Positions 1 through 62,382 of a DNA stretch of 62,382 nt are shown in pieces. A program made the position numbers and the translations under genes. The notes beneath the pieces are model-generated. The model was not told the DNA's origin. It worked only from the letters and a program-made list of their open reading frames with translations, and searched no databases. The stretch comes from Pseudomonadota bacterium (GTDB taxonomy: Bacteria > Pseudomonadota > Gammaproteobacteria > Competibacterales > Competibacteraceae), in assembly GCA_030917925.1 (NCBI GenBank), contig JAUPTV010000129.1, positions 1-62,382 of the forward strand. Reading direction: 5' to 3'. Within the stretch, counting starts at the first letter, position 1, and every line of letters begins with the position of its first letter.

Positions 1-161
1 CCCCGGAGCGCGGGCGTGGCGGCGCACGTTAAGCGAGCAGGGGTGTCGGCGCGACGCAGGGGTGGAAGTGGTGGAAAATGCCTTGCGGCATATTACATGC
101 GGTTGAAAATAGAGCAAGCGGGGGCCGAACAGGCGTCGGTCCCCGGCATTATCGTGAAAAC

Positions 162-428
162 TCAGGCAATGCCCAGTAGCGTATTGAACATATTGTTGGC
201 GGTTTGCAGGGTAAAAACCCCGGCTTTGACCTGATAAGTGATTTCATTCTGCTCGACCAGTGGCTCAATCAAATCCGCTTTCGGCGTCTGCTGCTGATTC
301 TGACCAGGCGCTTGCTCCCCAACCGCATTCAGCGGCTGAATGGACTGTACCGCAATCTTGTGGGCGTTTTGCTTCAGGTCCTCCATGCCCGCATGGACCG
401 TGGCGGCCCCTATACTCATCACGTTCAT
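162..428 (-). CDS. Small flagellar rod/hook-like (FlgC-type D0 helices) protein
   Basis: An 88-residue protein. I start it at the ATG at 428 because GGAGGTG lies just upstream on the minus strand; a longer reading to 518 lacks such support. Residues 5-30 (IGAATVHAGMEDLKQNAHKI) resemble the N-terminal helix of flagellar rod/hook proteins, and residues 62-88, ending in LQTANNMFNTLLGIA, resemble their C-terminal helix (typically LQTADEMLGTLL). The roughly 25 residues between are Gln/Pro rich. It therefore looks like a minimal protein made only of the two D0 helices. No flagellar genes are nearby. A TATACT box (460-465, minus strand) could be its -10. The family likeness is by eye; function is unknown. 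Confidence 0.6.
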   Translation of the reverse strand: MNVMSIGAATVHAGMEDLKQNAHKIAVQSIQPLNAVGEQAPGQNQQQTPKADLIEPLVEQNEITYQVKAGVFTLQTANNMFNTLLGIA

Positions 429-608
429 TTCGCACCTCCAAGTTTCCGAATACCTTATGAGTATAAACCTAATTCGTCTTTGATGAATCAGGTTTTGATA
501 GTATCTCTTTATTACCACACCTCACGGCTTGGCGATTCATCCCGTCAAGCATCGATGGTGGAACTTGATTATCATTAGCCGTCATTAAACTCCGAGGACC
601 GCGACGCC

Positions 609-1067
609 ATGTACGAATTCCTGCACTATCAGGTCCGCGACGCCATGACTGCTGACCCTATTGCGATCAGTCCCCACACCAAACTCCGTGAAGTGGAGGC
701 GCTGTTCGAAGCCCATGACTTCAATGGCGTACCGGTCGTGGATGACCAGTGGCATTTGCACGGCATCCTCACCAAATTTGACCTGCTCAAAGCCTTTTGT
801 TTCGATGCCCACGCCCTGATTCCCCATTACGACGAAATCATGGAACAGACCGCCGAGACTGTCATGACCCGTACTCCGGTCAGTGTTGAACCGCAATTGC
901 CTCTCAGCCGACTTCTGCAAAAATTGATTGAGATGCGCACCAAGAGTTTGCCGGTGGTTGAAAATGGCCGTCTGGTGGGCATCATCGCCCGCGAAGATGT
1001 ACTCAAGGCCCTGCGCCGCGCCGCCATCCAGCATGAAATTCCGGCGCATGAGGAGCTACGGCCATGA
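609..1067 (+). CDS. Tandem CBS-domain protein
   Basis: A 152-residue protein made of two CBS domains, at about residues 10-65 and 78-140, the first starting VRDAMTADPIAISPHTKL and the second VMTRTPVSVEP. CBS pairs bind adenosine ligands (AMP, ATP, SAM) and act as regulatory modules. GAGGA at 594-598 is the likely ribosome binding site. Its stop overlaps the start of the next gene by 4 bp (ATGA), so it is translationally coupled to the histone-deacetylase-like enzyme and may sense adenylate charge for it; that link is inference. It is a stand-alone CBS protein with no catalytic partner domain. Confidence 0.85.
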   Translation: MYEFLHYQVRDAMTADPIAISPHTKLREVEALFEAHDFNGVPVVDDQWHLHGILTKFDLLKAFCFDAHALIPHYDEIMEQTAETVMTRTPVSVEPQLPLSRLLQKLIEMRTKSLPVVENGRLVGIIAREDVLKALRRAAIQHEIPAHEELRP

Positions 1068-2056
1068 CCACCCTGCTCTATACCCACCCGGCCTGTCTGG
1101 AACATGACACCGGTTTTGGCCATCCCGAATGCCCGGCGCGGCTGACCGCAATTCTCAACGTTCTCAAAACCACGCCCTTTGCTGCCCTGGAATGGCGGGA
1201 TGCCCCCCAGGCGACCGACGAACAACTCACGCGTATTCACACCCTGGCCCATGTTGAACGGCTATTCGCTCGCATTCCTCGCCATGGGCATTACGCGATT
1301 GATGGCGATACGGTCATTTCTCCCCAGTCCGGTGAAGCCGCGCTGCGTTCAGCCGGGGCGGTCTGTGCGGCTGTGGAGGCTATTTTGAATGGCGAGGCGA
1401 ATAACGCCTTTTGCGCCATCCGCCCGCCCGGTCATCATGCCGAGTCTCATCAGGCGATGGGCTTTTGCCTGTTCAACAACGCCGCTATCGGTGCTGCCCA
1501 CGCCCGGCAAATTGGCGGTTTGGAGCGAGTCGCCGTCATCGACTTCGATGTCCATCATGGCAACGGCACGCAGGCGGCGTTTGAACACGATCCTGGCTAC
1601 CTGTATATCTCCACCCACCAGGCGCATATCTATCCTGGCACCGGTCGCCGCGATGAACGCGGGGTAGGTAATATCGTCAACATCCCGCTCATGGCCAACA
1701 GCGGCGCGGCTGAATTGCGCCAGGTCTGGCAACAGGACATTGAACCGGCGCTACGGCAATTTCAGCCACAATTGATCCTGATCTCCGCAGGTTTCGACGC
1801 CCATTATCTCGATCCCCTGGCGGGATTGAATTTCAGCGAAGACGACTATGCCTGGCTGACCCGGCACATTTTGGCCGTCGCGCAGGACTGCTGCGAAGGG
1901 CGGGTCGTCTCAATGCTCGAAGGCGGTTACAATCTGCCCGCCCTGGCAGCCAGCGTCGCCGCCCATGTCAAGGCGTTGATGGAAATCCATCGGGCGGCGC
2001 AACGCTCGCTGATCAAGGACATCCTGGAGCGCCAAAAGGCGAAAAGAAATGCTTAG
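1064..2056 (+). CDS. Histone deacetylase family (acetylpolyamine/acetyl-lysine) amidohydrolase 1
   Basis: A 330-residue class II-type HDAC-like zinc amidohydrolase that removes acetyl groups from lysine, polyamine or similar amides. The hallmark motifs are all present: RPPGHHAE (active-site His pair, residues 124-125), FDVHHGNGT (zinc ligands D162 and H164), and AGFDAHYLDP for the third zinc ligand. It overlaps the upstream CBS gene by 4 bp and is followed 87 bp later by a second, divergent family member. Substrate cannot be told from sequence. Bacterial members are often annotated as acetoin-utilisation (AcuC-like) or acetylpolyamine amidohydrolases. Confidence 0.9.
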   Translation: MTTLLYTHPACLEHDTGFGHPECPARLTAILNVLKTTPFAALEWRDAPQATDEQLTRIHTLAHVERLFARIPRHGHYAIDGDTVISPQSGEAALRSAGAVCAAVEAILNGEANNAFCAIRPPGHHAESHQAMGFCLFNNAAIGAAHARQIGGLERVAVIDFDVHHGNGTQAAFEHDPGYLYISTHQAHIYPGTGRRDERGVGNIVNIPLMANSGAAELRQVWQQDIEPALRQFQPQLILISAGFDAHYLDPLAGLNFSEDDYAWLTRHILAVAQDCCEGRVVSMLEGGYNLPALAASVAAHVKALMEIHRAAQRSLIKDILERQKAKRNA

Positions 2057-2143
2057 CCCGCAAGATGCTAGAGTCCCTTTGGACTGGACTATTATTAACG
2101 GTGCCTGGAACAGCGCGAACCCCTAATTAGAGGATTGAGAGTC

Positions 2144-3103
2144 ATGTCACGAAGCAGAGTGGTAGCGGTCTACACGGGTGAAGCCTTGGGCCGTTATGGA
2201 TTTGAGGATCATCCCTTTGGCGAAGACCGGATTCACGCGTTCTGGGATGAGATGCATATCCGCCATCTCGACTATCAGGTGCGCGTCTTTCATCCAGAGG
2301 TGGCGACTGAAGAACAACTCCGGTTATTTCACACCCCGGATTATGTCGAGAAGGTCAAAATCCTGTCGGAAACCGGCGAAGGTCTGCTCGACTACGGGGA
2401 TACGCCCGCTTACAAGGGCGTGTTTGAAGATGCCTCGACCGTCGTGGGCACGGTCATTGACGCTACCCACAAGCTGATGAATAACCAGGCCCGGCGCATT
2501 TTTGTCCCCATCGCCGGTCTGCATCACAGTATGCCGGACACTGCCTCCGGATTCTGCGTGTTCAACGATGTCGGCGTCGCGATCAAGATTTTGCAGCAGG
2601 AGTACGGGCTGGAGCGGATTGCCTATGTCGATATCGACGCCCACCATGGCGACGGGGTGTTTTATCCGTTTGAATCCGACCCGACCGTTATTTACGCCGA
2701 CATCCATGAAGATGGCCGTTACAACTTCCCGCAGAGCGGCTTCCCGCATGAAGTAGGCAAGGGTGAAGCCAAGGGCCGCAAGCTCAACATCCCGCTACTC
2801 CCCTTGTCCGCGGACGATGACTTTCTGATGATGTGGGATAACGTCGAGCAATTCCTGCGCAAGTGGGAGCCGCAGTTTGTTTTCATCAACTGTGGGGCGG
2901 ACGGTCTGGATGGCGATCCGCTGGCTCATTTGCACTATTCGGCCCGGGCGCACCGTCGCGCCGCTACTGGCCTGTGCGCGATTGCTGAAGAATTTGCAGA
3001 TGGTCGCTTGCTGGGCGTCGGCGGTGGCGGCTATGACCTTCGTAATGTCGGCAAAGCCTGGGTCGCGGTCATCGACGCCTTCCTGGAAAGTCCGATGCGC
3101 TGA
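2144..3103 (+). CDS. Histone deacetylase family amidohydrolase 2
   Basis: A 319-residue HDAC-like enzyme. I choose ATG 2144 over TTG 2135 because AGAGGA (2129-2134) sits 9 bp before it. It carries the same catalytic framework as its neighbour: AGLHHSMPDTASGFC, VDIDAHHGDGVFY with zinc Asp/His, and NCGADGLDGDPLAH. The sequence between motifs differs strongly from the first copy, so this is an old paralogue or a different subfamily rather than a recent duplication. Side-by-side HDAC-like genes suggest two acylated substrates. A GCGGG/CCCGC hairpin follows in the 149-bp gap before glyA, without a clear T-run. Confidence 0.9.
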   Translation: MSRSRVVAVYTGEALGRYGFEDHPFGEDRIHAFWDEMHIRHLDYQVRVFHPEVATEEQLRLFHTPDYVEKVKILSETGEGLLDYGDTPAYKGVFEDASTVVGTVIDATHKLMNNQARRIFVPIAGLHHSMPDTASGFCVFNDVGVAIKILQQEYGLERIAYVDIDAHHGDGVFYPFESDPTVIYADIHEDGRYNFPQSGFPHEVGKGEAKGRKLNIPLLPLSADDDFLMMWDNVEQFLRKWEPQFVFINCGADGLDGDPLAHLHYSARAHRRAATGLCAIAEEFADGRLLGVGGGGYDLRNVGKAWVAVIDAFLESPMR

Positions 3104-3252
3104 GGTTCCGGGAACCCTGATCGCTCACCGACGGAATGCCGGGCGCGGGCAATTTTCCCGCCCAGCGTCGGCGAAATCGGGTATGATTCCCCGTTTTCCA
3201 TGCCCGCCTGTTGCCCTGAAGTTTCAGGCGCTTGCCTTTGCAGAGGTTGCCC

Positions 3253-4506
3253 ATGTTCAGTCGAGAGATGCGGATCGCCGGGTTTGATGATGAGTTGCAG
3301 GTCGCCTTGCAGGGCGAGAAACAGCGCCAGGAAGCCCACATCGAGCTGATCGCCTCGGAAAACTACGCTAGCCCACGGGTGCTTGAAGCCCAGGGTTCGG
3401 TGCTGACTAATAAGTACGCCGAGGGTTATCCCGGCAAACGCTATTACGGCGGCTGCGAATTCGTCGATATCGCCGAACAGTTGGCCATCGACCGCGCCAA
3501 GCGGTTATTCAATGCCGACTACGCCAACGTTCAGCCGCATTCTGGCTCCCAGGCCAATGCTGCCGTTTATATGGCGCTGCTGGAGCCAGGCGATGTCATT
3601 CTGGGGATGAGTCTGGCGCATGGCGGTCATCTGACGCACGGTGCCAAGGTCAATTTTTCGGGTCGGCTCTACCAAGCAGTGCAATACGGTTTGAACGAGG
3701 CCACCGGCGAAATTGATTATGACCAGGTGGAACGGTTGGCTCTGGAATGTAAACCCAAGATGATTATCGCTGGCTTCTCGGCTTATTCGCGGGTGGTGGA
3801 CTGGGCGCGGTTCCGTGCGATTGCTGATCAAATCGGCGCTTACCTGGTCGTGGATATGGCCCACGTCGCCGGTCTGGTCGCGGCAGGTGTTTACCCCAAT
3901 CCCGTCCCGCTGGCCGATGTCGTCACAACAACCACGCATAAAACGCTGCGCGGCCCACGCGGCGGGTTGATTCTGGCCCGGTCGAACCCCGAGATTGAAA
4001 AAAAGCTGAATTCCCTGGTATTCCCCGGCACTCAGGGCGGTCCGCTGATGCACGTCATCGCCGCTAAGGCAGTCGCGTTCCTGGAAGCGCTGCAACCGGA
4101 CTTTATTGATTATCAAAAGCAGGTCGTCGCCAACGCCCGCGCCATGGCCGGGGTGTTCATGGAACGGGGCTATGACGTGGTTTCCGGTGGCACTGACAAT
4201 CATTTGTTCCTGATCAGCCTGATTGCCAAAGGGTTGACGGGCAAGGCGGCGGATGCGGCGCTGGGCCGGGCGTGGATTACCGTCAACAAGAACGCTGTTC
4301 CCAATGACCCGCAGTCCCCCTTCGTGACCAGTGGCTTGCGAATTGGCTCGCCAGCGATCACCACGCGGGGCTTCCGGGAAGCGGAATGCCGCGAATTAAC
4401 CGGCTGGATCTGCGATATTCTCGCCGATCTGGATAACGAAGCAATGATTGACCAGGTGCGCAGCCAGGTCGCGGCCTTGTGCGCCCGCTTCCCGGTCTAC
4501 GGCTAA
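3253..4506 (+). CDS. glyA: Serine hydroxymethyltransferase
   Basis: A 417-residue PLP enzyme interconverting serine and glycine with tetrahydrofolate, the main source of one-carbon units. ATG 3253 is preferred (AGAGG at 3242-3246) and gives the length usual for the family. It shows the N-terminal [12 protein letters not shown], the [13 protein letters not shown] substrate region, and the PLP-lysine motif [14 protein letters not shown]. It is followed 27 bp later by nrdR, a common gammaproteobacterial order. The folate product also feeds thyA and metH further along the window. Confidence 0.97.
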
Positions 4507-4533
4507 TCGCTTTCTCCAGGAGCATCGGCGGCC

Positions 4534-5007
4534 GTGCATTGCCCCTTCTGCGCAACCCCTGATACCCGGGTCGTTGACTCGCGACTGTCGGCGGAAGGCG
4601 ACCGGGTGCGCCGCCGCCGCGAGTGTCTGCGCTGCAATGCCCGCTTCACCACTTATGAAGTGGCGGAATTGCTGATGCCGCCGGTGGTCAAGCGCGATGG
4701 CCGCCGCGAACCGTTTCAGGAAGAAAAGCTGCGCACCGGCTTGATGCGGGCGCTGGAAAAACGTCCGGTCAGCGCCGAGCGCATTGACGAAATGATCCAG
4801 CAGGTCAAGAACCTCATCCGCACTAGCGGTGAGCGAGAACTGAGTAGTCAGCAAATCGGCGAATGGGCGATGACCGAACTGCGCCGTGTAGACCCGGTGG
4901 CTTATATCCGCTTTGCTTCGGTCTATCGCAGCTTTGAAGATGTGAACGCCTTCCTTGAGGAAGTGGATCGCCTGCAACAATCGCCCGGCGTAATCCGTTC
5001 TGTGTGA
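4534..5007 (+). CDS. nrdR: Transcriptional repressor NrdR
   Basis: A 157-residue zinc-ribbon/ATP-cone repressor of ribonucleotide reductase genes, starting at GTG. The zinc ribbon is intact (MHCPFC...CLRC, residues 1-37), followed by the ATP-cone at about residues 48-138 ([16 protein letters not shown]). NrdR senses dATP/ATP and binds NrdR boxes. The stop overlaps the ribD start (TGATG at 5005-5009), so the riboflavin genes may be co-transcribed with it. Standard length and context. Confidence 0.97.
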
Positions 5008-6134
5008 TGTCTGATTTTTCCCTTCCCTGGTCGGCAGACGACCATCGCTACATGACCCGCGCCCTGCGGCTGGCCGAGTATGGACTCTACGGCGCTGATC
5101 CCAATCCCCGGGTCGGCTGTGTGCTGGTTCGCCACGGCGAAATTGTTGGTGAAGGCTGGCATGAGCGGGCTGGCGAGGCTCATGCCGAAGTCCGGGCGCT
5201 GGAAGCAGCCGGTGAACAGGCGTTCGGCGCTACCGCCTATATCACGCTGGAACCCTGTTGCCATTATGGCCGCACGCCCCCGTGTACCGACGCTTTATTG
5301 AGAACTGGCGTGACCCGGGTGGTCGCCGCTATGGCCGACCCCAATCCACAGGTGGCGGGACGGGGATTAACGCAACTACGCGCTGCTGGAGTGGCCGTAG
5401 AATGCGGATTACTGGAGGCGGAGGCGCGGGCGCTCAATCCCGGCTTTATTCAGCGCATGACCGAGGGTCTGCCGTTGGTGCGGATCAAGCTGGCCATGAG
5501 TCTGGATGGCCGCACTGCGCTGGCGTCCGGGGACAGTCAATGGCTGACTGGTGACGCCGCCCGCCAGGATGTGCAGCGATTGCGGGCGCGCAGTTCAGCG
5601 ATTTTGACCGGCATTGGCACGGTGCTGGCGGATAATCCACAACTCAATGTCCGGCTGCCGGAAGCTTCCCGCCAACCCTTGCGGGTCATTCTGGATACTG
5701 AACTGCGTACCCCGCCAGCGGCCAAATTATTACAGTTGCCCGGCCCGGTGCTGATTTTCACCGCGATGGCCGATCCCGCCGCCCAGGCACCATTGCAGGC
5801 TGCCGGTGCAGAAATCATCGTGATCCCACGCTGCGAGTGGGAACTGAATTTACAAAGGGTCATGCGGGAACTGGCCCGCCGCGAATGTAACGAAGTCCAT
5901 GTTGAATGTGGCCCGACCCTGGCGGGCGCATTGTTGCAAGCGGGGTTAGTGGACGAACTGGTGATTTATATGGCACCGATCCTGCTCGGCGACCGGGCGC
6001 GGAGTTTGTTTGCGTTGCCGGAATTGACGAAGATGTCGGAACGACGGGAACTGGAAATACGGGACATGCGGGCGGTGGGCAAGGACTGGCGAATCACATT
6101 AAAGCCTACTCAAACCGATTTAATATCAGCATGA
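5007..6134 (+). CDS. ribD: Bifunctional riboflavin deaminase/reductase RibD
   Basis: A 375-residue enzyme doing the second and third riboflavin steps: deamination of the pyrimidine and NADPH reduction of the ribosyl side chain. The N-terminal deaminase has the zinc motif HAEVRAL with PCCHYGRTPPC. The C-terminal reductase half begins around residue 150 (LPLVRIKLAMSLDGRTA) and includes the conserved HVECGPTLAGALL. The start overlaps the nrdR stop by one base. A 56-bp gap separates it from ribE. A second protein with only the reductase domain lies at 40911-41780. Confidence 0.96.
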   Translation: MSDFSLPWSADDHRYMTRALRLAEYGLYGADPNPRVGCVLVRHGEIVGEGWHERAGEAHAEVRALEAAGEQAFGATAYITLEPCCHYGRTPPCTDALLRTGVTRVVAAMADPNPQVAGRGLTQLRAAGVAVECGLLEAEARALNPGFIQRMTEGLPLVRIKLAMSLDGRTALASGDSQWLTGDAARQDVQRLRARSSAILTGIGTVLADNPQLNVRLPEASRQPLRVILDTELRTPPAAKLLQLPGPVLIFTAMADPAAQAPLQAAGAEIIVIPRCEWELNLQRVMRELARRECNEVHVECGPTLAGALLQAGLVDELVIYMAPILLGDRARSLFALPELTKMSERRELEIRDMRAVGKDWRITLKPTQTDLISA

Positions 6135-6190
6135 TCCTGTTGCAATAATCACTTTAATCAATTTTGTAGCGCTCTTTCGAGAAATTAACT

Positions 6191-6850
6191 ATGTTCACCG
6201 GCATTATTACCGCCGTCGGCGCGATAACGACTATTCAGCCTAAAGGCGGCGATGTCCGCCTGCGCATTGCTGCGGGCAAACTGGATCTGCGCGATGTGCA
6301 ACTGGGCGACAGCATCGCCGTTAACGGTGTCTGCCTAACCGCTGTTGAACTCTCCAGCGACGGTTTCTGGGCGGACGCCTCGCGTGAAACCCTGGAGCGC
6401 ACTACCCTGGGCGTCGCGAAAGCGGGAACGCCGGTGAATCTGGAAAAGGCGCTGACGCCGACGACGCGGTTGGGCGGCCACCTGGTCAGCGGCCATGTCG
6501 ATGGCGTTGGGACCGTTACCGAATGGCGACCGGATGGCCGTTCCTGGCGATTGCGCATTCAGGCACCGGACGGACTGGCCCGCTACATCGCCGAAAAAGG
6601 CTCGATTTGCATCGACGGCGTGAGCCTGACGGTCAATCGCGTCGATGGCGCGGCCTTTGAACTCAACATCGTGCCGCATACCCTGGCGGAGACCACCCTG
6701 ACCGATTTCAACACCGGTCGGCGCGTGAATCTGGAAGTCGATTTGATCGCCCGCTATCTCGAACGACTCCTGCTCGGCGACCGTGCGGCACAACCGGGGA
6801 GCGCTGGTCTGACTGAAGGTCTGTTGCGCGAACACGGATTCTGGAAATAA
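6191..6850 (+). CDS. ribE: Riboflavin synthase, alpha subunit
   Basis: A 219-residue protein catalysing dismutation of 6,7-dimethyl-8-ribityllumazine to riboflavin. Two lumazine-binding repeats are visible. The first starts [12 protein letters not shown] with [10 protein letters not shown]; the second starts at about residue 98 ([13 protein letters not shown]) with [11 protein letters not shown]. Length is normal. It lies between ribD and ribB(A) with a 5-bp gap to the latter. No FMN riboswitch was recognised ahead of it, so control may come from an upstream promoter. Confidence 0.97.
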
Positions 6851-6855
6851 TCGCT

Positions 6856-7959
6856 ATGGCGTTGAACAGCATTGACGAAATTCTGGCCGACCTCCGACAG
6901 GGCCGCATGGTCATCATCATGGATGATGAAGACCGGGAAAACGAAGGCGACCTGCTAATGGCCGCGTCGATGGTTCGCCCCGAGGACATCAACTTCATGG
7001 CCCGCTACGGGCGCGGCCTGATCTGCCTGACCCTGATCCGCGAGCGCTGCCAGCAGTTGCGCCTGCCGCTGATGGTGCAGGACAACGCCACGCCCTACTC
7101 CACGAATTTCACTGTGTCCATTGAAGCCGCCCAGGGTGTCACCACCGGGATTTCCGCCTATGACCGCGCCCACACCATCCGTACCGCGGTCCGGCCCGAC
7201 GCCCGACCCGAAGATCTGGTGCAACCCGGCCATATTTTCCCGCTGATGGCCCAACCGGGGGGCGTCCTGACGCGCGCCGGTCACACCGAAGCGGGTTGCG
7301 ACCTGACCCGGTTGGCTGGACTGGAACCGGCAGCAGTCATCGTCGAAATCCTCAATGACGACGGCAATATGGCCCGGCGACCGGATCTGGAGATTTTCGC
7401 GGAACAGCATGGTGTCAAAATCGGCACCATCGCCGATTTAATCCGCTACCGAATACAGAATGAGAAGACGGTCGAGCGGGTAGCGGACGCTATACTGGAC
7501 ACCGAATTTGGCCCCTTCCGGGTCTTGACCTATCAGGATGTCATCGGGCGGCAGGTGCATTTTGCCCTGGTCAAAGGCGAGATTCATCCCGGCGAGCCGG
7601 TGCTGGTGCGGGTTCATGTGCAACATCTGCTCAGTGATCTATTGGCCCTGCGCCTGTCGGACAGCGGCTGGCCACTGCGTGACGCCTTGCAACGGGTGGC
7701 GAATGAACCGTCCGGGGTGCTGATCTTCCTCAGTCGGCCCGAAGAACCGGCGACGTTGATTCGACGGATGCGCAGCTATCAGTTCGGCGCTGGCGATCCC
7801 GCCCGTGTTGCCGATCAATCGACTGAATTACGCACCTACGGTATTGGCGCACAGATGCTGCTCGACATTGGCGTCCATCGAATGCGGGTACTCGGCGCAC
7901 CCCGCCGCCTCACTGGTCTGTCCGGCTTCAACCTGGAAGTGGTTGAATACGTGTCCTGA
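6856..7959 (+). CDS. ribB: 3,4-dihydroxy-2-butanone-4-phosphate synthase with degenerate GTP cyclohydrolase II domain (RibB-RibA-like)
   Basis: A 367-residue two-domain protein. Residues 1-205 are a complete DHBP synthase ([14 protein letters not shown] acid loop, GHTEAGCDL). Residues about 210-367 have the fold of GTP cyclohydrolase II but lack its zinc cysteines: where active enzymes read SECLTGD...LRCDCG, this one reads VQHLLSD...LRLSDSG. Such hybrids, sometimes called RibBX, supply only the DHBP reaction, so a separate RibA should exist elsewhere in the genome. The inactive-domain statement is from the visible residue changes. Confidence 0.93.
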
Positions 7960-7960
7960 A

Positions 7961-8000
7961 CCCTTCACTCCTGCTCCTCTCCCATTAGCGGGATAGGGAA
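7961..8000. repeat. Degenerate REP-like intergenic repeat
   Basis: The gap between ribB and ribH holds a C-rich, partly palindromic stretch (CTCCTCTCCCATTAGCGGGA) closely resembling the repeat found inside the glycosyltransferase gene at 43031-43069. Both belong to the widespread CACCCCC-ACCCCTCTCCCAT...GGGAGAGGGG type of dispersed bacterial repeat. This copy has several mismatches. Confidence 0.5.
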
Positions 8001-8026
8001 TTAACCACCGACGGGAATTGTCCGCC

Positions 8027-8509
8027 ATGCACTCATCCATCAACACCCTCGAAGGCGATTTCACGCCCCTGCCGGATACCCGCTTCGCCCTGGTCGCGGC
8101 GCGGTTTAACAGTTTCATCGTACAGAATCTCATCGACGGCGCGGTCGATGCGCTGCGGCGTCATGGTGTCCCGGAAGCCAGCATCGATCTGATCTGGACG
8201 CCCGGCTCGTTTGAACTGCCACTCGCCGCCCAGCGCCTCGCCGCCAGCGAACGCTATGATGGCATCGTCGCCCTGGGTGCTGTCATTCGCGGCGGCACCC
8301 CACATTTTGAATACGTCGCCAGTGAATGCGTCAAGGGCCTGGCCGGCGTGTCGCTGGAATACGATCTGCCGGTGGGCTTTGGCGTGTTGACGGTGGACAC
8401 GATTGAGCAGGCCGTAGAACGTGCGGGAACCAAGGCCGGCAACAAGGGCGCTGAAGCCGCTATGGCGGTGCTGGAAATGGTGAGCCTGTTGCGCCGGCTG
8501 GAAGGTTGA
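8027..8509 (+). CDS. ribH: 6,7-dimethyl-8-ribityllumazine synthase
   Basis: A 160-residue lumazine synthase condensing the pyrimidine from RibD with the butanone phosphate from RibB. Conserved features include [13 protein letters not shown], the WTPGSFELP substrate loop, [15 protein letters not shown], and the [11 protein letters not shown]...NKGAEAA phosphate/catalytic region. ATG 8027 is taken; TTG 8018 in frame is possible. nusB starts 3 bp after its stop, the usual gammaproteobacterial arrangement. Confidence 0.97.
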
Positions 8510-8512
8510 ACG

Positions 8513-8950
8513 GTGAGCGAACCCACACGCAAAACGCCCGCCAGCAAACGTACCTGGGCGCGGCGCTGTGCTATGCAGGCGCTGTATCAGTGGCAGTTGA
8601 CGGGCCAGGACCCGGCCACCATCGCCAGTCAGTTCCTGGCGGATCTGGACTTGCCGAAAGCCGATCCCGAGTATTTCCAGGAACTGTTACAGCGAACACC
8701 AGCGCTGGCATCCGAGATTGATGCGGCGCTGGAGCCGTTCCTGGACCGGCCGCTGGCGCAGGTCGATCCGGTGGAACGGGCCATTTTGCGCATTGGCGGC
8801 TATGAATTGATGCAACGCCCGGAGATTGCTTACCGGATCGTGATCAATGAAGCGGTGGAACTAGCGAAGCTGTTTGGCGCGGAACAGGGCCATCGGTTTG
8901 TGAACGGGGTACTCGATAAACTGGCTCATGTCGTGCGCCACGCCGAGTAA
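8513..8950 (+). CDS. nusB: Transcription antitermination factor NusB
   Basis: A 145-residue all-helical RNA-binding protein that, with NusE (S10), binds boxA in rRNA operons. GTG start 3 bp after ribH. Typical features are ARRCAMQALYQWQL near the N-terminus, DPVERAILRIGGYEL, and the C-terminal VINEAVELAKLFG...FVNGVLDKLA. In many relatives thiL and pgpA follow nusB. Here the next gene is a convergent restriction-type gene whose stop lies only 24 bp away, marking an island boundary. Confidence 0.96.
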   Translation: MSEPTRKTPASKRTWARRCAMQALYQWQLTGQDPATIASQFLADLDLPKADPEYFQELLQRTPALASEIDAALEPFLDRPLAQVDPVERAILRIGGYELMQRPEIAYRIVINEAVELAKLFGAEQGHRFVNGVLDKLAHVVRHAE

Positions 8951-8974
8951 AGATTCGTTCGGACCGGCCCCGAC

Positions 8975-11824
8975 TCATCCAAGGGGGGAACCCGGAAATC
9001 CGCTGGCCGCTTTCCCGGTCAAGCCCGGCTCCCGCGCCAGCATCTCCCGCAAGGGCGCTAAATCCGGCAAATCCAGCGCCTTACTCAGCGCCTCGTCAAT
9101 GGCCCGCCGCACCGGATCAACATTCAGCTTGGCCAACGCCAGCAACTCCCGGTTGCCGAGCGCGTCGTAAGCCCTGGTCAGACGCCTCACCTGCTTATCG
9201 TTCAACGCCCGCACGTCCAGCACCGGCATCACCGCCCAGGCCGGTTTCTTCATCTTCATCCAGGCCCCTTGAGTGACTACACGGCAGCCGAAGAAAGCCA
9301 GTAGCGACAAGCTGCTATTCAACCAGAGCAGCAGCGTTTTGCGACGCGATGGGGAAACGCCGGTTTTGAACGCCCACCAGGTATTACCCAGGACCGGTTG
9401 ATCGAGACCCACTGCCAGAACGCGATGAGTGTTGGTTCTTGCCCGCTCTACCAGCAGAATATCGGCGGCCATTTTCCAGAGATGGTAGGGATAATCGGCG
9501 TATTCAGCCGTGGCGGACCGGTCGGCGTAACGGGGCGTCGTGCGGGGTTGTAGCCACGCATTCGGATGTTGCCGAAGCGTCCTGACTTTATCCGCTTCGT
9601 GATCCCAGAACGCTGGATGCAGCGTCGGCACATCGTCGTACAGATCGAACGCTTCGTGAATACGTCGTTGGTCCGGGCCAATGCTGCCGAGTTCACTTAG
9701 TGGGCAGAGAGCCACAGCAATGGCCGGTTGCCCCGGCCAACGCATCTGTCCCTGTTGCAGCGCCAGAAACACTTTCGTCAAATCGCTACGGGCAAACAGC
9801 GCCCCATGCCAATTCTCTGCACCGGTCGAAACTGGCAAATGGAACGCTTCGCCGAGAGTGCCCACTGGCGAGCGCAGGATGACCTCGGGCAAGGTTTTCA
9901 GCCGTTCCGCCAGATTAAGGGCTGCATAAACACCGGTGGGATTGCGCCACAGATTGATATACGTCGTGACTTCCGGGGTTTCCAGACCGGTCTGCTTCTT
10001 GCGGGCGATGAACAGCAACTCGGACAAATCGGTATTTTCCGAGAAGTTCGGCCGTTCCGCATCGTGACTGGACACCACGATTTCCAGATGATAGCGGTCG
10101 GCCAGCAACTGCCGGGTTGGCCCCCACGCCTCGCCGGACGCCAGCGCATGAGGCAGCACAAACGCCAGCCGCCCACCGGGTTTCAGCAACTTGTCGGCCA
10201 GCGCCACGAACACCGCGCCTAACCCCGCCGTGATATTGGCCTGAAGCGGTTTAACCCGTTTTTTCAGTTCGGTTTGCATCGCCCCCCGTTCATCAGGCAA
10301 TGATCCAAACAGCAGATTACCGCCCACACTGCGCACAAAAGGCGGATTCATCACGCATAAATCCAGTTCTGGCACCGTGGCGCTGGTCGTTTTGGTTTGG
10401 CCGGCATCGGTGCGGAAGATTTCGGTCTGTGACTGATCCAGCGTGATTTGCGTCCGCACGGTGTCCTTGCCAATGAAGTCCAGACTGCCCAGGCGGGACG
10501 TGTTGCCGTCGATCCCCATGGGCATGACGTACAGATTCATCCGGGTAAAGGCAATTTCCGGGGCCAGCAAAGCCAGGGTAGACGCCGTTAAATGGACCGC
10601 CGTTGGCAACACATCGAAACCATGCAGCACCGTTTCCATCAGCGTCTGATGCAGCACATTTAAATCGGCTGGCCCGACCTGCCGCCCGCTGTTGGCCCGC
10701 GCCAGAATATAGTTGTCGGTCAACGCCTGCGCCGCCGCCATGAGCAAGGTTCCCGTGCCACACGCCAAATCTGCGACCTTGAACTCGGCCAATTGCGCCG
10801 GATCGCCAAAGTCCTGCGGCCAGGACCGACTGAACGCTAATTTGAGCAGCAACGTCGCCGCCGGTACTGACGTGTAGAACGTCCCCAGGTACTTGGCCTG
10901 ATGCAGCAACCAGTGATAAATCCGCCCCATCAAGTCATGCCGTAACGCCGCTTGCTGCCGACAAATCGCTTGGGCTTCGGCTAGCAACCTCTGAAACGCC
11001 GTCACCGTCCCCCGACTGGCCGGTAATTCCGCCAAGACCCGTTCGCCTAACTGAAACACCGAGATGTAGTTGATATGCTCCCAAATCCAGCGCCAATGCC
11101 GACTGGCGGATTCCACGACATCGGTTTGCCGCGCCAGCTTGCCCAATGGGTCAACCTGGCCATGGGTGAGCGCCAACTGTTCCTGAAAAATCAGCGCGTT
11201 GGCCAGCACCAGCGCCGCCACTTTCGCGGCAGTCACCCGCCGCCCTTCGGCTTTATCGGCGGTTTCACCCTTCGGGGCGGGCATCCCCAGCAGATCGGAC
11301 AAGCGATCACAAGCGCCGGTCTGCCCGATCCAGATCAAGGACACGCCGGTTAATTGCGCCAACAGGGATTCCGCAATCCTGGCCACCAAATCGTCCTCGG
11401 CCATACTTTCCTGAGCGCGGCGCAGCGCATCCATCAAGGCGGCAGGCGTTCCCTCAAACCATACGGCGGTGTCATCGCTTTCCGTAATAATGCAGTACGC
11501 CACCGCTGCCTGGTCCAGACTCTCCAGCAATTCCGTCGTCGGCGTCTGGCGCAGCGGTTCCGGATACACCACCGCCGCCGCAATATTGGCGATGCCGCGC
11601 CGGACCCGGCCCCGTGCATCCGCCAGCACGGCCTCCCGCGCCTGCGGGTGATCGGCGAACTTGCCCTCGATAATGACGCGCAACCCCTGCCAATGGAACA
11701 AGACATCCGGGCGTTCGCGGCCCCTGGCCTGAATGGTTTCGGCATCCGCCTTGATACCGTAGCGGAACAGCAGAATGGCCAGTTGCGTATTGAGGGTTTC
11801 TTCCCGGTGGCGGTAGGTGGTCAT
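8975..11824 (-). CDS. N6-adenine DNA methyltransferase with N-terminal PD-(D/E)xK-like region (type IIG-like restriction-modification protein)
   Basis: A 949-residue single polypeptide. Near the N-terminus P39-D40 followed by E53-G-K55 matches the PD...ExK nuclease pattern. A helical linker leads to GTFYTS (about 314-319), methyltransferase motif I ADLACGTGT (351-359) and motif IV NPPF (493-496), which identify an adenine-N6 methylase. The C-terminal ~350 residues would be the target-recognition region. This nuclease-methylase-recognition order is that of type IIG/IIL enzymes such as MmeI, so it may both cut and protect DNA. No separate R or S subunit is nearby. Its start overlaps a 36-codon upstream ORF by ATGA. 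Nuclease activity is inferred from three residues only. Confidence 0.8.
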   Translation of the reverse strand: MTTYRHREETLNTQLAILLFRYGIKADAETIQARGRERPDVLFHWQGLRVIIEGKFADHPQAREAVLADARGRVRRGIANIAAAVVYPEPLRQTPTTELLESLDQAAVAYCIITESDDTAVWFEGTPAALMDALRRAQESMAEDDLVARIAESLLAQLTGVSLIWIGQTGACDRLSDLLGMPAPKGETADKAEGRRVTAAKVAALVLANALIFQEQLALTHGQVDPLGKLARQTDVVESASRHWRWIWEHINYISVFQLGERVLAELPASRGTVTAFQRLLAEAQAICRQQAALRHDLMGRIYHWLLHQAKYLGTFYTSVPAATLLLKLAFSRSWPQDFGDPAQLAEFKVADLACGTGTLLMAAAQALTDNYILARANSGRQVGPADLNVLHQTLMETVLHGFDVLPTAVHLTASTLALLAPEIAFTRMNLYVMPMGIDGNTSRLGSLDFIGKDTVRTQITLDQSQTEIFRTDAGQTKTTSATVPELDLCVMNPPFVRSVGGNLLFGSLPDERGAMQTELKKRVKPLQANITAGLGAVFVALADKLLKPGGRLAFVLPHALASGEAWGPTRQLLADRYHLEIVVSSHDAERPNFSENTDLSELLFIARKKQTGLETPEVTTYINLWRNPTGVYAALNLAERLKTLPEVILRSPVGTLGEAFHLPVSTGAENWHGALFARSDLTKVFLALQQGQMRWPGQPAIAVALCPLSELGSIGPDQRRIHEAFDLYDDVPTLHPAFWDHEADKVRTLRQHPNAWLQPRTTPRYADRSATAEYADYPYHLWKMAADILLVERARTNTHRVLAVGLDQPVLGNTWWAFKTGVSPSRRKTLLLWLNSSLSLLAFFGCRVVTQGAWMKMKKPAWAVMPVLDVRALNDKQVRRLTRAYDALGNRELLALAKLNVDPVRRAIDEALSKALDLPDLAPLREMLAREPGLTGKAASGFPGSPLG

Positions 11825-11931
11825 AGCAGAGCCAGTTGTTCGTAGTGTTGTTGGGTTTCCATTTGCGGCTCATCGCTGAGTAGTTCGCGGGTATCCGGCA
11901 TTTGTTGAGCCAGTTGTTGCGCCATCACCAT
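11821..11931 (-). CDS. 36-codon ORF translationally coupled to the methyltransferase
   Basis: A 36-residue ORF, starting MVMAQQLAQQMPDTREL, rich in Gln and Glu. GGAGGG precedes ATG 11931 at good spacing, and its TGA overlaps the methyltransferase ATG (ATGA at 11821-11824). It continues in the same frame after the stop of the TauE/SafE-type gene, with no further stop between, so read-through would fuse the two. It could be a leader peptide, a small partner protein, or the tail of a decayed gene. No family recognised. Confidence 0.5.
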   Translation of the reverse strand: MVMAQQLAQQMPDTRELLSDEPQMETQQHYEQLALL

Positions 11932-11973
11932 ATCGTCAACCCTCCAGAAGGACGCCGGATCAGCGTCCGTTAC

Positions 11974-12669
11974 TTAAATCGCTATCACCGCCAAACCGAT
12001 CTCATAAATTCCGAACAGCAAGACCAACGCGCCTGCGGCAGTCCGCACTCCGGGACGGCGCACGAATCCGGCTAATGTGGCCGCTACGGTTCCCATGGCC
12101 AGCAAGGTGGGCAAGGTTCCCAGCCCAAAGGCGAGCATCAACAATCCCCCTTCCAGCGCCCCGCCCGCGCCGACGGCCCAGACCAGTACGCTATAGACCA
12201 GCCCGCAGGGCAACCAGCCCCACACCAGCCCCATACCCAGCGCCTGAAGCGGCGTGCGCACCGGCAATAACCGTCGCCCCAGCGGCTCGATCTGTCGCCA
12301 GAGAACGCCGCCGGCCCGTTCAACCCGGCTCAACAGCCCCGGCCATCCGGCTAAATAGAGACCGAGCAGAATCATGAACAGTCCGGCCATGATCTGTAAT
12401 CCGAGTTGCGCGTAACGTACCGATAGGAGATGCGCCGCCCACGCCCCAACCCCACCCGCCAGCATTCCGGCGACCACATAACTGGCGATTCGCCCCAGGT
12501 TATAAGCCAGCAGGAATGGCAGACGGGTTCGCCACAACGATCCCGGCCCTATTGCCGTCGGCAACCCCAGCGTCAACGCGCCGACGATGCCGCCGCACAT
12601 GCCCAGGCAATGGACGCCGCCGGTCAATCCAATCAGGAACGCGGCAGGGTATAAAAGATCAGGGGTCAC
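11974..12669 (-). CDS. Sulfite exporter TauE/SafE-type (DsbD_2) membrane protein
   Basis: A 231-residue polytopic inner-membrane protein with about six hydrophobic helices. The Cys-bearing motif HCLGMCGGIVGA near the N-terminus and WGWLPCGLVYSVL in the middle identify the DsbD_2/TauE-SafE group. Members often sit beside cytochrome oxidase maturation genes and are linked to metal or thiol transport; no such genes are here. It lies 10 bp downstream of purU on the same strand, suggesting co-transcription. Substrate unknown. Confidence 0.82.
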   Translation of the reverse strand: MTPDLLYPAAFLIGLTGGVHCLGMCGGIVGALTLGLPTAIGPGSLWRTRLPFLLAYNLGRIASYVVAGMLAGGVGAWAAHLLSVRYAQLGLQIMAGLFMILLGLYLAGWPGLLSRVERAGGVLWRQIEPLGRRLLPVRTPLQALGMGLVWGWLPCGLVYSVLVWAVGAGGALEGGLLMLAFGLGTLPTLLAMGTVAATLAGFVRRPGVRTAAGALVLLFGIYEIGLAVIAI

Positions 12670-12679
12670 GCCGCTGCTC

Positions 12680-13531
12680 CTACCGCAACACTACGGTCTT
12701 GCCGCCGTTCCGAAAGACCCGACGCTCTAGGTAGTAATGCAGGGCGCGAGCCAGCACGATGTTTTCAATATCACGGCCCACTGCCGCCAGATGTTCCGGG
12801 GTATGCGCATGATCCACCCGCTCGACTTCCTGCTCGATGATTGGCCCCTCATCCAGATTAGCGGTGACGAAATGCGCTGTTGCGCCAATCAACTTGACCC
12901 CCCGGTTATACGCCTGATGGTACGGTTTGGCGCCCTTGAACCCCGGCAGGAAGGAGTGGTGAATATTGATCGCCCGTCCGGCCAGCGCCTGGCATAACTC
13001 CGGGGACAGAATCTGCATATAGCGGGCGAGAATTACCAGTTCCGTGCGGGTTTGCTCCACCAGATTCAGAACTTGCTGCTCCTGCGCGAACTTCGTGTCC
13101 GGGGTCACCGGCAAATAGTGATAGGGAATCGTGTGCCATTCCGCCAGATGCGCCAACTCCTGGTGGTTCGACACAATCGCAGTAATGTCCATGGGCAACG
13201 CGCCGGTGCGATGCCGGTACAGCAGATCATTCAGACAGTGGTCGGCTTTGGAGACCAGAATCATGACGCGCGGCCGCCGACGTGGATCGTAAAGCCGCCA
13301 GTCCATGGCAAATTCCTGCCCCAGTGGCGTGAAATGCTCCAGCAGTTCCGGCTCGGTCGCCTCGTCGAGATCGAACTCCAGCCGCATGAAAAACCGGTTG
13401 TATTCGGTATCGCTGAACTGGTCGGATTCAATGATGTTGGCGCGATGGGCGGCTAGAATGCCGGATACGGCGGCGACAATGCCGACCCGATCCGGGCAGG
13501 CGATGGTTAAAACATAGCGAAAAGGTTGCAT
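12680..13531 (-). CDS. purU: Formyltetrahydrofolate deformylase
   Basis: A 283-residue enzyme hydrolysing 10-formyl-THF to THF and formate, balancing the one-carbon pool. An N-terminal ACT domain (residues 1-80, LTIACPDRVGIVAAVSGILA) senses methionine/glycine in the E. coli enzyme. The C-terminal formyltransferase domain shows NIHHSFLPGFKGAKPYHQA and GATAHFVTANLDEGPII, with the conserved catalytic Asn/His/Asp. Full length. Transcribed toward the TauE/SafE-like gene, 57 bp after the patatin gene. Confidence 0.96.
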   Translation of the reverse strand: MQPFRYVLTIACPDRVGIVAAVSGILAAHRANIIESDQFSDTEYNRFFMRLEFDLDEATEPELLEHFTPLGQEFAMDWRLYDPRRRPRVMILVSKADHCLNDLLYRHRTGALPMDITAIVSNHQELAHLAEWHTIPYHYLPVTPDTKFAQEQQVLNLVEQTRTELVILARYMQILSPELCQALAGRAINIHHSFLPGFKGAKPYHQAYNRGVKLIGATAHFVTANLDEGPIIEQEVERVDHAHTPEHLAAVGRDIENIVLARALHYYLERRVFRNGGKTVVLR

Positions 13532-13588
13532 GAAGAACGTCTTGGGTAGTGGTGAAAAGGGCGCATTGTAGGCGAAAGCGCTGGGCGT

Positions 13589-14521
13589 TTACCCGTCAGC
13601 ATCGGGCAAATCCAGCACCTCCCGCAGCAAAGGCAGATGTCGCCGCACACAGTCCATCCCGGCGGTAATCGCCTCCGCCGCGTGATCGAAGTCCATCAGC
13701 CCCAGATGCGCCAAGCGCGGAGCCAGTACCACATCCGGCGGGTCGCCGGCCATCCGCGCTCGGGTAATGCGATCCTGCATGATATGAATAGAACCGGCCA
13801 TCACATCGAACAGGCCGGGCGGCTCATCGTCTTCCCCGGATTCGGCTTCCAGCGCGGGGGCCGCCATACCCGCGTGATTCCCGGACAGGGTCTGCCAACC
13901 GGTAATTAAACGCCCCAGCAGCGGATTCTTCACCAGGCGACGCGACGGCCGCCCACTGAAATGCCGACCGATAATATCGCCATTGAGATTCACCGCAATC
14001 ACGCGATCCGCGCCCAGCGCCCGGCACAGCGACACCGGCAACGGGTCCACCAATCCACCATCCACCAGCCAGCGGCCCTGATGACGCACTGGACTGAACA
14101 AACCGGGCAACGCGATGGAGGCGCGCACCGCCGCCAGCAGCGAGCCTTGCTGAAACCAGACTTCGCGGCCGGTATGCAGATCGGTGGCGACTGCGCCGAA
14201 TGGCTTGAGCAACGTCTCAATCGGCGCATCCTCCACCCGTTCGCGGAAGGCGTGCATTAACCGCTCGCCTTCGACGCCGCCGATCCGCAAATCCATGTAG
14301 CGAATGATCTCCCACCAGTCGATCCCGGTGACCCACGTTTCCAGCAGGTCCAGCCGGTCACTGGCGTAAGCGGCCCCCACCAGTGCGCCAATTGACGTAC
14401 CGGACACCACATCCGGCACAATCCCCGCCTGTTCCAGCGCCCGCAGGATGCCGATATGCGCCCAGCCCCGCGCCGAGCCACTGCCCAGCGCAATACCGAG
14501 ACGGGCGGAATTCACGCGCAT
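13589..14521 (-). CDS. Patatin-like phospholipase (RssA/NTE-type)
   Basis: A 310-residue serine lipid hydrolase. The oxyanion motif GSGSARGWAHIG (13-24), nucleophile elbow GTSIG (Ser43) and catalytic Asp in VDGGLVDPLPV (Asp154) are intact, so it should be active on phospholipid or lysophospholipid acyl esters. AAGGAG precedes the ATG. Its start overlaps the end of the giant helical-repeat gene by 10 bp, placing it third in a SWIM / helical-repeat / patatin operon. RssA-like proteins are widespread housekeeping genes, but patatin enzymes also act as membrane-damaging effectors in some defence systems. Confidence 0.9.
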   Translation of the reverse strand: MRVNSARLGIALGSGSARGWAHIGILRALEQAGIVPDVVSGTSIGALVGAAYASDRLDLLETWVTGIDWWEIIRYMDLRIGGVEGERLMHAFRERVEDAPIETLLKPFGAVATDLHTGREVWFQQGSLLAAVRASIALPGLFSPVRHQGRWLVDGGLVDPLPVSLCRALGADRVIAVNLNGDIIGRHFSGRPSRRLVKNPLLGRLITGWQTLSGNHAGMAAPALEAESGEDDEPPGLFDVMAGSIHIMQDRITRARMAGDPPDVVLAPRLAHLGLMDFDHAAEAITAGMDCVRRHLPLLREVLDLPDADG

Positions 14522-17500
14522 GGTGATTCTCCTTGCTGAAAAGTTTCGGTCATCGTCAACGCCAACGCCTCAAGCCAGGCCGGGGATGGATCGGCGCGGC
14601 AGGGTCGAGCCAATAGCGCACTGGCCTTGTCGCGGGCCACGGATTTTTTCCCGGCCGCCAGCATTTCCAGCACGCTCCGCACCGCCGGGTTCTCCACGCC
14701 GCGTTGGGTATCTTCCAGAATCGCTGCCCAGCGATCCAGAATCAGCGACAGCTTACGCCCGGGAAATTCCGCAATGTTCCCTTCCAGGGTCTGCTCCAGC
14801 GCCAGCAGCACGGTCGCCTGACCCAGCCTGCCGGTCGCGCTCAACGACGCCAGCGCCTGCTCCAGATGGCCAAAGCCCTGACCGGTTTCCCGGATCAAGT
14901 CCGCCAGAGTAGCCGCGCCATCGACCGGGGTCAGGCGGCCATCGTTGAGCCATTGCGCCAGCAAATCCACGCATCCTTCCCGTAGCGTCGCGTGAGGAAG
15001 GGCTAAACCGTGCGCGGTTTGACGCCAGTCAGCGGCAATATCTACCTGCGGCAACCGACCCTGCGCCAACAAGTTCAGCGTCAACTCCCGGTTGTAATCG
15101 TCCTTGCGACCCAGGCGGCATCGCCCCGCTTCGAACAGGCGCTGAGCCAGCGGCGGGAATTGATACACCAAGTCATCAACCCGGCCGGCGATCACGAACT
15201 GATGGGGATGGGCCAGCAAATAAGGCCACAAAAACGGATAGGGGGTGTCCTGGACATAACTGAGACCCGAAACCGCCGTATGTGCGACATTAGCCAAGGT
15301 TTCGGTGACGGGACGGGGCGCAAACAACAGGTCAGCGAAGGGCGACGCTTCAGTACCGGACTGCTGGAACAGGCGGGTCAACCAGCCAGCGCGGGGCGCA
15401 AGCCGTTCCGCCAGCAGCGCCGATGAACCAATGCCGGCATCGCCCAGCCCAAACCGGCAACGCAGCGCGGCGTGGAACAGCCGGAACGCGGTATTTTCCG
15501 GGGTATCCGGGGTTTGGTGGAGCACCTTGGTACGGAACGTTTCTACCAGACCCTCGCCAAAATGGGTCATCTGGAAGAGGCGCTCGGTGGGTGGACGATG
15601 GGCGAAACGCGCCATAAACCACGCAAGGGACGACATGGCCCGCTCATCCGGAGCCAGCGCCAGCGCCACCGCCTCGTCCAGTACATCGTTGCCACTCTCC
15701 ACCCATTTTGCCAACCGCGACCAGGCGGCGGCGCGTAAATCGGGCAGGTTCGGCAGACGATATAGCGCCGCGCCTAGTTCGTCAGGATCAAGCAGCGGGC
15801 GTGACAAACGCGCCAGGCGTTCAGCAAAAACCAACGGCGTCAGCCAGCCGGCCGCGTGGGTGGGAACGGACAGCAGCCCGTCATGCCCGGCGGCGCGCAA
15901 GGCCAGAACATGCTTCAACCGGCGTTGCCAGGCCAGGCTGAACTGAAAATTGAACACCGGTTCGCCCCGGCTGCCTTTGGGAAGCTCGGGCAAGCGGCCG
16001 GTTTGCCAGACATGAGCCAACACCAGCCCGGTCAGTTCTCCGCCCTTCCCGAAACCGGCGCCGTCATTCGAGACTTGTCGCCAATCATCGAGCCGATTCA
16101 GCAACGGCGTCAGAATGGCGCGAACTCGTTCAGATTCCGCTGATGTGGAGAAGCGCAGTATGCCATCGCAAATCCGCTCGTAATCGGCCAGGCTGAAAAT
16201 GCGGCGCTGGGTCTGGGTCAAATCCGTGGCCAACGCTTCCGGCGTTTCATGCCGGGCGAAATTCGCAGGCCCTTGTGCGGAAGTCTGATCCGCCGCCATG
16301 GGTTCGAGAGGCGGACATTCGCCGGTCGCCAGATAACCGTCCAGAACGGCCAGACGCCGACGCCATAGTTCATCGCCGGATCGCTGTTTCAGCCCCGCGA
16401 CGTGTTCGCGCAACCCGGTTTGAATATCGGGTAACGCAGCGTCCGGAATGATCGGCGCTTCTTCCCGACCCCCGACCAAGTGCGCTACCAAGTTCTGTTC
16501 TCCCACCGGCAGCGCCAGTGCCGCGTCCCGCAAGCGTTCCAGCGCCTCTGCGTCAAAACTGGATAAAGGCAGCGTGCCCATCCAGCGCAACAGCTTATTG
16601 CGCAACGCGGCATGAGGACTGCCCAATCCGGCAATCGCAGCGTTCAGAACCGATCCGGTTAACGCGGGATGAAGCTTGAGCAATTTCTTGAGCAGTCGCA
16701 GCGCCGCTTGGGCAAGCGCCTGTACCGGATGGCGCAGGAGATAGCCCAAAGCGTCGCTTAACTCAGCGGCGCGGGCCGCATCGTTCAGCGCGTACTGCTC
16801 GACGGTAGCCAGCGCCAACTTGCTGACCGCTGGTGCTGGCGCGTTGAGCAGGCTGATGAACGCATCAAGCTGTTCGCGCATTTCGGTATCACTCAACGCC
16901 AGTCGCTGCTGAAACTCGATCCAGATTTTAGCGAGGCCGGGGCGCAACGGGCCTTGCAGCTTGCGCAAGGTCAGCGCGACCACATCGGAACGCATCAGGC
17001 GACCCTTCGCCATGTCGGCCAACAGCGCGTCGACAATAGTAGGGTCCATCAGCGGCTCGAAACTGGCGACATCGCCGGATGGCGGTTCGTATTCCAGACC
17101 CGCCAGAATCATCTCAGCATCGTAACCGTCCAGCTTCCGATTGAGAAAGCCATCCTGGCGCATGGCCCGACCCAGATACGGTGCCAGCGCCGCCGCCCAG
17201 TCAGGATGACGTTGCCGGGCTTCCCGCATCAGCGCCGCCACCCCCTGCCCCCCGCCGACAAAACGCAGACGGGTTTCCAGGTCGGTAAACACCTGAACCA
17301 GTGCGTCCTGCACCCAGGGTTCCGGGCGATCCAGCAAGACTTGACCTGCCTGCACAAAGAACCGGGATGGCCATACCGGATAGCGCTCACTGTGCCGGAA
17401 CACGTCCACGACGCCGCTCTTGCCCGCCAGTCCGGCCTGCAAGAGTTGCAGACGGCTGTAGAACTCCATCAACTGGTTGTAGAACAGTTGCCGCATCCAC

Positions 17501-17784
17501 TCGGTGTTATTGAGTGCGCCGGGCGCGGCCAGGGTAGCGGCCCGCTCCCGCAGAAATGCCGCTGGATCTTCCTGAATAGCACGATAGAGTTCGGACAGGC
17601 CAACGCCCTTCGCCTCGGCCTGGAACCGGCAGGCGCGTTTGAGGACTTTCAGCAAGTCCCTGAATTCGCCAAACAGCGCCCGACGCTGTTCCGCCGTCAG
17701 GGATTGCAATCGGCCGCCCAGCCGGCGCCGGTCGCCCTGGAACAATTCCCGCAGCAGAGTGGAAAAATCCGCGCCCGTACTCAT
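14512..17784 (-). CDS. Large alpha-helical repeat protein (DUF6493/YehM-like), partner of SWIM protein
   Basis: A 1090-residue soluble protein with no recognisable catalytic motif. Residues about 240-450 read as HEAT-like helical repeats (for example VEQYALNDAARAAELSDALG and LLRHPVQALAQAALRLLKK). No signal peptide or membrane segment. It overlaps the SWIM gene by 4 bp (ATGA) and the patatin gene by 10 bp. Large proteins of this sort beside SWIM zinc-finger genes are known (E. coli yehM/yehQ; actinobacterial DUF6493), usually with a MoxR AAA ATPase and a VWA protein, which are absent here. Family assignment is from context and general look. Confidence 0.7.
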   Translation of the reverse strand: MSTGADFSTLLRELFQGDRRRLGGRLQSLTAEQRRALFGEFRDLLKVLKRACRFQAEAKGVGLSELYRAIQEDPAAFLRERAATLAAPGALNNTEWMRQLFYNQLMEFYSRLQLLQAGLAGKSGVVDVFRHSERYPVWPSRFFVQAGQVLLDRPEPWVQDALVQVFTDLETRLRFVGGGQGVAALMREARQRHPDWAAALAPYLGRAMRQDGFLNRKLDGYDAEMILAGLEYEPPSGDVASFEPLMDPTIVDALLADMAKGRLMRSDVVALTLRKLQGPLRPGLAKIWIEFQQRLALSDTEMREQLDAFISLLNAPAPAVSKLALATVEQYALNDAARAAELSDALGYLLRHPVQALAQAALRLLKKLLKLHPALTGSVLNAAIAGLGSPHAALRNKLLRWMGTLPLSSFDAEALERLRDAALALPVGEQNLVAHLVGGREEAPIIPDAALPDIQTGLREHVAGLKQRSGDELWRRRLAVLDGYLATGECPPLEPMAADQTSAQGPANFARHETPEALATDLTQTQRRIFSLADYERICDGILRFSTSAESERVRAILTPLLNRLDDWRQVSNDGAGFGKGGELTGLVLAHVWQTGRLPELPKGSRGEPVFNFQFSLAWQRRLKHVLALRAAGHDGLLSVPTHAAGWLTPLVFAERLARLSRPLLDPDELGAALYRLPNLPDLRAAAWSRLAKWVESGNDVLDEAVALALAPDERAMSSLAWFMARFAHRPPTERLFQMTHFGEGLVETFRTKVLHQTPDTPENTAFRLFHAALRCRFGLGDAGIGSSALLAERLAPRAGWLTRLFQQSGTEASPFADLLFAPRPVTETLANVAHTAVSGLSYVQDTPYPFLWPYLLAHPHQFVIAGRVDDLVYQFPPLAQRLFEAGRCRLGRKDDYNRELTLNLLAQGRLPQVDIAADWRQTAHGLALPHATLREGCVDLLAQWLNDGRLTPVDGAATLADLIRETGQGFGHLEQALASLSATGRLGQATVLLALEQTLEGNIAEFPGRKLSLILDRWAAILEDTQRGVENPAVRSVLEMLAAGKKSVARDKASALLARPCRADPSPAWLEALALTMTETFQQGESPCA

Positions 17785-19166
17785 ACCGTCTGCTCCGCCG
17801 CAAAGCGCAAGGCCAGCAGATGCTTGCAGGGACCGCGCCGCAGGGCGTGTTCACGAATCCAGGGACAGGTACAGCGCCCGTCCTGTAAATAGCCCTGCGC
17901 ATCCACCCGCAACCCGGCCTGGTAATAACCGCTCTCCCCGCGTACCCAGCCGCTGGCCAGCAACTCCCCATCCCGCCGCTCACACTGTTCCAGATCAACC
18001 GCCTGCTTCGCTAACAGCGCCTGCGAACCCTTGAGCCGGTCGGGTTGATGTTTGGCGTTCAGCAGGAACGGCAACTGCCGGTAGAAATAGTGATCCCGAT
18101 CCCGGTCAAAGCCGAGTAGACCCTGTTGCGCCAATCGGTCCACCATTTCAGCGGCGTAAGGCAGGGAAAAATCCTGATGCCCGGCCAGATCGGCGATGCT
18201 GAATTGATTGAGACTGCTGGCCGCCAGGCGAGCCAGGGCCAGATCCGCCTCATCGACCTCTCCCGTCCGCAACTGGCGCAGGGCGTCGCCATCCCCGGAA
18301 AAGCCATGCGCCGCCGCTCCCGACAGACCCAGGGTAAACTGCGCCGTCCCGGTATCCGCTACCCACAGCGAGGCTCCGGTGGCTTCGGTCTGATAGACGC
18401 GCAAGGTGCGTAAATCCGGCAGAATCGTGTGCAGCAACCGCAGTCGCTGGCCGTCGCTGACCGCGATAAAACCCTCTTGACCAGCCGGTTGCCGGTGAAG
18501 AATTTCCGGCTTGTGGCGTCGGGGAATCAGGAACAGCGGTTTTTTCCCCGCGCTGGCGGGAATTTGCATCAACAACTGGCTGGCGGTCAGGCGATCCAGT
18601 TCAAAACGTGGCTGCGCTTGGCGATGCACCGCTTGCACCTGCAAAAAGCCTTTCACCCAGCGTTCCGGCAATTTGACCTTGTGTTCCACCGCCGTACCCT
18701 GCGCGGTTTCCAGCGTGATCGACTGCTCGCCCATCTCAAAATGCGCGGGCTTGCCGGGCCGCAACTGCGCCAGATGGTTCAGAAAGCCGCTGTTGAAATC
18801 CACATTGGTCGTGCCGCGCCGATGGAACGCGCCATCAGTGAAGGCGTTTTCGGTCAAATCGACGCGGGCGTAAACGCTGGCGCAACTGGAAAAGCACTCC
18901 ATGCGCAACAACTGCTGGCCGGCGGTCATCACCGGGTCCAGTAATCGCCAACGATCCGGCTGATAAAACCGGGATTGCACAGTCTGCTGCAAACCCAGCA
19001 ACAGGTTACGGAACATCAGCGGCTGGGCGATCTGCCCGGAAAAAATGGCCGGCAGCGTCGCGGACTGCGGTTCGCCCGCCAGTTCGGTCGAGGCCAGAAA
19101 CACCAGTAAAAGATCGGCGCGCTGGTCGATCAGGCTGGGTTGTCGATAACGAGTCACGAAATCCAC
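17781..19166 (-). CDS. SWIM zinc-finger protein
   Basis: A 461-residue protein with a C-terminal SWIM zinc finger: DGRCTCPWI followed by GPCKHLLALRF (pattern CxC-x12-CxH). SWIM fingers bind DNA or protein. The first ~400 residues have no catalytic signature visible. Start is GTG 19166, supported by GGAGGG (19174-19179 on the minus strand). It is first in a tightly overlapping operon with the 1090-residue protein and a patatin hydrolase. The E. coli counterpart YehQ is uncharacterised. Confidence 0.87.
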   Translation of the reverse strand: MDFVTRYRQPSLIDQRADLLLVFLASTELAGEPQSATLPAIFSGQIAQPLMFRNLLLGLQQTVQSRFYQPDRWRLLDPVMTAGQQLLRMECFSSCASVYARVDLTENAFTDGAFHRRGTTNVDFNSGFLNHLAQLRPGKPAHFEMGEQSITLETAQGTAVEHKVKLPERWVKGFLQVQAVHRQAQPRFELDRLTASQLLMQIPASAGKKPLFLIPRRHKPEILHRQPAGQEGFIAVSDGQRLRLLHTILPDLRTLRVYQTEATGASLWVADTGTAQFTLGLSGAAAHGFSGDGDALRQLRTGEVDEADLALARLAASSLNQFSIADLAGHQDFSLPYAAEMVDRLAQQGLLGFDRDRDHYFYRQLPFLLNAKHQPDRLKGSQALLAKQAVDLEQCERRDGELLASGWVRGESGYYQAGLRVDAQGYLQDGRCTCPWIREHALRRGPCKHLLALRFAAEQTV

Positions 19167-19201
19167 AATGACGCCCTCCAGTCGTGGCAGGCTATGAAGG
19201 A

Positions 19202-19720
19202 TTACCGCTCCCGCAACCGGGGCAGCAATTCCACCAGATTACAGGGCCGAATGCGGGCGTCCAGTTGCGCCTGTAGAATCCGGTCCCACCCCGTTCGGCA
19301 GGCACCGGTGGAACCCGGCAGGCAGAAAATAAAGGTCGCGTTAGCCAGTCCGCCCAACGCTCGCGATTGCAACGTCGAGGCCCCAATTTCCTCCCAGGAC
19401 AGCATTCGGAACAGTTCGCCGAACCCGTCGATTTCCTTATCAAACAACGGTCGCACTGCGTCCGGCGTACTGTCGCGACCCGTCATGCCAGTGCCGCCGG
19501 TTGTCAGCACGATCTGCACGTCCGGATCAGCAATCCAGCGCGAGAGAATGGCGCGGATTTGATAAATATCATCGGTAACGATGGCCCGCTCCGCCAGTTG
19601 ATGACCCGCCCCGGTCAGCCGCTCGACCAGCGTTTGCCCTGACGCATCATCCGCCAGAGTGCGCGTGTCGGAAACTGTGAGTACGGCGATATTCAGCGCT
19701 TGAAATTCACGTTCGTTCAT
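19202..19720 (-). CDS. moaB: Molybdopterin adenylyltransferase family protein MoaB
   Basis: A 172-residue MogA/MoaB-fold protein of molybdenum cofactor biosynthesis. The signature TTGGTGMTGRDSTPDAV is present, with N-terminal ALNIAVLTVSDTRTLADD and FCLPGSTGACRTGWD. Length and the DASGQTL segment fit MoaB rather than MogA. It precedes the SWIM operon by 35 bp on the same strand, so it may be the first gene of that transcript. No other moco genes are in the window. Confidence 0.93.
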   Translation of the reverse strand: MNEREFQALNIAVLTVSDTRTLADDASGQTLVERLTGAGHQLAERAIVTDDIYQIRAILSRWIADPDVQIVLTTGGTGMTGRDSTPDAVRPLFDKEIDGFGELFRMLSWEEIGASTLQSRALGGLANATFIFCLPGSTGACRTGWDRILQAQLDARIRPCNLVELLPRLRER

Positions 19721-19764
19721 TATTGCTTTCCAGAGTCAATCGTCAGGAAAAACCGGTTGGAACG

Positions 19765-19792
19765 CTTGAAATTCGCCCCGCCCGCCCTATTT
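19765..19792 (+). promoter_or_regulatory. Sigma32-type heat-shock promoter of hsp20
   Basis: CTTGAAA (19765-19771), 13 bp spacer, CCCTATTT (19785-19792), one mismatch from the sigma32 consensus CTTGAAA / CCCCATNT. Located 38 bp before the ATG of the small heat-shock gene. Confidence 0.7.
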
Positions 19793-19829
19793 AAATCAGT
19801 AATACATCCACTTTCATGAGGCTACGTCC

Positions 19830-20273
19830 ATGAACCCGAACCGTTATGAACCCTGGCAGCATATCCACCACCTGCGCAAGGAACTGGACCGGTTGTTTGA
19901 ACCCTATGCGGCAACCGGTGATGACCAATCCAGCGCGGCGACCTGCGACTGGATTCCACCGACCGACATCAAGGAGGAGAAGGAGCGCTATGTGCTGCGC
20001 GCTGACATTCCCGGCGTCGATCCCAAGGACATTGAGATTATCGCCGAAAATGGCGTTCTGACCATCCGTGGCAACCGTCCGAGCGAAACCCGGGAAAATC
20101 GCGCCGGCTACAGCCGAATCGAACGGCCCGGCGGCGTGTTTTACCGGCGGTTCAGTCTGCCGGACACCGCTGATCTGGCGAACATCGCCGCCCGCAGTAC
20201 GTATGGCGTCCTGGAAATCGGCATTCCCAAGCTGACCCATACACTATCGCGGACCATCAAAGTCGAAAGCTGA
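19830..20273 (+). CDS. Small heat-shock protein, Hsp20/alpha-crystallin family
   Basis: A 147-residue ATP-independent holdase. The alpha-crystallin domain covers about residues 40-140: PTDIKEEKERYVLRADIPGV, IAENGVLTIRGNR, and the closing ARSTYGVLEIGIPK. The C-terminus carries a short extension. The preceding sigma32-type promoter and the downstream cbpA and DegP/Q-family genes make a proteostasis block: holdase, DnaJ-type co-chaperone, periplasmic protease. Confidence 0.94.
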   Translation: MNPNRYEPWQHIHHLRKELDRLFEPYAATGDDQSSAATCDWIPPTDIKEEKERYVLRADIPGVDPKDIEIIAENGVLTIRGNRPSETRENRAGYSRIERPGGVFYRRFSLPDTADLANIAARSTYGVLEIGIPKLTHTLSRTIKVES

Positions 20274-20284
20274 TTAGCTTAAAA

Positions 20285-20364
20285 TTTCCCCCCTTGAAAA
20301 GGGGGGTTAGGGGGGATTTCCCTGAAGTTCCCCCTTAAAATCAAGGGGGAAAAGGGGATTTTCC
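20285..20364. repeat. Palindromic C/G-rich intergenic repeat
   Basis: Two adjoining palindromic units: CCCCCTTGAAAAGGGGG and CCCCCTTAAAATCAAGGGGG. This is the common dispersed repeat of the form CCCCCTTTTCAAGGGGG seen between genes in many proteobacteria. It can form hairpins in the hsp20-cbpA transcript and might attenuate it. Confidence 0.75.
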
Positions 20365-20394
20365 TCCTGTTATGTCCTCAAATCTGGAGTCCGC

Positions 20395-21348
20395 ATGAAA
20401 TACAAGGATTATTACCAAATTCTCGGCGTAGGCCGCGACGCCCCGGAAGAGGCCATCAAGAAAGCTTACCGGCGACTGGCGCGGAAATATCATCCCGATG
20501 TCAGCAAGGAATCGGGTGCCGAGGAGCGGTTCAAGGAGGTCTCGGAGGCCTACGAGGTGCTCCGCGATGCGGAAAAACGCGCCGCTTACGACCAACTGGG
20601 CCGTAACTGGCAAGCCGGTCAGGACTTTCGTCCGCCACCCGGCTGGCAAGGCGGCGCACGGCCCCATCCGGGCATGGGCGGATTCAGCGGCAGCGATTTC
20701 AGCGACTTCTTTGAATCGCTGTTTGGCAGGGCCGGTGCACCGGGCGGATTTGCGGGCATGAGCGGACGAAGCGGCGGATTCGCTACCGCAGGCCAGGATC
20801 AAACCGTGGCCATCGACATCAGTCTGGAGGAAGCCTATCAGGGCGGCAGCCGCGCCGTGCAATTGCAAACCCCGGAGCGCGAGGCCAGCGGGCGAGTGGT
20901 GAACCGGACGCGCACCCTGAACGTCAAAATCCCCGCTGGCGTCGCCAATGGGCAAAAAATCCGGTTGAGCGGCCAGGGCGGTGCTGGAAAGGGCGGAGGT
21001 CCCAGCGGCGATCTCTATTTGGAAGTATCGATCAAACCGCATCATCTTTATAAAATCCGGAGTCGTGATATCACCCTGGAACTGCCGCTGGCTCCCTGGG
21101 AAGCCGCGCTGGGTTGTAAGCTGGAAGCGCCCACGTTGGGCGGTCCGGTTACACTGAATATTCCGGCCAATGCGCAGAACGGTCAGAAACTGCGGCTGCG
21201 TGGTCGGGGTCTACCCGGCAATCCCCCCGGCGACCAACTAGTTACGCTGCGCATCGTCAATCCGCCAGCCGACAGTGAAGCGGCACGGGAGCTATTCCAG
21301 CGGATGCAACGGGAACTTCCCTTTAATCCGCGTGCGCATTTGCATTGA
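20395..21348 (+). CDS. cbpA: DnaJ-class co-chaperone CbpA (curved-DNA-binding protein)
   Basis: A 317-residue DnaJ homologue lacking the cysteine-rich zinc domain. The J domain occupies residues 1-70 with the essential HPD in [10 protein letters not shown] Gly/Phe/Pro-rich linker follows (about 75-130), then the two-part peptide-binding C-terminal domain ([36 protein letters not shown]). It stimulates DnaK. CTGGAG precedes the ATG. The gene follows hsp20 after a palindromic repeat; cbpM is not seen. Confidence 0.93.
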
Positions 21349-21384
21349 AATAACCGCCATTTCAGGTTGAGAGGTTTTTTGCTG

Positions 21385-22761
21385 ATGACTACCCCACGTC
21401 CCCTGCGGTCAGCGGCCCTGCTGGCGCTGAGTTTGATCATGGCTTTGCCATTGCCGGTTTTCGCTGCGCTGCCGGCTTCGGTAGACGGTCAACCCCTGCC
21501 AACCCTGGCGCCGATGCTGGAGCGGGCGACGCCAGCGGTGGTCAACATCGCCACCGAGAGCCGCATAGCGCTGCGCCGCAATCCCCTGCTGGATGATCCC
21601 TTTTTCCGGCATTTCTTCAACATCCCCGATCAGCCGCGTGAGCGCAACGCCCAAAGCGTCGGTTCCGGGGTAGTGGTGGACGCCAAGCGCGGCTACGCGA
21701 TTACCAACCATCATGTCATCGATGGCGCGGACAAAATCACCGTGACCTTGAGCAATGGTCGCCAACTGGCCGCTAAGGTGGTCGGCTCCGATTCGGAAAG
21801 CGACGTTGCCGTCATCCAGATTTCCGGCGGGAATCTGAGCGCCCTGCCCCTGGCTGATTCCGAGCACCTGCGAGTAGGCGATTTCGTGGTGGCCATCGGC
21901 AATCCGTTTGGTCTCGGTCAGACGGTGACTTCGGGAATCGTCAGCGCCATGGGCCGCACTGGTCTGGGCATTCAGGGCTATGAAGATTTCATTCAGACCG
22001 ACGCTTCGATCAATCCCGGCAATTCCGGCGGGGCCTTGGTCAATTTGCGCGGCGAACTGGTGGGCATCAATACCGCCATCATCGCCCCAGGCGGCGGCAA
22101 TGTCGGCATCGGTTTCGCCATTCCGTCGAATATGGTGTCGCGGCTGATGAATCAGATCATCGCCCATGGCGCGGTGCGGCGCGGTCAACTCGGCGTCTCG
22201 GTGCAGGATCTGACCCCGGATCTGGCGCAAGCTTTCAACATCCCCACCAATCAGGGCGCGGTGATTGCCCAGGTCAGTCCCCGTACCGCCGCCGCTCGTG
22301 CGGGATTGAAAGAGGGCGATGTAGTGTTGCGAATTAACGACCGGACCATCCGCAACAGCAGCAGCCTGCGCAACGCCATCGGTCTGCTCGAAGTCGGCGA
22401 GGCTTTGCGGCTGGAGATTCTGCGCGAAGGCAAACCGTTAACGCTTGACGCCAAAATCGGCGAATATGTGCCCGCTAAAGCGGAGGGTAACGAGATTAAC
22501 ACCCGGTTAGCAGGCGCATTCTTCGAGGACATCGGGCCAAATTCGCCACTGTCCGGCAAAGTACAGGGTGTTATGGTGGCGAAAGTGGATTCCGGCAGTC
22601 CAGCCGCCCGCGCCGGGTTGCGCCCCAACGACGTGATTACCTCGATTAACCGTCAGCGAGTGTCCAGCACCGATGAATTGCGGCAAATCGCGGCGGGCGG
22701 CGATGGCCTGATCATCAATCTGCTGCGTGGCCGGGGCGAATTGTTGCTGGTGTTGCGGTAG
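21385..22761 (+). CDS. degQ: Periplasmic serine protease, Do family (DegQ/DegP-like)
   Basis: A 458-residue HtrA protease. ATG 21385 gives a clean signal peptide (hydrophobic core LLALSLIMALPLPVFA). The catalytic triad is visible as TNHHVID (His), SDVAVIQI (Asp) and NPGNSGGAL (Ser), followed by two PDZ domains (about 265-355 and 370-455). Length is closer to DegQ/DegS-type Do proteases than full DegP, and there is no long Q-linker. It is 36 bp after cbpA, so co-expression is possible. Degrades misfolded envelope proteins. Confidence 0.92.
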   Translation: MTTPRPLRSAALLALSLIMALPLPVFAALPASVDGQPLPTLAPMLERATPAVVNIATESRIALRRNPLLDDPFFRHFFNIPDQPRERNAQSVGSGVVVDAKRGYAITNHHVIDGADKITVTLSNGRQLAAKVVGSDSESDVAVIQISGGNLSALPLADSEHLRVGDFVVAIGNPFGLGQTVTSGIVSAMGRTGLGIQGYEDFIQTDASINPGNSGGALVNLRGELVGINTAIIAPGGGNVGIGFAIPSNMVSRLMNQIIAHGAVRRGQLGVSVQDLTPDLAQAFNIPTNQGAVIAQVSPRTAAARAGLKEGDVVLRINDRTIRNSSSLRNAIGLLEVGEALRLEILREGKPLTLDAKIGEYVPAKAEGNEINTRLAGAFFEDIGPNSPLSGKVQGVMVAKVDSGSPAARAGLRPNDVITSINRQRVSSTDELRQIAAGGDGLIINLLRGRGELLLVLR

Positions 22762-22774
22762 AACCCACGCTTGT

Positions 22775-22799
22775 AGACCGCAGGCCAGACCTGCGGTCT
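22775..22799 (+). terminator. Strong hairpin after degQ
   Basis: A perfect 10-bp stem, AGACCGCAGG / CCTGCGGTCT, with a 5-base loop, 13 bp after the degQ stop. There is no T-run, so intrinsic termination is uncertain; it could also protect the mRNA 3' end. Confidence 0.45.
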
Positions 22800-22899
22800 G
22801 GTCGACCAGAAAGCCGTTGCATCAACCATAAACGAATAGTTTATTGGCCTCCAGCACCCGCGCACCAAAGTGCTACCAGTTGCAATAGGGAAAATTGCC

Positions 22900-23355
22900 T
22901 TATTCAGCGCGGAATACGCCATATTGCCCGGTGAAGGTCATCGCCGGTTCGCCGCCAGCGCGGATCACGACTTGCACCGTCCAGCGTGCTTTGCGGCGGT
23001 GGCGATAGTGCTGGATGAAACGCTCCACGTCAGCGGGATCAGGCCGAACGCATTCCGTCACCACATCTTCCCGCACCGGCCGCAGAAATTTCTGCGTACT
23101 CTCGGTAATCACAATCTCGCCGGTTTCGCCATGCGCGTTCAGGGTCATGCGCGTCATCGCCCAACCGGTCAGCGCCGCCAGCGCCGCCATCGACCCGCCA
23201 AACGCAATCCCCTTGTCATTGATATTCGGCCCCAGCGGCGCAGTGATCCGCAATCTCCCATCATGATCGCCGATCCTCGCCTGCATGGCCTGAAACAGTG
23301 GGACATAGTGGTTGAGGTAATCGTTGAGTTCCTGGATCAGCAGCGCCTGGGACAT
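22900..23355 (-). CDS. YiiD C-terminal-type hotdog thioesterase
   Basis: A 151-residue single-domain hotdog-fold protein similar to the thioesterase half of E. coli YiiD. Typical segments are PLGPNINDKGIAFGGSMAAL (substrate and catalytic helix) and ITESTQKFLRPV. I start at ATG 23355 (AGGA upstream); ATG 23382 in frame is an alternative adding nine residues. No acetyltransferase half is fused. It probably hydrolyses an acyl-CoA or acyl-ACP; substrate unknown. Confidence 0.85.
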   Translation of the reverse strand: MSQALLIQELNDYLNHYVPLFQAMQARIGDHDGRLRITAPLGPNINDKGIAFGGSMAALAALTGWAMTRMTLNAHGETGEIVITESTQKFLRPVREDVVTECVRPDPADVERFIQHYRHRRKARWTVQVVIRAGGEPAMTFTGQYGVFRAE

Positions 23356-23529
23356 GAGAGGTTCCTGGATGAAAAGGGTCAAGGGGAATAAGCGTACTCT
23401 ATTTTGCCATCGCCCTTCACGCCGCGCCGCGCCGGTTCTACCCTTTCAAAAACCCGGCTTTGCTTGGATAATGCCTGACTTCTTTCACCGGTATTGCCAC
23501 CGGCCTGGCCCCAAGGGAGCATAAGAATA

Positions 23530-24777
23530 ATGCGTGTCCTGCTGACTACCAATGAGTACCCGCCGTATGTCTATGGCGGCGCCGGCGTTCATGTCGAATA
23601 CCTGTCCCGCGAACTGGCGAAACTGACTTCGGTCGAGGTGCGCAGTTTCCACGATCAGCATCTGGACGAAGGACAGTTGCATGTGCGCGGCATCAAAATG
23701 GACACCACGCATTTCGCCGGTTGTCCGCAATCCTTCGTCTCCCCGCTCAAAGCGTTGAGCACCTGTCTGGCCTTCGTCGGCCAGGGCGTCGGCGATGAAC
23801 TTGAAGGCGGCAACGCGGAAATCATCCATTGCCATACCTGGTACGCCCATTTCAGCGGCATCCTCGCCAAAATTCTCTATAACATCCCGCTGGTAATTAC
23901 CGTTCACTCCCTGGAGCCGTTGCGGCCCTGGAAGCGCGATCAACTCGGCCATGGCTATGACCTGTCCCGCTGGATCGAGAAAAGCGCCCTGGAAACCGCC
24001 GATTCCATCATTGCGGTCTCGCGCAGCACCCGCGACGACATCCTGCGGCTGTTCAACGTCGAGCCGACCCGCGTGGTGGTGATTCCCAACGGGATCGATA
24101 CCGAGGAATATCAGCCCATCGAAGCGCCTGAAGTGCTGGTGAAGCACGGCGTCGACCCCAGCCGCCCCTATGTGCTGTTCGTCGGGCGCATCACCCGGCA
24201 AAAGGGCCTGTACTATCTGCTGCAAGCCATTCCCCACATCGATCCCAAACTGCAAGTGGTGCTGTGCGCCGGCGACGCCGACACGCTGGCCATGCAGCGT
24301 GAAATCGAGGAGATCGTCCGGGAATTGCAAAGTCACCGGACCGGTATCGTCTGGATTCCCAAGATGCTGCCGCGCAAGGAGACCATCGCTCTGTATTCAC
24401 ACGCGATGATTTTCTGCTGCCCCTCAATTTATGAACCCTTTGGCATTATCAATCTGGAAGCCATGGCCTGCGGCACCCCAGTAGTGGGTAGCGCCGTCGG
24501 AGGCATTAACGAGGTGGTGGTCGATAGCGAAACCGGTTTCCTGGTGGATCCACATCTGTCGGATGAATCGCCGCATGATCCGATCTCACCCGCCCGGTTT
24601 GAACGGGGTATGGCCGACGCCATTAACCGCATCGCCAATGACCCGGATCTTTGCAAGCGCATGGCGCTGGCGGGTCGCGAACGGGTGGAACGGCACTACA
24701 GTTGGCGCAGCATCGCCCAGCAAACCTATGATCTCTATCGTCGGCTGCGCTCCCAGCGGAGTGGTGGCGAACAATAA
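23530..24777 (+). CDS. glgA: Glycogen synthase (GT4, actinobacterial/archaeal type)
   Basis: A 415-residue GT-B glycosyltransferase. The N-terminal donor/acceptor loop NEYPPYVYGGAGVHVEYLS, the central FVGRITRQKGLYYLL, and the C-terminal E-x7-E motif (EPFGIINLEAMACGTPV) match the glycogen synthase subfamily first described in Corynebacterium, which uses ADP-glucose or makes maltose-1-phosphate. It differs from GT5 GlgA of enteric bacteria. No other glg genes are adjacent. ATG 23530 is chosen because upstream residues are not conserved-looking and GGGAG lies 10 bp before it. A terminator follows directly. Confidence 0.9.
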   Translation: MRVLLTTNEYPPYVYGGAGVHVEYLSRELAKLTSVEVRSFHDQHLDEGQLHVRGIKMDTTHFAGCPQSFVSPLKALSTCLAFVGQGVGDELEGGNAEIIHCHTWYAHFSGILAKILYNIPLVITVHSLEPLRPWKRDQLGHGYDLSRWIEKSALETADSIIAVSRSTRDDILRLFNVEPTRVVVIPNGIDTEEYQPIEAPEVLVKHGVDPSRPYVLFVGRITRQKGLYYLLQAIPHIDPKLQVVLCAGDADTLAMQREIEEIVRELQSHRTGIVWIPKMLPRKETIALYSHAMIFCCPSIYEPFGIINLEAMACGTPVVGSAVGGINEVVVDSETGFLVDPHLSDESPHDPISPARFERGMADAINRIANDPDLCKRMALAGRERVERHYSWRSIAQQTYDLYRRLRSQRSGGEQ

Positions 24778-24782
24778 GCGGT

Positions 24783-24835
24783 AAAAACGCCCTTTGCTTC
24801 CCGGTGAACGTGGTTTGGGGATGAGGGCGTTTTTT
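24783..24835 (+). terminator. Rho-independent terminator after glgA
   Basis: AAAAACGCCCT (24783-24793) pairs with AGGGCGTTTTT (24824-24835); the T-run follows. The loop is long (about 30 bases) and may contain secondary pairing. It begins 6 bp after the glgA stop. Confidence 0.75.
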
Positions 24836-25005
24836 CAAAACATCTGCAAATCTTTTACAAGACCTTTGCAACTCTTTCGCATGGGCAAGGTCATCTCATT
24901 AGCGTCCGGAAAAACCAAGCGTAGCACTCAGAATTACGCGAATTTTTCCAGGTCTATTGTTTTAACCCGATGATCTGCTTTCCACACTGTGAGGGAGATA
25001 TGACG

Positions 25006-25806
25006 ATGGTTACGACGATTCCAGTGATTGAAAACGCGCAGACCACCCCCAAGGTGCGGCTGATTTCCATGGACCAACCCTGGGAATGGCTGGGGGCGGG
25101 CTGGAAAGATATGTGGCGAGCGCCATCCGTCAGCGTTGCGTATGGCCTGCTGTTCGTGATTATGGGCTACCTGCTGGTTTATATGGTGGAAGCCCGGTTT
25201 CACTTCATTCTGGCCTTGACCAGCGGTTTCCTGCTGGTCGGTCCGTTCCTGGCGATGGGCCTGTACGACATCAGTCGGCGGCTGGAAGCGGGTGAGCCGG
25301 TGTCCCTGGGCCATGCGCTGACCGCCTGGCGTCATAACCCGCTGTCCATCGCGCTGTTCAGCCTGGCGCTGGGCCTGTTGATGATTGTTTGGGTAAGACT
25401 GGCGGCATTGCTGTTCGCGGTGATGGTCGGTGGGCGCGAGGTGAGCCTGGATGTGGCAGCAGGGCAGCTCTTCTTCTCCGGTAGCGGTCTGACGTTCCTG
25501 CTGGTATTCACCGCTACTGGTGCGGTAATTGCGGCAGCGGTATTCGCCGTCAGCGTGGTGTCTATCCCGATGATGCTGGATCGCCAGACCGATTTCATCA
25601 CCGCCATGCTGACCAGTATTGCTGCGGTTCGGGCCAATCCGGGACCCATGGCATTGTGGGCGGTGTTGATCGTGATCTTCACCGGCATTGGACTGATGAC
25701 TTTTTATCTGGGATTAGCGATTGCCCTGCCGCTGATCGGTCACGCGACCTGGCACGCCTACCGGAGCCTGGTTGAGGACAGCGACATCGAACAGCAACCG
25801 CTGTGA
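25006..25806 (+). CDS. DUF2189 multi-pass membrane protein
   Basis: A 266-residue inner-membrane protein with about six hydrophobic helices (for example LLFVIMGYLLVYMV and LWAVLIVIFTGIGLMTFYLG). The features NPLSIALFSLALGLLMIVW, SIPMMLDRQTDFITAM and LPLIGHATWHAYR fit the DUF2189 family, whose function is unknown; some members are annotated as cytochrome oxidase-related. GAGGGAG (24991-24997) fits ATG 25006 better than ATG 25000. Single-gene unit between two terminators. Confidence 0.85.
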   Translation: MVTTIPVIENAQTTPKVRLISMDQPWEWLGAGWKDMWRAPSVSVAYGLLFVIMGYLLVYMVEARFHFILALTSGFLLVGPFLAMGLYDISRRLEAGEPVSLGHALTAWRHNPLSIALFSLALGLLMIVWVRLAALLFAVMVGGREVSLDVAAGQLFFSGSGLTFLLVFTATGAVIAAAVFAVSVVSIPMMLDRQTDFITAMLTSIAAVRANPGPMALWAVLIVIFTGIGLMTFYLGLAIALPLIGHATWHAYRSLVEDSDIEQQPL

Positions 25807-25822
25807 ACCTCTTGGAAAGACC

Positions 25823-25847
25823 AACGCCGACCCTGGGTCGGCGTTTT
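25823..25847. terminator. Bidirectional intrinsic terminator
   Basis: A perfect 10-bp stem, AACGCCGACC / GGTCGGCGTT, with a 3-base loop followed by TTTT on + and preceded by pairing A residues for the minus direction. It lies between the convergent DUF2189 and ETF-QO genes. Confidence 0.85.
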
Positions 25848-25866
25848 AGCTGGCGGTGCAGGCTAC

Positions 25867-27498
25867 TTACATATTGGGATAATTCGGTCCGCCGCCGCCC
25901 TGCGGCGTGACCCAGTTAATGTTCTGGGTCGGGTCTTTAATGTCGCAGGTCTTGCAGTGGACGCAGTTCTGGGCGTTGATTTGCAAGCGAGGGTTGTTCC
26001 CGTCGCTGTCCCGCACAATCTCATACACCCCCGCCGGGCAATAACGCTGTTCCGGCGCGTCATAAAGCGCCAGATTGACCCGGATCGGCACGGTCGCATC
26101 TTTCAGCGTCAGATGGCAGGGCTGATCTTCTTCATGATTGGTGTTGGAGATAAACACCGAAGACAGCCGATCAAAGCTGACTTTACCATCGGGCTTGGGA
26201 TATTCGATCTTCGGGCATTCACTGGCCTTCTTCAGCTTCGCATGATCCGGGTGATGATGCAGCGTCCACGGCGCTTTGCCTCGGAACAGGTAGGTGTCCA
26301 ACGCCGAATAGGCCATGGCGACCCACAATCCCCAGCGGAAGGACGGCTTGATATTGCGGACCTGATAGAGTTCCTCCCACAGCCAGCTTTGCCGCAACTG
26401 TTCAGGATAGGCGGTCACTTCCGTCGGTTGCTCCCCGGTGATCGCGGCAAACACCGCTTCAGCCGCAACAATGCCGGATTTCATCGCGGTATGCGTCCCC
26501 TTGATCTTGGGCGCGTTGAGGAAACCGGCGGTATCGCCGATGAGCAAGCCGCCGGGGAAAGTCAGCTTGGGAATCGACTGGATACCACCTGCCGAGATAG
26601 CGCGCGCCCCGTAGGCAATGCGGCGGCCCCCCTCGAACGTGGGTCGAATATCGGGATGGGTCTTGAAGCGCTGGAATTCCTCAAACGGCGACAGGTGCGG
26701 ATTTTCATAACCCAGCCCGACCACAAAGCCGACCGCCACCTGATTATTTTCCAGGTGATAAAGGAAGGAACCGCCATAGGTACTGGCGTCCAGCGGCCAG
26801 CCGACCGTGTGGACGATCTTGCCGGGCTGATGCTGCGCCGGATCGACTTCCCACAACTCCTTGATGCCGATGCCATAGGTCTGTGGGTCTACGCCTTCGC
26901 GCAGCTTGAAGCGCTCAAACAGGGTCTTGGTCAACGAACCGCGACAGCCCTCAGCAAACAAGGTATAGCGCGCCCGTAGTTCCATGCCTGGGGCAAACTG
27001 CTCAGTCGGCTCGCCATGCCGGTCCACGCCCATATCGCCGGTCGCGACGCCGACCACGACACCATCATCGTCATATAGCACTTCGGCGGCGGCGAAGCCG
27101 GGGTAAATCTCCACCCCCAGTTCTTCGGCCTGCGTTGCCAGCCAGCGGCACAGATTACCCAGGCTGATGATGTAGTTGCCGTGATTATGCATCTGCGGCG
27201 GGGTGGGTAGTGGGTACGACGTTTCGCGGGTCAGCAGCAGAAAATGGTCATCCTGGGCCGGCGTGTGCAGGGGTGCGCCCCGCTCCTTCCAATCCGGGAT
27301 CAGTTCATTCAGGGCGCGGGTTTCGATCACTGCGCCGGACAGAATGTGTGCGCCGACTTCGGAACCTTTTTCAATCACGCAAACGCTGACATCCTGCGCC
27401 TTGTCCGCCGCCAGTTGCTTAATACGGATAGCCGCCGATAGCCCGGATGGGCCAGCGCCAACGATCACGACATCATATTCCATACTTTCGCGTTCCAC
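25867..27498 (-). CDS. etfQO: Electron transfer flavoprotein-ubiquinone oxidoreductase
   Basis: A 543-residue membrane-associated flavoprotein passing electrons from reduced ETF (fatty-acid and amino-acid oxidation) to ubiquinone. N-terminal FAD site [18 protein letters not shown]-terminal 4Fe-4S ligands in CPAGVYE and [13 protein letters not shown], ending [13 protein letters not shown] 27498 is supported by AAGGAG (27505-27510 on the minus strand) 6 bp away. Its electron donor subunits etfAB are not in the window. Confidence 0.96.
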
Positions 27499-27642
27499 CG
27501 GTCACTCCTTACAGGGTTACTTTATGGTTGTCATGGGCGGGAAATCCGGATTTGGATGTGCAATTCCCGCAGTTTTCTGGATTGTAGCAAGTTGCTGCCT
27601 TGAACAAGGAGGGCTTGGATGATTGGAAGGTGTGTATTGGGG

Positions 27643-28026
27643 TCATTGACGCGGCCCGTTGATAATCTGGACCAGCGTATCGCTATGAAACACCAGAATT
27701 TGCAAAAACGTGCCACGTCCCCGGTGGTATTCCCACTTGTAGACCGGAATGACCCGGCGAACTTCTTGTTCGTAGCCGCCCGGCGCATTGGGATAGGGCC
27801 TTGGCGCTGCGGAAGAATCGTAATAGCCCTCATTGCGGCGCACGGTTTCCTCGATAAAGCCATCCTGCCAGGCCCGTTGCGGCTCGCCACACAATTCCAG
27901 CACCCGCGACTGCGAATCGCCGGTGTTCACCAGATAGCTGCCACAGCGCATACTGTCCGCGTTTGCCGTCGTCAGGCCCAGGCCGACCAGCGCCGCTACC
28001 AGCATCCCCTTTTGCCGTCTGTGCAT
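27643..28026 (-). CDS. DUF2845 secreted protein
   Basis: A 127-residue protein with a signal peptide (hydrophobic MLVAALVGLGLTTANA). The mature part starts DSMRCGSYLVNTGDSQSRVL with ELCGEPQ, the two-cysteine pattern of DUF2845. Probably periplasmic; function unknown. Separated by about 145 bp from the ETF-QO gene downstream and divergent from rarD. Confidence 0.85.
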   Translation of the reverse strand: MHRRQKGMLVAALVGLGLTTANADSMRCGSYLVNTGDSQSRVLELCGEPQRAWQDGFIEETVRRNEGYYDSSAAPRPYPNAPGGYEQEVRRVIPVYKWEYHRGRGTFLQILVFHSDTLVQIINGPRQ

Positions 28027-28112
28027 GAATCACCCCCTCACCGTGAGTTTTGCACCCGTTGAATCGAGTTCGTTCTGGTTATCATCTCTGATTTTCAAAC
28101 TTATAGTGAACC

Positions 28113-29030
28113 ATGGCTATGATTTCCACGCCTTCCCCGCGCCCGGCAGCCGATGGCGCGTTCGCGGGTCTTTTGAGCGCATTGGGCTGTTTCAGCTTCT
28201 GGGGACTGTTCCCCATCTACTTTAAATTGCTCCAGCATGTACCGGCCCTGGAGGTGCTGGCGCATCGGATTCTCGGGTCAGCCATAGTGCTACTCGGCAT
28301 CATCCTGGCGCAGCAACAAGGGGCGGCCCTGCGTGCGGAATTTCGCAACCCGCGCCGCCTCGGCTTCTATCTGTTGACAACGCTCCTGCTGTCCAGCAAT
28401 TGGCTGCTGTACATCTGGGCGGTACAGCAGGGCCGCATTCTGGAAGCCAGCCTGGGCTACTACATTAATCCTCTGGTGAACGTCCTGCTGGGAAGGCTGT
28501 TCCTGGGTGAACGATTGAACCGGCGTCAATTACTGGCAGTGCTGATCGCAGCGGGCGGCGTCCTGGTGCTGGTCGTCGGTCACGGCGTCTTCCCCTGGAT
28601 TTCCCTGACGCTGGCCTTCAGTTTCGGCAGCTATGGCCTGCTGCGCAAGAAAGCCGGCCATCCCCCGACGATGGGCTTGTGTGTGGAAACGATGCTGATT
28701 GCGCCCATCGCCCTGCTCTTCCTCATAGTAGCGGGCGGCGGGGCGCTGGGCACCGTGGATGGCCTCACCGATGCGCTACTGCTGGCCGCTGGCCCGATCA
28801 CGGTTTTCCCGTTGCTGATGTTTCTACTGGCCACGCAGCGCCTGCGTCTGTCTACCGTGGGTCTGATCCAGTACCTGACGCCCACCCTGCAATTTTTACT
28901 GGCGGTCACAGTTTATCGGGAGCCGTTCACTGTCATTCATCTGGCCGCATTCAGTGGCATCTGGCTGGCGCTGGCGCTATACAGTGCGGACGCCTGGCAG
29001 GGCCACCGCACGCTCACAAAAGCCTTGTAA
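28113..29030 (+). CDS. rarD: RarD-type EamA permease
   Basis: A 305-residue drug/metabolite transporter with ten hydrophobic helices arranged as two EamA halves. FSFWGLFPIYFKLLQHVPA near the N-terminus and LGYYINPLVNVLLGRLFLGERL are characteristic of RarD, the predicted chloramphenicol-sensitivity permease. The later half includes GLIQYLTPTLQFLLAV. Start ATG 28113; divergent from the DUF2845 gene. Confidence 0.93.
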   Translation: MAMISTPSPRPAADGAFAGLLSALGCFSFWGLFPIYFKLLQHVPALEVLAHRILGSAIVLLGIILAQQQGAALRAEFRNPRRLGFYLLTTLLLSSNWLLYIWAVQQGRILEASLGYYINPLVNVLLGRLFLGERLNRRQLLAVLIAAGGVLVLVVGHGVFPWISLTLAFSFGSYGLLRKKAGHPPTMGLCVETMLIAPIALLFLIVAGGGALGTVDGLTDALLLAAGPITVFPLLMFLLATQRLRLSTVGLIQYLTPTLQFLLAVTVYREPFTVIHLAAFSGIWLALALYSADAWQGHRTLTKAL

Positions 29031-29061
29031 CTGCCCGTTGCGCTAACCATCGGCGACGGAC

Positions 29062-30672
29062 TCAGGCCTCATAGGCGATGATCTGATTCCCGCCGGCGTC
29101 CTTGGCCAATTGCAGGGCCTGTCCGGCGGCTTCCAGCAACCGCTCGATGGCCTCGTCATCCGCTCCCCCGATCTCGGGATAAGTAGCCAGGCCCGCCGAT
29201 ACTGTCACGCACAGGCTACGCCCCCCGGTTACGGCGGGTTCCCAGTGGCGAATCAGCGTCAATAACCGCTCAACCAGGCGGCGGGCGGCGGACGTACCAC
29301 TGGTCGGCAATACCAGGGCAAATTCATCGTTGCCATATCGGGCGACCAGATCTTGCCGTTGAATGTTGCCGCCCAGCAACCGCCCCAGCGCAATCAATAC
29401 CTGATCGCCCACACTGTGGCCACAGGCTTCATTAATTTTCCCGCAGCCATCGACATCCAGTAACACCACACTGAGCGGTTGGTTCTGTTCCCTGGCGGTC
29501 GCCAACTCCTGCCGCAATCGTTCATGTAGACGCGGGCGGTTAAATAAGCCGGTCAAAGCGTCGAAGGCGTACTGACTAGTCGCCGATTCAGTAACTACTT
29601 CGCGATGCAAGCGTCCGGTGTGGGTGCTGGCCACCGTCGGGGTGGCGGCCAGATGATGTGGTAATCCGGCCAATGATTCCCGCTCGCCAGCCGGAAGTTT
29701 GCCACTGGTACGCTCCGGCCAGCGCTGAATTGAACGAATATCCAGCACTTCCCGGGCCTGATCGAGAATCCCGGCAATTTCAGCGGTATCCAGTGACTTG
29801 ATCTGGAACAGCGCCGCGATTTCAGGGAACTTCGCGCCTACCGCTTCCAGAATTTCCAGGTAGTGATCGGTTTCCAGCTTAAACCAGCTCCGGGCCAGGT
29901 CCGCGACTTCCTGGGAATTTTGCCAATAATTCGGGCGGACCCAGATGTCAGCGATGCGCACCGCCAGCGCTACACACTGGACCAGCGCCCGGTAGGTGTC
30001 CCTGGTTTCCACGCGGTCCGGCTCCAGGCTACCGGCGGTCGCCTGGCATAAATAGTCGGGCAGTCGCCAGTGGCGCATCAACCAGGTTCCCACCGCGGCG
30101 TGATCATCCCCCAGACGTTCCCGCTCCAGTTCGGCCAGTCGCCCGCAATTCAAAACGGGCGCTCCACCTTCCGGGTGTTCAGTCGCCTCAGTGAGTAAAA
30201 CGCTATAGGGTTCCGGCATCATGATGGAGAGTGCCAGAATCCCGACCCCGTGCAGCAACCCGGCCAAGAACAGCTCCTCCAGATTCTTCATCGACAGCCG
30301 TTCGCCGAGGATGCGGCAGGCGGTTGCCGCCAGCAGCGAGCGACGCCAGAACTGTTCGGTATTGAGCACCGCTCCGGTATCGCGTCCGGTCGCCACCAGG
30401 GAAAAACCGAGCGCCAGCGCCAGCGTGCCTTGCAGACCAAGCAGGCTGAGCACCTGCCGCAGGTTGGTCACCTTACGGCGCATCCCGTACAGGGGCGAGT
30501 TGGCGGCCCGGAACAGTTTGGTCACCAGGGCCGGATCCATCGAGATCACCCGGACGACCTCATTCATATCCACTTCCGGATCATTGGCCAGTTCAACCAT
30601 TTTGAGAGCCACCGCCGGCAGGCTTGGCAGGTTGCCGCAGAAACGCAGGCGTTGCTCCAGTTCATCATGCAT
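29062..30672 (-). CDS. HDOD-GGDEF signalling protein with degenerate GNDEF site
   Basis: A 536-residue cytosolic protein. Residues about 13-210 form an HDOD domain (NLPSLPAVALKMVELANDP). The C-terminal ~165 residues are a diguanylate cyclase domain (ALTGLFNRPRLHERL). The active-site motif reads YGNDEF instead of GGDEF, and the RxxD inhibitory site before it is not intact (QRQD). It may therefore be inactive or bind nucleotide without catalysis. ATG 30672 (MHDELEQ) is taken; an in-frame TTG at 30696 is possible. Its upstream region is occupied by an IS200/IS605-like remnant. Confidence 0.88.
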   Translation of the reverse strand: MHDELEQRLRFCGNLPSLPAVALKMVELANDPEVDMNEVVRVISMDPALVTKLFRAANSPLYGMRRKVTNLRQVLSLLGLQGTLALALGFSLVATGRDTGAVLNTEQFWRRSLLAATACRILGERLSMKNLEELFLAGLLHGVGILALSIMMPEPYSVLLTEATEHPEGGAPVLNCGRLAELERERLGDDHAAVGTWLMRHWRLPDYLCQATAGSLEPDRVETRDTYRALVQCVALAVRIADIWVRPNYWQNSQEVADLARSWFKLETDHYLEILEAVGAKFPEIAALFQIKSLDTAEIAGILDQAREVLDIRSIQRWPERTSGKLPAGERESLAGLPHHLAATPTVASTHTGRLHREVVTESATSQYAFDALTGLFNRPRLHERLRQELATAREQNQPLSVVLLDVDGCGKINEACGHSVGDQVLIALGRLLGGNIQRQDLVARYGNDEFALVLPTSGTSAARRLVERLLTLIRHWEPAVTGGRSLCVTVSAGLATYPEIGGADDEAIERLLEAAGQALQLAKDAGGNQIIAYEA

Positions 30673-30753
30673 GGTGTTATGACTACCCAGTGCCAATGCG
30701 AAAAATATAAGCAGGATTATATCAAAAAGGCGTTGCTGGCTATCAGGGACTTA

Positions 30754-31020
30754 TTGACATCCCCTCCGCTCTAAAGGACGGAGATTCCTCTGTAGAGGGT
30801 ATGATGCCCCATACCGAGAACACTGAATGTTCTCTGATCTCCCCCATAGAGCAAGTCCTATGGGTGGCACAGCCGACCGGCAACAGGTAGCCGAAACAAA
30901 AGCTTTTTAACACGATCAAGGTTTTACCTGCTCATCTTTTGAGCAGAACCACATACCTTAAATTGCCAAAGAACGGACTACCGTCGGTGGCGTAATCACG
31001 GTGGCCAACTAGTATAGTAT
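30754..31020 (-). mobile_element. Transposase-less IS200/IS605-like element with omega-RNA-like hairpin chain
   Basis: This gene-free stretch holds consecutive stem-loops: CTCCG/CGGAG with inner pairs (30764-30783), CCTC/GAGG (30787-30798), GGTATG/CATACC (30798-30815), GAGAACA/TGTTCTC (30816-30834), CCCATAG/CTATGGG (30843-30864) and CTGCTC/GAGCAG (30928-30946). On the minus strand the first one reads CTCCGTCCTTTAGAGCGGAG and is followed by GGGATGTCAA, the form of the right end and omega-RNA 3' terminus of tnpB elements. No tnpA or tnpB frame exists here, so it would be a deleted or miniature copy. The other boundary, placed at the CTATACTATACTAG stretch near 31020, is a guess. The rest of 30673-31190 shows only the FIST promoter. 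Confidence 0.55.
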
Positions 31021-31119
31021 AGCAAAAAACAGGCGAACTTCATTTGCCGCGATCTACATTACCGCCTTGGAGGACGAGGTGTTTCGCGCAAAATCCTGAT
31101 AATTTGTAATTGTATAAAT

Positions 31120-31146
31120 TTGTCATCTGCCCTTGTCATGTATAAT
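31120..31146 (+). promoter_or_regulatory. Predicted sigma70 promoter of the FIST gene
   Basis: TTGTCA (31120-31125), 15-bp spacer, TATAAT (31141-31146). The -10 is perfect; the spacer is short. About 45 bp before the FIST start. Confidence 0.45.
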
Positions 31147-31190
31147 CTTCAACCCGGTTTCTCAGAGCAATCCAATACGGAGTGAGTCGC

Positions 31191-32426
31191 ATGGAATCGA
31201 ATCCTCATGGTGTGGTCCTGGGCCAGGCCCGTCATACCGACGCTTTCCGCGCCGCCGAGCAAGCGGCGCTCCAGGCTCGTCATCAATGGCCAGCGGGTGA
31301 ATCGCCGGGCTGGGTGCTGGCCTTCGTTGGTGGACAGCACGACCCCACAAGGGTGCTGCGCGGTTTCCATACCGTACTGGGCGAGCTGCCGATTGTCGGG
31401 GGGTGCGGGGTGGGCGTGATTACGGTGAGCGCCGCCACCCTGACCGGCTACGAATGCGGTCTACTGTTGTTTCCGGCGACGTTGAACCCTGCAGGCATCG
31501 CCGTTGTGGATGGCCTGGAGCATGATGAGACTGCCGCTGGCCGTCGCCTGGGTCAGGCCTTGCGCGACATCGCCTCGCCCAATGCCACCGTACTGCTGTT
31601 CTATGACTCGGTGCATAGCAGTCCACCGCCCGTGTTGCATGTGGGTAGTCAGCTCATGGATGGCTTGTACGAAGGTCTCGGCGAACTCCACCCAACGATC
31701 ATCGGCGCTGGGACACTGGCGGATATGGAACTTTCGACCAGTTATATCTTTGATGGTCAGCAATCGCGGAAACACGCCGCCGTGGCGGTCGTGCTGCCCC
31801 CGGAACTGACCAGTCATGTCACCATCATGCACGGCTGTTATCCCGCCAGTGATTTTCTGGACATCACCCGCATCGACGGCGCCCGGGTTCTGGAATTGAA
31901 TGGCCGACCCGCGCTGACTGTGGCTGCCGAGCGGCTGGGCATCCCTCGCGAACAGTTGGCAACGTTGCGCCCGCCGCTATTTTCGCTGACGCTGGGGGAA
32001 AAGTACGGTGATCCCTTTGCGCCGTTTGATGACGGTCAGTATGTCAACCGACTGGTGATTGCCGCCGACCCTGATCACGACGCGCTCATCCTGTTTGAAG
32101 CCGACTTTCATATTGGCACCCGCGTTCAGCTCATGGCCATCGATCCACAGCGCATGATCGAATCAGCCCGAGGCCAAACGCAAGCGCTACTTGATGGTCT
32201 TGCTGGTCAACCGCTGGTATTCGGCCTGTATATCGACTGCGCCGGGCGCTCCGTCGCGTTCTGTGGTCTGGAAGCCGACGAAACGACGCCGGTGCGGGAA
32301 CAATTGGGTGCGTGTTGTCCTTTTCTGGGTTTCTATTCCGGCGTCGAAATAGCGCCACTGCTGGGGCGGGCGCGACCGTTGGATTGGACCGGGGTATTGG
32401 CGCTGTTTACGCGAACCGTTGCCTGA
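31191..32426 (+). CDS. FIST-domain sensor protein
   Basis: A 411-residue soluble protein with FIST N (about 30-225) and FIST C (about 225-390) regions, recognised by ELPIVGGCGVGVITVSAATL, LFYDSVHSSPPPVLHVG and IDCAGRSVAFCGL. FIST domains are proposed small-ligand (possibly amino acid) sensors and commonly pair with signalling proteins. GGAG (31179-31182) fixes ATG 31191. The end lies 4 bp before the next gene's ATG, a GGDEF-EAL protein, so the two are probably a sensor-output pair. Confidence 0.87.
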   Translation: MESNPHGVVLGQARHTDAFRAAEQAALQARHQWPAGESPGWVLAFVGGQHDPTRVLRGFHTVLGELPIVGGCGVGVITVSAATLTGYECGLLLFPATLNPAGIAVVDGLEHDETAAGRRLGQALRDIASPNATVLLFYDSVHSSPPPVLHVGSQLMDGLYEGLGELHPTIIGAGTLADMELSTSYIFDGQQSRKHAAVAVVLPPELTSHVTIMHGCYPASDFLDITRIDGARVLELNGRPALTVAAERLGIPREQLATLRPPLFSLTLGEKYGDPFAPFDDGQYVNRLVIAADPDHDALILFEADFHIGTRVQLMAIDPQRMIESARGQTQALLDGLAGQPLVFGLYIDCAGRSVAFCGLEADETTPVREQLGACCPFLGFYSGVEIAPLLGRARPLDWTGVLALFTRTVA

Positions 32427-32430
32427 ACGC

Positions 32431-34725
32431 ATGATGTCAGCCTCGCCAGATCAACAAGCGCTGAATTATTACCGCCAACAGTACGATGAAATCGGCGGTC
32501 GGCTCCTGCGCGTGCAACAGGAATTGACCCTGGCGTGCCGCGATGCCCGCCGCAGCCGCACCATCGCCCTGATTATTCAACGTCTTTACGAATCAGCGCA
32601 TCAGGCGGCCCCCAGTGAACCCATGGGTGAAATGTTGATCGGGCTGCTGATGGAATCGCTGCGCGTGGACTGCGCCGCACTGCTGGATTGGTCGGAGGAA
32701 GGACACCAATGTCAGATGAAATATGGTCTGGGTCTGGCGGCCGACTTCACCTTGCCACTCACCAAAGCGCCGCCGTTGTATGCCGCCAGTCTGCACCCCG
32801 AAACCCTGCCGGTCGCCGCCCGTGCGGCGCTGTATGCCGAAGGACTCTGCAACTGGTTGTGGCTCGCCGCGCCGACCGTCCACCTGGCCCTGTTGCTGGG
32901 TAATCGCCAATTACACAAGCTGGACAGCGATCTGGTTTTTGAGGAGGCCGACCAGGTTATTGCTACTGCAGTCTTCAAGGTCTACGTGGGGCTGTTGGAG
33001 CAGCAACGGGTCACTCAAGCCCTGCGCGTCGCAGAAACCAATTACCGCACCTTGTTTGAAAGCGCCCATGAAGCCTTTGCCGTATTGGACGCCAACACCG
33101 GGGTCGTGCTGGATGCCAACCCGCGTACTGCCGATCTGCTGAATTGTTCACTGGCCGAATTGCGTGGTCGGCTATCCCTCGAATGGCTGGCGGATGGCGC
33201 TATCCCCTGGAAACGCTACTGGCGGAGGGCGCTGGCGGGGCATCCACAGCAGTTTGAATGCCCGATCCGCACGGCGACTAATCTAGCCTGCTGGGTTGAA
33301 ATCCATCTCAACCGGATCAGTATCGACCGTCCGCTACTACTGGCAGTGCTGCGCGATGTCACCGAACGCCGGCAAAGCGAGGAACAACTGCGTTATCACG
33401 CCTTCCACGACGCGCTGACCCAGTTGCCCAACCGTGCCCTGATTCTTGAGCGTCTGGCGCAGGCCATCCAGCGGCGGCAGCGCGATCCCGGTTATCTGTT
33501 CGCCCTGCTGTTTCTGGATTTGAATCGCTTCAGTGTCATCAACGATAGTCTCGGCCATAGCCTGGGCGACCTGTTGCTGATCGCAATTGGCCAACGGTTG
33601 TGCGCCTATCTACGTCCAGAAGACAGCATCGCCCGGTTGGGCGGCGACGAATTTCTGATTCTACTGATGGACTTGAAGCACCCCGATGACGCCGCCTGCT
33701 GCGCTGAGCGCATGGAACGGGCGCTGGTGATTCCGTTTGCCATTAACCAACACGATATTTACACCAGCGCCAGTATCGGAATTGTGTTGGCCGATGATCG
33801 CTACCATGAGCCAGAAGCCTTGTTACGCGATGCGGATATCGCTATGTACGCGGCGAAAAAACGCGATGCGCCTTATCACCGGTACACGCTGTTCAAGCCG
33901 GCCATGCATGACCAGGCCTTGCATATCATGGAACTGGAGCGCGACTTGCGGCGAGCGGTGGACCGGCGTGAATTTCTGATTCACTACCAGCCGGTTGTGC
34001 ATTTGGCCAGTGGCCGACTCAAGGGCTTCGAGGCGCTGGTGCGCTGGCGGCATCCTGAACATGGGCTGATCGTGCCGAATGACTTTATCCCCATCGCGGA
34101 AGAAACCTTGCTCATCCTGCCCATCGGTCATCTGGTGCTGGAGGAGGCGTGTCGACAGGTGGCGGTTTGGGCTAACCAGTATTCACCGCCGCCGACGGTC
34201 AATGTCAATCTGTCCGGCCGTCAGTTTACTTCCACCAACCTGGCTGGCGAGATCGACCAACTGGTTCGTCAACATGACTGCGATCCAGCGTTACTTAATC
34301 TGGAAATTACTGAAAGCGCCATCATGAGCGATGTCGAAGCGGCGCAAGCCACGCTACAGCGTCTGCACAGTCAGGGCTTCCAGCTCAGCATGGATGATTT
34401 CGGGACCGGCTATTCCTCGCTGAGTTATTTACATCAGTTTCCGTTTGATGTGTTGAAAATCGACCGTTCTTTTATTCAGGCGCTGGGTCAGGACTTGAGC
34501 AGAAGCAAAATCGTTCATACGATCATCGCCTTGGCGCGGACCCTGGGCAAAACAGTGGTTGCCGAAGGCGTGGAAACCCGGGAACAGGCGGAATATCTGG
34601 CGGTGCTGGGCTGTGATTTTGGTCAGGGCTACTACTTCTCCCGACCGGTTGATGCTGAAACGGCGGAAGCTTTACTCAAAGACCCGCCCTGGTTGCGCCC
34701 GGTGAAGTGGGGAAACGAGTCCTGA
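32431..34725 (+). CDS. PAS-GGDEF-EAL cyclic-di-GMP enzyme
   Basis: A 764-residue cytosolic protein. The first ~190 residues look like a GAF-type sensor, then PAS (about 200-310, [17 protein letters not shown]), GGDEF (about 325-485) with intact [11 protein letters not shown], and EAL (about 505-760) with [27 protein letters not shown] and KIDRSFI. Both catalytic signatures are complete, so cyclase and phosphodiesterase activity are possible. Translationally coupled to the FIST gene upstream; FIST is the likely input. Confidence 0.92.
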
Positions 34726-34736
34726 CGGGAATCGCA

Positions 34737-34765
34737 TTCGCTTATTCAACTCAATCCTCTATAAT
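34737..34765 (+). promoter_or_regulatory. Predicted promoter of the his operon
   Basis: TTCGCT (34737-34742), 17-bp spacer, TATAAT (34760-34765), 42 bp before hisB. The -10 is perfect and the -35 weak. No his leader peptide or attenuator was seen in the short gap. Confidence 0.45.
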
Positions 34766-34807
34766 CTTCTACCAACTTTTCCCCAAATTCCTGAATATGG
34801 AATCTTC

Positions 34808-35398
34808 ATGTCGGCACGCATCGCCACAGTCAAACGCGACACCCTGGAAACCCGGATTCAAGTTCGGGTCAACCTCGACGGCGCGGGCAACAGCCAGTTG
34901 GCAACGGGATTACCCTTTCTCGACCACATGCTTGACCAGATCGCCCGGCATGGCCTGATTGATCTGGGCATTCAAGCCGAGGGCGATCTGCACATCGACG
35001 CCCATCATACCGTCGAGGACATCGGCATTACTCTGGGTCAGGCCGTGCAACAGGTGCTGGGCGACAAGCGCGGCATCCGCCGTTACGGTCATGCCTACGT
35101 CCCGCTGGATGAGGCGCTCTCCCGGGTGGTATTGGACTGTTCGGGCCGCCCCGGTTTGGAATACGCGGTTGACTTTCCCCGCGCCCGAATCAGCGAGTTC
35201 GACGTCGACCTGTTCCGCGAATTTTTCCAGGGCTTCGTCAATCATGCCCTGATCACCCTGCACATTGACAACCTGCGTGGCCGGAACGCCCACCATATCG
35301 CCGAGACGGTGTTCAAAGCGTTTGGCCGGGCGCTGCGCATGGCGGTTGAACCCGATCCACGCATGACCGGCGTTCCCTCGACCAAGGGCAGTCTCTAA
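34808..35398 (+). CDS. hisB: Imidazoleglycerol-phosphate dehydratase
   Basis: A 196-residue mono-functional HisB (no N-terminal phosphatase). The manganese-binding HxxxH-type motifs are intact: [37 protein letters not shown] and [17 protein letters not shown]. First gene of the hisB-H-A-F-I-E run; the histidinol-phosphate phosphatase must be supplied by another gene. Confidence 0.98.
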
Positions 35399-35449
35399 GT
35401 CCACCTCGCCAATCCCGCGTATCCTGCACACGCTCACGAGTCCCCCCGC

Positions 35450-36088
35450 ATGGCCAGCATCGCAATTATTGACTACGGCATGGGCAACCTGCGTTCCGTC
35501 GCCAAGGCGCTTGAACATGTCGCGCCCCAGGCTCAAGTTCGCGTGACCCAGCAACGCCACGACATTCTCAATGCGGATCGGGTCGTCTTTCCCGGTCAGG
35601 GTTCCATCCGCGACTGTATGCAGGAACTGGCTCGCTGGGATCTGGTGGATGTCGTCAAGGACGCCGCCCGCAGCAAGCCTTTTCTGGGCCTGTGCCTGGG
35701 GCCGCAGGCGTTGCTGGAATTCAGTGAAGAAAATGGCGGCGTGGCGGGCCTGAACGTATTACCGGGCCGGGTGGTCTGGTTTGGCGAACTGCATGATCCG
35801 GTCAGCGGCGAACGGCTCAAAGTGCCGCACATGGGCTGGAATCAGGTCCATCAGGTGCGCCCGCATCCGCTCTGGGCGGGCATTGCCCAGGACAGCCGCT
35901 TCTATTTTGTCCATAGTTATTATCTGCAACCCGCTGATGAAACGCTGGTTGCCGGTCGGACCGGGTACGGTTTCGACTTTGCCTCGGCGATTGCCAGGGA
36001 CAACATTTTTGCTGTGCAATTTCACCCGGAAAAAAGCGCACAAGCCGGTTTGCGCTTGCTCGCCAATTTTGCGGAGTGGAAACCCTAG
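35450..36088 (+). CDS. hisH: Imidazole glycerol phosphate synthase glutaminase subunit
   Basis: A 212-residue class I glutamine amidotransferase providing ammonia to HisF. Catalytic Cys in FLGLCLGPQALLE, and the His/Glu pair in VQFHPEKSA. Opens with IAIIDYGMGNLRSV. The nucleophile context GLCLGPQ differs slightly from the more usual GICLGMQ. 51 bp after hisB. Confidence 0.97.
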   Translation: MASIAIIDYGMGNLRSVAKALEHVAPQAQVRVTQQRHDILNADRVVFPGQGSIRDCMQELARWDLVDVVKDAARSKPFLGLCLGPQALLEFSEENGGVAGLNVLPGRVVWFGELHDPVSGERLKVPHMGWNQVHQVRPHPLWAGIAQDSRFYFVHSYYLQPADETLVAGRTGYGFDFASAIARDNIFAVQFHPEKSAQAGLRLLANFAEWKP

Positions 36089-36145
36089 TGGTTGGTAAAC
36101 ATCAGTACTGTCCACTGTAAATCTGCGCTGCTGGAAGAAGCCATT

Positions 36146-36880
36146 ATGTTGCTCATACCCGCGATTGACTTGAAAGATGGTAAATGTGTGCGGTTGCGTC
36201 AAGGCCGCATGGAAGATTCCACAATCTTCTCGGACGACCCGGTCGCGATGGCCGAGCGTTGGGTGAAGGCCGGCGCTCGTCGCCTGCATCTGGTGGATTT
36301 GAACGGGGCGTTCGCCGGTCAACCGGTGAATGCTCAGGTCATCGGCCAGATTGCCCAAACTTTCCCTGATCTGCCCATTCAGGTGGGCGGCGGCATCCGC
36401 GATGAAGCGACGGTGGAGACTTACCTGAGCGTCGGCGTTCAGTTCGTCATCATCGGCACCAAGGCGGTGCAGGAACCGCACTTTATCAACGATATCTGCC
36501 TGGAGTATCCCGGCCACATTATCGTCGGTTTGGACGCCAAGGATGGACGAGTGGCCACGAATGGCTGGTCGAAATTGTCCAAGCACAATGTGATTGACCT
36601 CGCGCAAACTTTCGAGCGCGATGGCGTGGAAGCGATTATTTACACCGACATTGGCCGCGACGGCATGATGCAGGGCGTTAATGTCGAAGCCACGGTCCGG
36701 TTGGCGCAGGCCATCGGGATTCCGGTCATTGCTTCCGGCGGGGTCAGCACTCTGGACGATGTGCGGGCGCTGTGTGCGGTTGAGAGTGAAGGCATTATGG
36801 GCGCGATCATCGGGCGAGCGCTGTACGATGGCGTGATCGATCTCGCGGAAGCGCAGCGTTTGGCGGAAGCCGTGGAGTAG
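36146..36880 (+). CDS. hisA: ProFAR isomerase
   Basis: A 244-residue TIM-barrel enzyme isomerising the aminoaldose ProFAR. ATG 36146 ([20 protein letters not shown]) has GGAAGAAG upstream and the family start. Phosphate-binding halves GGGIRDEAT and [11 protein letters not shown] and catalytic Asp residues in AIDLKDG and YTDIGRDG are present. 8 bp before hisF, its evolutionary paralogue. Confidence 0.97.
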
Positions 36881-36888
36881 TCATTAAA

Positions 36889-37662
36889 ATGGGATTAGCC
36901 AAGCGCATCATCCCCTGCCTGGACGTGGATCGTGGCCGGGTGGTCAAAGGCGTCAAGTTCGTAGAGATCCGCGATGCTGGCGACCCGGTGGAAATCGCCC
37001 GCCGCTATGATCTGGAAGGCGCTGACGAAATCACCTTTCTGGATATTACCGCCAGTTCCGACGACCGGGAAACGATGGTGCATGTCGTTGAACAGGTGGC
37101 CAGCGAAGTGTTTATTCCGCTGACAGTGGGCGGCGGCATTCGCACGCTGGACGATGTGCGGCGGATGCTCAACGCCGGCGCGGATAAAGTGTCGATTAAC
37201 ACTGCCGCCATTGCCCGCCCGGAGTTTGTCCGCGAAGCCGCCGAGCGTTTCGGCAATCAGTGTATCGTGGTCGCCATTGACGCCAAGGCTGTGCATACCG
37301 AAGGGGAAACGCCTCGCTGGGAAATCTTCACCCACGGCGGCCGCCGACCGACCGGTATCGACGCCATTGAATGGGCGCGGCGCATGGCCGACTATGGCGC
37401 GGGCGAAATTCTGCTGACCAGCATGGATCGTGACGGCACCAAGCGCGGCTTTGATCTAGAGTTGACCCGCGCCATCAGCGAAGCGGTGAGCATTCCCGTG
37501 ATTGCTTCCGGCGGTGTGGGAACGCTCGATCATCTGGCGGATGGCGTTCTGTTCGGTAAAGCCGACGCCGTGCTGGCCGCCAGCATCTTCCACTTTGCCG
37601 AATACACGATTGAACAAGCCAAGCGCCATTTGCAGGCGCGGGGCATTGAAGTCAGATTGTGA
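36889..37662 (+). CDS. hisF: Imidazole glycerol phosphate synthase cyclase subunit
   Basis: A 257-residue TIM barrel forming imidazole glycerol phosphate and AICAR with HisH. Signature [19 protein letters not shown] at the start, [29 protein letters not shown] and [14 protein letters not shown]. Two catalytic Asp residues are in CLDVDRG and SMDRDG. Full length; hisI follows 14 bp later. Confidence 0.98.
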
Positions 37663-37676
37663 ATACGAGAAAACCC

Positions 37677-38066
37677 ATGACTGAAAACTGGTTGGATCGC
37701 ATCAAATGGACAGCGGACGGACTGGTTCCCGCCATCGCCCAGGATGCCCAGAGCGGCCGGGTGCTGATGATGGCCTGGATGAACCGCGAATCGCTGCAAC
37801 GCACGGTCGACTGCGGCGAAGCCGTGTACTGGTCGCGTTCCCGGCAACAGATCTGGCACAAGGGCGAAAGCTCCGGCCATACCCAGAAGATCAAGCATAT
37901 CCGCTTGGATTGCGACGCTGACGTGCTGCTGCTGGACATCGAACAAATCGGCGGCATTGCCTGCCATACCGGGCGGCAAAGCTGCTTTTTCGAGGAATTG
38001 CGCGACGGTCAATGGGTTGCAGTGGACCCCGTGATCAAAGACCCCCGCGAGATTTACGGTTCATGA
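37677..38066 (+). CDS. hisI: Phosphoribosyl-AMP cyclohydrolase
   Basis: A 129-residue single-function HisI. ATG 37677 preferred over the GTG at 37659. Zinc/magnesium motifs: [38 protein letters not shown] and [13 protein letters not shown]. Overlaps hisE by 4 bp (ATGA), so the cyclohydrolase and pyrophosphohydrolase activities, fused in enteric bacteria, are separate here. Confidence 0.97.
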
Positions 38067-38386
38067 GCGACCAGATTCTGCGCGAACTGGCGGCGACTCT
38101 GGAAGCGCGCAAGCAGGCCGATCCGGACAGTTCTTATGTCGCCCGGCTGTACGCCAAGGGACTGGACGCCATTTTGAAAAAGGTTGGCGAGGAAGCCGCA
38201 GAAACCCTGCTGGCCGCCAAGAATGGCGATCCCGAACCCCTGGTGCGCGAAACCGCTGATTTATGGTTTCATACCCTGGTCATGCTGGCTCATCAGGGCC
38301 TTGGCCCAGACGCGGTGCTGAATGAACTGCAACGCCGGGTCGGCACGTCCGGCCTGGTCGAAAAAGCGGCGCGTCCCGCCGACTAG
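38063..38386 (+). CDS. hisE: Phosphoribosyl-ATP pyrophosphatase
   Basis: A 107-residue MazG-like pyrophosphohydrolase performing the second histidine step. ATG 38063 overlaps the hisI stop. Core: [20 protein letters not shown], then [10 protein letters not shown] and [17 protein letters not shown], the metal-binding ExxE...ExxD pattern. Ends the his block 38 bp before tatA. Confidence 0.97.
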
Positions 38387-38424
38387 AACGCTCCCCTTTA
38401 ACCTTCCATTCAAGGCCCACCATT

Positions 38425-38670
38425 ATGCATTTCAGTATTTGGGAACTCGCCCTGATTCTGGTCATCGTCCTCGTCCTCTTCGGCGGCAGTCGGCTGCGCA
38501 ATCTCGGCTCCGATCTGGGTTCAGCGATTCGCGGCTTTCGCGACTCCATGAAGGAAGGCAGCAAACCGGAAACTGCCGGGGAAGATCCGAAAAAACTTGA
38601 ACAGGCGACAACCCAGGAACAGACAGCGGGCGTACACGACCCACTGGCCAAGGAACGAGACAAGGTGTAA
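38425..38670 (+). CDS. tatA: Twin-arginine translocase subunit TatA
   Basis: An 81-residue protein: N-terminal membrane helix (IWELALILVIVLVLFGG), hinge, then amphipathic helix LRNLGSDLGSAIRGFRDSM with acidic/charged tail. Forms the protein-conducting channel. The his-tat adjacency is common in gammaproteobacteria. Confidence 0.95.
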   Translation: MHFSIWELALILVIVLVLFGGSRLRNLGSDLGSAIRGFRDSMKEGSKPETAGEDPKKLEQATTQEQTAGVHDPLAKERDKV

Positions 38671-38688
38671 GGCCCGGACCACGCTAAC

Positions 38689-39135
38689 ATGTTTGAAATC
38701 GGCTTCTGGGAGATGGTCCTGGTCGGCGTCGTCGCCATGATTGTGGTTGGCCCCGAGCGCCTGCCGGGACTGGCGCGGACTGCCGGGATGTGGCTGGGCA
38801 AGGCGCGGCGGATGGTCGCTGACGTCAAGGCCGAGGTGGATCGTGAACTGCATCTGGAAGAGATCAAGCAGTCACTGCGCCAGCAGGTCGAACTGACTGA
38901 CATCAACCAGATGAAGCAGGATTTCACGGCTCAGGCGAAAGCCATTCAAGAGGATATTCAGGCCGAATTTGATGATCCGGGTCCTCCGCCCGGATGGCAA
39001 CCGGGTATGATCTCTGCGCCGCCGCCGCCCGATTGGCAATCGTCAGTGGCTGACTCCCCAATGGCAGAATCTGCCCCGGTTTCCTTGCAGAAATCGCCAC
39101 CCCCATCTGCTCCCTCCCCGCCTGCTGCGAATTAA
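38689..39135 (+). CDS. tatB: Twin-arginine translocase subunit TatB
   Basis: A 148-residue protein. Starts MFEIGFWEMVLVGVVAMIVV with the conserved Glu in the membrane helix and GPERLPGLART hinge, followed by a long amphipathic helix and a Pro-rich C-terminal tail (about 105-148). Binds twin-Arg precursors with TatC. Confidence 0.95.
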   Translation: MFEIGFWEMVLVGVVAMIVVGPERLPGLARTAGMWLGKARRMVADVKAEVDRELHLEEIKQSLRQQVELTDINQMKQDFTAQAKAIQEDIQAEFDDPGPPPGWQPGMISAPPPPDWQSSVADSPMAESAPVSLQKSPPPSAPSPPAAN

Positions 39136-39138
39136 CCC

Positions 39139-39900
39139 GTGTCCGACGCCGACCGCGAATTACCGTTTATCAGCCATCTGCTGGAATTGCGCACCCGTCT
39201 GCTGCGCATAGTGGGCGGCATCCTGTTGGTATTTGTAGCGATGTCGCCGTTCGCTAACCCGATTTATAGCGCCCTGGCCGGGCCATTAACCCGCCACATG
39301 CCCGCTAACAGCAGCATGATTGCGATTGATGTGCTATCACCGTTCCTGACGCCGCTCAAATTTACCCTGATTCTGGCGGTGTTCGTCACCATGCCTTGGG
39401 TGCTCTACCAGGTGTGGGCGTTCGTCGCGCCCGGCCTGTATCAGCGCGAAAAACGGATGGCGATTCCGGTTCTGTTGTCCAGCACGATCCTGTTTTACTG
39501 CGGCATGGCCTTCGCCTATTTCCTGATCATGCCGATCTTCTTCGGTTTCATTACCACTACTGCGCCGGAGGGCGTCGCGGTGATGACCGATATTAATCGC
39601 TACCTCGATTTCGTCATGACGATCTTCTTTGCTTTCGGAGTGGCGTTTGAAGTGCCGGTGGCAACCGTGATTCTGGCGCTGCTGGGCATTCTTTCGCCCG
39701 AGGCTATGGCCGCCAAACGGCCCTACATCATTGTCGGCGCTTTCGTGATCGGGATGTTGCTGACTCCACCTGATGTCATTTCGCAAACCCTGCTGGCCAT
39801 ACCGATCTGGATGCTGTTTGAAGTCGGCATCTTCATCTCGCGCCTGCTGCTGCGTCGCCGGGCCACCCAATCTGCTGCCGCTTCCACTCCAGAACCTTGA
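39139..39900 (+). CDS. tatC: Twin-arginine translocase subunit TatC
   Basis: A 253-residue six-helix membrane protein recognising twin-Arg signal peptides. GTG start 3 bp after tatB. Characteristic FISHLLELRTRLLRI at the start, the periplasmic DVLSPFLTPLKF, FVAPGLYQREKR and AFGVAFEVPVA. Complete. Confidence 0.97.
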   Translation: MSDADRELPFISHLLELRTRLLRIVGGILLVFVAMSPFANPIYSALAGPLTRHMPANSSMIAIDVLSPFLTPLKFTLILAVFVTMPWVLYQVWAFVAPGLYQREKRMAIPVLLSSTILFYCGMAFAYFLIMPIFFGFITTTAPEGVAVMTDINRYLDFVMTIFFAFGVAFEVPVATVILALLGILSPEAMAAKRPYIIVGAFVIGMLLTPPDVISQTLLAIPIWMLFEVGIFISRLLLRRRATQSAAASTPEP

Positions 39901-39927
39901 ACGCACGGGACAGGCGGGAATTTGCCA

Positions 39928-40152
39928 ATGGACATCGTACATTTTCGCCTCTCCCTGACCGCTGAACAGATGCGCAGTTACTATGAAGGCGTCGCCCGTC
40001 AGGTGGTCGTCCGCGCCCATGATGGGCGGCGAATCCAGTTCCCGGCGCAATGGTTGCGGCGCTTTGTCACGCTGGATGGGGTCCATGGCCGGTTCGAGAT
40101 GCGGTTTGGCGAAGATCGGAAGTTGATCGACTTTCACCGGGTTGGCGACTGA
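39928..40152 (+). CDS. DUF2835 small protein
   Basis: A 74-residue soluble protein matching DUF2835: FRLSLTAEQMRSYYEG, VVRAHDGRRIQFPAQWLRRF and GVHGRFEMRF. ATG 39928 is preferred to ATG 39922. It lies 27 bp after tatC and 3 bp before the FkbM gene. Function unknown; common in gammaproteobacteria. Confidence 0.88.
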   Translation: MDIVHFRLSLTAEQMRSYYEGVARQVVVRAHDGRRIQFPAQWLRRFVTLDGVHGRFEMRFGEDRKLIDFHRVGD

Positions 40153-40155
40153 CTC

Positions 40156-40914
40156 GTGAACATCTGGCCCGGCCTTGAACGACAGTGGGGATTGCTGCGT
40201 TCAGTGCTGATGTACCACGCGATTCCGTTTCGCCGTCGCCGCCTGACCCGGTTTTACGCGCCATTTATCCGCCCCGGCGATCTCTGCTTTGACATTGGCG
40301 CACATGTCGGCAGCCGCTTGCGCGCCTGGATGCCGCTGGGCGCCCGGATTATTGCCGTGGAACCACAACCTGATTGCATGGCGCTGTTGCGGCGCTGGTT
40401 TGGCCAACACGCGCACATTACCTTGGTGGAACAAGCGGTCGGCGCGGTGCCGGGCATTGCGGAATTGCTGATCAGTTCCCGCACCCCCACTGTTACCACA
40501 TTATCGCCAGCCTGGATTAGCACAGTGCAACAGGAGCGCGGATTTGCCGCCGTGCGCTGGAATGAGCGGGCTTCGGTCACGGTCACGACGCTGGATGAAC
40601 TGATTGCCCGTTACGGACTCCCGGCATTCTGCAAAATCGACGTGGAGGGCTATGAATTGGCAGTGCTGAAAGGCTTGTCACAACCAATTCCTGCTTTGTC
40701 CTTTGAATATTTGCCGGCCTGTCTGGAGGCGGCGCAGGACGGCGTAGCGCATTTGGCGAAATTAGGGCCGTACCAATTCAACTGGTCGGTTGGCGAAGTG
40801 CAATGCTTGCGGTCGGCGCAATGGCTGGACGCGGAAGCGATGCTTCGCCAGTTAAATCAGCGCCACTCTGCCGGGAACTCCGGCGATATTTACGCCCGGT
40901 TATCCCCCGCATGA
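40156..40914 (+). CDS. FkbM-family methyltransferase
   Basis: A 252-residue SAM-dependent methyltransferase of the FkbM type, with motif I LCFDIGAHVGSRLRAWMPLG and IIAVEPQPD, and the family-defining CKIDVEGYELAVLKGL near residue 155. FkbM enzymes O-methylate sugars or polyketides. GTG start. It overlaps the RibD-type reductase gene by 4 bp (ATGA), suggesting a shared pathway. Confidence 0.9.
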   Translation: MNIWPGLERQWGLLRSVLMYHAIPFRRRRLTRFYAPFIRPGDLCFDIGAHVGSRLRAWMPLGARIIAVEPQPDCMALLRRWFGQHAHITLVEQAVGAVPGIAELLISSRTPTVTTLSPAWISTVQQERGFAAVRWNERASVTVTTLDELIARYGLPAFCKIDVEGYELAVLKGLSQPIPALSFEYLPACLEAAQDGVAHLAKLGPYQFNWSVGEVQCLRSAQWLDAEAMLRQLNQRHSAGNSGDIYARLSPA

Positions 40915-41780
40915 CGGACGATCCCGTGGCCATTGATCGGGAAACCGGCTGGGCGCTGCTGTTGGAAGTGCGTCGGATTTGGCACGCTTTGGAGACATGG
41001 CCGGCTCGCTTGGAAATCGGGCTGAACCACGTCGCCCCGCTCCTTGAAATCGCCAGCGATGGTTCCTGGGCGGCGCAGATTCCCGTCACCGAAGCGGGCG
41101 CGGAATTGCTGGACCTCTATCTGCCGCTGGCGCTAGCCTGCCGCACTCAGCCCTTCACCGTCGCCCATCTCGGCCAAAGTCTCGATGGGCGCATTGCGAC
41201 CGTGAACGGTGCATCCTGTCCTATTAACAGTTCCGAAAATCTGACCCATTTGCACCGAATGCGCGCCCTCTGCGATGCCATTGTCGTCGGAGCGAATACG
41301 GTGGAATGCGACAATCCGCAATTGACCACCCGGCGGGTTGCCGGTCCGCATCCAGTGCGCGTCGTCCTCGATCCTCGTCGCCGCCTGTCCCCTGAACATC
41401 GCCTGTTCCATGACGGCATGGCGCCGACCGTGCTGGTATGCGCCGAGGCGCTGGCGAATCAGTCGGGACCGGGCCAGGTTCAGGTGATTGGCGTTCCGGG
41501 TGATGGGCAGCGATTATCTCTCGTCGAAGTGCTGCGGCAACTGCATGAGCGCGGCCTGTTCGGGCTATTTATTGAAGGTGGCGGTCTGACGGTTTCAGCC
41601 TTTTTACAAGCCGGGCTGCTGGACCGACTGCAAATCACCATCGCCCCTCTGATCATCGGTTCCGGACGCCCCGGCATGACGCTGCCAGTGATTGAAGACT
41701 TATCCCTGGGCCTGCGTCCCCCGTGTCGCCGCTACGGCATGGGTCAGGATGTGCTGTTTGACTGCCGGTTGCGAGATTGA
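40911..41780 (+). CDS. RibD C-terminal-type (dihydrofolate-reductase-like) NADPH reductase
   Basis: A 289-residue protein with only the reductase half of RibD. A ~75-residue N-terminal extension of unknown type precedes TVAHLGQSLDGRIATVNG; then NSSENLTHLHRMRALCDAIV, GPHPVRVVLDPRRRL and the closing APLIIGSGRP. No deaminase zinc motif. ATG 40911 overlaps the FkbM stop. With a full RibD elsewhere in the window it likely acts on a pterin or pyrimidine-like substrate in a different pathway. Its 3' end overlaps the convergent methyltransferase by 81 bp. Confidence 0.85.
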   Translation: MTDDPVAIDRETGWALLLEVRRIWHALETWPARLEIGLNHVAPLLEIASDGSWAAQIPVTEAGAELLDLYLPLALACRTQPFTVAHLGQSLDGRIATVNGASCPINSSENLTHLHRMRALCDAIVVGANTVECDNPQLTTRRVAGPHPVRVVLDPRRRLSPEHRLFHDGMAPTVLVCAEALANQSGPGQVQVIGVPGDGQRLSLVEVLRQLHERGLFGLFIEGGGLTVSAFLQAGLLDRLQITIAPLIIGSGRPGMTLPVIEDLSLGLRPPCRRYGMGQDVLFDCRLRD

Positions 41781-42569
41781 TTGAGCGAACAAGTCCCAGT
41801 GGCCAACGCGCAGTCGGGATTGGCCCTGGGCAATCAGCCTGCGCCGTTGCATCGCCCACGCCTCCAGCCACGTCCCGGCATCCGGTGCCAGTTCGCGAAC
41901 CGCCGCGAGCCAGCCCTCCAGCAACGCGGTCTGCATCGTTGCCTGTTCAGGAACTAGCGCCCAGGGACTGGGCTGTAAGTCCACCTGATAGCCCAGCGAT
42001 TCCAGCAAGGCCCTGAGCGTAGGTGCAGCCTGTGGACCCAGCGCCGGTCCAAATCCCTTGTCCGTGCGCTGATGCCGATTCACCCACTGGCAAACGGTCG
42101 CATCATCATCCAGCACGGGTTCCCAGACGATGGTTCCGTCGTAGGTCAACGCGATCAACACTGCCGCCTGGACTTCCTGACAGCGCCGGGCCAGCCGTTT
42201 CAACCATTCCACGGAAACCAGATCAATGAGCGCAGACGCTGTAACCAGTTGCACGTCCTGGAAATCCAGTTGCGCGAAATTTCCGGCCAGATCCAGCGAT
42301 TGCCGTTCTACGGAACCGGGCAATGCTGCGCTGTGTGCCAGTAACGCCGGATCGTGATCTACCAGTCGCCAGTGCTGAACTCCGCCCAGTCGTGGCGCTA
42401 AAAATCGACAGTTCGCGCCAGTTCCACTGCCGAGATCCAGCACTGATAGCCGCCGTTCACCCCAGCGGGAACGCCGCCAGTCGATCAAGCGGGCGGTCAG
42501 TTCCGCATGGCGTGAAACCGCGTCCACCGGTTCCCGCAACGCCAGCCACTCCACGGAAAAGCCGCTCAT
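41700..42569 (-). CDS. Class I SAM-dependent methyltransferase
   Basis: A 289-residue Rossmann methyltransferase: VLDLGSGTGANCRFL (motif I, about residue 43), WRLVDHDPALL, and LVTASALIDLVS. Family otherwise unknown. It begins 4 bp within the glycosyltransferase gene end and runs to 41700, so its last ~27 codons overlap the convergent reductase gene. Position in the minus-strand operon (alcohol-dehydrogenase-like, PTPS-like, GT4, methyltransferase) suggests tailoring of a pterin-like product. Confidence 0.85.
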   Translation of the reverse strand: MSGFSVEWLALREPVDAVSRHAELTARLIDWRRSRWGERRLSVLDLGSGTGANCRFLAPRLGGVQHWRLVDHDPALLAHSAALPGSVERQSLDLAGNFAQLDFQDVQLVTASALIDLVSVEWLKRLARRCQEVQAAVLIALTYDGTIVWEPVLDDDATVCQWVNRHQRTDKGFGPALGPQAAPTLRALLESLGYQVDLQPSPWALVPEQATMQTALLEGWLAAVRELAPDAGTWLEAWAMQRRRLIAQGQSRLRVGHWDLFAQSISQPAVKQHILTHAVAATRGTQAQG

Positions 42570-43666
42570 CTCGCCGCTACCGCTTCCAGAACTTCAGCGA
42601 ACTGGGCGCTGACCGTGAGCCAATCCGGCAACGTCAGCCGGGCTGATCGAGCGCCAGCCGCCAGTCGTTCCCGCAATCCCGGCTCCTCCATGAATCGCGC
42701 CAGCGCTTCGGCCAATGCCGTGGCATCACCGGGTGGAACCAGCAATCCAGCGTCTGCCGGAACCGTGTCGGGAATGGCGCCAGCGGTGGTGCTGATAATC
42801 GGTAGACCTCGCGCCAATGCTTCAGCCAGCACCATGCCATAGCCCTCATGGAAGGAGGGCAACACAAACCCGTCAGCCTGCTGATACGCGGTCTGCAGAT
42901 CGGCGGTTTCCAACTCGCCCAGCCAGTCCACGCGGTCGATCAATCCCAAATCTTCAATCTGCTTGCGCAAGGCTGTCGCGGTCGCCGGGTCATACGCATC
43001 GCTGCCCGCACAACGCAACCGCCAGGCCACTCTCACCCCCAACCCCTCTCCCATGGGGCGAGGGGAGTCTGCGTCAGATTTCCTGAGTTGCGCCAGCGCC
43101 TGAAGCAGGACGGCATGGCCCTTGCGTGGTGTCAGGCTGGCCGCGCACAGCAAAACGAGTTCGTCACCACTGGAACCGACCGCCAGTGGCGCAGGGTCCG
43201 TACCGGGCAGCACGACGGCGCACTGCTCCGGCGTAATCGCGTAATCCGCCAACGCCCGCACGGTGCTGGGACTCGTCACGATGACCTGCCGCACCGAACG
43301 CAACGCCTCGCGTTCACTGGCGAACAACTGTTGACGTTGCGCCTCATGCAAACCGGTTTCCAGCGCCAGCGGGTGATGCACCAACCCGACCAGCCGCAAG
43401 CGCTCCCGGTGAGCCGCTACGACTTCCGGCATAGCGCCTAGCGCCAGACCGTCAATAATTGTCAGCGCCTGATCCGGTAAAGCCGCCAATACGGCATGGG
43501 CTTCATGCCGTGCGGCAGGCGTCGGCATGGGAAAGGCGGCATCCAGCGAATGCAGTTCAATTCGCCAACCGAGATGTTCCAGCCCGGCCATGATGCGCCG
43601 GTCGTAAATCGTGCCGCCGGTGCGCCGATCTGGATCGCCGGGAATCAGGAAATGCGCGGACTTCAA
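42566..43666 (-). CDS. GT4-type glycosyltransferase carrying an in-frame repeat insertion
   Basis: A 366-residue GT-B enzyme: N-terminal PGDPDRRTGGTIYDRR, acceptor region LVGLVHHPLALETGL, and donor-site E-x7-E in SFHEGYGMVLAEALARG. Around residues 200-214 it contains DSPRPMGEGLGVRV, encoded by a dispersed C/G-rich repeat inserted in frame between LRKSDA and AWRLRCAGSD. The insertion lies at a position where loops are tolerated, so the enzyme may remain active. Start overlaps the PTPS-like stop by 4 bp. Confidence 0.87.
   Translation of the reverse strand: MKSAHFLIPGDPDRRTGGTIYDRRIMAGLEHLGWRIELHSLDAAFPMPTPAARHEAHAVLAALPDQALTIIDGLALGAMPEVVAAHRERLRLVGLVHHPLALETGLHEAQRQQLFASEREALRSVRQVIVTSPSTVRALADYAITPEQCAVVLPGTDPAPLAVGSSGDELVLLCAASLTPRKGHAVLLQALAQLRKSDADSPRPMGEGLGVRVAWRLRCAGSDAYDPATATALRKQIEDLGLIDRVDWLGELETADLQTAYQQADGFVLPSFHEGYGMVLAEALARGLPIISTTAGAIPDTVPADAGLLVPPGDATALAEALARFMEEPGLRERLAAGARSARLTLPDWLTVSAQFAEVLEAVAAR
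43031..43069. repeat. Dispersed REP-like repeat inside a coding sequence
   Basis: The sequence CACCCCCAACCCCTCTCCCA followed by TGGGGCGAGGGGAG has the form of the common intergenic bacterial repeat. A degenerate copy lies at 7961-8000. Here it sits in frame inside the glycosyltransferase gene. Confidence 0.7.
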
Positions 43667-44064
43667 GACAGTACGCCCTCATAGGATGCCCAGGCGACAT
43701 GAGATTCGTGCAGGGTGACGCGCATGGAACTCAGCTCAGCGGTGTTCGGCCCCAGTTGCCCCTCCTCAATCCGCACGGCCATGCGGTCAAAAATCTCCCG
43801 CGCCAGGAACTCGGTCGTGGTATTGCGTCCAGCGAACTCCGGGGTCTGATCCAGGTTGCGGTAATTCAATTCGGCCAGCACCGCCCGCAGGCTGTCGCTC
43901 AGCTTGCCAATGTCCACGACGACGCCATCGGGATCGAGGTCGGGACGACGCAATTCCAGATCGACGACGTAGGTCGCCCCATGCATCTTCTGAGCGGGGC
44001 CAAAAATGGTGCCTTGGAAGCTGTGGGCGATCATGAAATGATCACGGACGCAAACGGTGTACAT
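43663..44064 (-). CDS. Divergent 6-pyruvoyl-tetrahydropterin synthase / QueD-like protein lacking the usual catalytic residues
   Basis: A 133-residue T-fold protein. ATG 44064 (MYTVCVRDHFMIAHSF) is chosen. It keeps the first zinc His (H14) and H28, but the canonical HGHNY reads HGATY (A30). The catalytic Cys before it is absent (GPAQKMHG) and the usual Asp-His is NY in LNYRNLD. So it is unlikely to be a normal PTPS or QueD. The C-terminal RVTLHESHVAWASY keeps the substrate-binding Glu. It sits between an alcohol-dehydrogenase-like gene and GT4, pointing to a modified pterin-type role. Confidence 0.82.
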   Translation of the reverse strand: MYTVCVRDHFMIAHSFQGTIFGPAQKMHGATYVVDLELRRPDLDPDGVVVDIGKLSDSLRAVLAELNYRNLDQTPEFAGRNTTTEFLAREIFDRMAVRIEEGQLGPNTAELSSMRVTLHESHVAWASYEGVLS

Positions 44065-44088
44065 GGGAAAATTCCGGGTGGTAAGCAC

Positions 44089-45072
44089 TTAATAAACAAT
44101 ACGATGACACAATACGCCGGATGGATTCCGGCTCAATTCGGCCAGCGCCTGCGGCAAATCCTCGAATGGACTTTCGCCGCTGATCAGCCCATCCAGGACC
44201 GGATTCTCCAGCAGTTCCATGACGGTCGCCATGCGTCGTGAAAAGTTCCAGCGACTGCGCTGGGCCGTCGCAATCTGACTGACCTGAGAACTGCGTATTT
44301 TAAGGCGTTTGACGTGGAAGTCTTCGCCCAATGGGAGCGGAACCGACTGAGCGCCAAACCAACTGGCTTCTACCACGGTCGCCTCAAAGCCAGCCAGACT
44401 GAGTGCTGTCACCAGGCCGGCGGGAGCGCCGCTGGCATGAATGACCACATCCTGCGCACCTTCCGCGCATTCTGGCAAGGTAAAGCGCACCCCGATGGAT
44501 TCGGCGATGCGGGCTTTGCCGGGGTCAATATCCAGCAATTGGACATGACAACCTGGTAATTGTCCGGCCAGCCAGGCGCTCAAACAGCCCACCACCCCGG
44601 CCCCGATCACCGTGATCCGGTCACCTAATCGGGGCGCGGCGTCCCACAACACATTTAGCGCTGTTTCCAGATTTGCCGCCAGCACCGCCCGCCCTGCGGG
44701 AATTGAGGGCGGCATCAGCGTCACCGCTGAGGTTGGAACGACGTAGCGATCCTGATGCGGATACAGGCAGAAGACGGTTTTCCCGAGCAGTGCCTGTGGC
44801 CCGATTTCAACGACGCCCACGTTGCAATAACCGTATTTTACCGGTCCGGGAAATTCGCCGTCCTGGAACGGTGCCCGCATCGCGGCATATTGACCGGGCG
44901 GCATCTCGCCGCGAAAGATTTGACTCTCGGTGCCGCGACTGATAGCGCTATACCGGGTCCGCACTTGCACCTCATCCGGCCCGGTTAATGGCAGACATTC
45001 GCGGCGCAATTCGCCACAACCGGGTGCCATCAACCAAAAAGCTCGGGCGTCCTGAAATTCAGCTATGATCAT
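44089..45072 (-). CDS. Zinc-less alcohol-dehydrogenase-like (MDR) oxidoreductase
   Basis: A 327-residue medium-chain dehydrogenase/reductase. ATG 45072 (MIIAEFQDARAFWL) is preferred; a longer reading to 45225 has no conserved features. The NAD(P) motif ITVIGAGVVGCLSAWLAG (about 165-182) is intact. The substrate domain has SAISRGTESQIFRGEMP where many relatives have the zinc Cys, and lacks the four-cysteine structural zinc loop. First gene of a minus-strand set followed by PTPS-like, GT4 and methyltransferase genes; divergent from the H-box gene. Confidence 0.85.
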   Translation of the reverse strand: MIIAEFQDARAFWLMAPGCGELRRECLPLTGPDEVQVRTRYSAISRGTESQIFRGEMPPGQYAAMRAPFQDGEFPGPVKYGYCNVGVVEIGPQALLGKTVFCLYPHQDRYVVPTSAVTLMPPSIPAGRAVLAANLETALNVLWDAAPRLGDRITVIGAGVVGCLSAWLAGQLPGCHVQLLDIDPGKARIAESIGVRFTLPECAEGAQDVVIHASGAPAGLVTALSLAGFEATVVEASWFGAQSVPLPLGEDFHVKRLKIRSSQVSQIATAQRSRWNFSRRMATVMELLENPVLDGLISGESPFEDLPQALAELSRNPSGVLCHRIVY

Positions 45073-45118
45073 ATCAATTTTATCCCATGGACACTTTCTG
45101 GCAACCGGAGGGACCAGT

Positions 45119-45553
45119 ATGGCGATCACCTCAGTGGTACGCGCTCTACTCCATGAATTAGCAACTCCGCTCACCGTGTTGATGAGCGCCAGCGATATTT
45201 TGCACAACCGCACACCCAGCGTCATTCAACAGCCGATGGATGAATTGCAAAACCTCAGCCACCAGTTTGGCCGCGAAGTGATCGAATTACGCGCCAATCT
45301 CCCGGACCGCATCGATCAACAATCCGTAGTCCAGGCAGCGGCGCAAATCCGGCAATGGGCGACTGATAGAAAGCATTATGCAACCCGGTTGGCCGAATTG
45401 GTGGGCCAGATTCAGGCCGCAGCGATTCATCTGCCAGAGCCGTTGCTGGACAAACTGCTGAACCACAGTCTGTTCGGTGGGCTGAGCGAGCTTGAAAGAG
45501 TCCTGTCCCGACTGGCTGCCATCCAGGCCGAGGATTTGGAGTCCCTTGAATAG
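45119..45553 (+). CDS. Small protein with a histidine-kinase-like H-box, no ATPase domain
   Basis: A 144-residue, mostly helical protein. Near the N-terminus VVRALLHELATPLTVLMSAS resembles the H-box of histidine kinase dimerisation domains (HELRTPLT), with His12 in the phospho-acceptor position and Ala replacing Arg. There is no HATPase domain. GGAGGG (45107-45112) sets ATG 45119. It could be a phosphotransfer protein, a sensor remnant, or unrelated. Divergent from the alcohol-dehydrogenase-like gene by 46 bp and followed 18 bp later by a CDP-alcohol phosphatidyltransferase. Confidence 0.6.
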   Translation: MAITSVVRALLHELATPLTVLMSASDILHNRTPSVIQQPMDELQNLSHQFGREVIELRANLPDRIDQQSVVQAAAQIRQWATDRKHYATRLAELVGQIQAAAIHLPEPLLDKLLNHSLFGGLSELERVLSRLAAIQAEDLESLE

Positions 45554-45571
45554 CGCGAAACCGGGCCAGTG

Positions 45572-46309
45572 ATGAATCATGCGCTGATCTTCAGTACGCT
45601 GTTGCATATCATTCCGGCGCAGTTATTACTGGCGGGAAGCGCTTGGATCCTCGCTCGGGTTTTCCAGTTGCCTGCCAGCATCATCGGCCAATCGCTCGCC
45701 ATTTTTACCGGATTCCTGCTGGCCTTGAGTCCCTTTCTCGATCAGCATCAACCACTGACTCGCTTCGGCGCAGCCAACGCCGTTACGCTCCTGCGCGCCG
45801 GCATTGCTGCACTGTTGGCGGGACTGCTGGGCCAGCCAGCGCTAATGCCGGAACTGGCCTGTCTGCTGGCAGCGCTGGCCGGATTGGCGTTGCTGCTGGA
45901 TGGCGTGGATGGCTGGCTGGCGCGGCGCAGGAGGATACACAGTCCATTTGGTGCCCGGTTCGATATGGAAGTGGATGCTTTTTTGATTCTGATCCTGGCG
46001 GCGCTGGTCTGGCAATTCGACAAAGCGGGCGTCTGGGTCATGCTATCCGGGGCGTTGCGCTACGGGTTCGTAGTAATGGGCTGGTGGTGGCCATGGCTGA
46101 ACTCACCGTTGCCGCCGTGTCGCCGTCGGCAAACGGTGTGCGTGATTCAAACCGCAGTTCTGGCGTTGTGTCTCGCGCCGCTATTGATTCCGCCAATCCC
46201 GGCCTTACTGGCCGCTGGGGCATTAGGCTTGCTCATGCTGTCCTTCGCTATAGATATAGCGTGGTTATGGCGGCAACCGAAACTTCGCTGGTCCGACAAA
46301 GAAGGTTAA
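45572..46309 (+). CDS. CDP-alcohol phosphatidyltransferase family membrane protein
   Basis: A 245-residue multi-pass membrane enzyme. The family motif is complete: LLDGVDGWLARRRRIHSPFG continuing to ARFDMEVDAF (D-G-x2-A-R-x8-G-x3-D-x3-D). Members transfer a phospho-alcohol from a CDP donor to an acceptor alcohol. The N-terminal ~70 residues add two extra hydrophobic segments. ATG 45572; GTG 45569 is just upstream. Substrate unknown; its place next to the methyltransferase, glycosyltransferase and PTPS-like genes suggests a lipid-linked product. Confidence 0.85.
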   Translation: MNHALIFSTLLHIIPAQLLLAGSAWILARVFQLPASIIGQSLAIFTGFLLALSPFLDQHQPLTRFGAANAVTLLRAGIAALLAGLLGQPALMPELACLLAALAGLALLLDGVDGWLARRRRIHSPFGARFDMEVDAFLILILAALVWQFDKAGVWVMLSGALRYGFVVMGWWWPWLNSPLPPCRRRQTVCVIQTAVLALCLAPLLIPPIPALLAAGALGLLMLSFAIDIAWLWRQPKLRWSDKEG

Positions 46310-46561
46310 TGCATCACGATTCAGGCGTGGTTGGACGATCAGGGCAGGATGTAGTTTTTGCATTGAAAATGAGCAACCCTGCCTTGGCGTAGTCTTGCTC
46401 ACGGATATCCCCATATCGTGAATTTCCCTCTTTGGCTAAGGGAGTGTGGCCCACCGGGCCGGTGTGGTCAGAATCAAGTCTGGGAGTGGGGAAGTAAGAT
46501 AGACGAGCAAACATTTTTCCCTGAATTCGACTGGCAACCCGCAAAACTCTACAATGCACTG

Positions 46562-46966
46562 ATGTCTGTCCCCTCATCCATCCTGTCGCTGCCGGAGACT
46601 CTTTTGATCAGCCGCGTTGCTCAAGGTGCCAAGGCCGAAGATTTAGCCCTCTGCCACCTGGAAGCGCAGGGGCTGACCCTGGTGACACGCAATTTCCGTT
46701 GCCGCATGGGCGAACTGGATTTGATTATGCGCGATGACGGCTACCTAGTGTTTGTGGAAGTCCGCAGTCGCCGCTATACCCGTTATGGCACCCCCGCCGA
46801 ATCGGTCACGCCTGCCAAGCAACAAAAATTATTGCGCGCCGCTGCATTCTATCTGCAATGCGAGCGTCTGGATCTCCCTTGCCGGTTCGATGTGGTTGCT
46901 ATTCTGCGGCCCGCCAGCGTTGAACCGCAGGTGGAGTGGATTCGGGACGCCTTTCAGTTGAATTAA
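46562..46966 (+). CDS. yraN: YraN-family (UPF0102) nuclease-like protein
   Basis: A 134-residue protein with a restriction-endonuclease-like fold: EDLALCHLEAQGLTLVTRN, the MGELDLIMRDDGYLVFVEVR motif with E-x-D...E-x-K-like residues (here EVR), then SVTPAKQQKLLRAAAFYL. ATG 46562 chosen for its match with the family start. The 252-bp gap before it holds a short ACCGGGCCGGT palindrome, and a weak TTCGAC-18-TACAAT box ending 7 bp before the ATG. Role unknown; often near rRNA methylase genes. Confidence 0.92.
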   Translation: MSVPSSILSLPETLLISRVAQGAKAEDLALCHLEAQGLTLVTRNFRCRMGELDLIMRDDGYLVFVEVRSRRYTRYGTPAESVTPAKQQKLLRAAAFYLQCERLDLPCRFDVVAILRPASVEPQVEWIRDAFQLN

Positions 46967-46990
46967 TGCCTGTTTTCGAGAACTTCGCCG

Positions 46991-49900
46991 ATGACCCTTG
47001 ACCGTACTGCCGAACTGTCCGAACTGCTGGCCCGCCGCATCCTGATTCTGGATGGCGCGATGGGCACGATGATCCAGAGCTACCACTTGCAGGAAGCCGA
47101 TTACCGGGGCGAACGGTTCCATGACTGGCCCAGTGATCTCAAAGGCAATAATGACCTGCTCACCTTGACCCAGCCGGCTATCATCCGTGAGATTCACGCG
47201 GGGTATCTGGCAGCCGGGGCGGATATTCTCGAAACCAACACGTTCAATTCAACGGCGATCTCCATGCAGGATTACGGCATGGAGCGCCTGGTCCCTGAAC
47301 TCAATCGAGAGGCCGCCCGGTTGGCGCGGGACGTGGCGGATCACTACAGCACTCCCGACCGACCGCGCTTTGTCGCCGGTATCCTCGGCCCAACCAGTCG
47401 CACCGCCAGCCTGTCGCCGGATGTCAATAATCCCGGGTTCCGCAACGTCTATTTCGATGAATTGGTCGCCGCCTATACCGAAGCGGCGCAGGCGCTGGTT
47501 GAAGGCGGCGTCGATATTCTGCTGGTGGAAACCATCTTCGATACGCTGAACGCCAAGGCGGCGCTGTTCGCCATTCAGCAATTCTTTGATACCTCCGGCA
47601 TCCGCCTGCCGGTGATGATTTCCGGCACGATCACCGATGCCTCGGGACGCACCCTGTCCGGGCAGACCACCGAAGCGTTCTGGAACGCGCTGTCTCACAT
47701 TCGCCCGTTATCGTTCGGGCTGAATTGCGCACTGGGTGCCCGGCAACTGCGGCCCTATATCGCTGAATTGGCGAGAATTGCCGATACCAGTGTGTCCGCC
47801 CATCCCAATGCCGGTTTGCCGAATGCCTTTGGCGAATATGACGAAACGCCGGAACAGATGGCGGCGACGCTGCGGGAATTTGCGGAAAGCGGCTTTCTAA
47901 ACATTGTGGGCGGCTGCTGCGGCACCACGCCAGCCCATATCCGCGCCATTGCCGAAGCGATGAAAGATCTGCCGCCGCGGCCGATACCAGTCATTGAACC
48001 GCGTTGCCGACTGGCCGGGCTGGAGCCGCTCAATGTGGGGCCGCCGATCCGCTTTATCAATGTCGGCGAACGCGCCAACGTCACCGGTTCTGCCGTGTTC
48101 AAGCGACTGATCAAAGCGGGCGACTATGCCACGGCGCTGGACATCGCTCGCCAGCAGGTGGACAACGGCGCACAGATCATCGATATCAACATGGATGAGG
48201 GGATGCTCGACTCCAAGGAGGCGATGACGACGTTCCTAAATCTGATCGCCGCCGAACCGGACATCAGCCGGGTTCCGGTGATGATCGACTCGTCGAAGTG
48301 GGAGATTCTGGAAGCCGGGTTGAAGTGCATCCAGGGCAAGCCGGTGGTGAATTCCATCAGCATGAAAGAGGGGGAAGCCGAGTTTATTCGCCAGGCGCGA
48401 CTGATTCACCGCTATGGCGCGGCGGCGGTAGTTATGGCCTTTGACGAACAAGGCCAGGCCGATACCGAAGAGCGCAAGTTCGCGATTTGCCAGCGCGCCT
48501 ACCGCTTGCTCACCGAACAGGTCGGCTTTCCGCCCCAGGATATTATTTTCGATCCCAATATTTTCGCTATCGCGACCGGGATTGAAGACCATAACGGTTA
48601 TGCGGTGGATTTCATTGCCGCCACCCGGCGCATTAAGGCGGAACTGCCTTATGCGCTGATTTCCGGCGGCGTCTCCAACGTCTCGTTCTCCTTCCGGGGC
48701 AATAATCCGGTGCGCGAGGCCATTCATTCGGTGTTCCTTTATCACGCCATTCAGGCTGGCATGGACATGGGCATCGTCAACGCCGGCCAGTTGGCGATTT
48801 ATGCGGATATTCCGCCGGATCTGCGCGACCGGGTTGAGGATGTGATTCTCAACCGTCGCCCGGACGCCACCGAGCGGTTGCTGGCTATCGCGCCGCAATA
48901 TCAGGGTGGCGAAACTTCCGCTGCCCCGGAGAAAGAGCAGGAATGGCGATCCTGGCCGGTTGTCAAGCGCCTGGAACATGCGCTGATCAAGGGCATCGAT
49001 GAGTTTATTGAAGCGGATACTGAGGAAGCCCGTCAGCAGGCGGTCCGGCCCTTGCAGGTCATCGAAGGGCCGTTAATGGATGGCATGAACGTGGTCGGCG
49101 ACCTGTTCGGCGCGGGCAAGATGTTCCTGCCGCAAGTGGTGAAATCGGCGCGGGTGATGAAGAAATCCGTGGCGTACCTGATTCCGTTCATCGAGGCGGA
49201 ACAGGCCGACGGGAAGCGCCGCACCAATGGCCGGATCATCATGGCCACCGTCAAGGGCGACGTGCATGACATCGGGAAAAATATCGTCGGCGTCGTGTTG
49301 CAGTGCAATAACTTCGAGGTTATTGATCTGGGCGTCATGGTGCCCGCGCAGAAGATTCTCGATGCCGCTCTGGAGCATCAGGTGGACATGATCGGCCTGT
49401 CCGGGCTGATTACCCCTTCGCTGGATGAGATGGTCAATGTCGCCAAAGAGATGAAGCGCCAGGGTTTTACCGTCCCGTTGTTGATCGGCGGCGCGACCAC
49501 CTCGGTCATGCATACCGCGGTGAAAATCGACCCGCAATATCCCGGTCCGGTGGTGTACGTCAAGGACGCTTCGCGAGCGGTCGGCGTTGCGCAGCATCTG
49601 GTGAGCGTGGATTCCAAAGCCGACTATATTGCCAAAACCAAGGCCGATTACGTCCAAAAGCGGGAGCAACATGCGAATCGCCGCAGCCGGGAACCGTTAC
49701 TGCCGCTGGCGCAAGCTCGCGCCAATAAAATCTCCCTTTTTTCCAAGGAGGGGACTGCAACCTATGTCCCGCCCAAGCCGGCGTTCCTGGGCGTCCGGGC
49801 GTTTGATGACTACCCGTTGGCGGAACTGGCGGAACGGATTGACTGGACGCCGTTCTTCCATGCCTGGGAATTGCGCGGGCGGTATCCGGCGATTTTTGCG

Positions 49901-50698
49901 GACCCCGAACAGGGTGAACACGCCCGGCAATTGTTCACTGATGCCCAGGTGATGTTGAATCAACTGATCGCCGAACGCTGGCTGACGGCGCGGGCAGTCA
50001 TCGGCTTTTTCCCCGCGAATCAGGTGAATGAGGATGACATCGCGCTCTATACCGATGAAACCCGTAGCCAGACGCTGATGACGCTGCATCATCTTCGCCA
50101 GCAGGGTCCCAAGCCGGAGGGCAAGCCGCATCGTTGTCTGGCCGACTGGATCGCACCGGTGGAGTCCGGCAAAGCGGATTATCTGGGTGCGTTTGCGGTC
50201 ACCGCCGGGATCGGCATTGATGAACGGGTCGCCGAATTCGAGCAGGCGCATGATGATTATCGCGCTATCCTGTTGAAAGCCTTGGCAGATCGACTGGCGG
50301 AAGCGTTGGCCGAGCGACTGCATGAACGGGTGCGGAAGGAATTCTGGGGGTATGCGGCGGACGAAGCGTTGAGCAATGAGGAACTGGTTGCCGAGAATTA
50401 CCAGGGCATCCGCCCGGCACCGGGTTATCCGGCCTGTCCCGACCACACAGAGAAGGGGTTATTGTGGCAATTATTGGATGTGAATCGCCAGGCGGGCATT
50501 CACCTGACCGAGAGTTTCGCCATGACCCCCACCGCGGCCGTGAGCGGCTGGTATTTCAGTCATCCCGAAGCGCGTTATTTCGGCGTAGGCCGACTGGATC
50601 GGGACCAGGTGGCTGACTACGCTCAACGCAAAGGTTGGACGCTGGCGGAAGCAGAAAAATGGCTGGCACCGAATCTGGGGTATGAGCCGGAAGAATAA
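46991..50698 (+). CDS. metH: Cobalamin-dependent methionine synthase
   Basis: A 1235-residue four-module enzyme converting homocysteine to methionine with methyl-THF. N-terminal homocysteine domain (about 10-335) with zinc cysteines in LNCALGA and [11 protein letters not shown]; pterin-binding domain (about 360-620, [13 protein letters not shown]); cobalamin cap and binding domain with [14 protein letters not shown] (about 655-900, cobalt-ligand His); C-terminal SAM reactivation domain (about 930-1235, [12 protein letters not shown]). Complete. No B12 riboswitch was recognised upstream. Confidence 0.98.
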
Positions 50699-50703
50699 CC
50701 TGA

Positions 50704-51057
50704 TCAAACCGCTGGTCGGTCGTCGACCAGCGTCCGCTCGATCCGGGTCATCCAGATCACCGCCTCGTCCTGGGTCAGTAACAGGATTTGCAAATGGTTG
50801 CGAAAATCCTGCCAGGATTTTTCCACGCATTCGCTGGCGGTGTCGACGCAGACCACCATCCATTGTTTTGCCGAATCGTCGGGCTGGATGGTTTTCGCTG
50901 ACTCGGCCCCGCGCTGCAAACATAGCAGGTAGGTGTCCAGCCCCTTGCGCACCGAACTGAGCGCCGCGATATTCAGCAGTCCGCTCACGCGCAACGCACA
51001 TTGCCAGGCCAGCAACTGGGCGGCCTGCTGGCGTTCAAATAATCGGTTCGTGTTCAT
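50704..51057 (-). CDS. Small helical protein, possible phasin
   Basis: A 117-residue protein, all predicted helix, no membrane segment, with two cysteine-bearing amphipathic helices (LLAWQCALRVSGLLNIAAL; GLDTYLLCLQRGAESAK). No clear family. Length, helicity and context (a TGC-N3-GCA palindrome over its promoter) would fit a polyhydroxyalkanoate granule phasin, but this is inference. AGGA precedes ATG 51057. Convergent with metH, stop only 5 bp away. Confidence 0.5.
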   Translation of the reverse strand: MNTNRLFERQQAAQLLAWQCALRVSGLLNIAALSSVRKGLDTYLLCLQRGAESAKTIQPDDSAKQWMVVCVDTASECVEKSWQDFRNHLQILLLTQDEAVIWMTRIERTLVDDRPAV

Positions 51058-51088
51058 TGCAATTCAATTCCTTACTCGCTGTTTTCTT

Positions 51089-51122
51089 GTTGCATCGCAA
51101 CATAGTTTGCGAAAATCGTCAA
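51089..51122 (-). promoter_or_regulatory. Promoter with overlapping palindromic operator (TGC-N3-GCA)
   Basis: Minus strand: -35 TTGACG (51117-51122), 17-bp spacer, -10 TGCGAT (51094-51099). The perfect palindrome GTTGC-GAT-GCAAC (51089-51101) covers the -10, as expected for a repressor site. TGC-N3-4-GCA boxes have been described for PhaR-type regulators. Confidence 0.45.
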
Positions 51123-51150
51123 GTCTTTTTGATCGCCATGACTCACCTTT

Positions 51151-51945
51151 TTAGACCGCAACCCGTCCCTTGATCGCCGGATGGCGCTGATAATCGACGA
51201 TAGCGAAATCCTCATACCGATAATCAAACAGCGAATCTGGCCGACGCTGGAAGATCAGGCGCGGTAACGGATAAGGCTCCCGACTGATTTGTAATTGCGC
51301 CTGTTCCAGATGGTTCAGATATAAATGGCAGTCGCCGCCGGTCCAGATGAATTCCCCAACACATAGATCGGTCTGCTGGGCCACCAGATGGGTCAACAGC
51401 GCATAACTGGCAATATTGAACGGTACGCCCAGAAAGAGATCGGCGCTGCGCTGATAGAGTTGGCAGGACAGTTCGCCATTAGCCACATAAAACTGGAAAA
51501 GGAGATGACAGGGCGGCAAGCGCATCCGTTCCAGATCCCCGACATTCCAGGCCGAGACCACAATGCGCCGCGAATCGGGATCACGTCGCAGTAGATCAAC
51601 CGCGCTCGCCAACTGATCAATACAACGCCCGTCGACCGTGGCCCAAGCCCGCCACTGTTGACCATAAACGGGTCCTAAATCACCGTTTTCATCGGCCCAC
51701 TCATCCCAAATACTGACGCCGTGTTCGTGGAGATACCGGGTATTGGTATCGCCGCGCAGAAACCAGAGCAGTTCATGAATGATCGAACGCAGATGCAATT
51801 GCTTGGTCGTGACCAACGGAAAGCCGGTTCGCAAATCGAACCGCAGTTGCGCGCCAAATACACTGAGTGCGCCGATCCCGGTACGATCCGGCTTGCGAAC
51901 GCCTTCAGTCAGCACCCGCTGCAATAGATCAAGATACGGTTTCAT
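51151..51945 (-). CDS. thyA: Thymidylate synthase
   Basis: A 264-residue enzyme methylating dUMP with methylene-THF. ATG 51945 ([12 protein letters not shown]) gives the standard length; the longer frame to 52032 lies across the promoter region. The active-site cysteine is in [12 protein letters not shown], the phosphate arginines in [14 protein letters not shown], and the C-terminus is intact (GRVAV). Shares folate flux with glyA, purU and metH in this window. Confidence 0.97.
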
Positions 51946-51982
51946 CGCACATTTTTCCTGTTTTTCTGACAAATTTAAAGAC

Positions 51983-52011
51983 TGGAATTTTATGCTGCAA
52001 TGCAATATAAT
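51983..52011 (+). promoter_or_regulatory. Promoter of the IclR-like gene with TGC-N3-GCA box
   Basis: TGGAAT (51983-51988), 17-bp spacer, perfect TATAAT (52006-52011). The spacer contains TGCAATGCA (51996-52004), the same TGC-N3-GCA form as upstream of the 117-residue protein. Confidence 0.5.
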
Positions 52012-52061
52012 GAATTTAATTCCACGATACATTCATGCAGTAACTGCGATCAGGATCCCGA

Positions 52062-52415
52062 ATGTCTGCCAAAGCAACTTCTTCAATTCAAGTGATTGCC
52101 CGGGCAGCCCGGTTGCTGGATACCCTCGCAGCCCACGATGAACCGGTCAGCCTCAAAACGTTATCCACCACGACTGACCTGCATCCCTCAACGGCATTCC
52201 GCATTTTGGCGTCGCTGATCGAGCACGGTTTTGTCGAACGCAGCATGGCCGGTCACTACCGACTGGGCAACCGGTTACTGCAACTAGGCAACCGTGCGCA
52301 AGGCCGTATCGACCGCTGGTCCGTGAGTGGATCTGCCCGGCCCGAGGAACTGAATGTCGCCGTTCATGCGTCCCGATCCTTGCCGACGCCAGGCGAGCGG
52401 GAGATAGCGAGATAG
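52062..52415 (+). pseudogene. Truncated IclR-family regulator (DNA-binding domain only)
   Basis: Residues about 8-78 are a good IclR winged-helix domain (IQVIARAARLLDTLAAHDEP; LKTLSTTTDLHPSTAFRILASLIEHGFVE is the helix-turn-helix region). After residue ~85 the expected ~170-residue effector domain is missing. The frame continues through what may be a deleted fragment (SARPEELNVAVHAS) and ends at a TAG inside an 8-bp tandem repeat. A full promoter precedes it, so a 117-residue DNA-binding protein might still be made. Most likely a decayed regulator. Confidence 0.7.
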
Positions 52416-52432
52416 CGAGATAGCGAGATAGC
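52401..52432. repeat. 8-bp tandem repeat, four copies
   Basis: GAGATAGC repeated four times without interruption. The unit is not a multiple of three, so copy-number slippage would shift the reading frame of the IclR-like ORF, which stops within it. Confidence 0.9.
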
Positions 52433-52465
52433 GCCCGTTGCTCCGCCGGTACTGATCACCCGCCC

Positions 52466-55189
52466 TTACCGTTTCCCCGGCAATTCCACGATAAACGTTG
52501 AACCCTGCCCGACTTCGCTTTCTACCCAAATGCGTCCGCCGTGGTGTTCGACGATCTTCTGGCTGATCGGCAGACCCAGGCCGGTGCCCTTCGGTTTGCC
52601 AGCGTGACTGTCATTCACCTGGTGGAATTTCTCAAAGATCAGTTTGTGCTGGTCAGGAGCGATACCCGGACCGTTATCAATGACTTCGATGCGCCAGGCA
52701 TTCAGGCTGGGCTGCAAACGAATGGTCACTTCACCGTCCGGTTCCGGGCAGAACTTCACCGCGTTGGAGAGCAGATTGATAATCACCTGAATCAGCCGGT
52801 CATGATCGCCGGCGATCATCACCGGTTCATTACCCAATTCCTCACGCAGCATCGCCGTCTTGTCATGGAATAACTGGCTGGTGGAATTAATGGCGTCCTG
52901 AATCAGCGCCCGCAGATCGAGGTCGTCAATATGCCAGTCGATCCGCCCAGAATCGATCTTGGCCATGTCCAGCACCTGATTGATGAGCCGGGTTAGCCGC
53001 TCACTTTCCTTGACGATGATGCTCAGGAATTTGCTGCGCTGCTCTACATCCATTTCGGAGTTGGAGAGCAGGATTTCCGAAAAAGCGCGGATCGAGGTGA
53101 GCGGAGTACGCAGTTCATGCGTGACCGTTGAAATGAATTCATCCTTGAGCCGGTCCAGTTCGCGTAACCGATTATTCGCCTCACGCAATTCCGCCGACGC
53201 CGCTTCCAACTCGCGGGACTTCTGCTCCAACCGGCGACTGTATTCCAGAACCTGAGTACTTTCATCGAGGATGGTCATCACTTCCTCGATACTCAACACC
53301 TCGCCCATCACGATTGATGAGATCATCACCCGGGCTGACGCCGCGCCAATCGCCCCGGCCAGCAGGCGTTCGGTGTAATGTATTAAATGGGAATCAGCCT
53401 GGAGCGGATAGCCGCCGCGATCAGCCGCATAGCGGTCGAAGGCTTCGCTAGCGCGTTGTGGACCCAGGAACCGAGCCAGCAGATCGTAGAGATCCGCTGT
53501 TTCCACGACCCCTCGCCACAACAGCGAATCGCCGTCATGGCGTTCGCGCTTGAGGATATCGACGAACTGACTGCCCTGCACCTGTTCAATGGGATCGGGT
53601 CGACCCGGCAGCGAGCCGTACACCAGACCACCGATATTGACCAACATGCTCCAGAACACGGAATGCATGTAGGGGTCCAGACCTTCCAGACCAAACAACG
53701 CATACGGTTTCAGCCATTCCAAACCGAATAGCCCGACATCGACGAAATCGTGGCCAATCCAGCCGGAACGCGCCATGGCGGGTAAAAACAAGGTATAGGC
53801 CCAGACCAAGAAACCACCGGTTAGGCCGATCAAAGCGCCGCGTCGATTAGCGCGCTTCCAGAACAGTCCGATCAGCACCGGCGGGGCAAACTGAGCGGCA
53901 GCGGCGAAAGACACCAATCCACTGGTCACCAGCGCGTAGGATTCGCCAACAAAACGGAAATACAGGTATCCGAGCAGGATCAGAAGGGCAATACCGACAC
54001 GGCGGATGCTCAGCAATAACCCGGAGAGATCCGATCTACCCGCTAGCCAGCGCGGATTAGCACGCAACAGGATCGGCATCACCAAGTCATTGCAGACCAT
54101 GGTGGATAGCGTTACCGTTTCAAACATGATCATGCTGGTCGCAGCGGACAAGCCGCCCAGGAACACCAGTAGCGCCAGCAATGGCATCTGTTCGGCCATC
54201 GGCAGGGCCAGCACGAACGTATCCGCATCCACGCGGCCATCACTAAAGATCAACCGTCCGCCGAGCGCAATCGGCAGCACGAACAAGTTAATGGCGAACA
54301 GGTACAGGGGAAACAACCAGGTGGCTTTGCGGATATGAACTTCGTTGACGTTCTCCACCACCAGCACCTGAAATTGCCGGGGCAGGAACAGAAAAGCCAT
54401 CATCGACAAAAAGGTCAGTGACAGCCACCCACCATACCCGCCGGGCACGACTTCAAAGCGCAGCAGGGGTGCCAGATCCGGGTGCGCCGCCGCCCGTTGG
54501 AACAAATCGCCGGGGCCGTCGAAAATCACGAACGTGACCGCTACGCCGACCAGCACGAAAGCCACCAGTTTGAACAGTGATTCAAAGGCGGCCGCCGCTA
54601 CCATCCCCTCATGGCGTTCGGTGTTATCAATATGGCGGGTGCCGAACAGGATGGTGAACACAATCAAAATCAGCGCCACATAGAAAGTGGTGTCCATCCA
54701 GATCGGCTGTTGGACGGAAGCGGCCATTCTGGCGACTTCAGGATACTGGCGCAGCAGGCCGAAACTGGCGGCGATGGCTTTCAACTGGATGGAAATGTAC
54801 GGCAGGATGCCTAGCATAACGATCAGGGTGACCAACCCGGCCAGCAACCCGCTCTTGCCATAGCGCGAACCGATGAAGTCCGCAATCGAGGTGATGCGAT
54901 GCACCTTGGTAATCCGCACGATGCGCCGCAACACGAACCAGAACAGCACCGCCATCAGGGTGGGACCGAGGTACACCGCCAGAAAATCGACCCCGCTGAC
55001 TGCCGCCAGCCCGACGCTGCCGTAGAAGGTCCAGGCGGTGCAATAGATCGCCAGCGACAGGGTATAGATATAGGGATTGGCGATAATGGAGCGGCCCGCG
55101 TCAGCGCGGTGATCGCCGTAGTAGGCGATACCGAACAAGATGCCCATATACGCCAGGGCGCTGGCGACGATGACGCCATCACCCAACAT
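52466..55189 (-). CDS. Sodium:solute symporter-histidine kinase (CbrA/CrbS-like sensor)
   Basis: A 907-residue membrane sensor. The first ~480 residues form an SSF-type symporter region with about 13 helices (GSRYGKSGLLAGLVTLIV; ASALAYMGILFGIAYYGD). A linker of ~120 residues, then a kinase core: H-box VTHELRTPLTSIRAFSEILL (about residue 690), N box LLSNAVKFCPEP, G boxes VIDNGPGI and KGTGLGLPISQK. All catalytic residues are present. Relatives (CbrA, CrbS, MxtR) link nutrient uptake to carbon metabolism, acetate for CrbS. There is no receiver domain. ATG directly follows the upstream gene's TAA. Confidence 0.93.
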   Translation of the reverse strand: MLGDGVIVASALAYMGILFGIAYYGDHRADAGRSIIANPYIYTLSLAIYCTAWTFYGSVGLAAVSGVDFLAVYLGPTLMAVLFWFVLRRIVRITKVHRITSIADFIGSRYGKSGLLAGLVTLIVMLGILPYISIQLKAIAASFGLLRQYPEVARMAASVQQPIWMDTTFYVALILIVFTILFGTRHIDNTERHEGMVAAAAFESLFKLVAFVLVGVAVTFVIFDGPGDLFQRAAAHPDLAPLLRFEVVPGGYGGWLSLTFLSMMAFLFLPRQFQVLVVENVNEVHIRKATWLFPLYLFAINLFVLPIALGGRLIFSDGRVDADTFVLALPMAEQMPLLALLVFLGGLSAATSMIMFETVTLSTMVCNDLVMPILLRANPRWLAGRSDLSGLLLSIRRVGIALLILLGYLYFRFVGESYALVTSGLVSFAAAAQFAPPVLIGLFWKRANRRGALIGLTGGFLVWAYTLFLPAMARSGWIGHDFVDVGLFGLEWLKPYALFGLEGLDPYMHSVFWSMLVNIGGLVYGSLPGRPDPIEQVQGSQFVDILKRERHDGDSLLWRGVVETADLYDLLARFLGPQRASEAFDRYAADRGGYPLQADSHLIHYTERLLAGAIGAASARVMISSIVMGEVLSIEEVMTILDESTQVLEYSRRLEQKSRELEAASAELREANNRLRELDRLKDEFISTVTHELRTPLTSIRAFSEILLSNSEMDVEQRSKFLSIIVKESERLTRLINQVLDMAKIDSGRIDWHIDDLDLRALIQDAINSTSQLFHDKTAMLREELGNEPVMIAGDHDRLIQVIINLLSNAVKFCPEPDGEVTIRLQPSLNAWRIEVIDNGPGIAPDQHKLIFEKFHQVNDSHAGKPKGTGLGLPISQKIVEHHGGRIWVESEVGQGSTFIVELPGKR

Positions 55190-55480
55190 TTAAGGTTGCT
55201 CCGTCGGTGGGCTGGGCGCGGCATCACGGGTTCCGGGAATACGGTCTGACTCCGCTATCCCCGGCTTGGACGGCTCTTCGGACTCATGGATCTCCGAGCG
55301 CTCTACGATGGCGATCAATCCGATGATGAGCGCCAGCCATATCAGATAGAGGTAAAAATACAGCAGCGGGATGCCGAACGGTGCCCATGACCGGTTAAAC
55401 AATTCCAGCACGGGATAGTTAATGGCCAGAACAGCGCCGATGAACAGGATAATGATATATTCCCGGGATTGTTGACGCAT
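55190..55480 (-). CDS. Two-TM small membrane protein coupled to the sensor kinase
   Basis: A 96-residue protein with two hydrophobic helices (IIILFIGAVLAINYPVLEL and LLYFYLYLIWLALIIGLIAI), then an acidic/Pro-rich cytoplasmic tail. The stop TAA abuts the ATG of the SSF-kinase gene. Small two-helix subunits accompany some SSF transporters, so it may be an accessory subunit of the sensor. Family not certain. Confidence 0.75.
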   Translation of the reverse strand: MRQQSREYIIILFIGAVLAINYPVLELFNRSWAPFGIPLLYFYLYLIWLALIIGLIAIVERSEIHESEEPSKPGIAESDRIPGTRDAAPSPPTEQP

Positions 55481-55528
55481 GGGGTTATGAGTAGCGAGTA
55501 GCGAGTGCGGTTTCAGAACGTTGGCGTC

Positions 55529-57625
55529 CTAGAAATTCGCCTGAGTTTTGCGAATTTCTACCATCTTGTCCGAGACTTCCATCGCCTGGCCAAGGGTAGC
55601 AATGCCCTGTGCTTCCAGTAGGTCCAGCAGTTTCAAAAACACCTGCGCGGTCACCAGTGAATCGCCCAGGGCGGTATGGCGGTCATGCACATCGACGCCC
55701 AACCGGTCGGCGATGGCGTCGAGGTTGTGATCGTCAGTGTAGTCGTGCAGATAGCCGGACAGCAGCAGGGTGTCCAGTACGGGATTGCCGAACCGCACCC
55801 CGGTTTTCTCCTCCTTGAGCTTGAGGAATTTCATGTCGAATGCCGCGTTGTGCGCCACTAGCACGGTTTGGTCATCGCCCACAAATGCCCGGAATTGCGG
55901 CAGCACGGTGCCTATGCCCGGCTTGTCCTGCACCATGTCATCGGTGATGCCGTGAAAGCGGATTGACGCCTTGGGAATGGGTCGGCCCGGATTGACCAGT
56001 TGGTCAAAGCTCTCTCCGACCAGTAGTCGGCGATTAACGACACGCACGCCAGCAATCTGAATAATTTCATCGCCCTTGGACGGTGCCAGGCCCGTGGTTT
56101 CGGTATCGAACACGATATAGGTGAGGGCGCTCAGTGGGTAGTTGAGCAAATCTCCCCATTCTTGACGATGTTCCGCCAGCGAAAAGTCGTAGAACTCCGG
56201 ACGCTCCGGCAAATCTTTCGGCGGCTCGCGCCATTGCCGGGTCGAGGCCGGCAAGGGCAGGCGCAGCAAGGCATGACCAGGGCGACGGTGGAATTGGCTC
56301 CAGATGTCGCTGTTGTGGCGGCGCAGCACTTCGCTCACCGTGGTCGCTCCGACCAGATCCTCGACATGTTCGCTCAGCCAGTCTTCCAGTTGATCGGTCG
56401 GCAACGGGTGGCCCGGCCAGATGACGTCCAGATAAACCTGGCGATTGCCCAGCAAACACTCGATCTCGAATGTATCGCTGATCCCGTGCGATTGCAGATA
56501 TTCGAAAGTGCGCTCAAGCAGCAGCATGATGGAGTGGTTATCCACATTCAGCCAGAGCGGGGAACCCAGGGTCTTGATCTGAAGAGGGGTGCGTTTCTCC
56601 AGGTGGTGGATCACGCTGCCGATCAGATCCGCGGAATAGACATCGTTCATCGGCCAGCGGCTGGCGTACAAATTGCGCAGGTCGAGCGTTAATTCCTGCA
56701 AGCGCTGACTCAGCCGTTCGCTTTCCTCGAAGATCACCCGCTGGAAGGCTTCTCGCTGCGCCTGATCCATATCGCCAAAATGCATGACCATTTCCGCCGC
56801 CGCCCGCAGATTGGCCAGTGGCTGGCGCAAATCTTCGGTGCGGGTTTTGATCAGCGACCGGTCGATCTGCTGAGTCACATCGCGGAAGGTGATGACGAAA
56901 GCGGAAGCACGTTCCGCAGTCCCCGGCAACAGGCTCATCCGGCAGTGAAACAGGGTTTCGTCATCAGTGGTGGCGCAAACGAATTCGGCATCACCGGCGG
57001 GTTTGCCTTCACCGCTGGTTTGTTGCCGGTAAAGCAACAGTTGCAGGGTGCTTTCAATTGGGGCGCGGGTCCAGAAATCATACAGTGAGCGACCCAGGCC
57101 GAGCGTATCGCGGTTCGGCAGCAACTTCACTGCCGCCGGGTTGTAGAGCATGAGCCGCGCATCGCTATCGCAGACCAGGACGCCTTCCGACAGTTCACGC
57201 AGCACCGTTTCCAGCCGGGCTTTCTGTTCCTCGATTTCCTGGGTGCCGGTCGCGGTGGCGGCAGCGACGTCGCGCCGAGCATTGTGCAACGCCTCGCCCA
57301 GATCCAGCAGGCGAGCCGGGAATTCGCCCAGCCAGTGCTGTTTGGGCAATTCCAGGGTGTAGCCGGGATTGCTGCGGGTAATGATCCGGGCGCCCCGCGC
57401 CAGGGCACCAAGTGGAATAAAGCAATGCCAGTCCAGCAGCGACCAGATGGCCGTGATGCTACCGACGATGGCGAACGCGGCCAGCATCAGCCAGAGCAGG
57501 ATCAGATCACGCTGTTCAGGGTCAGGAACGACCTGGAACACCTGCCAGCCAATCCAGACCAGCGCGGCCAGGGTCAGGACGGCGGGAATCAGCCACAGCA
57601 GCCAGATCCGGGTCCGGTAACGCAT
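55529..57625 (-). CDS. Membrane PAS / pseudo-histidine-kinase / DEDDh 3'-5' exonuclease fusion
   Basis: A 698-residue protein. Two membrane helices (about 8-30 and 42-62), a coiled-coil-like linker, a PAS domain (about 137-250, [19 protein letters not shown]), and a kinase dimerisation-like helix pair where the H-box reads [19 protein letters not shown]: Glu replaces the phospho-His and no ATPase boxes are visible. The last ~200 residues are a DnaQ-type exonuclease: VFDTETTGL (about 507), AHNAAFD (about 592-596), HTALGDS (about 650-656), all catalytic residues present. Architecture is far from DNA polymerase III epsilon. Operon with RR upstream and SSF-kinase downstream. Confidence 0.88.
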
Positions 57626-57631
57626 AACGGT

Positions 57632-58006
57632 TTAACTGGCCTCCGCCAGAAGTTCGCGAACCCGCTCCACGACTTCCTGCGTGGAAAACGGCTTGGTGAT
57701 GTAGTCATCCGCGCCGAGCGCCAGCCCCTTTTCCCGTTCGACCTCGCGGCCCTTGGCGGTCAGCATGATGATGCGGATCGCTTTCCAGTCAGGGTTAGCG
57801 CGGATCGCCTGACAGACTTCATAGCCGTTCTTGCGCGGCATCATCACATCCAGCAGCACCAGATCAGGCTGCTCGGCGGTAATGGCGGTCAGCCCGGCTT
57901 CGCCATCCGAAGCGGTGCGCACCTGGAAGCCCGCCTGCTTCATCAGAAACTCCAAAGACAGAACGATGTTGGGTTCATCGTCCACTACCAGTATTTTGTT
58001 GGCCAT
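57632..58006 (-). CDS. Single-domain response regulator
   Basis: A 124-residue CheY-like receiver without an output domain. Acid pocket D9-D10, phospho-acceptor D53 (VLLDVMMPRKNG), Thr in IIMLTAKG, and Lys in DDYITKPFS. ATG 58006 is supported by GGAAGGG. It begins the operon that continues with the exonuclease/pseudo-kinase fusion (6 bp gap) and the SSF-kinase, its probable phospho-donor. Confidence 0.94.
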   Translation of the reverse strand: MANKILVVDDEPNIVLSLEFLMKQAGFQVRTASDGEAGLTAITAEQPDLVLLDVMMPRKNGYEVCQAIRANPDWKAIRIIMLTAKGREVEREKGLALGADDYITKPFSTQEVVERVRELLAEAS

Positions 58007-58046
58007 ATCCCTTCCCCCGGTCGGAGAGTGTGCTGACTGGGTATGA

Positions 58047-58373
58047 TTATGCGGAATTTCCGTTGTCGTTGCGCCCTGTCCCCGACTCTGACGAAACATC
58101 GGTTTTCCGATCTGTTGCGTCCTTGGCCGACAGCGGGTTTCCTCCACTGGCCTTGGCGACGGCTTCCCAGAATTTTTGCACCATTTCCATCGAGTGAAAT
58201 TGGGTCGGCAACAGCGGCTTCATCAAGCCCAGGGCATCAAAGTTGATGACGCCACGCTGTACGCTATCGCGAACGGTTTGCAGAATATCATCATGCAGGG
58301 GCTGCACGTTGGGCAGGCCCAAAAACTCGCGCATTTCCTGGGCGGTGGCTTCAACGCTAACATTCACTTTCAT
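58047..58373 (-). CDS. DUF6489-like small protein
   Basis: A 108-residue protein starting MKVNVSVEATAQEMREFLGL followed by a helical middle (MEMVQKFWEAVAKASGG) and a disordered, charged C-terminus. The first 30 residues resemble DUF6489, conserved small proteins of unknown function in proteobacteria that make storage polymers. GAGGAAG lies 5 bp before ATG 58373. 40 bp upstream of the response regulator start, so it may lead that operon. Confidence 0.65.
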   Translation of the reverse strand: MKVNVSVEATAQEMREFLGLPNVQPLHDDILQTVRDSVQRGVINFDALGLMKPLLPTQFHSMEMVQKFWEAVAKASGGNPLSAKDATDRKTDVSSESGTGRNDNGNSA

Positions 58374-58514
58374 CAAGACTTCCTCGTGCTGCGGGATCGC
58401 CGGTTGGGCAATGGAACTATGGAATTCAAGGCTGCTTATTCACTAAAGAATAGCAGGAACATCATTGAGTACTAGCACCGGACAGAGTTAAAGTGTTTTC
58501 TGCCTGACCTAATT

Positions 58515-60404
58515 CTAACCGGCGGCGCGGCGATTGTGGCGACTCTTGAGATGAATCAGCAGCAGTGAGACCGCTGCCGGGGTCAGTCCTGACAGGCGGC
58601 CCGCCTGACCGAGCGTCCGTGGCCGGTGCCGATTCAACTTCTCCCGTACCTCCCGCGACAGGCCATGCACCTCGGCATAGTCGAGATCTTCGGGCAGACC
58701 GAGTTCTTCATGGCGGCGCTGGCGTTCGATATCCCGGCGCTGGCGTTCGATGTAGCCGGCGTATTTGATTTGAATCTCGACTTGTTCCGTGACCTGCGGA
58801 TCCGCTTCGCCGGGGCCGCAGCCGGGTAGCACCATCAATCCGGCATAGTGGACTTCGGGCCGACGCAACAACTCGGCGGCGGAAATTTCGCGGGTCAAGG
58901 GTCCTTGTAGAAGCTGTTGCGCATCAATCTCGCTGAGCTGACTGGGGCGAATGGAGAGATCGCGCAAGCGCTGACTTTCCCGCTCAATCGCTTCCCGTTT
59001 GGTCTCGAACGCCTGCCAGCGGGCTTCGCTCACCAGTCCCAGCCGATGACCGATTTCGGTCAGGCGCAGATCCGCATTATCCTCACGCAGCAGCAACCGG
59101 TGTTCAGCGCGACTGGTGAACATCCGGTAGGGTTCCGTCACCCCCCGCGTCACCAGATCATCGACCAGGACGCCGAGATAGGCTTCATCCCGACGGGGAA
59201 ACCAGGGCGCTTCACCTTTGACGAACAATCCGGCGTTGATTCCGGCCAGCAGTCCCTGCGCTGCCGCTTCCTCGTAGCCGGTCGTGCCATTGATCTGGCC
59301 GGCGAAGAACAGACCCCGGATCGACCGGGTTTGCAAGGCATCGTCCAGATCACGCGGATCGAAATAGTCGTATTCAATCGCGTAGCCGGGCCGGGTGATA
59401 TGCGCCTTTTCCAGACCCCGCATGGACCGTACCAGCGCCAACTGGATATCGAACGGCAGACTGGTGGAAATGCCATTCGGATAGAACTCATGGGTCTGCA
59501 AGCCTTCCGGCTCCAGGAAAATCTGGTGGGAATGCTTGTCGGCAAAGCGGTGAATTTTGTCTTCGATGGATGGGCAGTAGCGCGGACCGACGCCTTCAAT
59601 CACGCCGGTATACAGCGGCGACCGATCTAGCCCGCCGCGAATCACGTCATGGGTTTGCTCGTTAGTGTGGGCGATCCAGCAGGAGACCTGCGGCGGATGT
59701 TCAGCGATGTCACCGAGGTAGGAAAACACCGGACAGGGATCATCGCCGGGCTGTTCGGTCAGTTGGGAAAAGTCGATGCTGCGGCCATCCAGGCGCGGCG
59801 GTGTGCCGGTCTTCAATCGACCAACATGGAGCGGCAATTCTCGCAATCGCGCCGCCAGCGCATTCGCGGGTGGATCGCCTGCCCGCCCGCCTTCATAATT
59901 GGATAATCCAACGTGAATCCGTCCGGCCAGGAAGGTGCCGGCAGTCAGGATGACCGTTGGTGCGGTGAACCGCACGCCGGTTTGCGTCACCACGCCGGCC
60001 ACCCGGTCGCCGCCGACGACCAGATCAGCGGCCGCCTGCTGGAAAACCTGCAAGTTCGGCTGATTCTCAATGAAAGTTCGCACTGCCGTCTTATACAGCG
60101 CCCGATCCGCCTGACAGCGTGTGGCGCGCACCGCCGGTCCCTTGCGGCTGTTGAGAATGCGGAATTGGATGCCCGCCCGGTCGGCGGCCTGGGCCATGAC
60201 GCCGCCCAGCGCATCGATTTCCTTGACCAGATGGCCTTTACCAATGCCGCCAATCGCCGGGTTGCAGCTCATCGCGCCCACCGTTTCAATGGTATGGGTC
60301 AACAACAAAGTTTTCCGCCCCATCCGCGCCGCTGCCAGGCAGGCCTCCGTACCGGCATGACCGCCACCAATCACAATCACTTCAAAAGATTCAGGATAGT
60401 CCAT
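58515..60404 (-). CDS. mnmG: tRNA uridine 5-carboxymethylaminomethyl modification enzyme MnmG
   Basis: A 629-residue FAD protein that, with MnmE, modifies U34 of tRNAs. FAD motif [19 protein letters not shown], the conserved [30 protein letters not shown], and the C-terminal helical domain [16 protein letters not shown]. Complete. The usual neighbours rsmG and parAB are absent. ATG 60404 follows a GTG in frame at 60407. Confidence 0.97.
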
Positions 60405-60443
60405 CACAATTCGCTACTCGCTAAAATCACTAACCACCGACCA

Positions 60444-61418
60444 CTAATCCAGCAATTGCACCGCATAATTGGACACGGGCAGCGCCACGGTAATCACGCC
60501 CTGCTTGGCCAGGAACTGGGCAAATCGCCGATAGCTGGCTTCATCCAGGGCCGCTGGGCGACGGGCCAGATGCGGCAACGTATCGCGCCAGGCGCGGCGA
60601 TTCAGTTCATCATTCAAATCCTTGTGCCGGGCAATAAACGCTTTCCAGGCCTCGTCCGGGTGATTGAGAATATACAACGTCGCCTGCTCCAGCGCCGTCA
60701 GGAATCGCCGAAATCGGGGATCGCCAAGCTGATCGCGGTTCGCCACCAGCACCAGTTCGTCATAGGGTGGCACACCTTCTTCCTCCGGATAAAACGCCCG
60801 CCCCGGCTTTTTGGCCAAATCCATCTGATTCAACTCAAAGTTGCGGAACGCGCCAATCACAGCATCGACCTGCCCCGAGAGCAGCGCCGGGGACAGCGAG
60901 AAATTGACATTGACCAAAGTCACGTCTTCCAGTTTGAGACCGCCCTTGGTCAGCAGCGTCTTGAGCAAGGCTTCTTCGAACCCGCCCACCGAATAGCCAA
61001 TCTTGCGGCCCTTGAGATCCGCCAGAGTCTTCACTGGCCCGTCTTTCAGGACCACCAGCGAATTGAGCAGCGTCGCGACCAGCGTACCTACCCGCTTGAT
61101 CGGCAGACCGGCGTTGACATGGATATGCAACTGCGGCTGGTAGCTGACCGCCAGATCGACCTTGCCGGCAGCGGCCAGTTTCGGGGGATCGCTGGGATCG
61201 GCGGGGGTTTGCAATTCAACGGTCAGGCCCTGGGCGGCGAAAAATCCCTTTTCCTGCGCGATGACCAGCGCCGCGTGATCGGGGTTCACGAACCAATCCA
61301 GCATGACCGTCAGTTTCTGCGGAGCCGCCGCCGGTTCATCAGCCTGGGCCGTCGCCAGCGTCAGGGTCATCAGTAGCAGCAGAAAAGCACTGAAGGCTTT
61401 TTTCACAATAATCACCAT
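60444..61418 (-). CDS. thiY: Pyrimidine-precursor (FAMP) ABC transporter substrate-binding protein ThiY-like
   Basis: A 324-residue periplasmic binding protein of the NMT1/ThiY type with a signal peptide (AFSAFLLLLMTLTLATAQA). LDWFVNPDHAALVIAQEKGF and GRKIGYSVGGFEEALLKTLL are typical of proteins binding formylaminopyrimidine, a thiamin salvage precursor. It is 9 bp downstream of a permease gene on the same strand; the ATPase partner ThiZ is not in the window. Confidence 0.85.
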   Translation of the reverse strand: MVIIVKKAFSAFLLLLMTLTLATAQADEPAAAPQKLTVMLDWFVNPDHAALVIAQEKGFFAAQGLTVELQTPADPSDPPKLAAAGKVDLAVSYQPQLHIHVNAGLPIKRVGTLVATLLNSLVVLKDGPVKTLADLKGRKIGYSVGGFEEALLKTLLTKGGLKLEDVTLVNVNFSLSPALLSGQVDAVIGAFRNFELNQMDLAKKPGRAFYPEEEGVPPYDELVLVANRDQLGDPRFRRFLTALEQATLYILNHPDEAWKAFIARHKDLNDELNRRAWRDTLPHLARRPAALDEASYRRFAQFLAKQGVITVALPVSNYAVQLLD

Positions 61419-61427
61419 TTGCTCTAT

Positions 61428-62198
61428 TCAGTCGATATCAAGATTTTCGGGGTTAGCTGGATGCCAGGGCAACAGGCGTTTGACCCCGGCGTCCACCAGA
61501 AAGTATAAACCGACCGCCAACAGCGCCAGCGTCAGCAGCGCGGCAAACAACAGGTCGATCTGCATCCGGCTGTTGGCGTGGAGCATCAGATAACCTAATC
61601 CGGCGCTGGAGCCGACCCATTCGCCCAGCACCGCACCAATGGGCGCGACCGCCGCCGCGACCCGCAATCCGGAACCGAGTGCCGGCAGGGCGGCAGGTAC
61701 GATGATTTGCCATAAAATTGCCCAGCGCCGGCCGGTTGGAACCATAACCCGCGCCAGATCCAGCCAACCCCGTGGCGTATGACGCAGCCCATCGTAGAAG
61801 TTGGCCGTCACCGGAAAATAAATGATCAGCGTCGCCATGGCAATTTTGGACGCCAGGCCGTAACCCAGCCACAACACCAACAGGGGCGCGATGGCGAATA
61901 CCGGAACCGCTTGGGACGCGATCAGCACCGGCAATAGCCAGCGGCGCGCCCGTTGCGAATAGCTCAGCGTCAGGGCGCTGACGCCGCCGAGCACTGTTCC
62001 CAGCAACATGCCAAGGACAATTTCCAGCGCGGTCACGCCGGCATGACTGAACAGCAGGCCCACATCCCGCCAGAACCGGACTATGACCGCCAGCGGATCA
62101 GGCAGCAGATAGGGCGGCAATTCACCCAGGGTCACGATCAGTTGCCAGACCAGCAGCAAGCCGCCGAGGGTCAGGAACATGCGCCAGAGCCGATTCAC
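61428..62198 (-). CDS. thiX: ABC transporter permease ThiX-like
   Basis: A 256-residue permease with six hydrophobic helices and the EAA-type loop LARVMVPTGRRWAILWQIIVPAALPALGSG in its later half. Paired with ThiY. The GTG start at 62198 has no visible ribosome binding site, since a transposon-like end begins at once upstream; translation might instead start at the in-frame ATG seven codons in. The insertion may have separated the gene from its promoter and from thiZ. Confidence 0.83.
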   Translation of the reverse strand: MNRLWRMFLTLGGLLLVWQLIVTLGELPPYLLPDPLAVIVRFWRDVGLLFSHAGVTALEIVLGMLLGTVLGGVSALTLSYSQRARRWLLPVLIASQAVPVFAIAPLLVLWLGYGLASKIAMATLIIYFPVTANFYDGLRHTPRGWLDLARVMVPTGRRWAILWQIIVPAALPALGSGLRVAAAVAPIGAVLGEWVGSSAGLGYLMLHANSRMQIDLLFAALLTLALLAVGLYFLVDAGVKRLLPWHPANPENLDID

Positions 62199-62382
62199 CA
62201 GAATTGCGCGAGAGGTCCCGTCCTTTAGGGCGGGGAGGGATAGCGCACCGGGCGAAGCACGGTCAGCTTTTTGGTTGAATGGATTAATAGCTGCTTGTAT
62301 CCTATTGCTAATGCGTTAAGGCACCCACGCGGTAAACCGTTTTCAACGCAACAAAGCCACCGACTGCCTTCTTTTGAGTCAG
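62199..62382. mobile_element. Putative IS200/IS605-type element end at window edge
   Basis: A 7-bp stem, CCCGTCC TTTA GGGCGGG (62217-62234), closely matches the hairpin at 30764-30783 in its CCTTTAG loop region, an earmark of tnpB-element ends. The rest of the stretch reaches a reading frame running off the window edge. Orientation is unclear because the hairpin is nearly symmetric. Only the terminus is visible. Confidence 0.45.
62308..62382 (-). CDS. Partial C-terminus of an unidentified protein, possibly a transposase
   Basis: The last 24 codons of a minus-strand frame that begins outside the window, including KAVGGFVALKTVYRVG, ending at TAG (62308-62310). The fragment is too short to assign. 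Its position just upstream of the hairpin makes an IS-encoded protein plausible. Confidence 0.3.
   Translation of the reverse strand: MTQKKAVGGFVALKTVYRVGALTH

Follow-up and report, generated by a model that had tools for sequence, protein, structure and literature searches.

A 345-bp IS200/IS605-type element without tnpA or tnpB that likely carries a TnpB omega-RNA gene in a Competibacteraceae genome

Results

The window, meaning the whole stretch of 62,382 nucleotides analysed here, is contig C94 of a 4.2-Mb Competibacteraceae assembly (genome G000). It contains an HDOD-GGDEF gene on the minus strand (29062-30696, with a TTG start at 30696) and a FIST gene on the plus strand (31182-32426). 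Between these genes, a preliminary description had reported a chain of hairpins at 30754-31020, without any transposase gene and ending in a sequence typical of IS200/IS605 right ends. The hairpin series is present on the minus strand, neither tnpA nor tnpB lies between the two genes, and the minus strand reads GGAGGGGATGTCAA, stopping at 30754, in keeping with such a right end. The proposed limits do not hold, however, as the left end lies further upstream, at 31098, after TTAT. The element is surrounded by a cyclic-di-GMP signalling neighbourhood of HDOD-GGDEF, FIST and PAS-GGDEF-EAL genes (29062-34725).

The extent of the element is given by its copies and by autonomous relatives. Searching the same genome with the element yields eight matches, including the window itself. 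Near-full copies are located on C171 (88%) and C177 (83%), and a further copy on C152 is cut by the contig edge; these three are the other tnpB-less copies of the genome. Short right-end matches at C180, C69, C141 and C222 adjoin tnpB genes or tnpB fragments. The full-length tnpB relative with the same ends, which the preliminary description had proposed to look for, is found in the same genome: C180 and C69 carry divergent tnpA/tnpB with matching ends on both sides, their tnpB genes being intact open frames of 349 codons and their tnpA of the Y1 kind. Together with G029:C69, they are the autonomous elements matched at both ends, and such tnpA/tnpB elements match the left end and the right end of the window element separately. 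Copies in this genome and in relatives show end-to-end homology in unrelated flanks. Given these matching ends and near-full copies in unrelated flanks, the whole element is assigned to 30754-31098 on the minus strand (345 bp, left end 31098, right end 30754), and it is almost certainly a non-autonomous IS200/IS605-type element.

In a family-wide search with 30750-31110, 15 of 39 genomes give matches, several of them nearly full-length and in unrelated flanks. Relatives of the element also occur in other Competibacteraceae genera and in another family (represented by genome G154), and extending the search to the order brought in just one genome from outside the family, which gave no match. Among plasmid sequences, 162 records match and none covers 80% of the query; the 20 listed match over the 36-40 bp right-end hairpin alone. 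Two pattern matches in viral contigs have no recognisable element around them and were taken as chance. Several side observations concern the tnpB-less copies and the more distant relatives. Six almost identical tnpB-less elements in G006 (contigs C12, C20, C21, C33, C35 and C57) have a 169-nt RNA part and a right end as in the window, and have apparently expanded recently. A near-identical tnpB-less pair lies about 1.5 kb apart on G009:C67 (30782-30983 and 32437-32642), and the copy at G035:C501 (3658-3938) keeps both ends but has lost its 5' RNA domain through an internal deletion. More distant TnpB genes or fragments lie at contig edges in G000 (C47, C278, C290, C141, C222, C38 and C57), which suggests that the assembly was broken by repeats.

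The TTAT at 31099-31102 (minus strand), just before the left end, occupies the position of a target or transposon-adjacent motif. Of the 10 family copies with a left end, 9 have TTAY at this position and one (g29c34) has CTAC. The first bases of the element (CAGGATTTTGCGCGAAA, 31082-31098, minus strand) are common to the window and C180 and directly follow TTAT in both. Next comes the left-end hairpin region (31057-31081, minus strand), which the copy alignment shows to be weakened in the window copy and preceded by GAAAC, not GAAAG; as DNA, the left hairpin folds at -6.1 kcal/mol in the window copy versus -11.5 kcal/mol in C180. The left end of the window copy thus looks partly decayed, and with its AAAC left guide and weaker left hairpin this copy may no longer move. 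The right end (30754-30789, minus strand) consists of GAAT, a terminal hairpin and GATGTCAA; it is of the GAAT-hairpin-TGTCAA type and is common to the right ends that flank tnpB. The AAAG before the left hairpin, the GAAT before the right one and the terminal TCAA are reminiscent of what we take to be the cleavage and guide sequences of IS608. No direct or inverted repeats were detected within 30650-31150. Just inside the left end, a terminator-like hairpin GCGGCAAATGAAGTTCGCC with a T run after it (31024-31050, minus strand) is kept in copies, and a candidate extended -10 element, TGCTATACT (31016-31024, minus strand), is similar in most of them. The promoter and terminator scan flagged neither, so both assignments are offered only tentatively; its one promoter-like site lies outside the RNA, a count no higher than chance.

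An omega-RNA-like structured RNA of 259 nt is predicted at 30754-31012 on the minus strand from covariation across nine copies. In a single-sequence fold, the minus strand of 30740-31030 reaches -97.7 kcal/mol relative to a shuffled mean of -84.0 (z -2.38, with 4 of 200 shuffles as good), which is moderately better than chance and weak alone; covariation across the nine copies is the stronger evidence. The copy alignment comprises 14 copies, of which seven form alignment A1 and nine form alignment A2. Excluded from A1 were two copies cut by contig ends (own152 and g31c51), three with a missing 5' part or deletions (g13c295, g35c501 and g35c444), one in which the end pattern was missed (g31c13) and one nearly identical to g31c38 (g31c36). 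For A2, RNAalifold gives a consensus fold of 78 pairs in 14 helices, rather than the six hairpins first described. Paired cells make up 95.1% of 700, a value reached by none of 500 shuffles, and slid controls are 40-46% paired. Changes on both sides are seen in 19 pairs versus a shuffled mean of 10.6 (1/500 as high), cells with double changes number 45 versus 15.4 (0/500), the covariation score is 0.259 versus 0.141 (0/500), and there are 50 further pair types versus 44.9 (10/500). The window copy retains 74 of the 78 consensus pairs, and the conserved secondary structure stops at the right-end boundary. The predicted closing helix pairs TTGGCA (30964-30969, minus strand) with TGTCAA (30754-30759); it is invariant in all nine copies and hence without covariation support inside the family.

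IS605 transposition requires the element ends. The double changes are concentrated in helices 5, 8 and 10, which lie within the element and away from its ends, and thereby indicate a role for the RNA. This location bears directly on the explanation that the element is an ordinary PATE or MITE, in which nothing but the ends would count and the hairpins between them would be relics, or structures of single-stranded DNA with no function as RNA. IS605 derivatives that lack a transposase and have palindromes near their ends are well documented (the PATEs described in the available text of PMC3119063), and several family copies are decayed or lack the left end. Double compensatory changes in internal helices and a 5' domain that is strongly conserved across genera and into another family argue against that explanation, which is considered unlikely.

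Rfam coverage of omega-RNAs is partial, and an Rfam match does not strictly define a TnpB omega-RNA. The comparison with known RNA models that the preliminary description had recommended returned no Rfam family at its gathering score; in the search up to E 5, the best sub-threshold hit was the HgcC RNA (RF00062), which likewise has a terminal hairpin and a GUCA end and which scores 19.3 bits, far under its gathering score of 50.

Relationship to the RNA borne by tnpB genes was assessed with R1, a covariance model of the 222-position core built from A1, so that the seven A1 copies match it by construction. In the family search, all 13 matches of at least 60 bits lack a TnpB match in the fetched flanks. 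Matches adjoining tnpB reach 47.1 bits at most; those at tnpB 3' ends score 38-41 bits and share a stem, and the model aligns across the ORF end in C180, C69 and two G029 elements. The shared stem, GAGAATG...CATTCTC, encloses a TnpB-coding loop of 54 nt in the tnpB-borne RNA versus 3 nt in the tnpB-less RNA, and the next hairpin and the right end are alike in both. Retention of the stem while the coding loop shrinks from 54 to 3 nt is what a lost coding constraint predicts. The 3' half of the element RNA has an alignable tnpB-encoded counterpart; its 5' part remains unaligned in the tnpB-borne RNAs of the same clade.

The 5' domain includes a module, GGTATGTGGTT-hairpin-GTAAAACC (30920-30957, minus strand), which was delimited by pattern search and by its context next to a TnpB remnant. 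The pattern GGTATGNGGTT-hairpin-GTAAAAYC occurs in 2 of 369 genomes of the class, at 17 places in G154 and 3 in G000, with none in the other 367; the reversed pattern gives single matches in three genomes. On G154:C87 (locus L173), the module in the form GGTATGCGGTT-hairpin-GTAAAACC lies directly 3' of a broken TnpB end (HDRDTNA). Of the ten G154 module places listed, L173 has this remnant and the other nine have no TnpB match around them. Elements of type 1 in G154 share the left-end design and the 5' domain of the window element. Loci L165, L167, L169 and L171-L177 reveal at least two element types among the 17 exact GGTATGNGGTT-module places, and several copies of type 2 end in GGACTCCAA.

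At the start of the RNA core, a boxA-like sequence is found, CGCTCTTTGGCAATTTA in family copies and TGCTCTTTAACAAG in G154. In the window, the site reads CGTTCTTTGGCAATTTA (30959-30975, minus strand), overlaps the predicted closing helix, and is identical at 13 of 17 bases to the E. coli rrnB leader (TGCTCTTTAACAATTTATCAG). The corresponding identity is 14 in own171 and g31c38 and 15 in G154 L152, and the G154 site equals rrnB at all of its first 12 bases. Taken alone, the 17-base match of the window copy is significant (21 of 5000 shuffles as good) and its 12-base match of 8/12 is not (3161 of 5000). The 16S gene is missing from seven of the eight assemblies searched for a leader boxA and is present only as fragments in G031. 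The 16S-23S spacer of G031 has a candidate boxA, TGTTCTTTGAAAATC, with GTTCTTTG in common with the window copy. The boxA-like pattern, itself derived from the same alignments, is present in 19 of 20 chosen tnpB-less loci versus 0 of 17 tnpB-adjacent loci, a count in which the tnpB-less loci come from two boxA-bearing types only, window included, and which leaves out the tnpB-less kinds G006, G009, G001, G029:C55, G035, G013:C295 and G154 type 2. The sole tnpB-less locus without it, L028, carries a variant with an extra T. The exact pattern is absent from the examined sequences of the tnpB-less kinds G006, G009, G001, G029:C55 and G154 type 2. In the available text of PMC7862264, boxA is proposed to shield the untranslated transcript of CRISPR arrays from Rho; by the same reasoning, boxA may help the element transcript, an untranslated RNA that would need such protection. 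Overall, the sequence comparisons lean slightly towards boxA being used by the element RNA.

These observations also allow a different reading of the RNA, as a structured, boxA-antiterminated non-coding RNA of unrelated function that hitch-hikes between IS605 ends. Such an origin would fit a boxA-like 5' start without counterpart in the 17 tnpB-adjacent loci and a 5' part unaligned in the tnpB-borne RNAs of the clade, but it is at odds with the homology of the 3' half to tnpB-encoded RNA and with the module directly 3' of the TnpB remnant in G154, and is regarded as improbable. Homology of the element RNA to the TnpB omega-RNA is very likely.

The partner TnpB (P0001, on C180) falls in the guided TnpB subfamily. 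When it is aligned with ISDra2 TnpB, using what we take to be the catalytic residues of the latter, the first and last RuvC Asp are kept and a Gly is found at the RuvC-II Glu. The TnpB at L058 702-1730 (G000:C180) reads VVGDV at RuvC-II, and GDV likewise appears in the G029 copies. TnpBs with a relocated Glu exist, and EVSE (in REVSE), near the zinc ribbon of the partner TnpB, provides a candidate, which makes activity of this protein plausible. A TnpB of at least 75% identity is encoded in 9 of 39 genomes; among the 6 genomes with tnpB-less matches of at least 60 bits, 5 have one (hypergeometric p 0.0012, kinship ignored), and adding G009, at 59.3 bits, gives 5 of 7 (p 0.0037, kinship ignored). 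Use of the element RNA by TnpB in trans is judged probable.

Directly 3' of the right end lie the 16 bases TAAGTCCCTGATAGCC of host flank (30738-30753, minus strand), which would serve as the guide. This is the position expected by analogy with TnpB omega-RNA, as the preliminary description had suggested, and its distance to the HDOD gene was also given correctly, 30753 being 57 bp from the TTG start at 30696. Among the fetched loci, the presumed guide is found only at its own locus when up to two mismatches are allowed. None of the thirteen loci with HDOD orthologues in relatives has the element in its fetched flanks, which marks the insertion as lineage-specific. A clean empty site was not found: the HDOD side is present in element-free relatives, and the intergenic part is too diverged to align.

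The same insertion site raises the question of whether the element is a domesticated cis-regulator of the HDOD-GGDEF gene, acting as an attenuator or as a guide for a TldR-like dead TnpB. The element is on the HDOD strand, 57 bp upstream of where that gene starts, and the canonical RuvC-II Glu is missing from the partner TnpB. Nevertheless, no copy accompanies the 13 HDOD-orthologue loci of the family in the fetched flanks, the element occupies unrelated places elsewhere, and the other two catalytic Asp positions of TnpB are kept, which together make this role very improbable.

Discussion

The data agree at once with both ideas of the preliminary description, that of a miniature element and that of a retained guide-like RNA. 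The explanation considered likely is a 345-bp PATE/MITE-like IS200/IS605 element in which a self-contained gene for a TnpB omega-RNA takes the place of tnpA and tnpB. Matching ends, a multi-copy family, a compensated RNA fold and partial homology to tnpB-encoded RNA are direct observations. From these we infer expression of the element RNA, its binding by TnpB and its use of a guide. In the proposed mechanism, TnpA from autonomous copies would move the element as single-stranded DNA at TTAY. The element would be transcribed towards its right end, with the aid of the boxA-type antitermination site, an aid proposed because no translation protects the transcript. The transcript would run on into the flank, which would become the guide, and TnpB made in trans would load the element RNA and cut those copies of the site in which the element is absent, an activity proposed to favour retention of the element.

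The element resembles several known systems and differs from each of them. Standalone, trans-acting omega-RNAs of IscB were reportedly described by Altae-Tran in 2021. These are likewise guide-RNA loci apart from the nuclease gene, and the guide of IscB omega-RNA is at the 5' end. In the present case, by contrast, the nuclease would be TnpB, and transposon ends delimit the RNA locus. Stringer is said to have described boxA-antiterminated CRISPR arrays in 2020. In such arrays, as far as the available text of PMC7862264 goes, boxA precedes long untranslated guide-RNA transcripts, whereas in the window the boxA-like site precedes a single, transposon-borne, guide-like RNA. As with the omega-RNA or reRNA of TnpB (ISDra2 and others; available text of PMC8612924), the RNA lies at an IS605 right end, stops at the boundary and is followed by a flank that is the presumed guide; in contrast to it, the window RNA does not overlap tnpB, has lost the coding loop, has its own 5' domain and is known from sequence alone. 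The PATEs of Haloquadratum are similarly transposase-free, related to IS605 and equipped with near-terminal palindromes, and cause no target duplication; some of them are fused ends left after deletion of the core (according to the available text of PMC3119063). Unlike these fused-end PATEs, the window element has as its interior a covarying RNA of about 259 nt and a boxA-like site.

PATEs and omega-RNAs are thus known kinds, and it is their combination with compaction and boxA that is new. The literature search, which covered few subscription papers, returned no description of an IS605 element that lacks tnpB and bears a structured omega-RNA, and none of boxA together with TnpB, including in the available text of PMC5725501, PMC7862264, PMC9956272, PMC11870625 and PMC3119063. 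A broader and more tentative proposal, held with somewhat less than even confidence, is that the element belongs to a class of mobile, protein-free guide-RNA genes, in which an omega-RNA freed from coding has been compacted and has acquired a transcription start of its own, along with a boxA for Nus factors that would let the untranslated transcript withstand Rho. Members of this class would use the TnpA and TnpB of others, would take a new guide with each insertion, and would have formed expanded sets in two lineages, namely the Competibacteraceae and the family to which G154 belongs.

Were TnpB to act on such RNAs in trans, a single nuclease gene would maintain many protein-free elements, each with its own guide, and the guide set would resemble a spacer array scattered by transposition. 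The two roles of the omega-RNA, as guide and as mRNA end, would become separable, and the family would show the fate of an omega-RNA once the ORF constraint is lifted, suggesting compact natural scaffolds. Transposon-borne guide RNAs would then join the untranslated RNAs that use boxA antitermination.

Follow-up and report, generated by a model that had tools for sequence, protein, structure and literature searches.

A predicted receptor-type exonuclease with a degenerate histidine-kinase core, encoded beside a symporter-type sensor kinase in a Competibacteraceae genome

The window considered here is the whole stretch of DNA that was analysed, 62,382 nucleotides long (contig JAUPTV010000129.1 of assembly GCA_030917925.1), from a Pseudomonadota bacterium assigned to the Competibacteraceae. 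Its minus strand carries, in this order, a REC-only response regulator, a fused exonuclease gene, a gene for a predicted 96-aa membrane protein and a symporter-type sensor kinase (Table 1). The fused gene starts 6 bp downstream of the regulator gene and lies upstream of the kinase gene, on the same strand, in agreement with the two-component operon that a previous sequence-only reading of this DNA had described. The 96-aa protein had no Pfam match at E<=0.1; the small gene cbrX, which precedes cbrA, is similarly placed. Two further reading frames were noticed nearby: just upstream of the regulator (58047-58376, minus strand) a small DUF6489-like protein, which scored 21.1 bits against a cut-off of 23.6 and is also present in close relatives, and at 52062-52415 on the plus strand an ORF whose translation, judged by eye, resembles an IclR-type regulator in its N-terminal half and which may be a truncated gene.

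Table 1. Positions in the window of the fused gene, of its parts and of the neighbouring genes
Feature	Position	Strand	Basis
Fused gene, TM-PAS-pseudo-histidine-kinase-DEDDh exonuclease, 698 aa	55529..57625	-	ORF and Pfam; layout common to 81 aligned proteins of at least 600 aa
N-terminal membrane helices, residues 3-84	57374..57619	-	AF2 helices 3-32 and 36-84; hydrophobic stretches by eye; predicted topology
PAS domain, residues 143-253	56867..57199	-	Pfam PAS_4; alpha/beta elements 148-249 in the AF2 model
Pseudo-DHp helix pair, residues 257-323, Glu264 at the phospho-His site	56657..56857	-	Sub-threshold HisKA; His in 0/81; hhalign with the neighbouring kinase
Degenerate HATPase-like CA domain, residues 326-460	56246..56650	-	hhalign, AF2 domain model, structure matches; no Pfam HATPase
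Linker motif RPEFYDF, residues 475-481, nearly invariant	56183..56203	-	Alignment of 81 proteins
DEDDh 3'-5' exonuclease domain, residues 502-672	55610..56122	-	RNase_T match; PolC and E. coli epsilon structure matches
REC-only response regulator, 124 aa from MANKILVV	57632..58006	-	Pfam Response_reg; mechanical ORF to 58147, start chosen by analyst
Small predicted membrane protein, 96 aa, between exonuclease and sensor kinase	55190..55480	-	Membrane nature by eye
Sodium:solute-symporter-type sensor histidine kinase, 907 aa	52466..55189	-	HisKA and HATPase above cut-off (Pfam)

The fused ORF has no internal stops. In Pfam searches of the protein, PAS_4 scored 29.8 bits over residues 143-253, above its cut-off of 23.1, and RNase_T (PF00929) scored 124.5 bits over residues 504-663 (cut-off 24); HisKA stayed below its cut-off at residues 264-319 (17.5 vs 26.9 bits), and no HATPase match was obtained in the fused protein at E<=10. 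The full-length AF2 model, built on 66 aligned sequences (pLDDT 82.3), comprises helices 3-32 and 36-84, the PAS region, a helix pair at residues 267-323, an alpha/beta domain and the exonuclease; its pTM of 0.47 makes the arrangement of these domains uncertain. The PAS domain and the two-helix membrane anchor of the sequence-only reading are thus both recovered, the latter as predicted N-terminal helices.

Homologues were collected with six peptides of the window protein. From the best 80 of the 586 loci with a relative we took 78 proteins of at least 600 aa, which were aligned with the window protein and with two paralogues from its own genome (both on contig C83, 45% and 38% identical to it), so that the set comprises 81 proteins. 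Two partial sequences (L055, L065) were left out, and two whose N-terminus runs off the contig end (L030, L041) were kept. The 81 proteins are not a random sample and include some near-copies; conservation of the exonuclease is somewhat favoured in them, because the peptides came from the window protein and two of the six from its exonuclease part. All of them have the same layout, and this rules out a frameshift or an assembly error joining two genes, which the earlier reading had named as a possible flaw. In the linker, R475, D480 and F481 are present in 81/81 proteins, E477 and Y479 in 79/81 each and P476 in 77/81. As judged from these matches and alignments, the window protein is a sensor-kinase frame (membrane hairpin, PAS, DHp and CA, the hairpin being predicted) to which an exonuclease is joined via a conserved linker. 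A phage origin was also considered and rejected: 69 phage records match, none covers 80% of the query, and the five matches listed correspond to the exonuclease part.

The fused family is widely conserved in bacteria and is found in several proteobacterial classes. Among the matches listed, the closest relative is 89% identical, in a MAG named Proteobacteria bacterium, followed at 79-82% identity by Candidatus Contendobacter and other Competibacteraceae entries. Close homologues also occur in four contigs labelled as Nitrospirae/Nitrospirota, Nitrospira or Desulfobulbaceae MAGs (L025, L032, L035, L075), by transfer or by misbinning. We scanned 249 Pseudomonadota genomes with a profile, A1, built from 66 family sequences; at a threshold of E<=1e-60 it matched 32 of them. 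In four of these 32 genomes (G067, G099, G131 and G197, all of family f49) the match is confined to the exonuclease part, and the proteins, 465-476 residues long, are without the kinase core. Two of these four short proteins, scanned for PAS, had no Pfam match for it; about 95 residues still align with the PAS stretch.

The kinase part was described by the sequence-only reading as a kinase-like helix pair in which Glu takes the place of the phospho-His. The replacement stands: at residue 264, the phospho-His position, His is found in none of the 81 proteins and Glu in 62, and the AF2 model has a helix pair there. What that reading missed is the CA domain that follows. The profile of residues 255-475 aligns end-to-end with the DHp-CA core of the adjacent sensor kinase (hhalign, 99.1%, E 4.3e-19), and residues 335-472 alone still align with the core of that kinase (93.9%, E 1.5e-7). 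Since structure comparison of the full AF2 model listed exonuclease matches only, residues 326-472 were modelled separately (pLDDT 94.1, pTM 0.87); the best solved matches of this model are kinase CA domains, namely CusS (Z 14.6, 2.5 A over 125 residues), PrrB (Z 14.6) and DivL of Caulobacter (PDB 4q20, Z 12.5 over 125 residues). The aligned N-box Asn and the DxGxG motif are replaced, and other residues, e.g. W403-x-G405 and H437, are conserved where the ATP boxes would be. Neither the H-box phospho-His nor a HATPase_c domain with N and G boxes, which mark a sensor histidine kinase, is therefore present, and no intact HATPase emerged from the Pfam profile search; the degenerate CA domain at residues 326-472 was recovered by hhalign and by the separate model. 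Profiles and models agree in predicting a whole DHp plus ATPase-like CA core that has lost the phospho-His and the ATP-box residues, i.e. a DHp-CA fold of the DivL type.

The exonuclease, in turn, looks intact. The window protein has the catalytic motifs DTETTG, HNAAFD and HTALGD, and D507, E509, D597, H650 and D655 are identical in 81/81 proteins; with the RNase_T score given above, this upholds the complete DEDDh exonuclease claimed at the outset. In the AF2 model its fold matches the PolC exonuclease (Z 24.6), E. coli epsilon (Z 21.2) and RNase T (Z ~18), so that among solved structures the exonucleases of DNA polymerases come nearest. It shares fold and catalytic residues with DnaQ and PolC; it differs from them in having no polymerase context and in being attached to a predicted membrane receptor.

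The neighbourhood of the fused gene is conserved. Among the best 80 of the 586 loci, the regulator lies directly upstream of the fused gene in 64, and the neighbourhood includes a symporter-type kinase in 53, a CBS-DUF294 gene in 52 and a symporter in 29. At L030, which is cut at the exonuclease, no neighbour genes are seen, and at five other loci (L023, L024, L055, L066, L067) the regulator only. Where at least 5 kb of flank is available on both sides, a symporter-type kinase, a symporter or DUF294 is present in 43/43 loci, the kinase in 36/43 and the upstream regulator in 33/43; the 43/43 figure depends on this cut-off, as it becomes 45/46 at 4.8 kb, 47/48 at 4 kb and 53/54 at 3 kb, the exception being each time L067, with the regulator alone. 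Homologues of the regulator have at most 23 residues after the REC match in 73 hits of more than 100 bits, and its phospho-acceptor Asp is kept in 73/74 rows. As to the two paralogues of the window's own genome, the first closes the order DUF4212, symporter, Yip1-domain protein, CBS-DUF294, exonuclease, the second adjoins ActP and DUF485, and no regulator was found near either.

The association with DUF294, a predicted nucleotidyltransferase, is closer than chance would give. Every one of the 32 A1-positive genomes also gives a strong DUF294 match (E<1e-30), which lies within 10 kb in 30 of them (coordinates compared by eye), against a chance expectation of about 0.7 genomes on the generous assumption of four DUF294 genes per genome. 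In the two exceptions, DUF294 lies at about 12 kb (G215), or the one match that is listed sits at a large distance on the same contig, a second match being unlisted (G220). On the contig of the window copy itself no DUF294 was found; the strong matches of its genome are on contig C21 and on C83, there beside a paralogue. The nucleotidyltransferase motif GSxxRxE...DQD is kept in 81 of the 84 distinct DUF294 proteins of at least 470 aa. A symporter-type sensor kinase, a single-domain regulator and a CBS-DUF294 protein with an intact nucleotidyltransferase motif are thus the recurrent companions of the fused family; its ties to symporters, to a REC-only regulator and to DUF294 had escaped the sequence-only reading.

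Of the 217 A1-negative genomes, 64 likewise have a strong DUF294 match (counted by eye). We hand-picked 20 DUF294 loci from 20 of these 64 genomes and found an unfused exonuclease beside DUF294 in 18, a fusion in a single polypeptide in one and no exonuclease in one. In G203 one 704-aa protein (L129, 4534-6648) holds an exonuclease, two CBS domains, DUF294 and DUF294_C, and such exonuclease-CBS-DUF294 fusions occur in three of the 115 genomes of its class (G203; G298, locus L136; G332, locus L137), those of L136 and L137 adjoining a symporter and a DUF4212-like gene; at L138 the 20 kb read contained no gene of those sought. The pairing extends, it would seem, beyond the phylum, as suggested by a table footnote of PMC3412718 that gives an operon with DUF294 and dnaQ in Bacilli. 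Among the unfused exonucleases beside DUF294 (L110-L128), Glu replaces Asp at the third acidic site in 11/18, and this DEEDh variant might mark a different substrate. In a tree of 55 of the 117 exonuclease domain rows, whose deep forks are weak (68/61), the 18 unfused DUF294-linked exonucleases fall on the other side from the fused ones.

The nearest studied case is that of PP_0353 and PP_0354 of P. putida (PMC9927547). PP_0353, an RNase_T exonuclease, shares an operon with the CBS protein PP_0354, and ErdR, of the symporter-type MxtR/ErdR system, binds its promoter; this operon and its link to ActP and a symporter-type kinase are the points of likeness. Deletion of PP_0353 or of actP-I impaired or delayed growth on pyruvate (the PP_0353 mutant still reaching wild-type density) and deletion of PP_0354 did not; on acetate neither PP_0353 nor PP_0354 mattered. 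The same kind of linkage, to CBS-DUF294 and to a symporter or symporter-type kinase, is found for the fused family, the window copy having only the symporter-type kinase. PP_0353 is treated in that work as a stand-alone exonuclease, whereas in the window protein the exonuclease is joined to membrane, PAS and pseudo-kinase parts, and PP_0353, which was not included in the tree, may not be a close functional stand-in because fused and unfused exonucleases do not group there. Action on imported DNA, one of the roles offered by the sequence-only reading, is not supported by the neighbourhood, which is one of transport and signalling of the organic-acid symporter type, and the unfused PP_0353 made no growth difference with added DNA in P. 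putida (PMC9927547).

Related systems have been described elsewhere. CbrA/CbrB and CrbS/CrbR (MxtR/ErdR) have, like the window operon, a sensor kinase with a sodium:solute symporter domain (PMC5715377, PMC5436829); their regulators act on transcription, whereas that of the window is REC-only and has an exonuclease receptor in its operon. Pflu5625, a cAMP-binding/CBS/nucleotidyltransferase protein of the CrbS/R study, was predicted to act by nucleotidylation (PMC5715377), and DUF294_C, present in the DUF294 partner, is listed with the GlnD/GlnE C-terminal domain (PMC3710099). PMC9765439 gives PA3232-PA3235 as up ~16-fold during growth on propionate and PA3233-PA3235 as down ~2-fold after propionate addition. 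Measured nucleotidylation by DUF294 is not reported in the literature passages covered. In open PubMed Central we found no paper on an exonuclease-PAS-histidine-kinase fusion, on a pseudo-histidine kinase with an exonuclease or on DUF294 with an exonuclease, and none proposing that an exonuclease opposes a nucleotidyltransferase.

As the regulator is without an output domain, it needs a protein target, and by analogy the adjacent dead DHp would be a natural candidate. DivL is a kinase core without phospho-His, and its partner, the single-domain regulator DivK, docks on it; DivL has Tyr at the phospho-site and no enzyme output, whereas the window protein has Glu at that site plus an exonuclease. 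The REC-only regulator may dock on the dead DHp bundle in the same way, to which we would give an even chance. Gene adjacency, seen in the 64 of 80 loci mentioned above, is consistent with such an association. In the pseudo-DHp, the positions that we count as facing the regulator vary less (0.76 bits) than the core (1.52), a gap that is absent in the neighbouring kinases (0.49 and 0.52); this comparison was made after seeing the conservation, and its support is weak. Six f49 loci in which the pseudo-kinase/DHp stretch is shortened or absent (L096-L101) lack a REC-only regulator within the 17-19 kb covered, and two that keep the DHp stretch (L106, L107) have one; this contrast comes from one family and may represent one or two events. 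Retention of the H-box Pro or Glu was discarded as a marker of docking: in 73 rows, the 80 less seven whose upstream flank is short, neither residue was associated with a neighbouring regulator gene (Fisher p 0.51 and 0.12). Eleven of the 73 rows are without an adjacent regulator, both paralogues of the window's genome among them.

We judge it fairly probable, from domain content and gene context, that the window protein is, as the sequence-only reading proposed, a signal-controlled exonuclease, working within a symporter-kinase/regulator/DUF294 circuit. Our best explanation, to which we give slightly better than even chances, is that of a receptor-controlled exonuclease, gated by its PAS domain and by the regulator on the dead kinase, which would oppose the nucleotidyltransferase in the control of organic-acid uptake. 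Precisely, the sensor kinase would respond to a small organic acid and phosphorylate the REC-only regulator; the docked regulator, together with the PAS domain, would switch the exonuclease; the exonuclease would remove 5'-nucleotides that the DUF294 enzyme puts on an RNA 3' end or on a protein; and the exonuclease/DUF294 pair would set the activity of the symporter or of carbon uptake. DEDDh enzymes release 5'-nucleotides, and in nucleotidylated proteins the 5'-nucleotide and tyrosine are joined by the same type of bond on which these enzymes act, so that, in principle, an RNA tail or a mark on a protein might be removed by a single enzyme. That the exonuclease opposes DUF294 on a shared substrate is a tentative element of this explanation, and the DUF294 linkage could reflect shared regulation only. 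Somewhat more doubtful still is its most specific form, a reversible nucleotidylation switch in which CBS-DUF294 would write a 5'-nucleotide on the symporter, on its small partner or on an RNA 3' end and the DEDDh exonuclease would erase it. The P. putida phenotypes on pyruvate, delayed growth without PP_0353 and none of it without PP_0354 (PMC9927547), go in the direction that an eraser that is needed and a writer that can be spared would give, which is suggestive only.

Part of this evidence may be read in other ways. The exonuclease could trim mRNAs or sRNAs of carbon metabolism at the membrane, under the control of the PAS domain and the regulator and with no substrate shared with DUF294. 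DEDDh enzymes include RNase T and oligoribonuclease, and the structural match to RNase T would fit such a role, as would the speculation of the authors of PMC9927547 that PP_0353 degrades mRNAs of central metabolism or of transporters; however, the tight link to a nucleotidyltransferase, which reaches the level of gene fusion, would stay unexplained, and we regard RNA trimming as possible rather than probable. A less likely case is that the pseudo-kinase only dimerises or localises a constitutive housekeeping exonuclease, for DNA repair or oligonucleotide salvage, with no signalling: four f49 proteins (L096-L099) have lost the pseudo-kinase and keep an N-terminal part and the exonuclease, and the nearest folds are those of DNA polymerase exonucleases, but the pseudo-DHp and CA domains keep conserved residues, and genes for a sensor kinase and a regulator accompany that of the fused protein. 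A residual signalling protein in which a dead exonuclease only binds nucleotide or RNA as a ligand is very improbable, since the five catalytic residues are invariant in the aligned fused proteins, even if unfused relatives vary at one catalytic position.

The outputs of known kinase-type receptors are mostly DNA binding, cyclic-nucleotide enzymes and chemotaxis. Kinase-derived receptors, DEDDh exonucleases and symporter-linked signalling are each already known, and the combination found here is a variant of them; its gene context suggests a little-studied nutrient signalling circuit. If the eraser-and-writer reading were true, a DEDDh exonuclease would act as a de-nucleotidylase of proteins and correspond to GlnD's HD domain: GlnD carries this eraser itself, whereas in the window family the candidate eraser is the exonuclease, which in the window's lineages would be wired directly to the membrane via a dead histidine kinase that a single-domain regulator reads. 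A kinase-derived receptor whose output is an exonuclease, an enzyme that recurs next to a predicted nucleotidyltransferase or in one chain with it, would point to a layer of post-transcriptional or post-translational control, so far uncharted, in uptake of the acetate/pyruvate type, and it bears on the unexplained exonuclease gene in the acetate regulon of P. putida.
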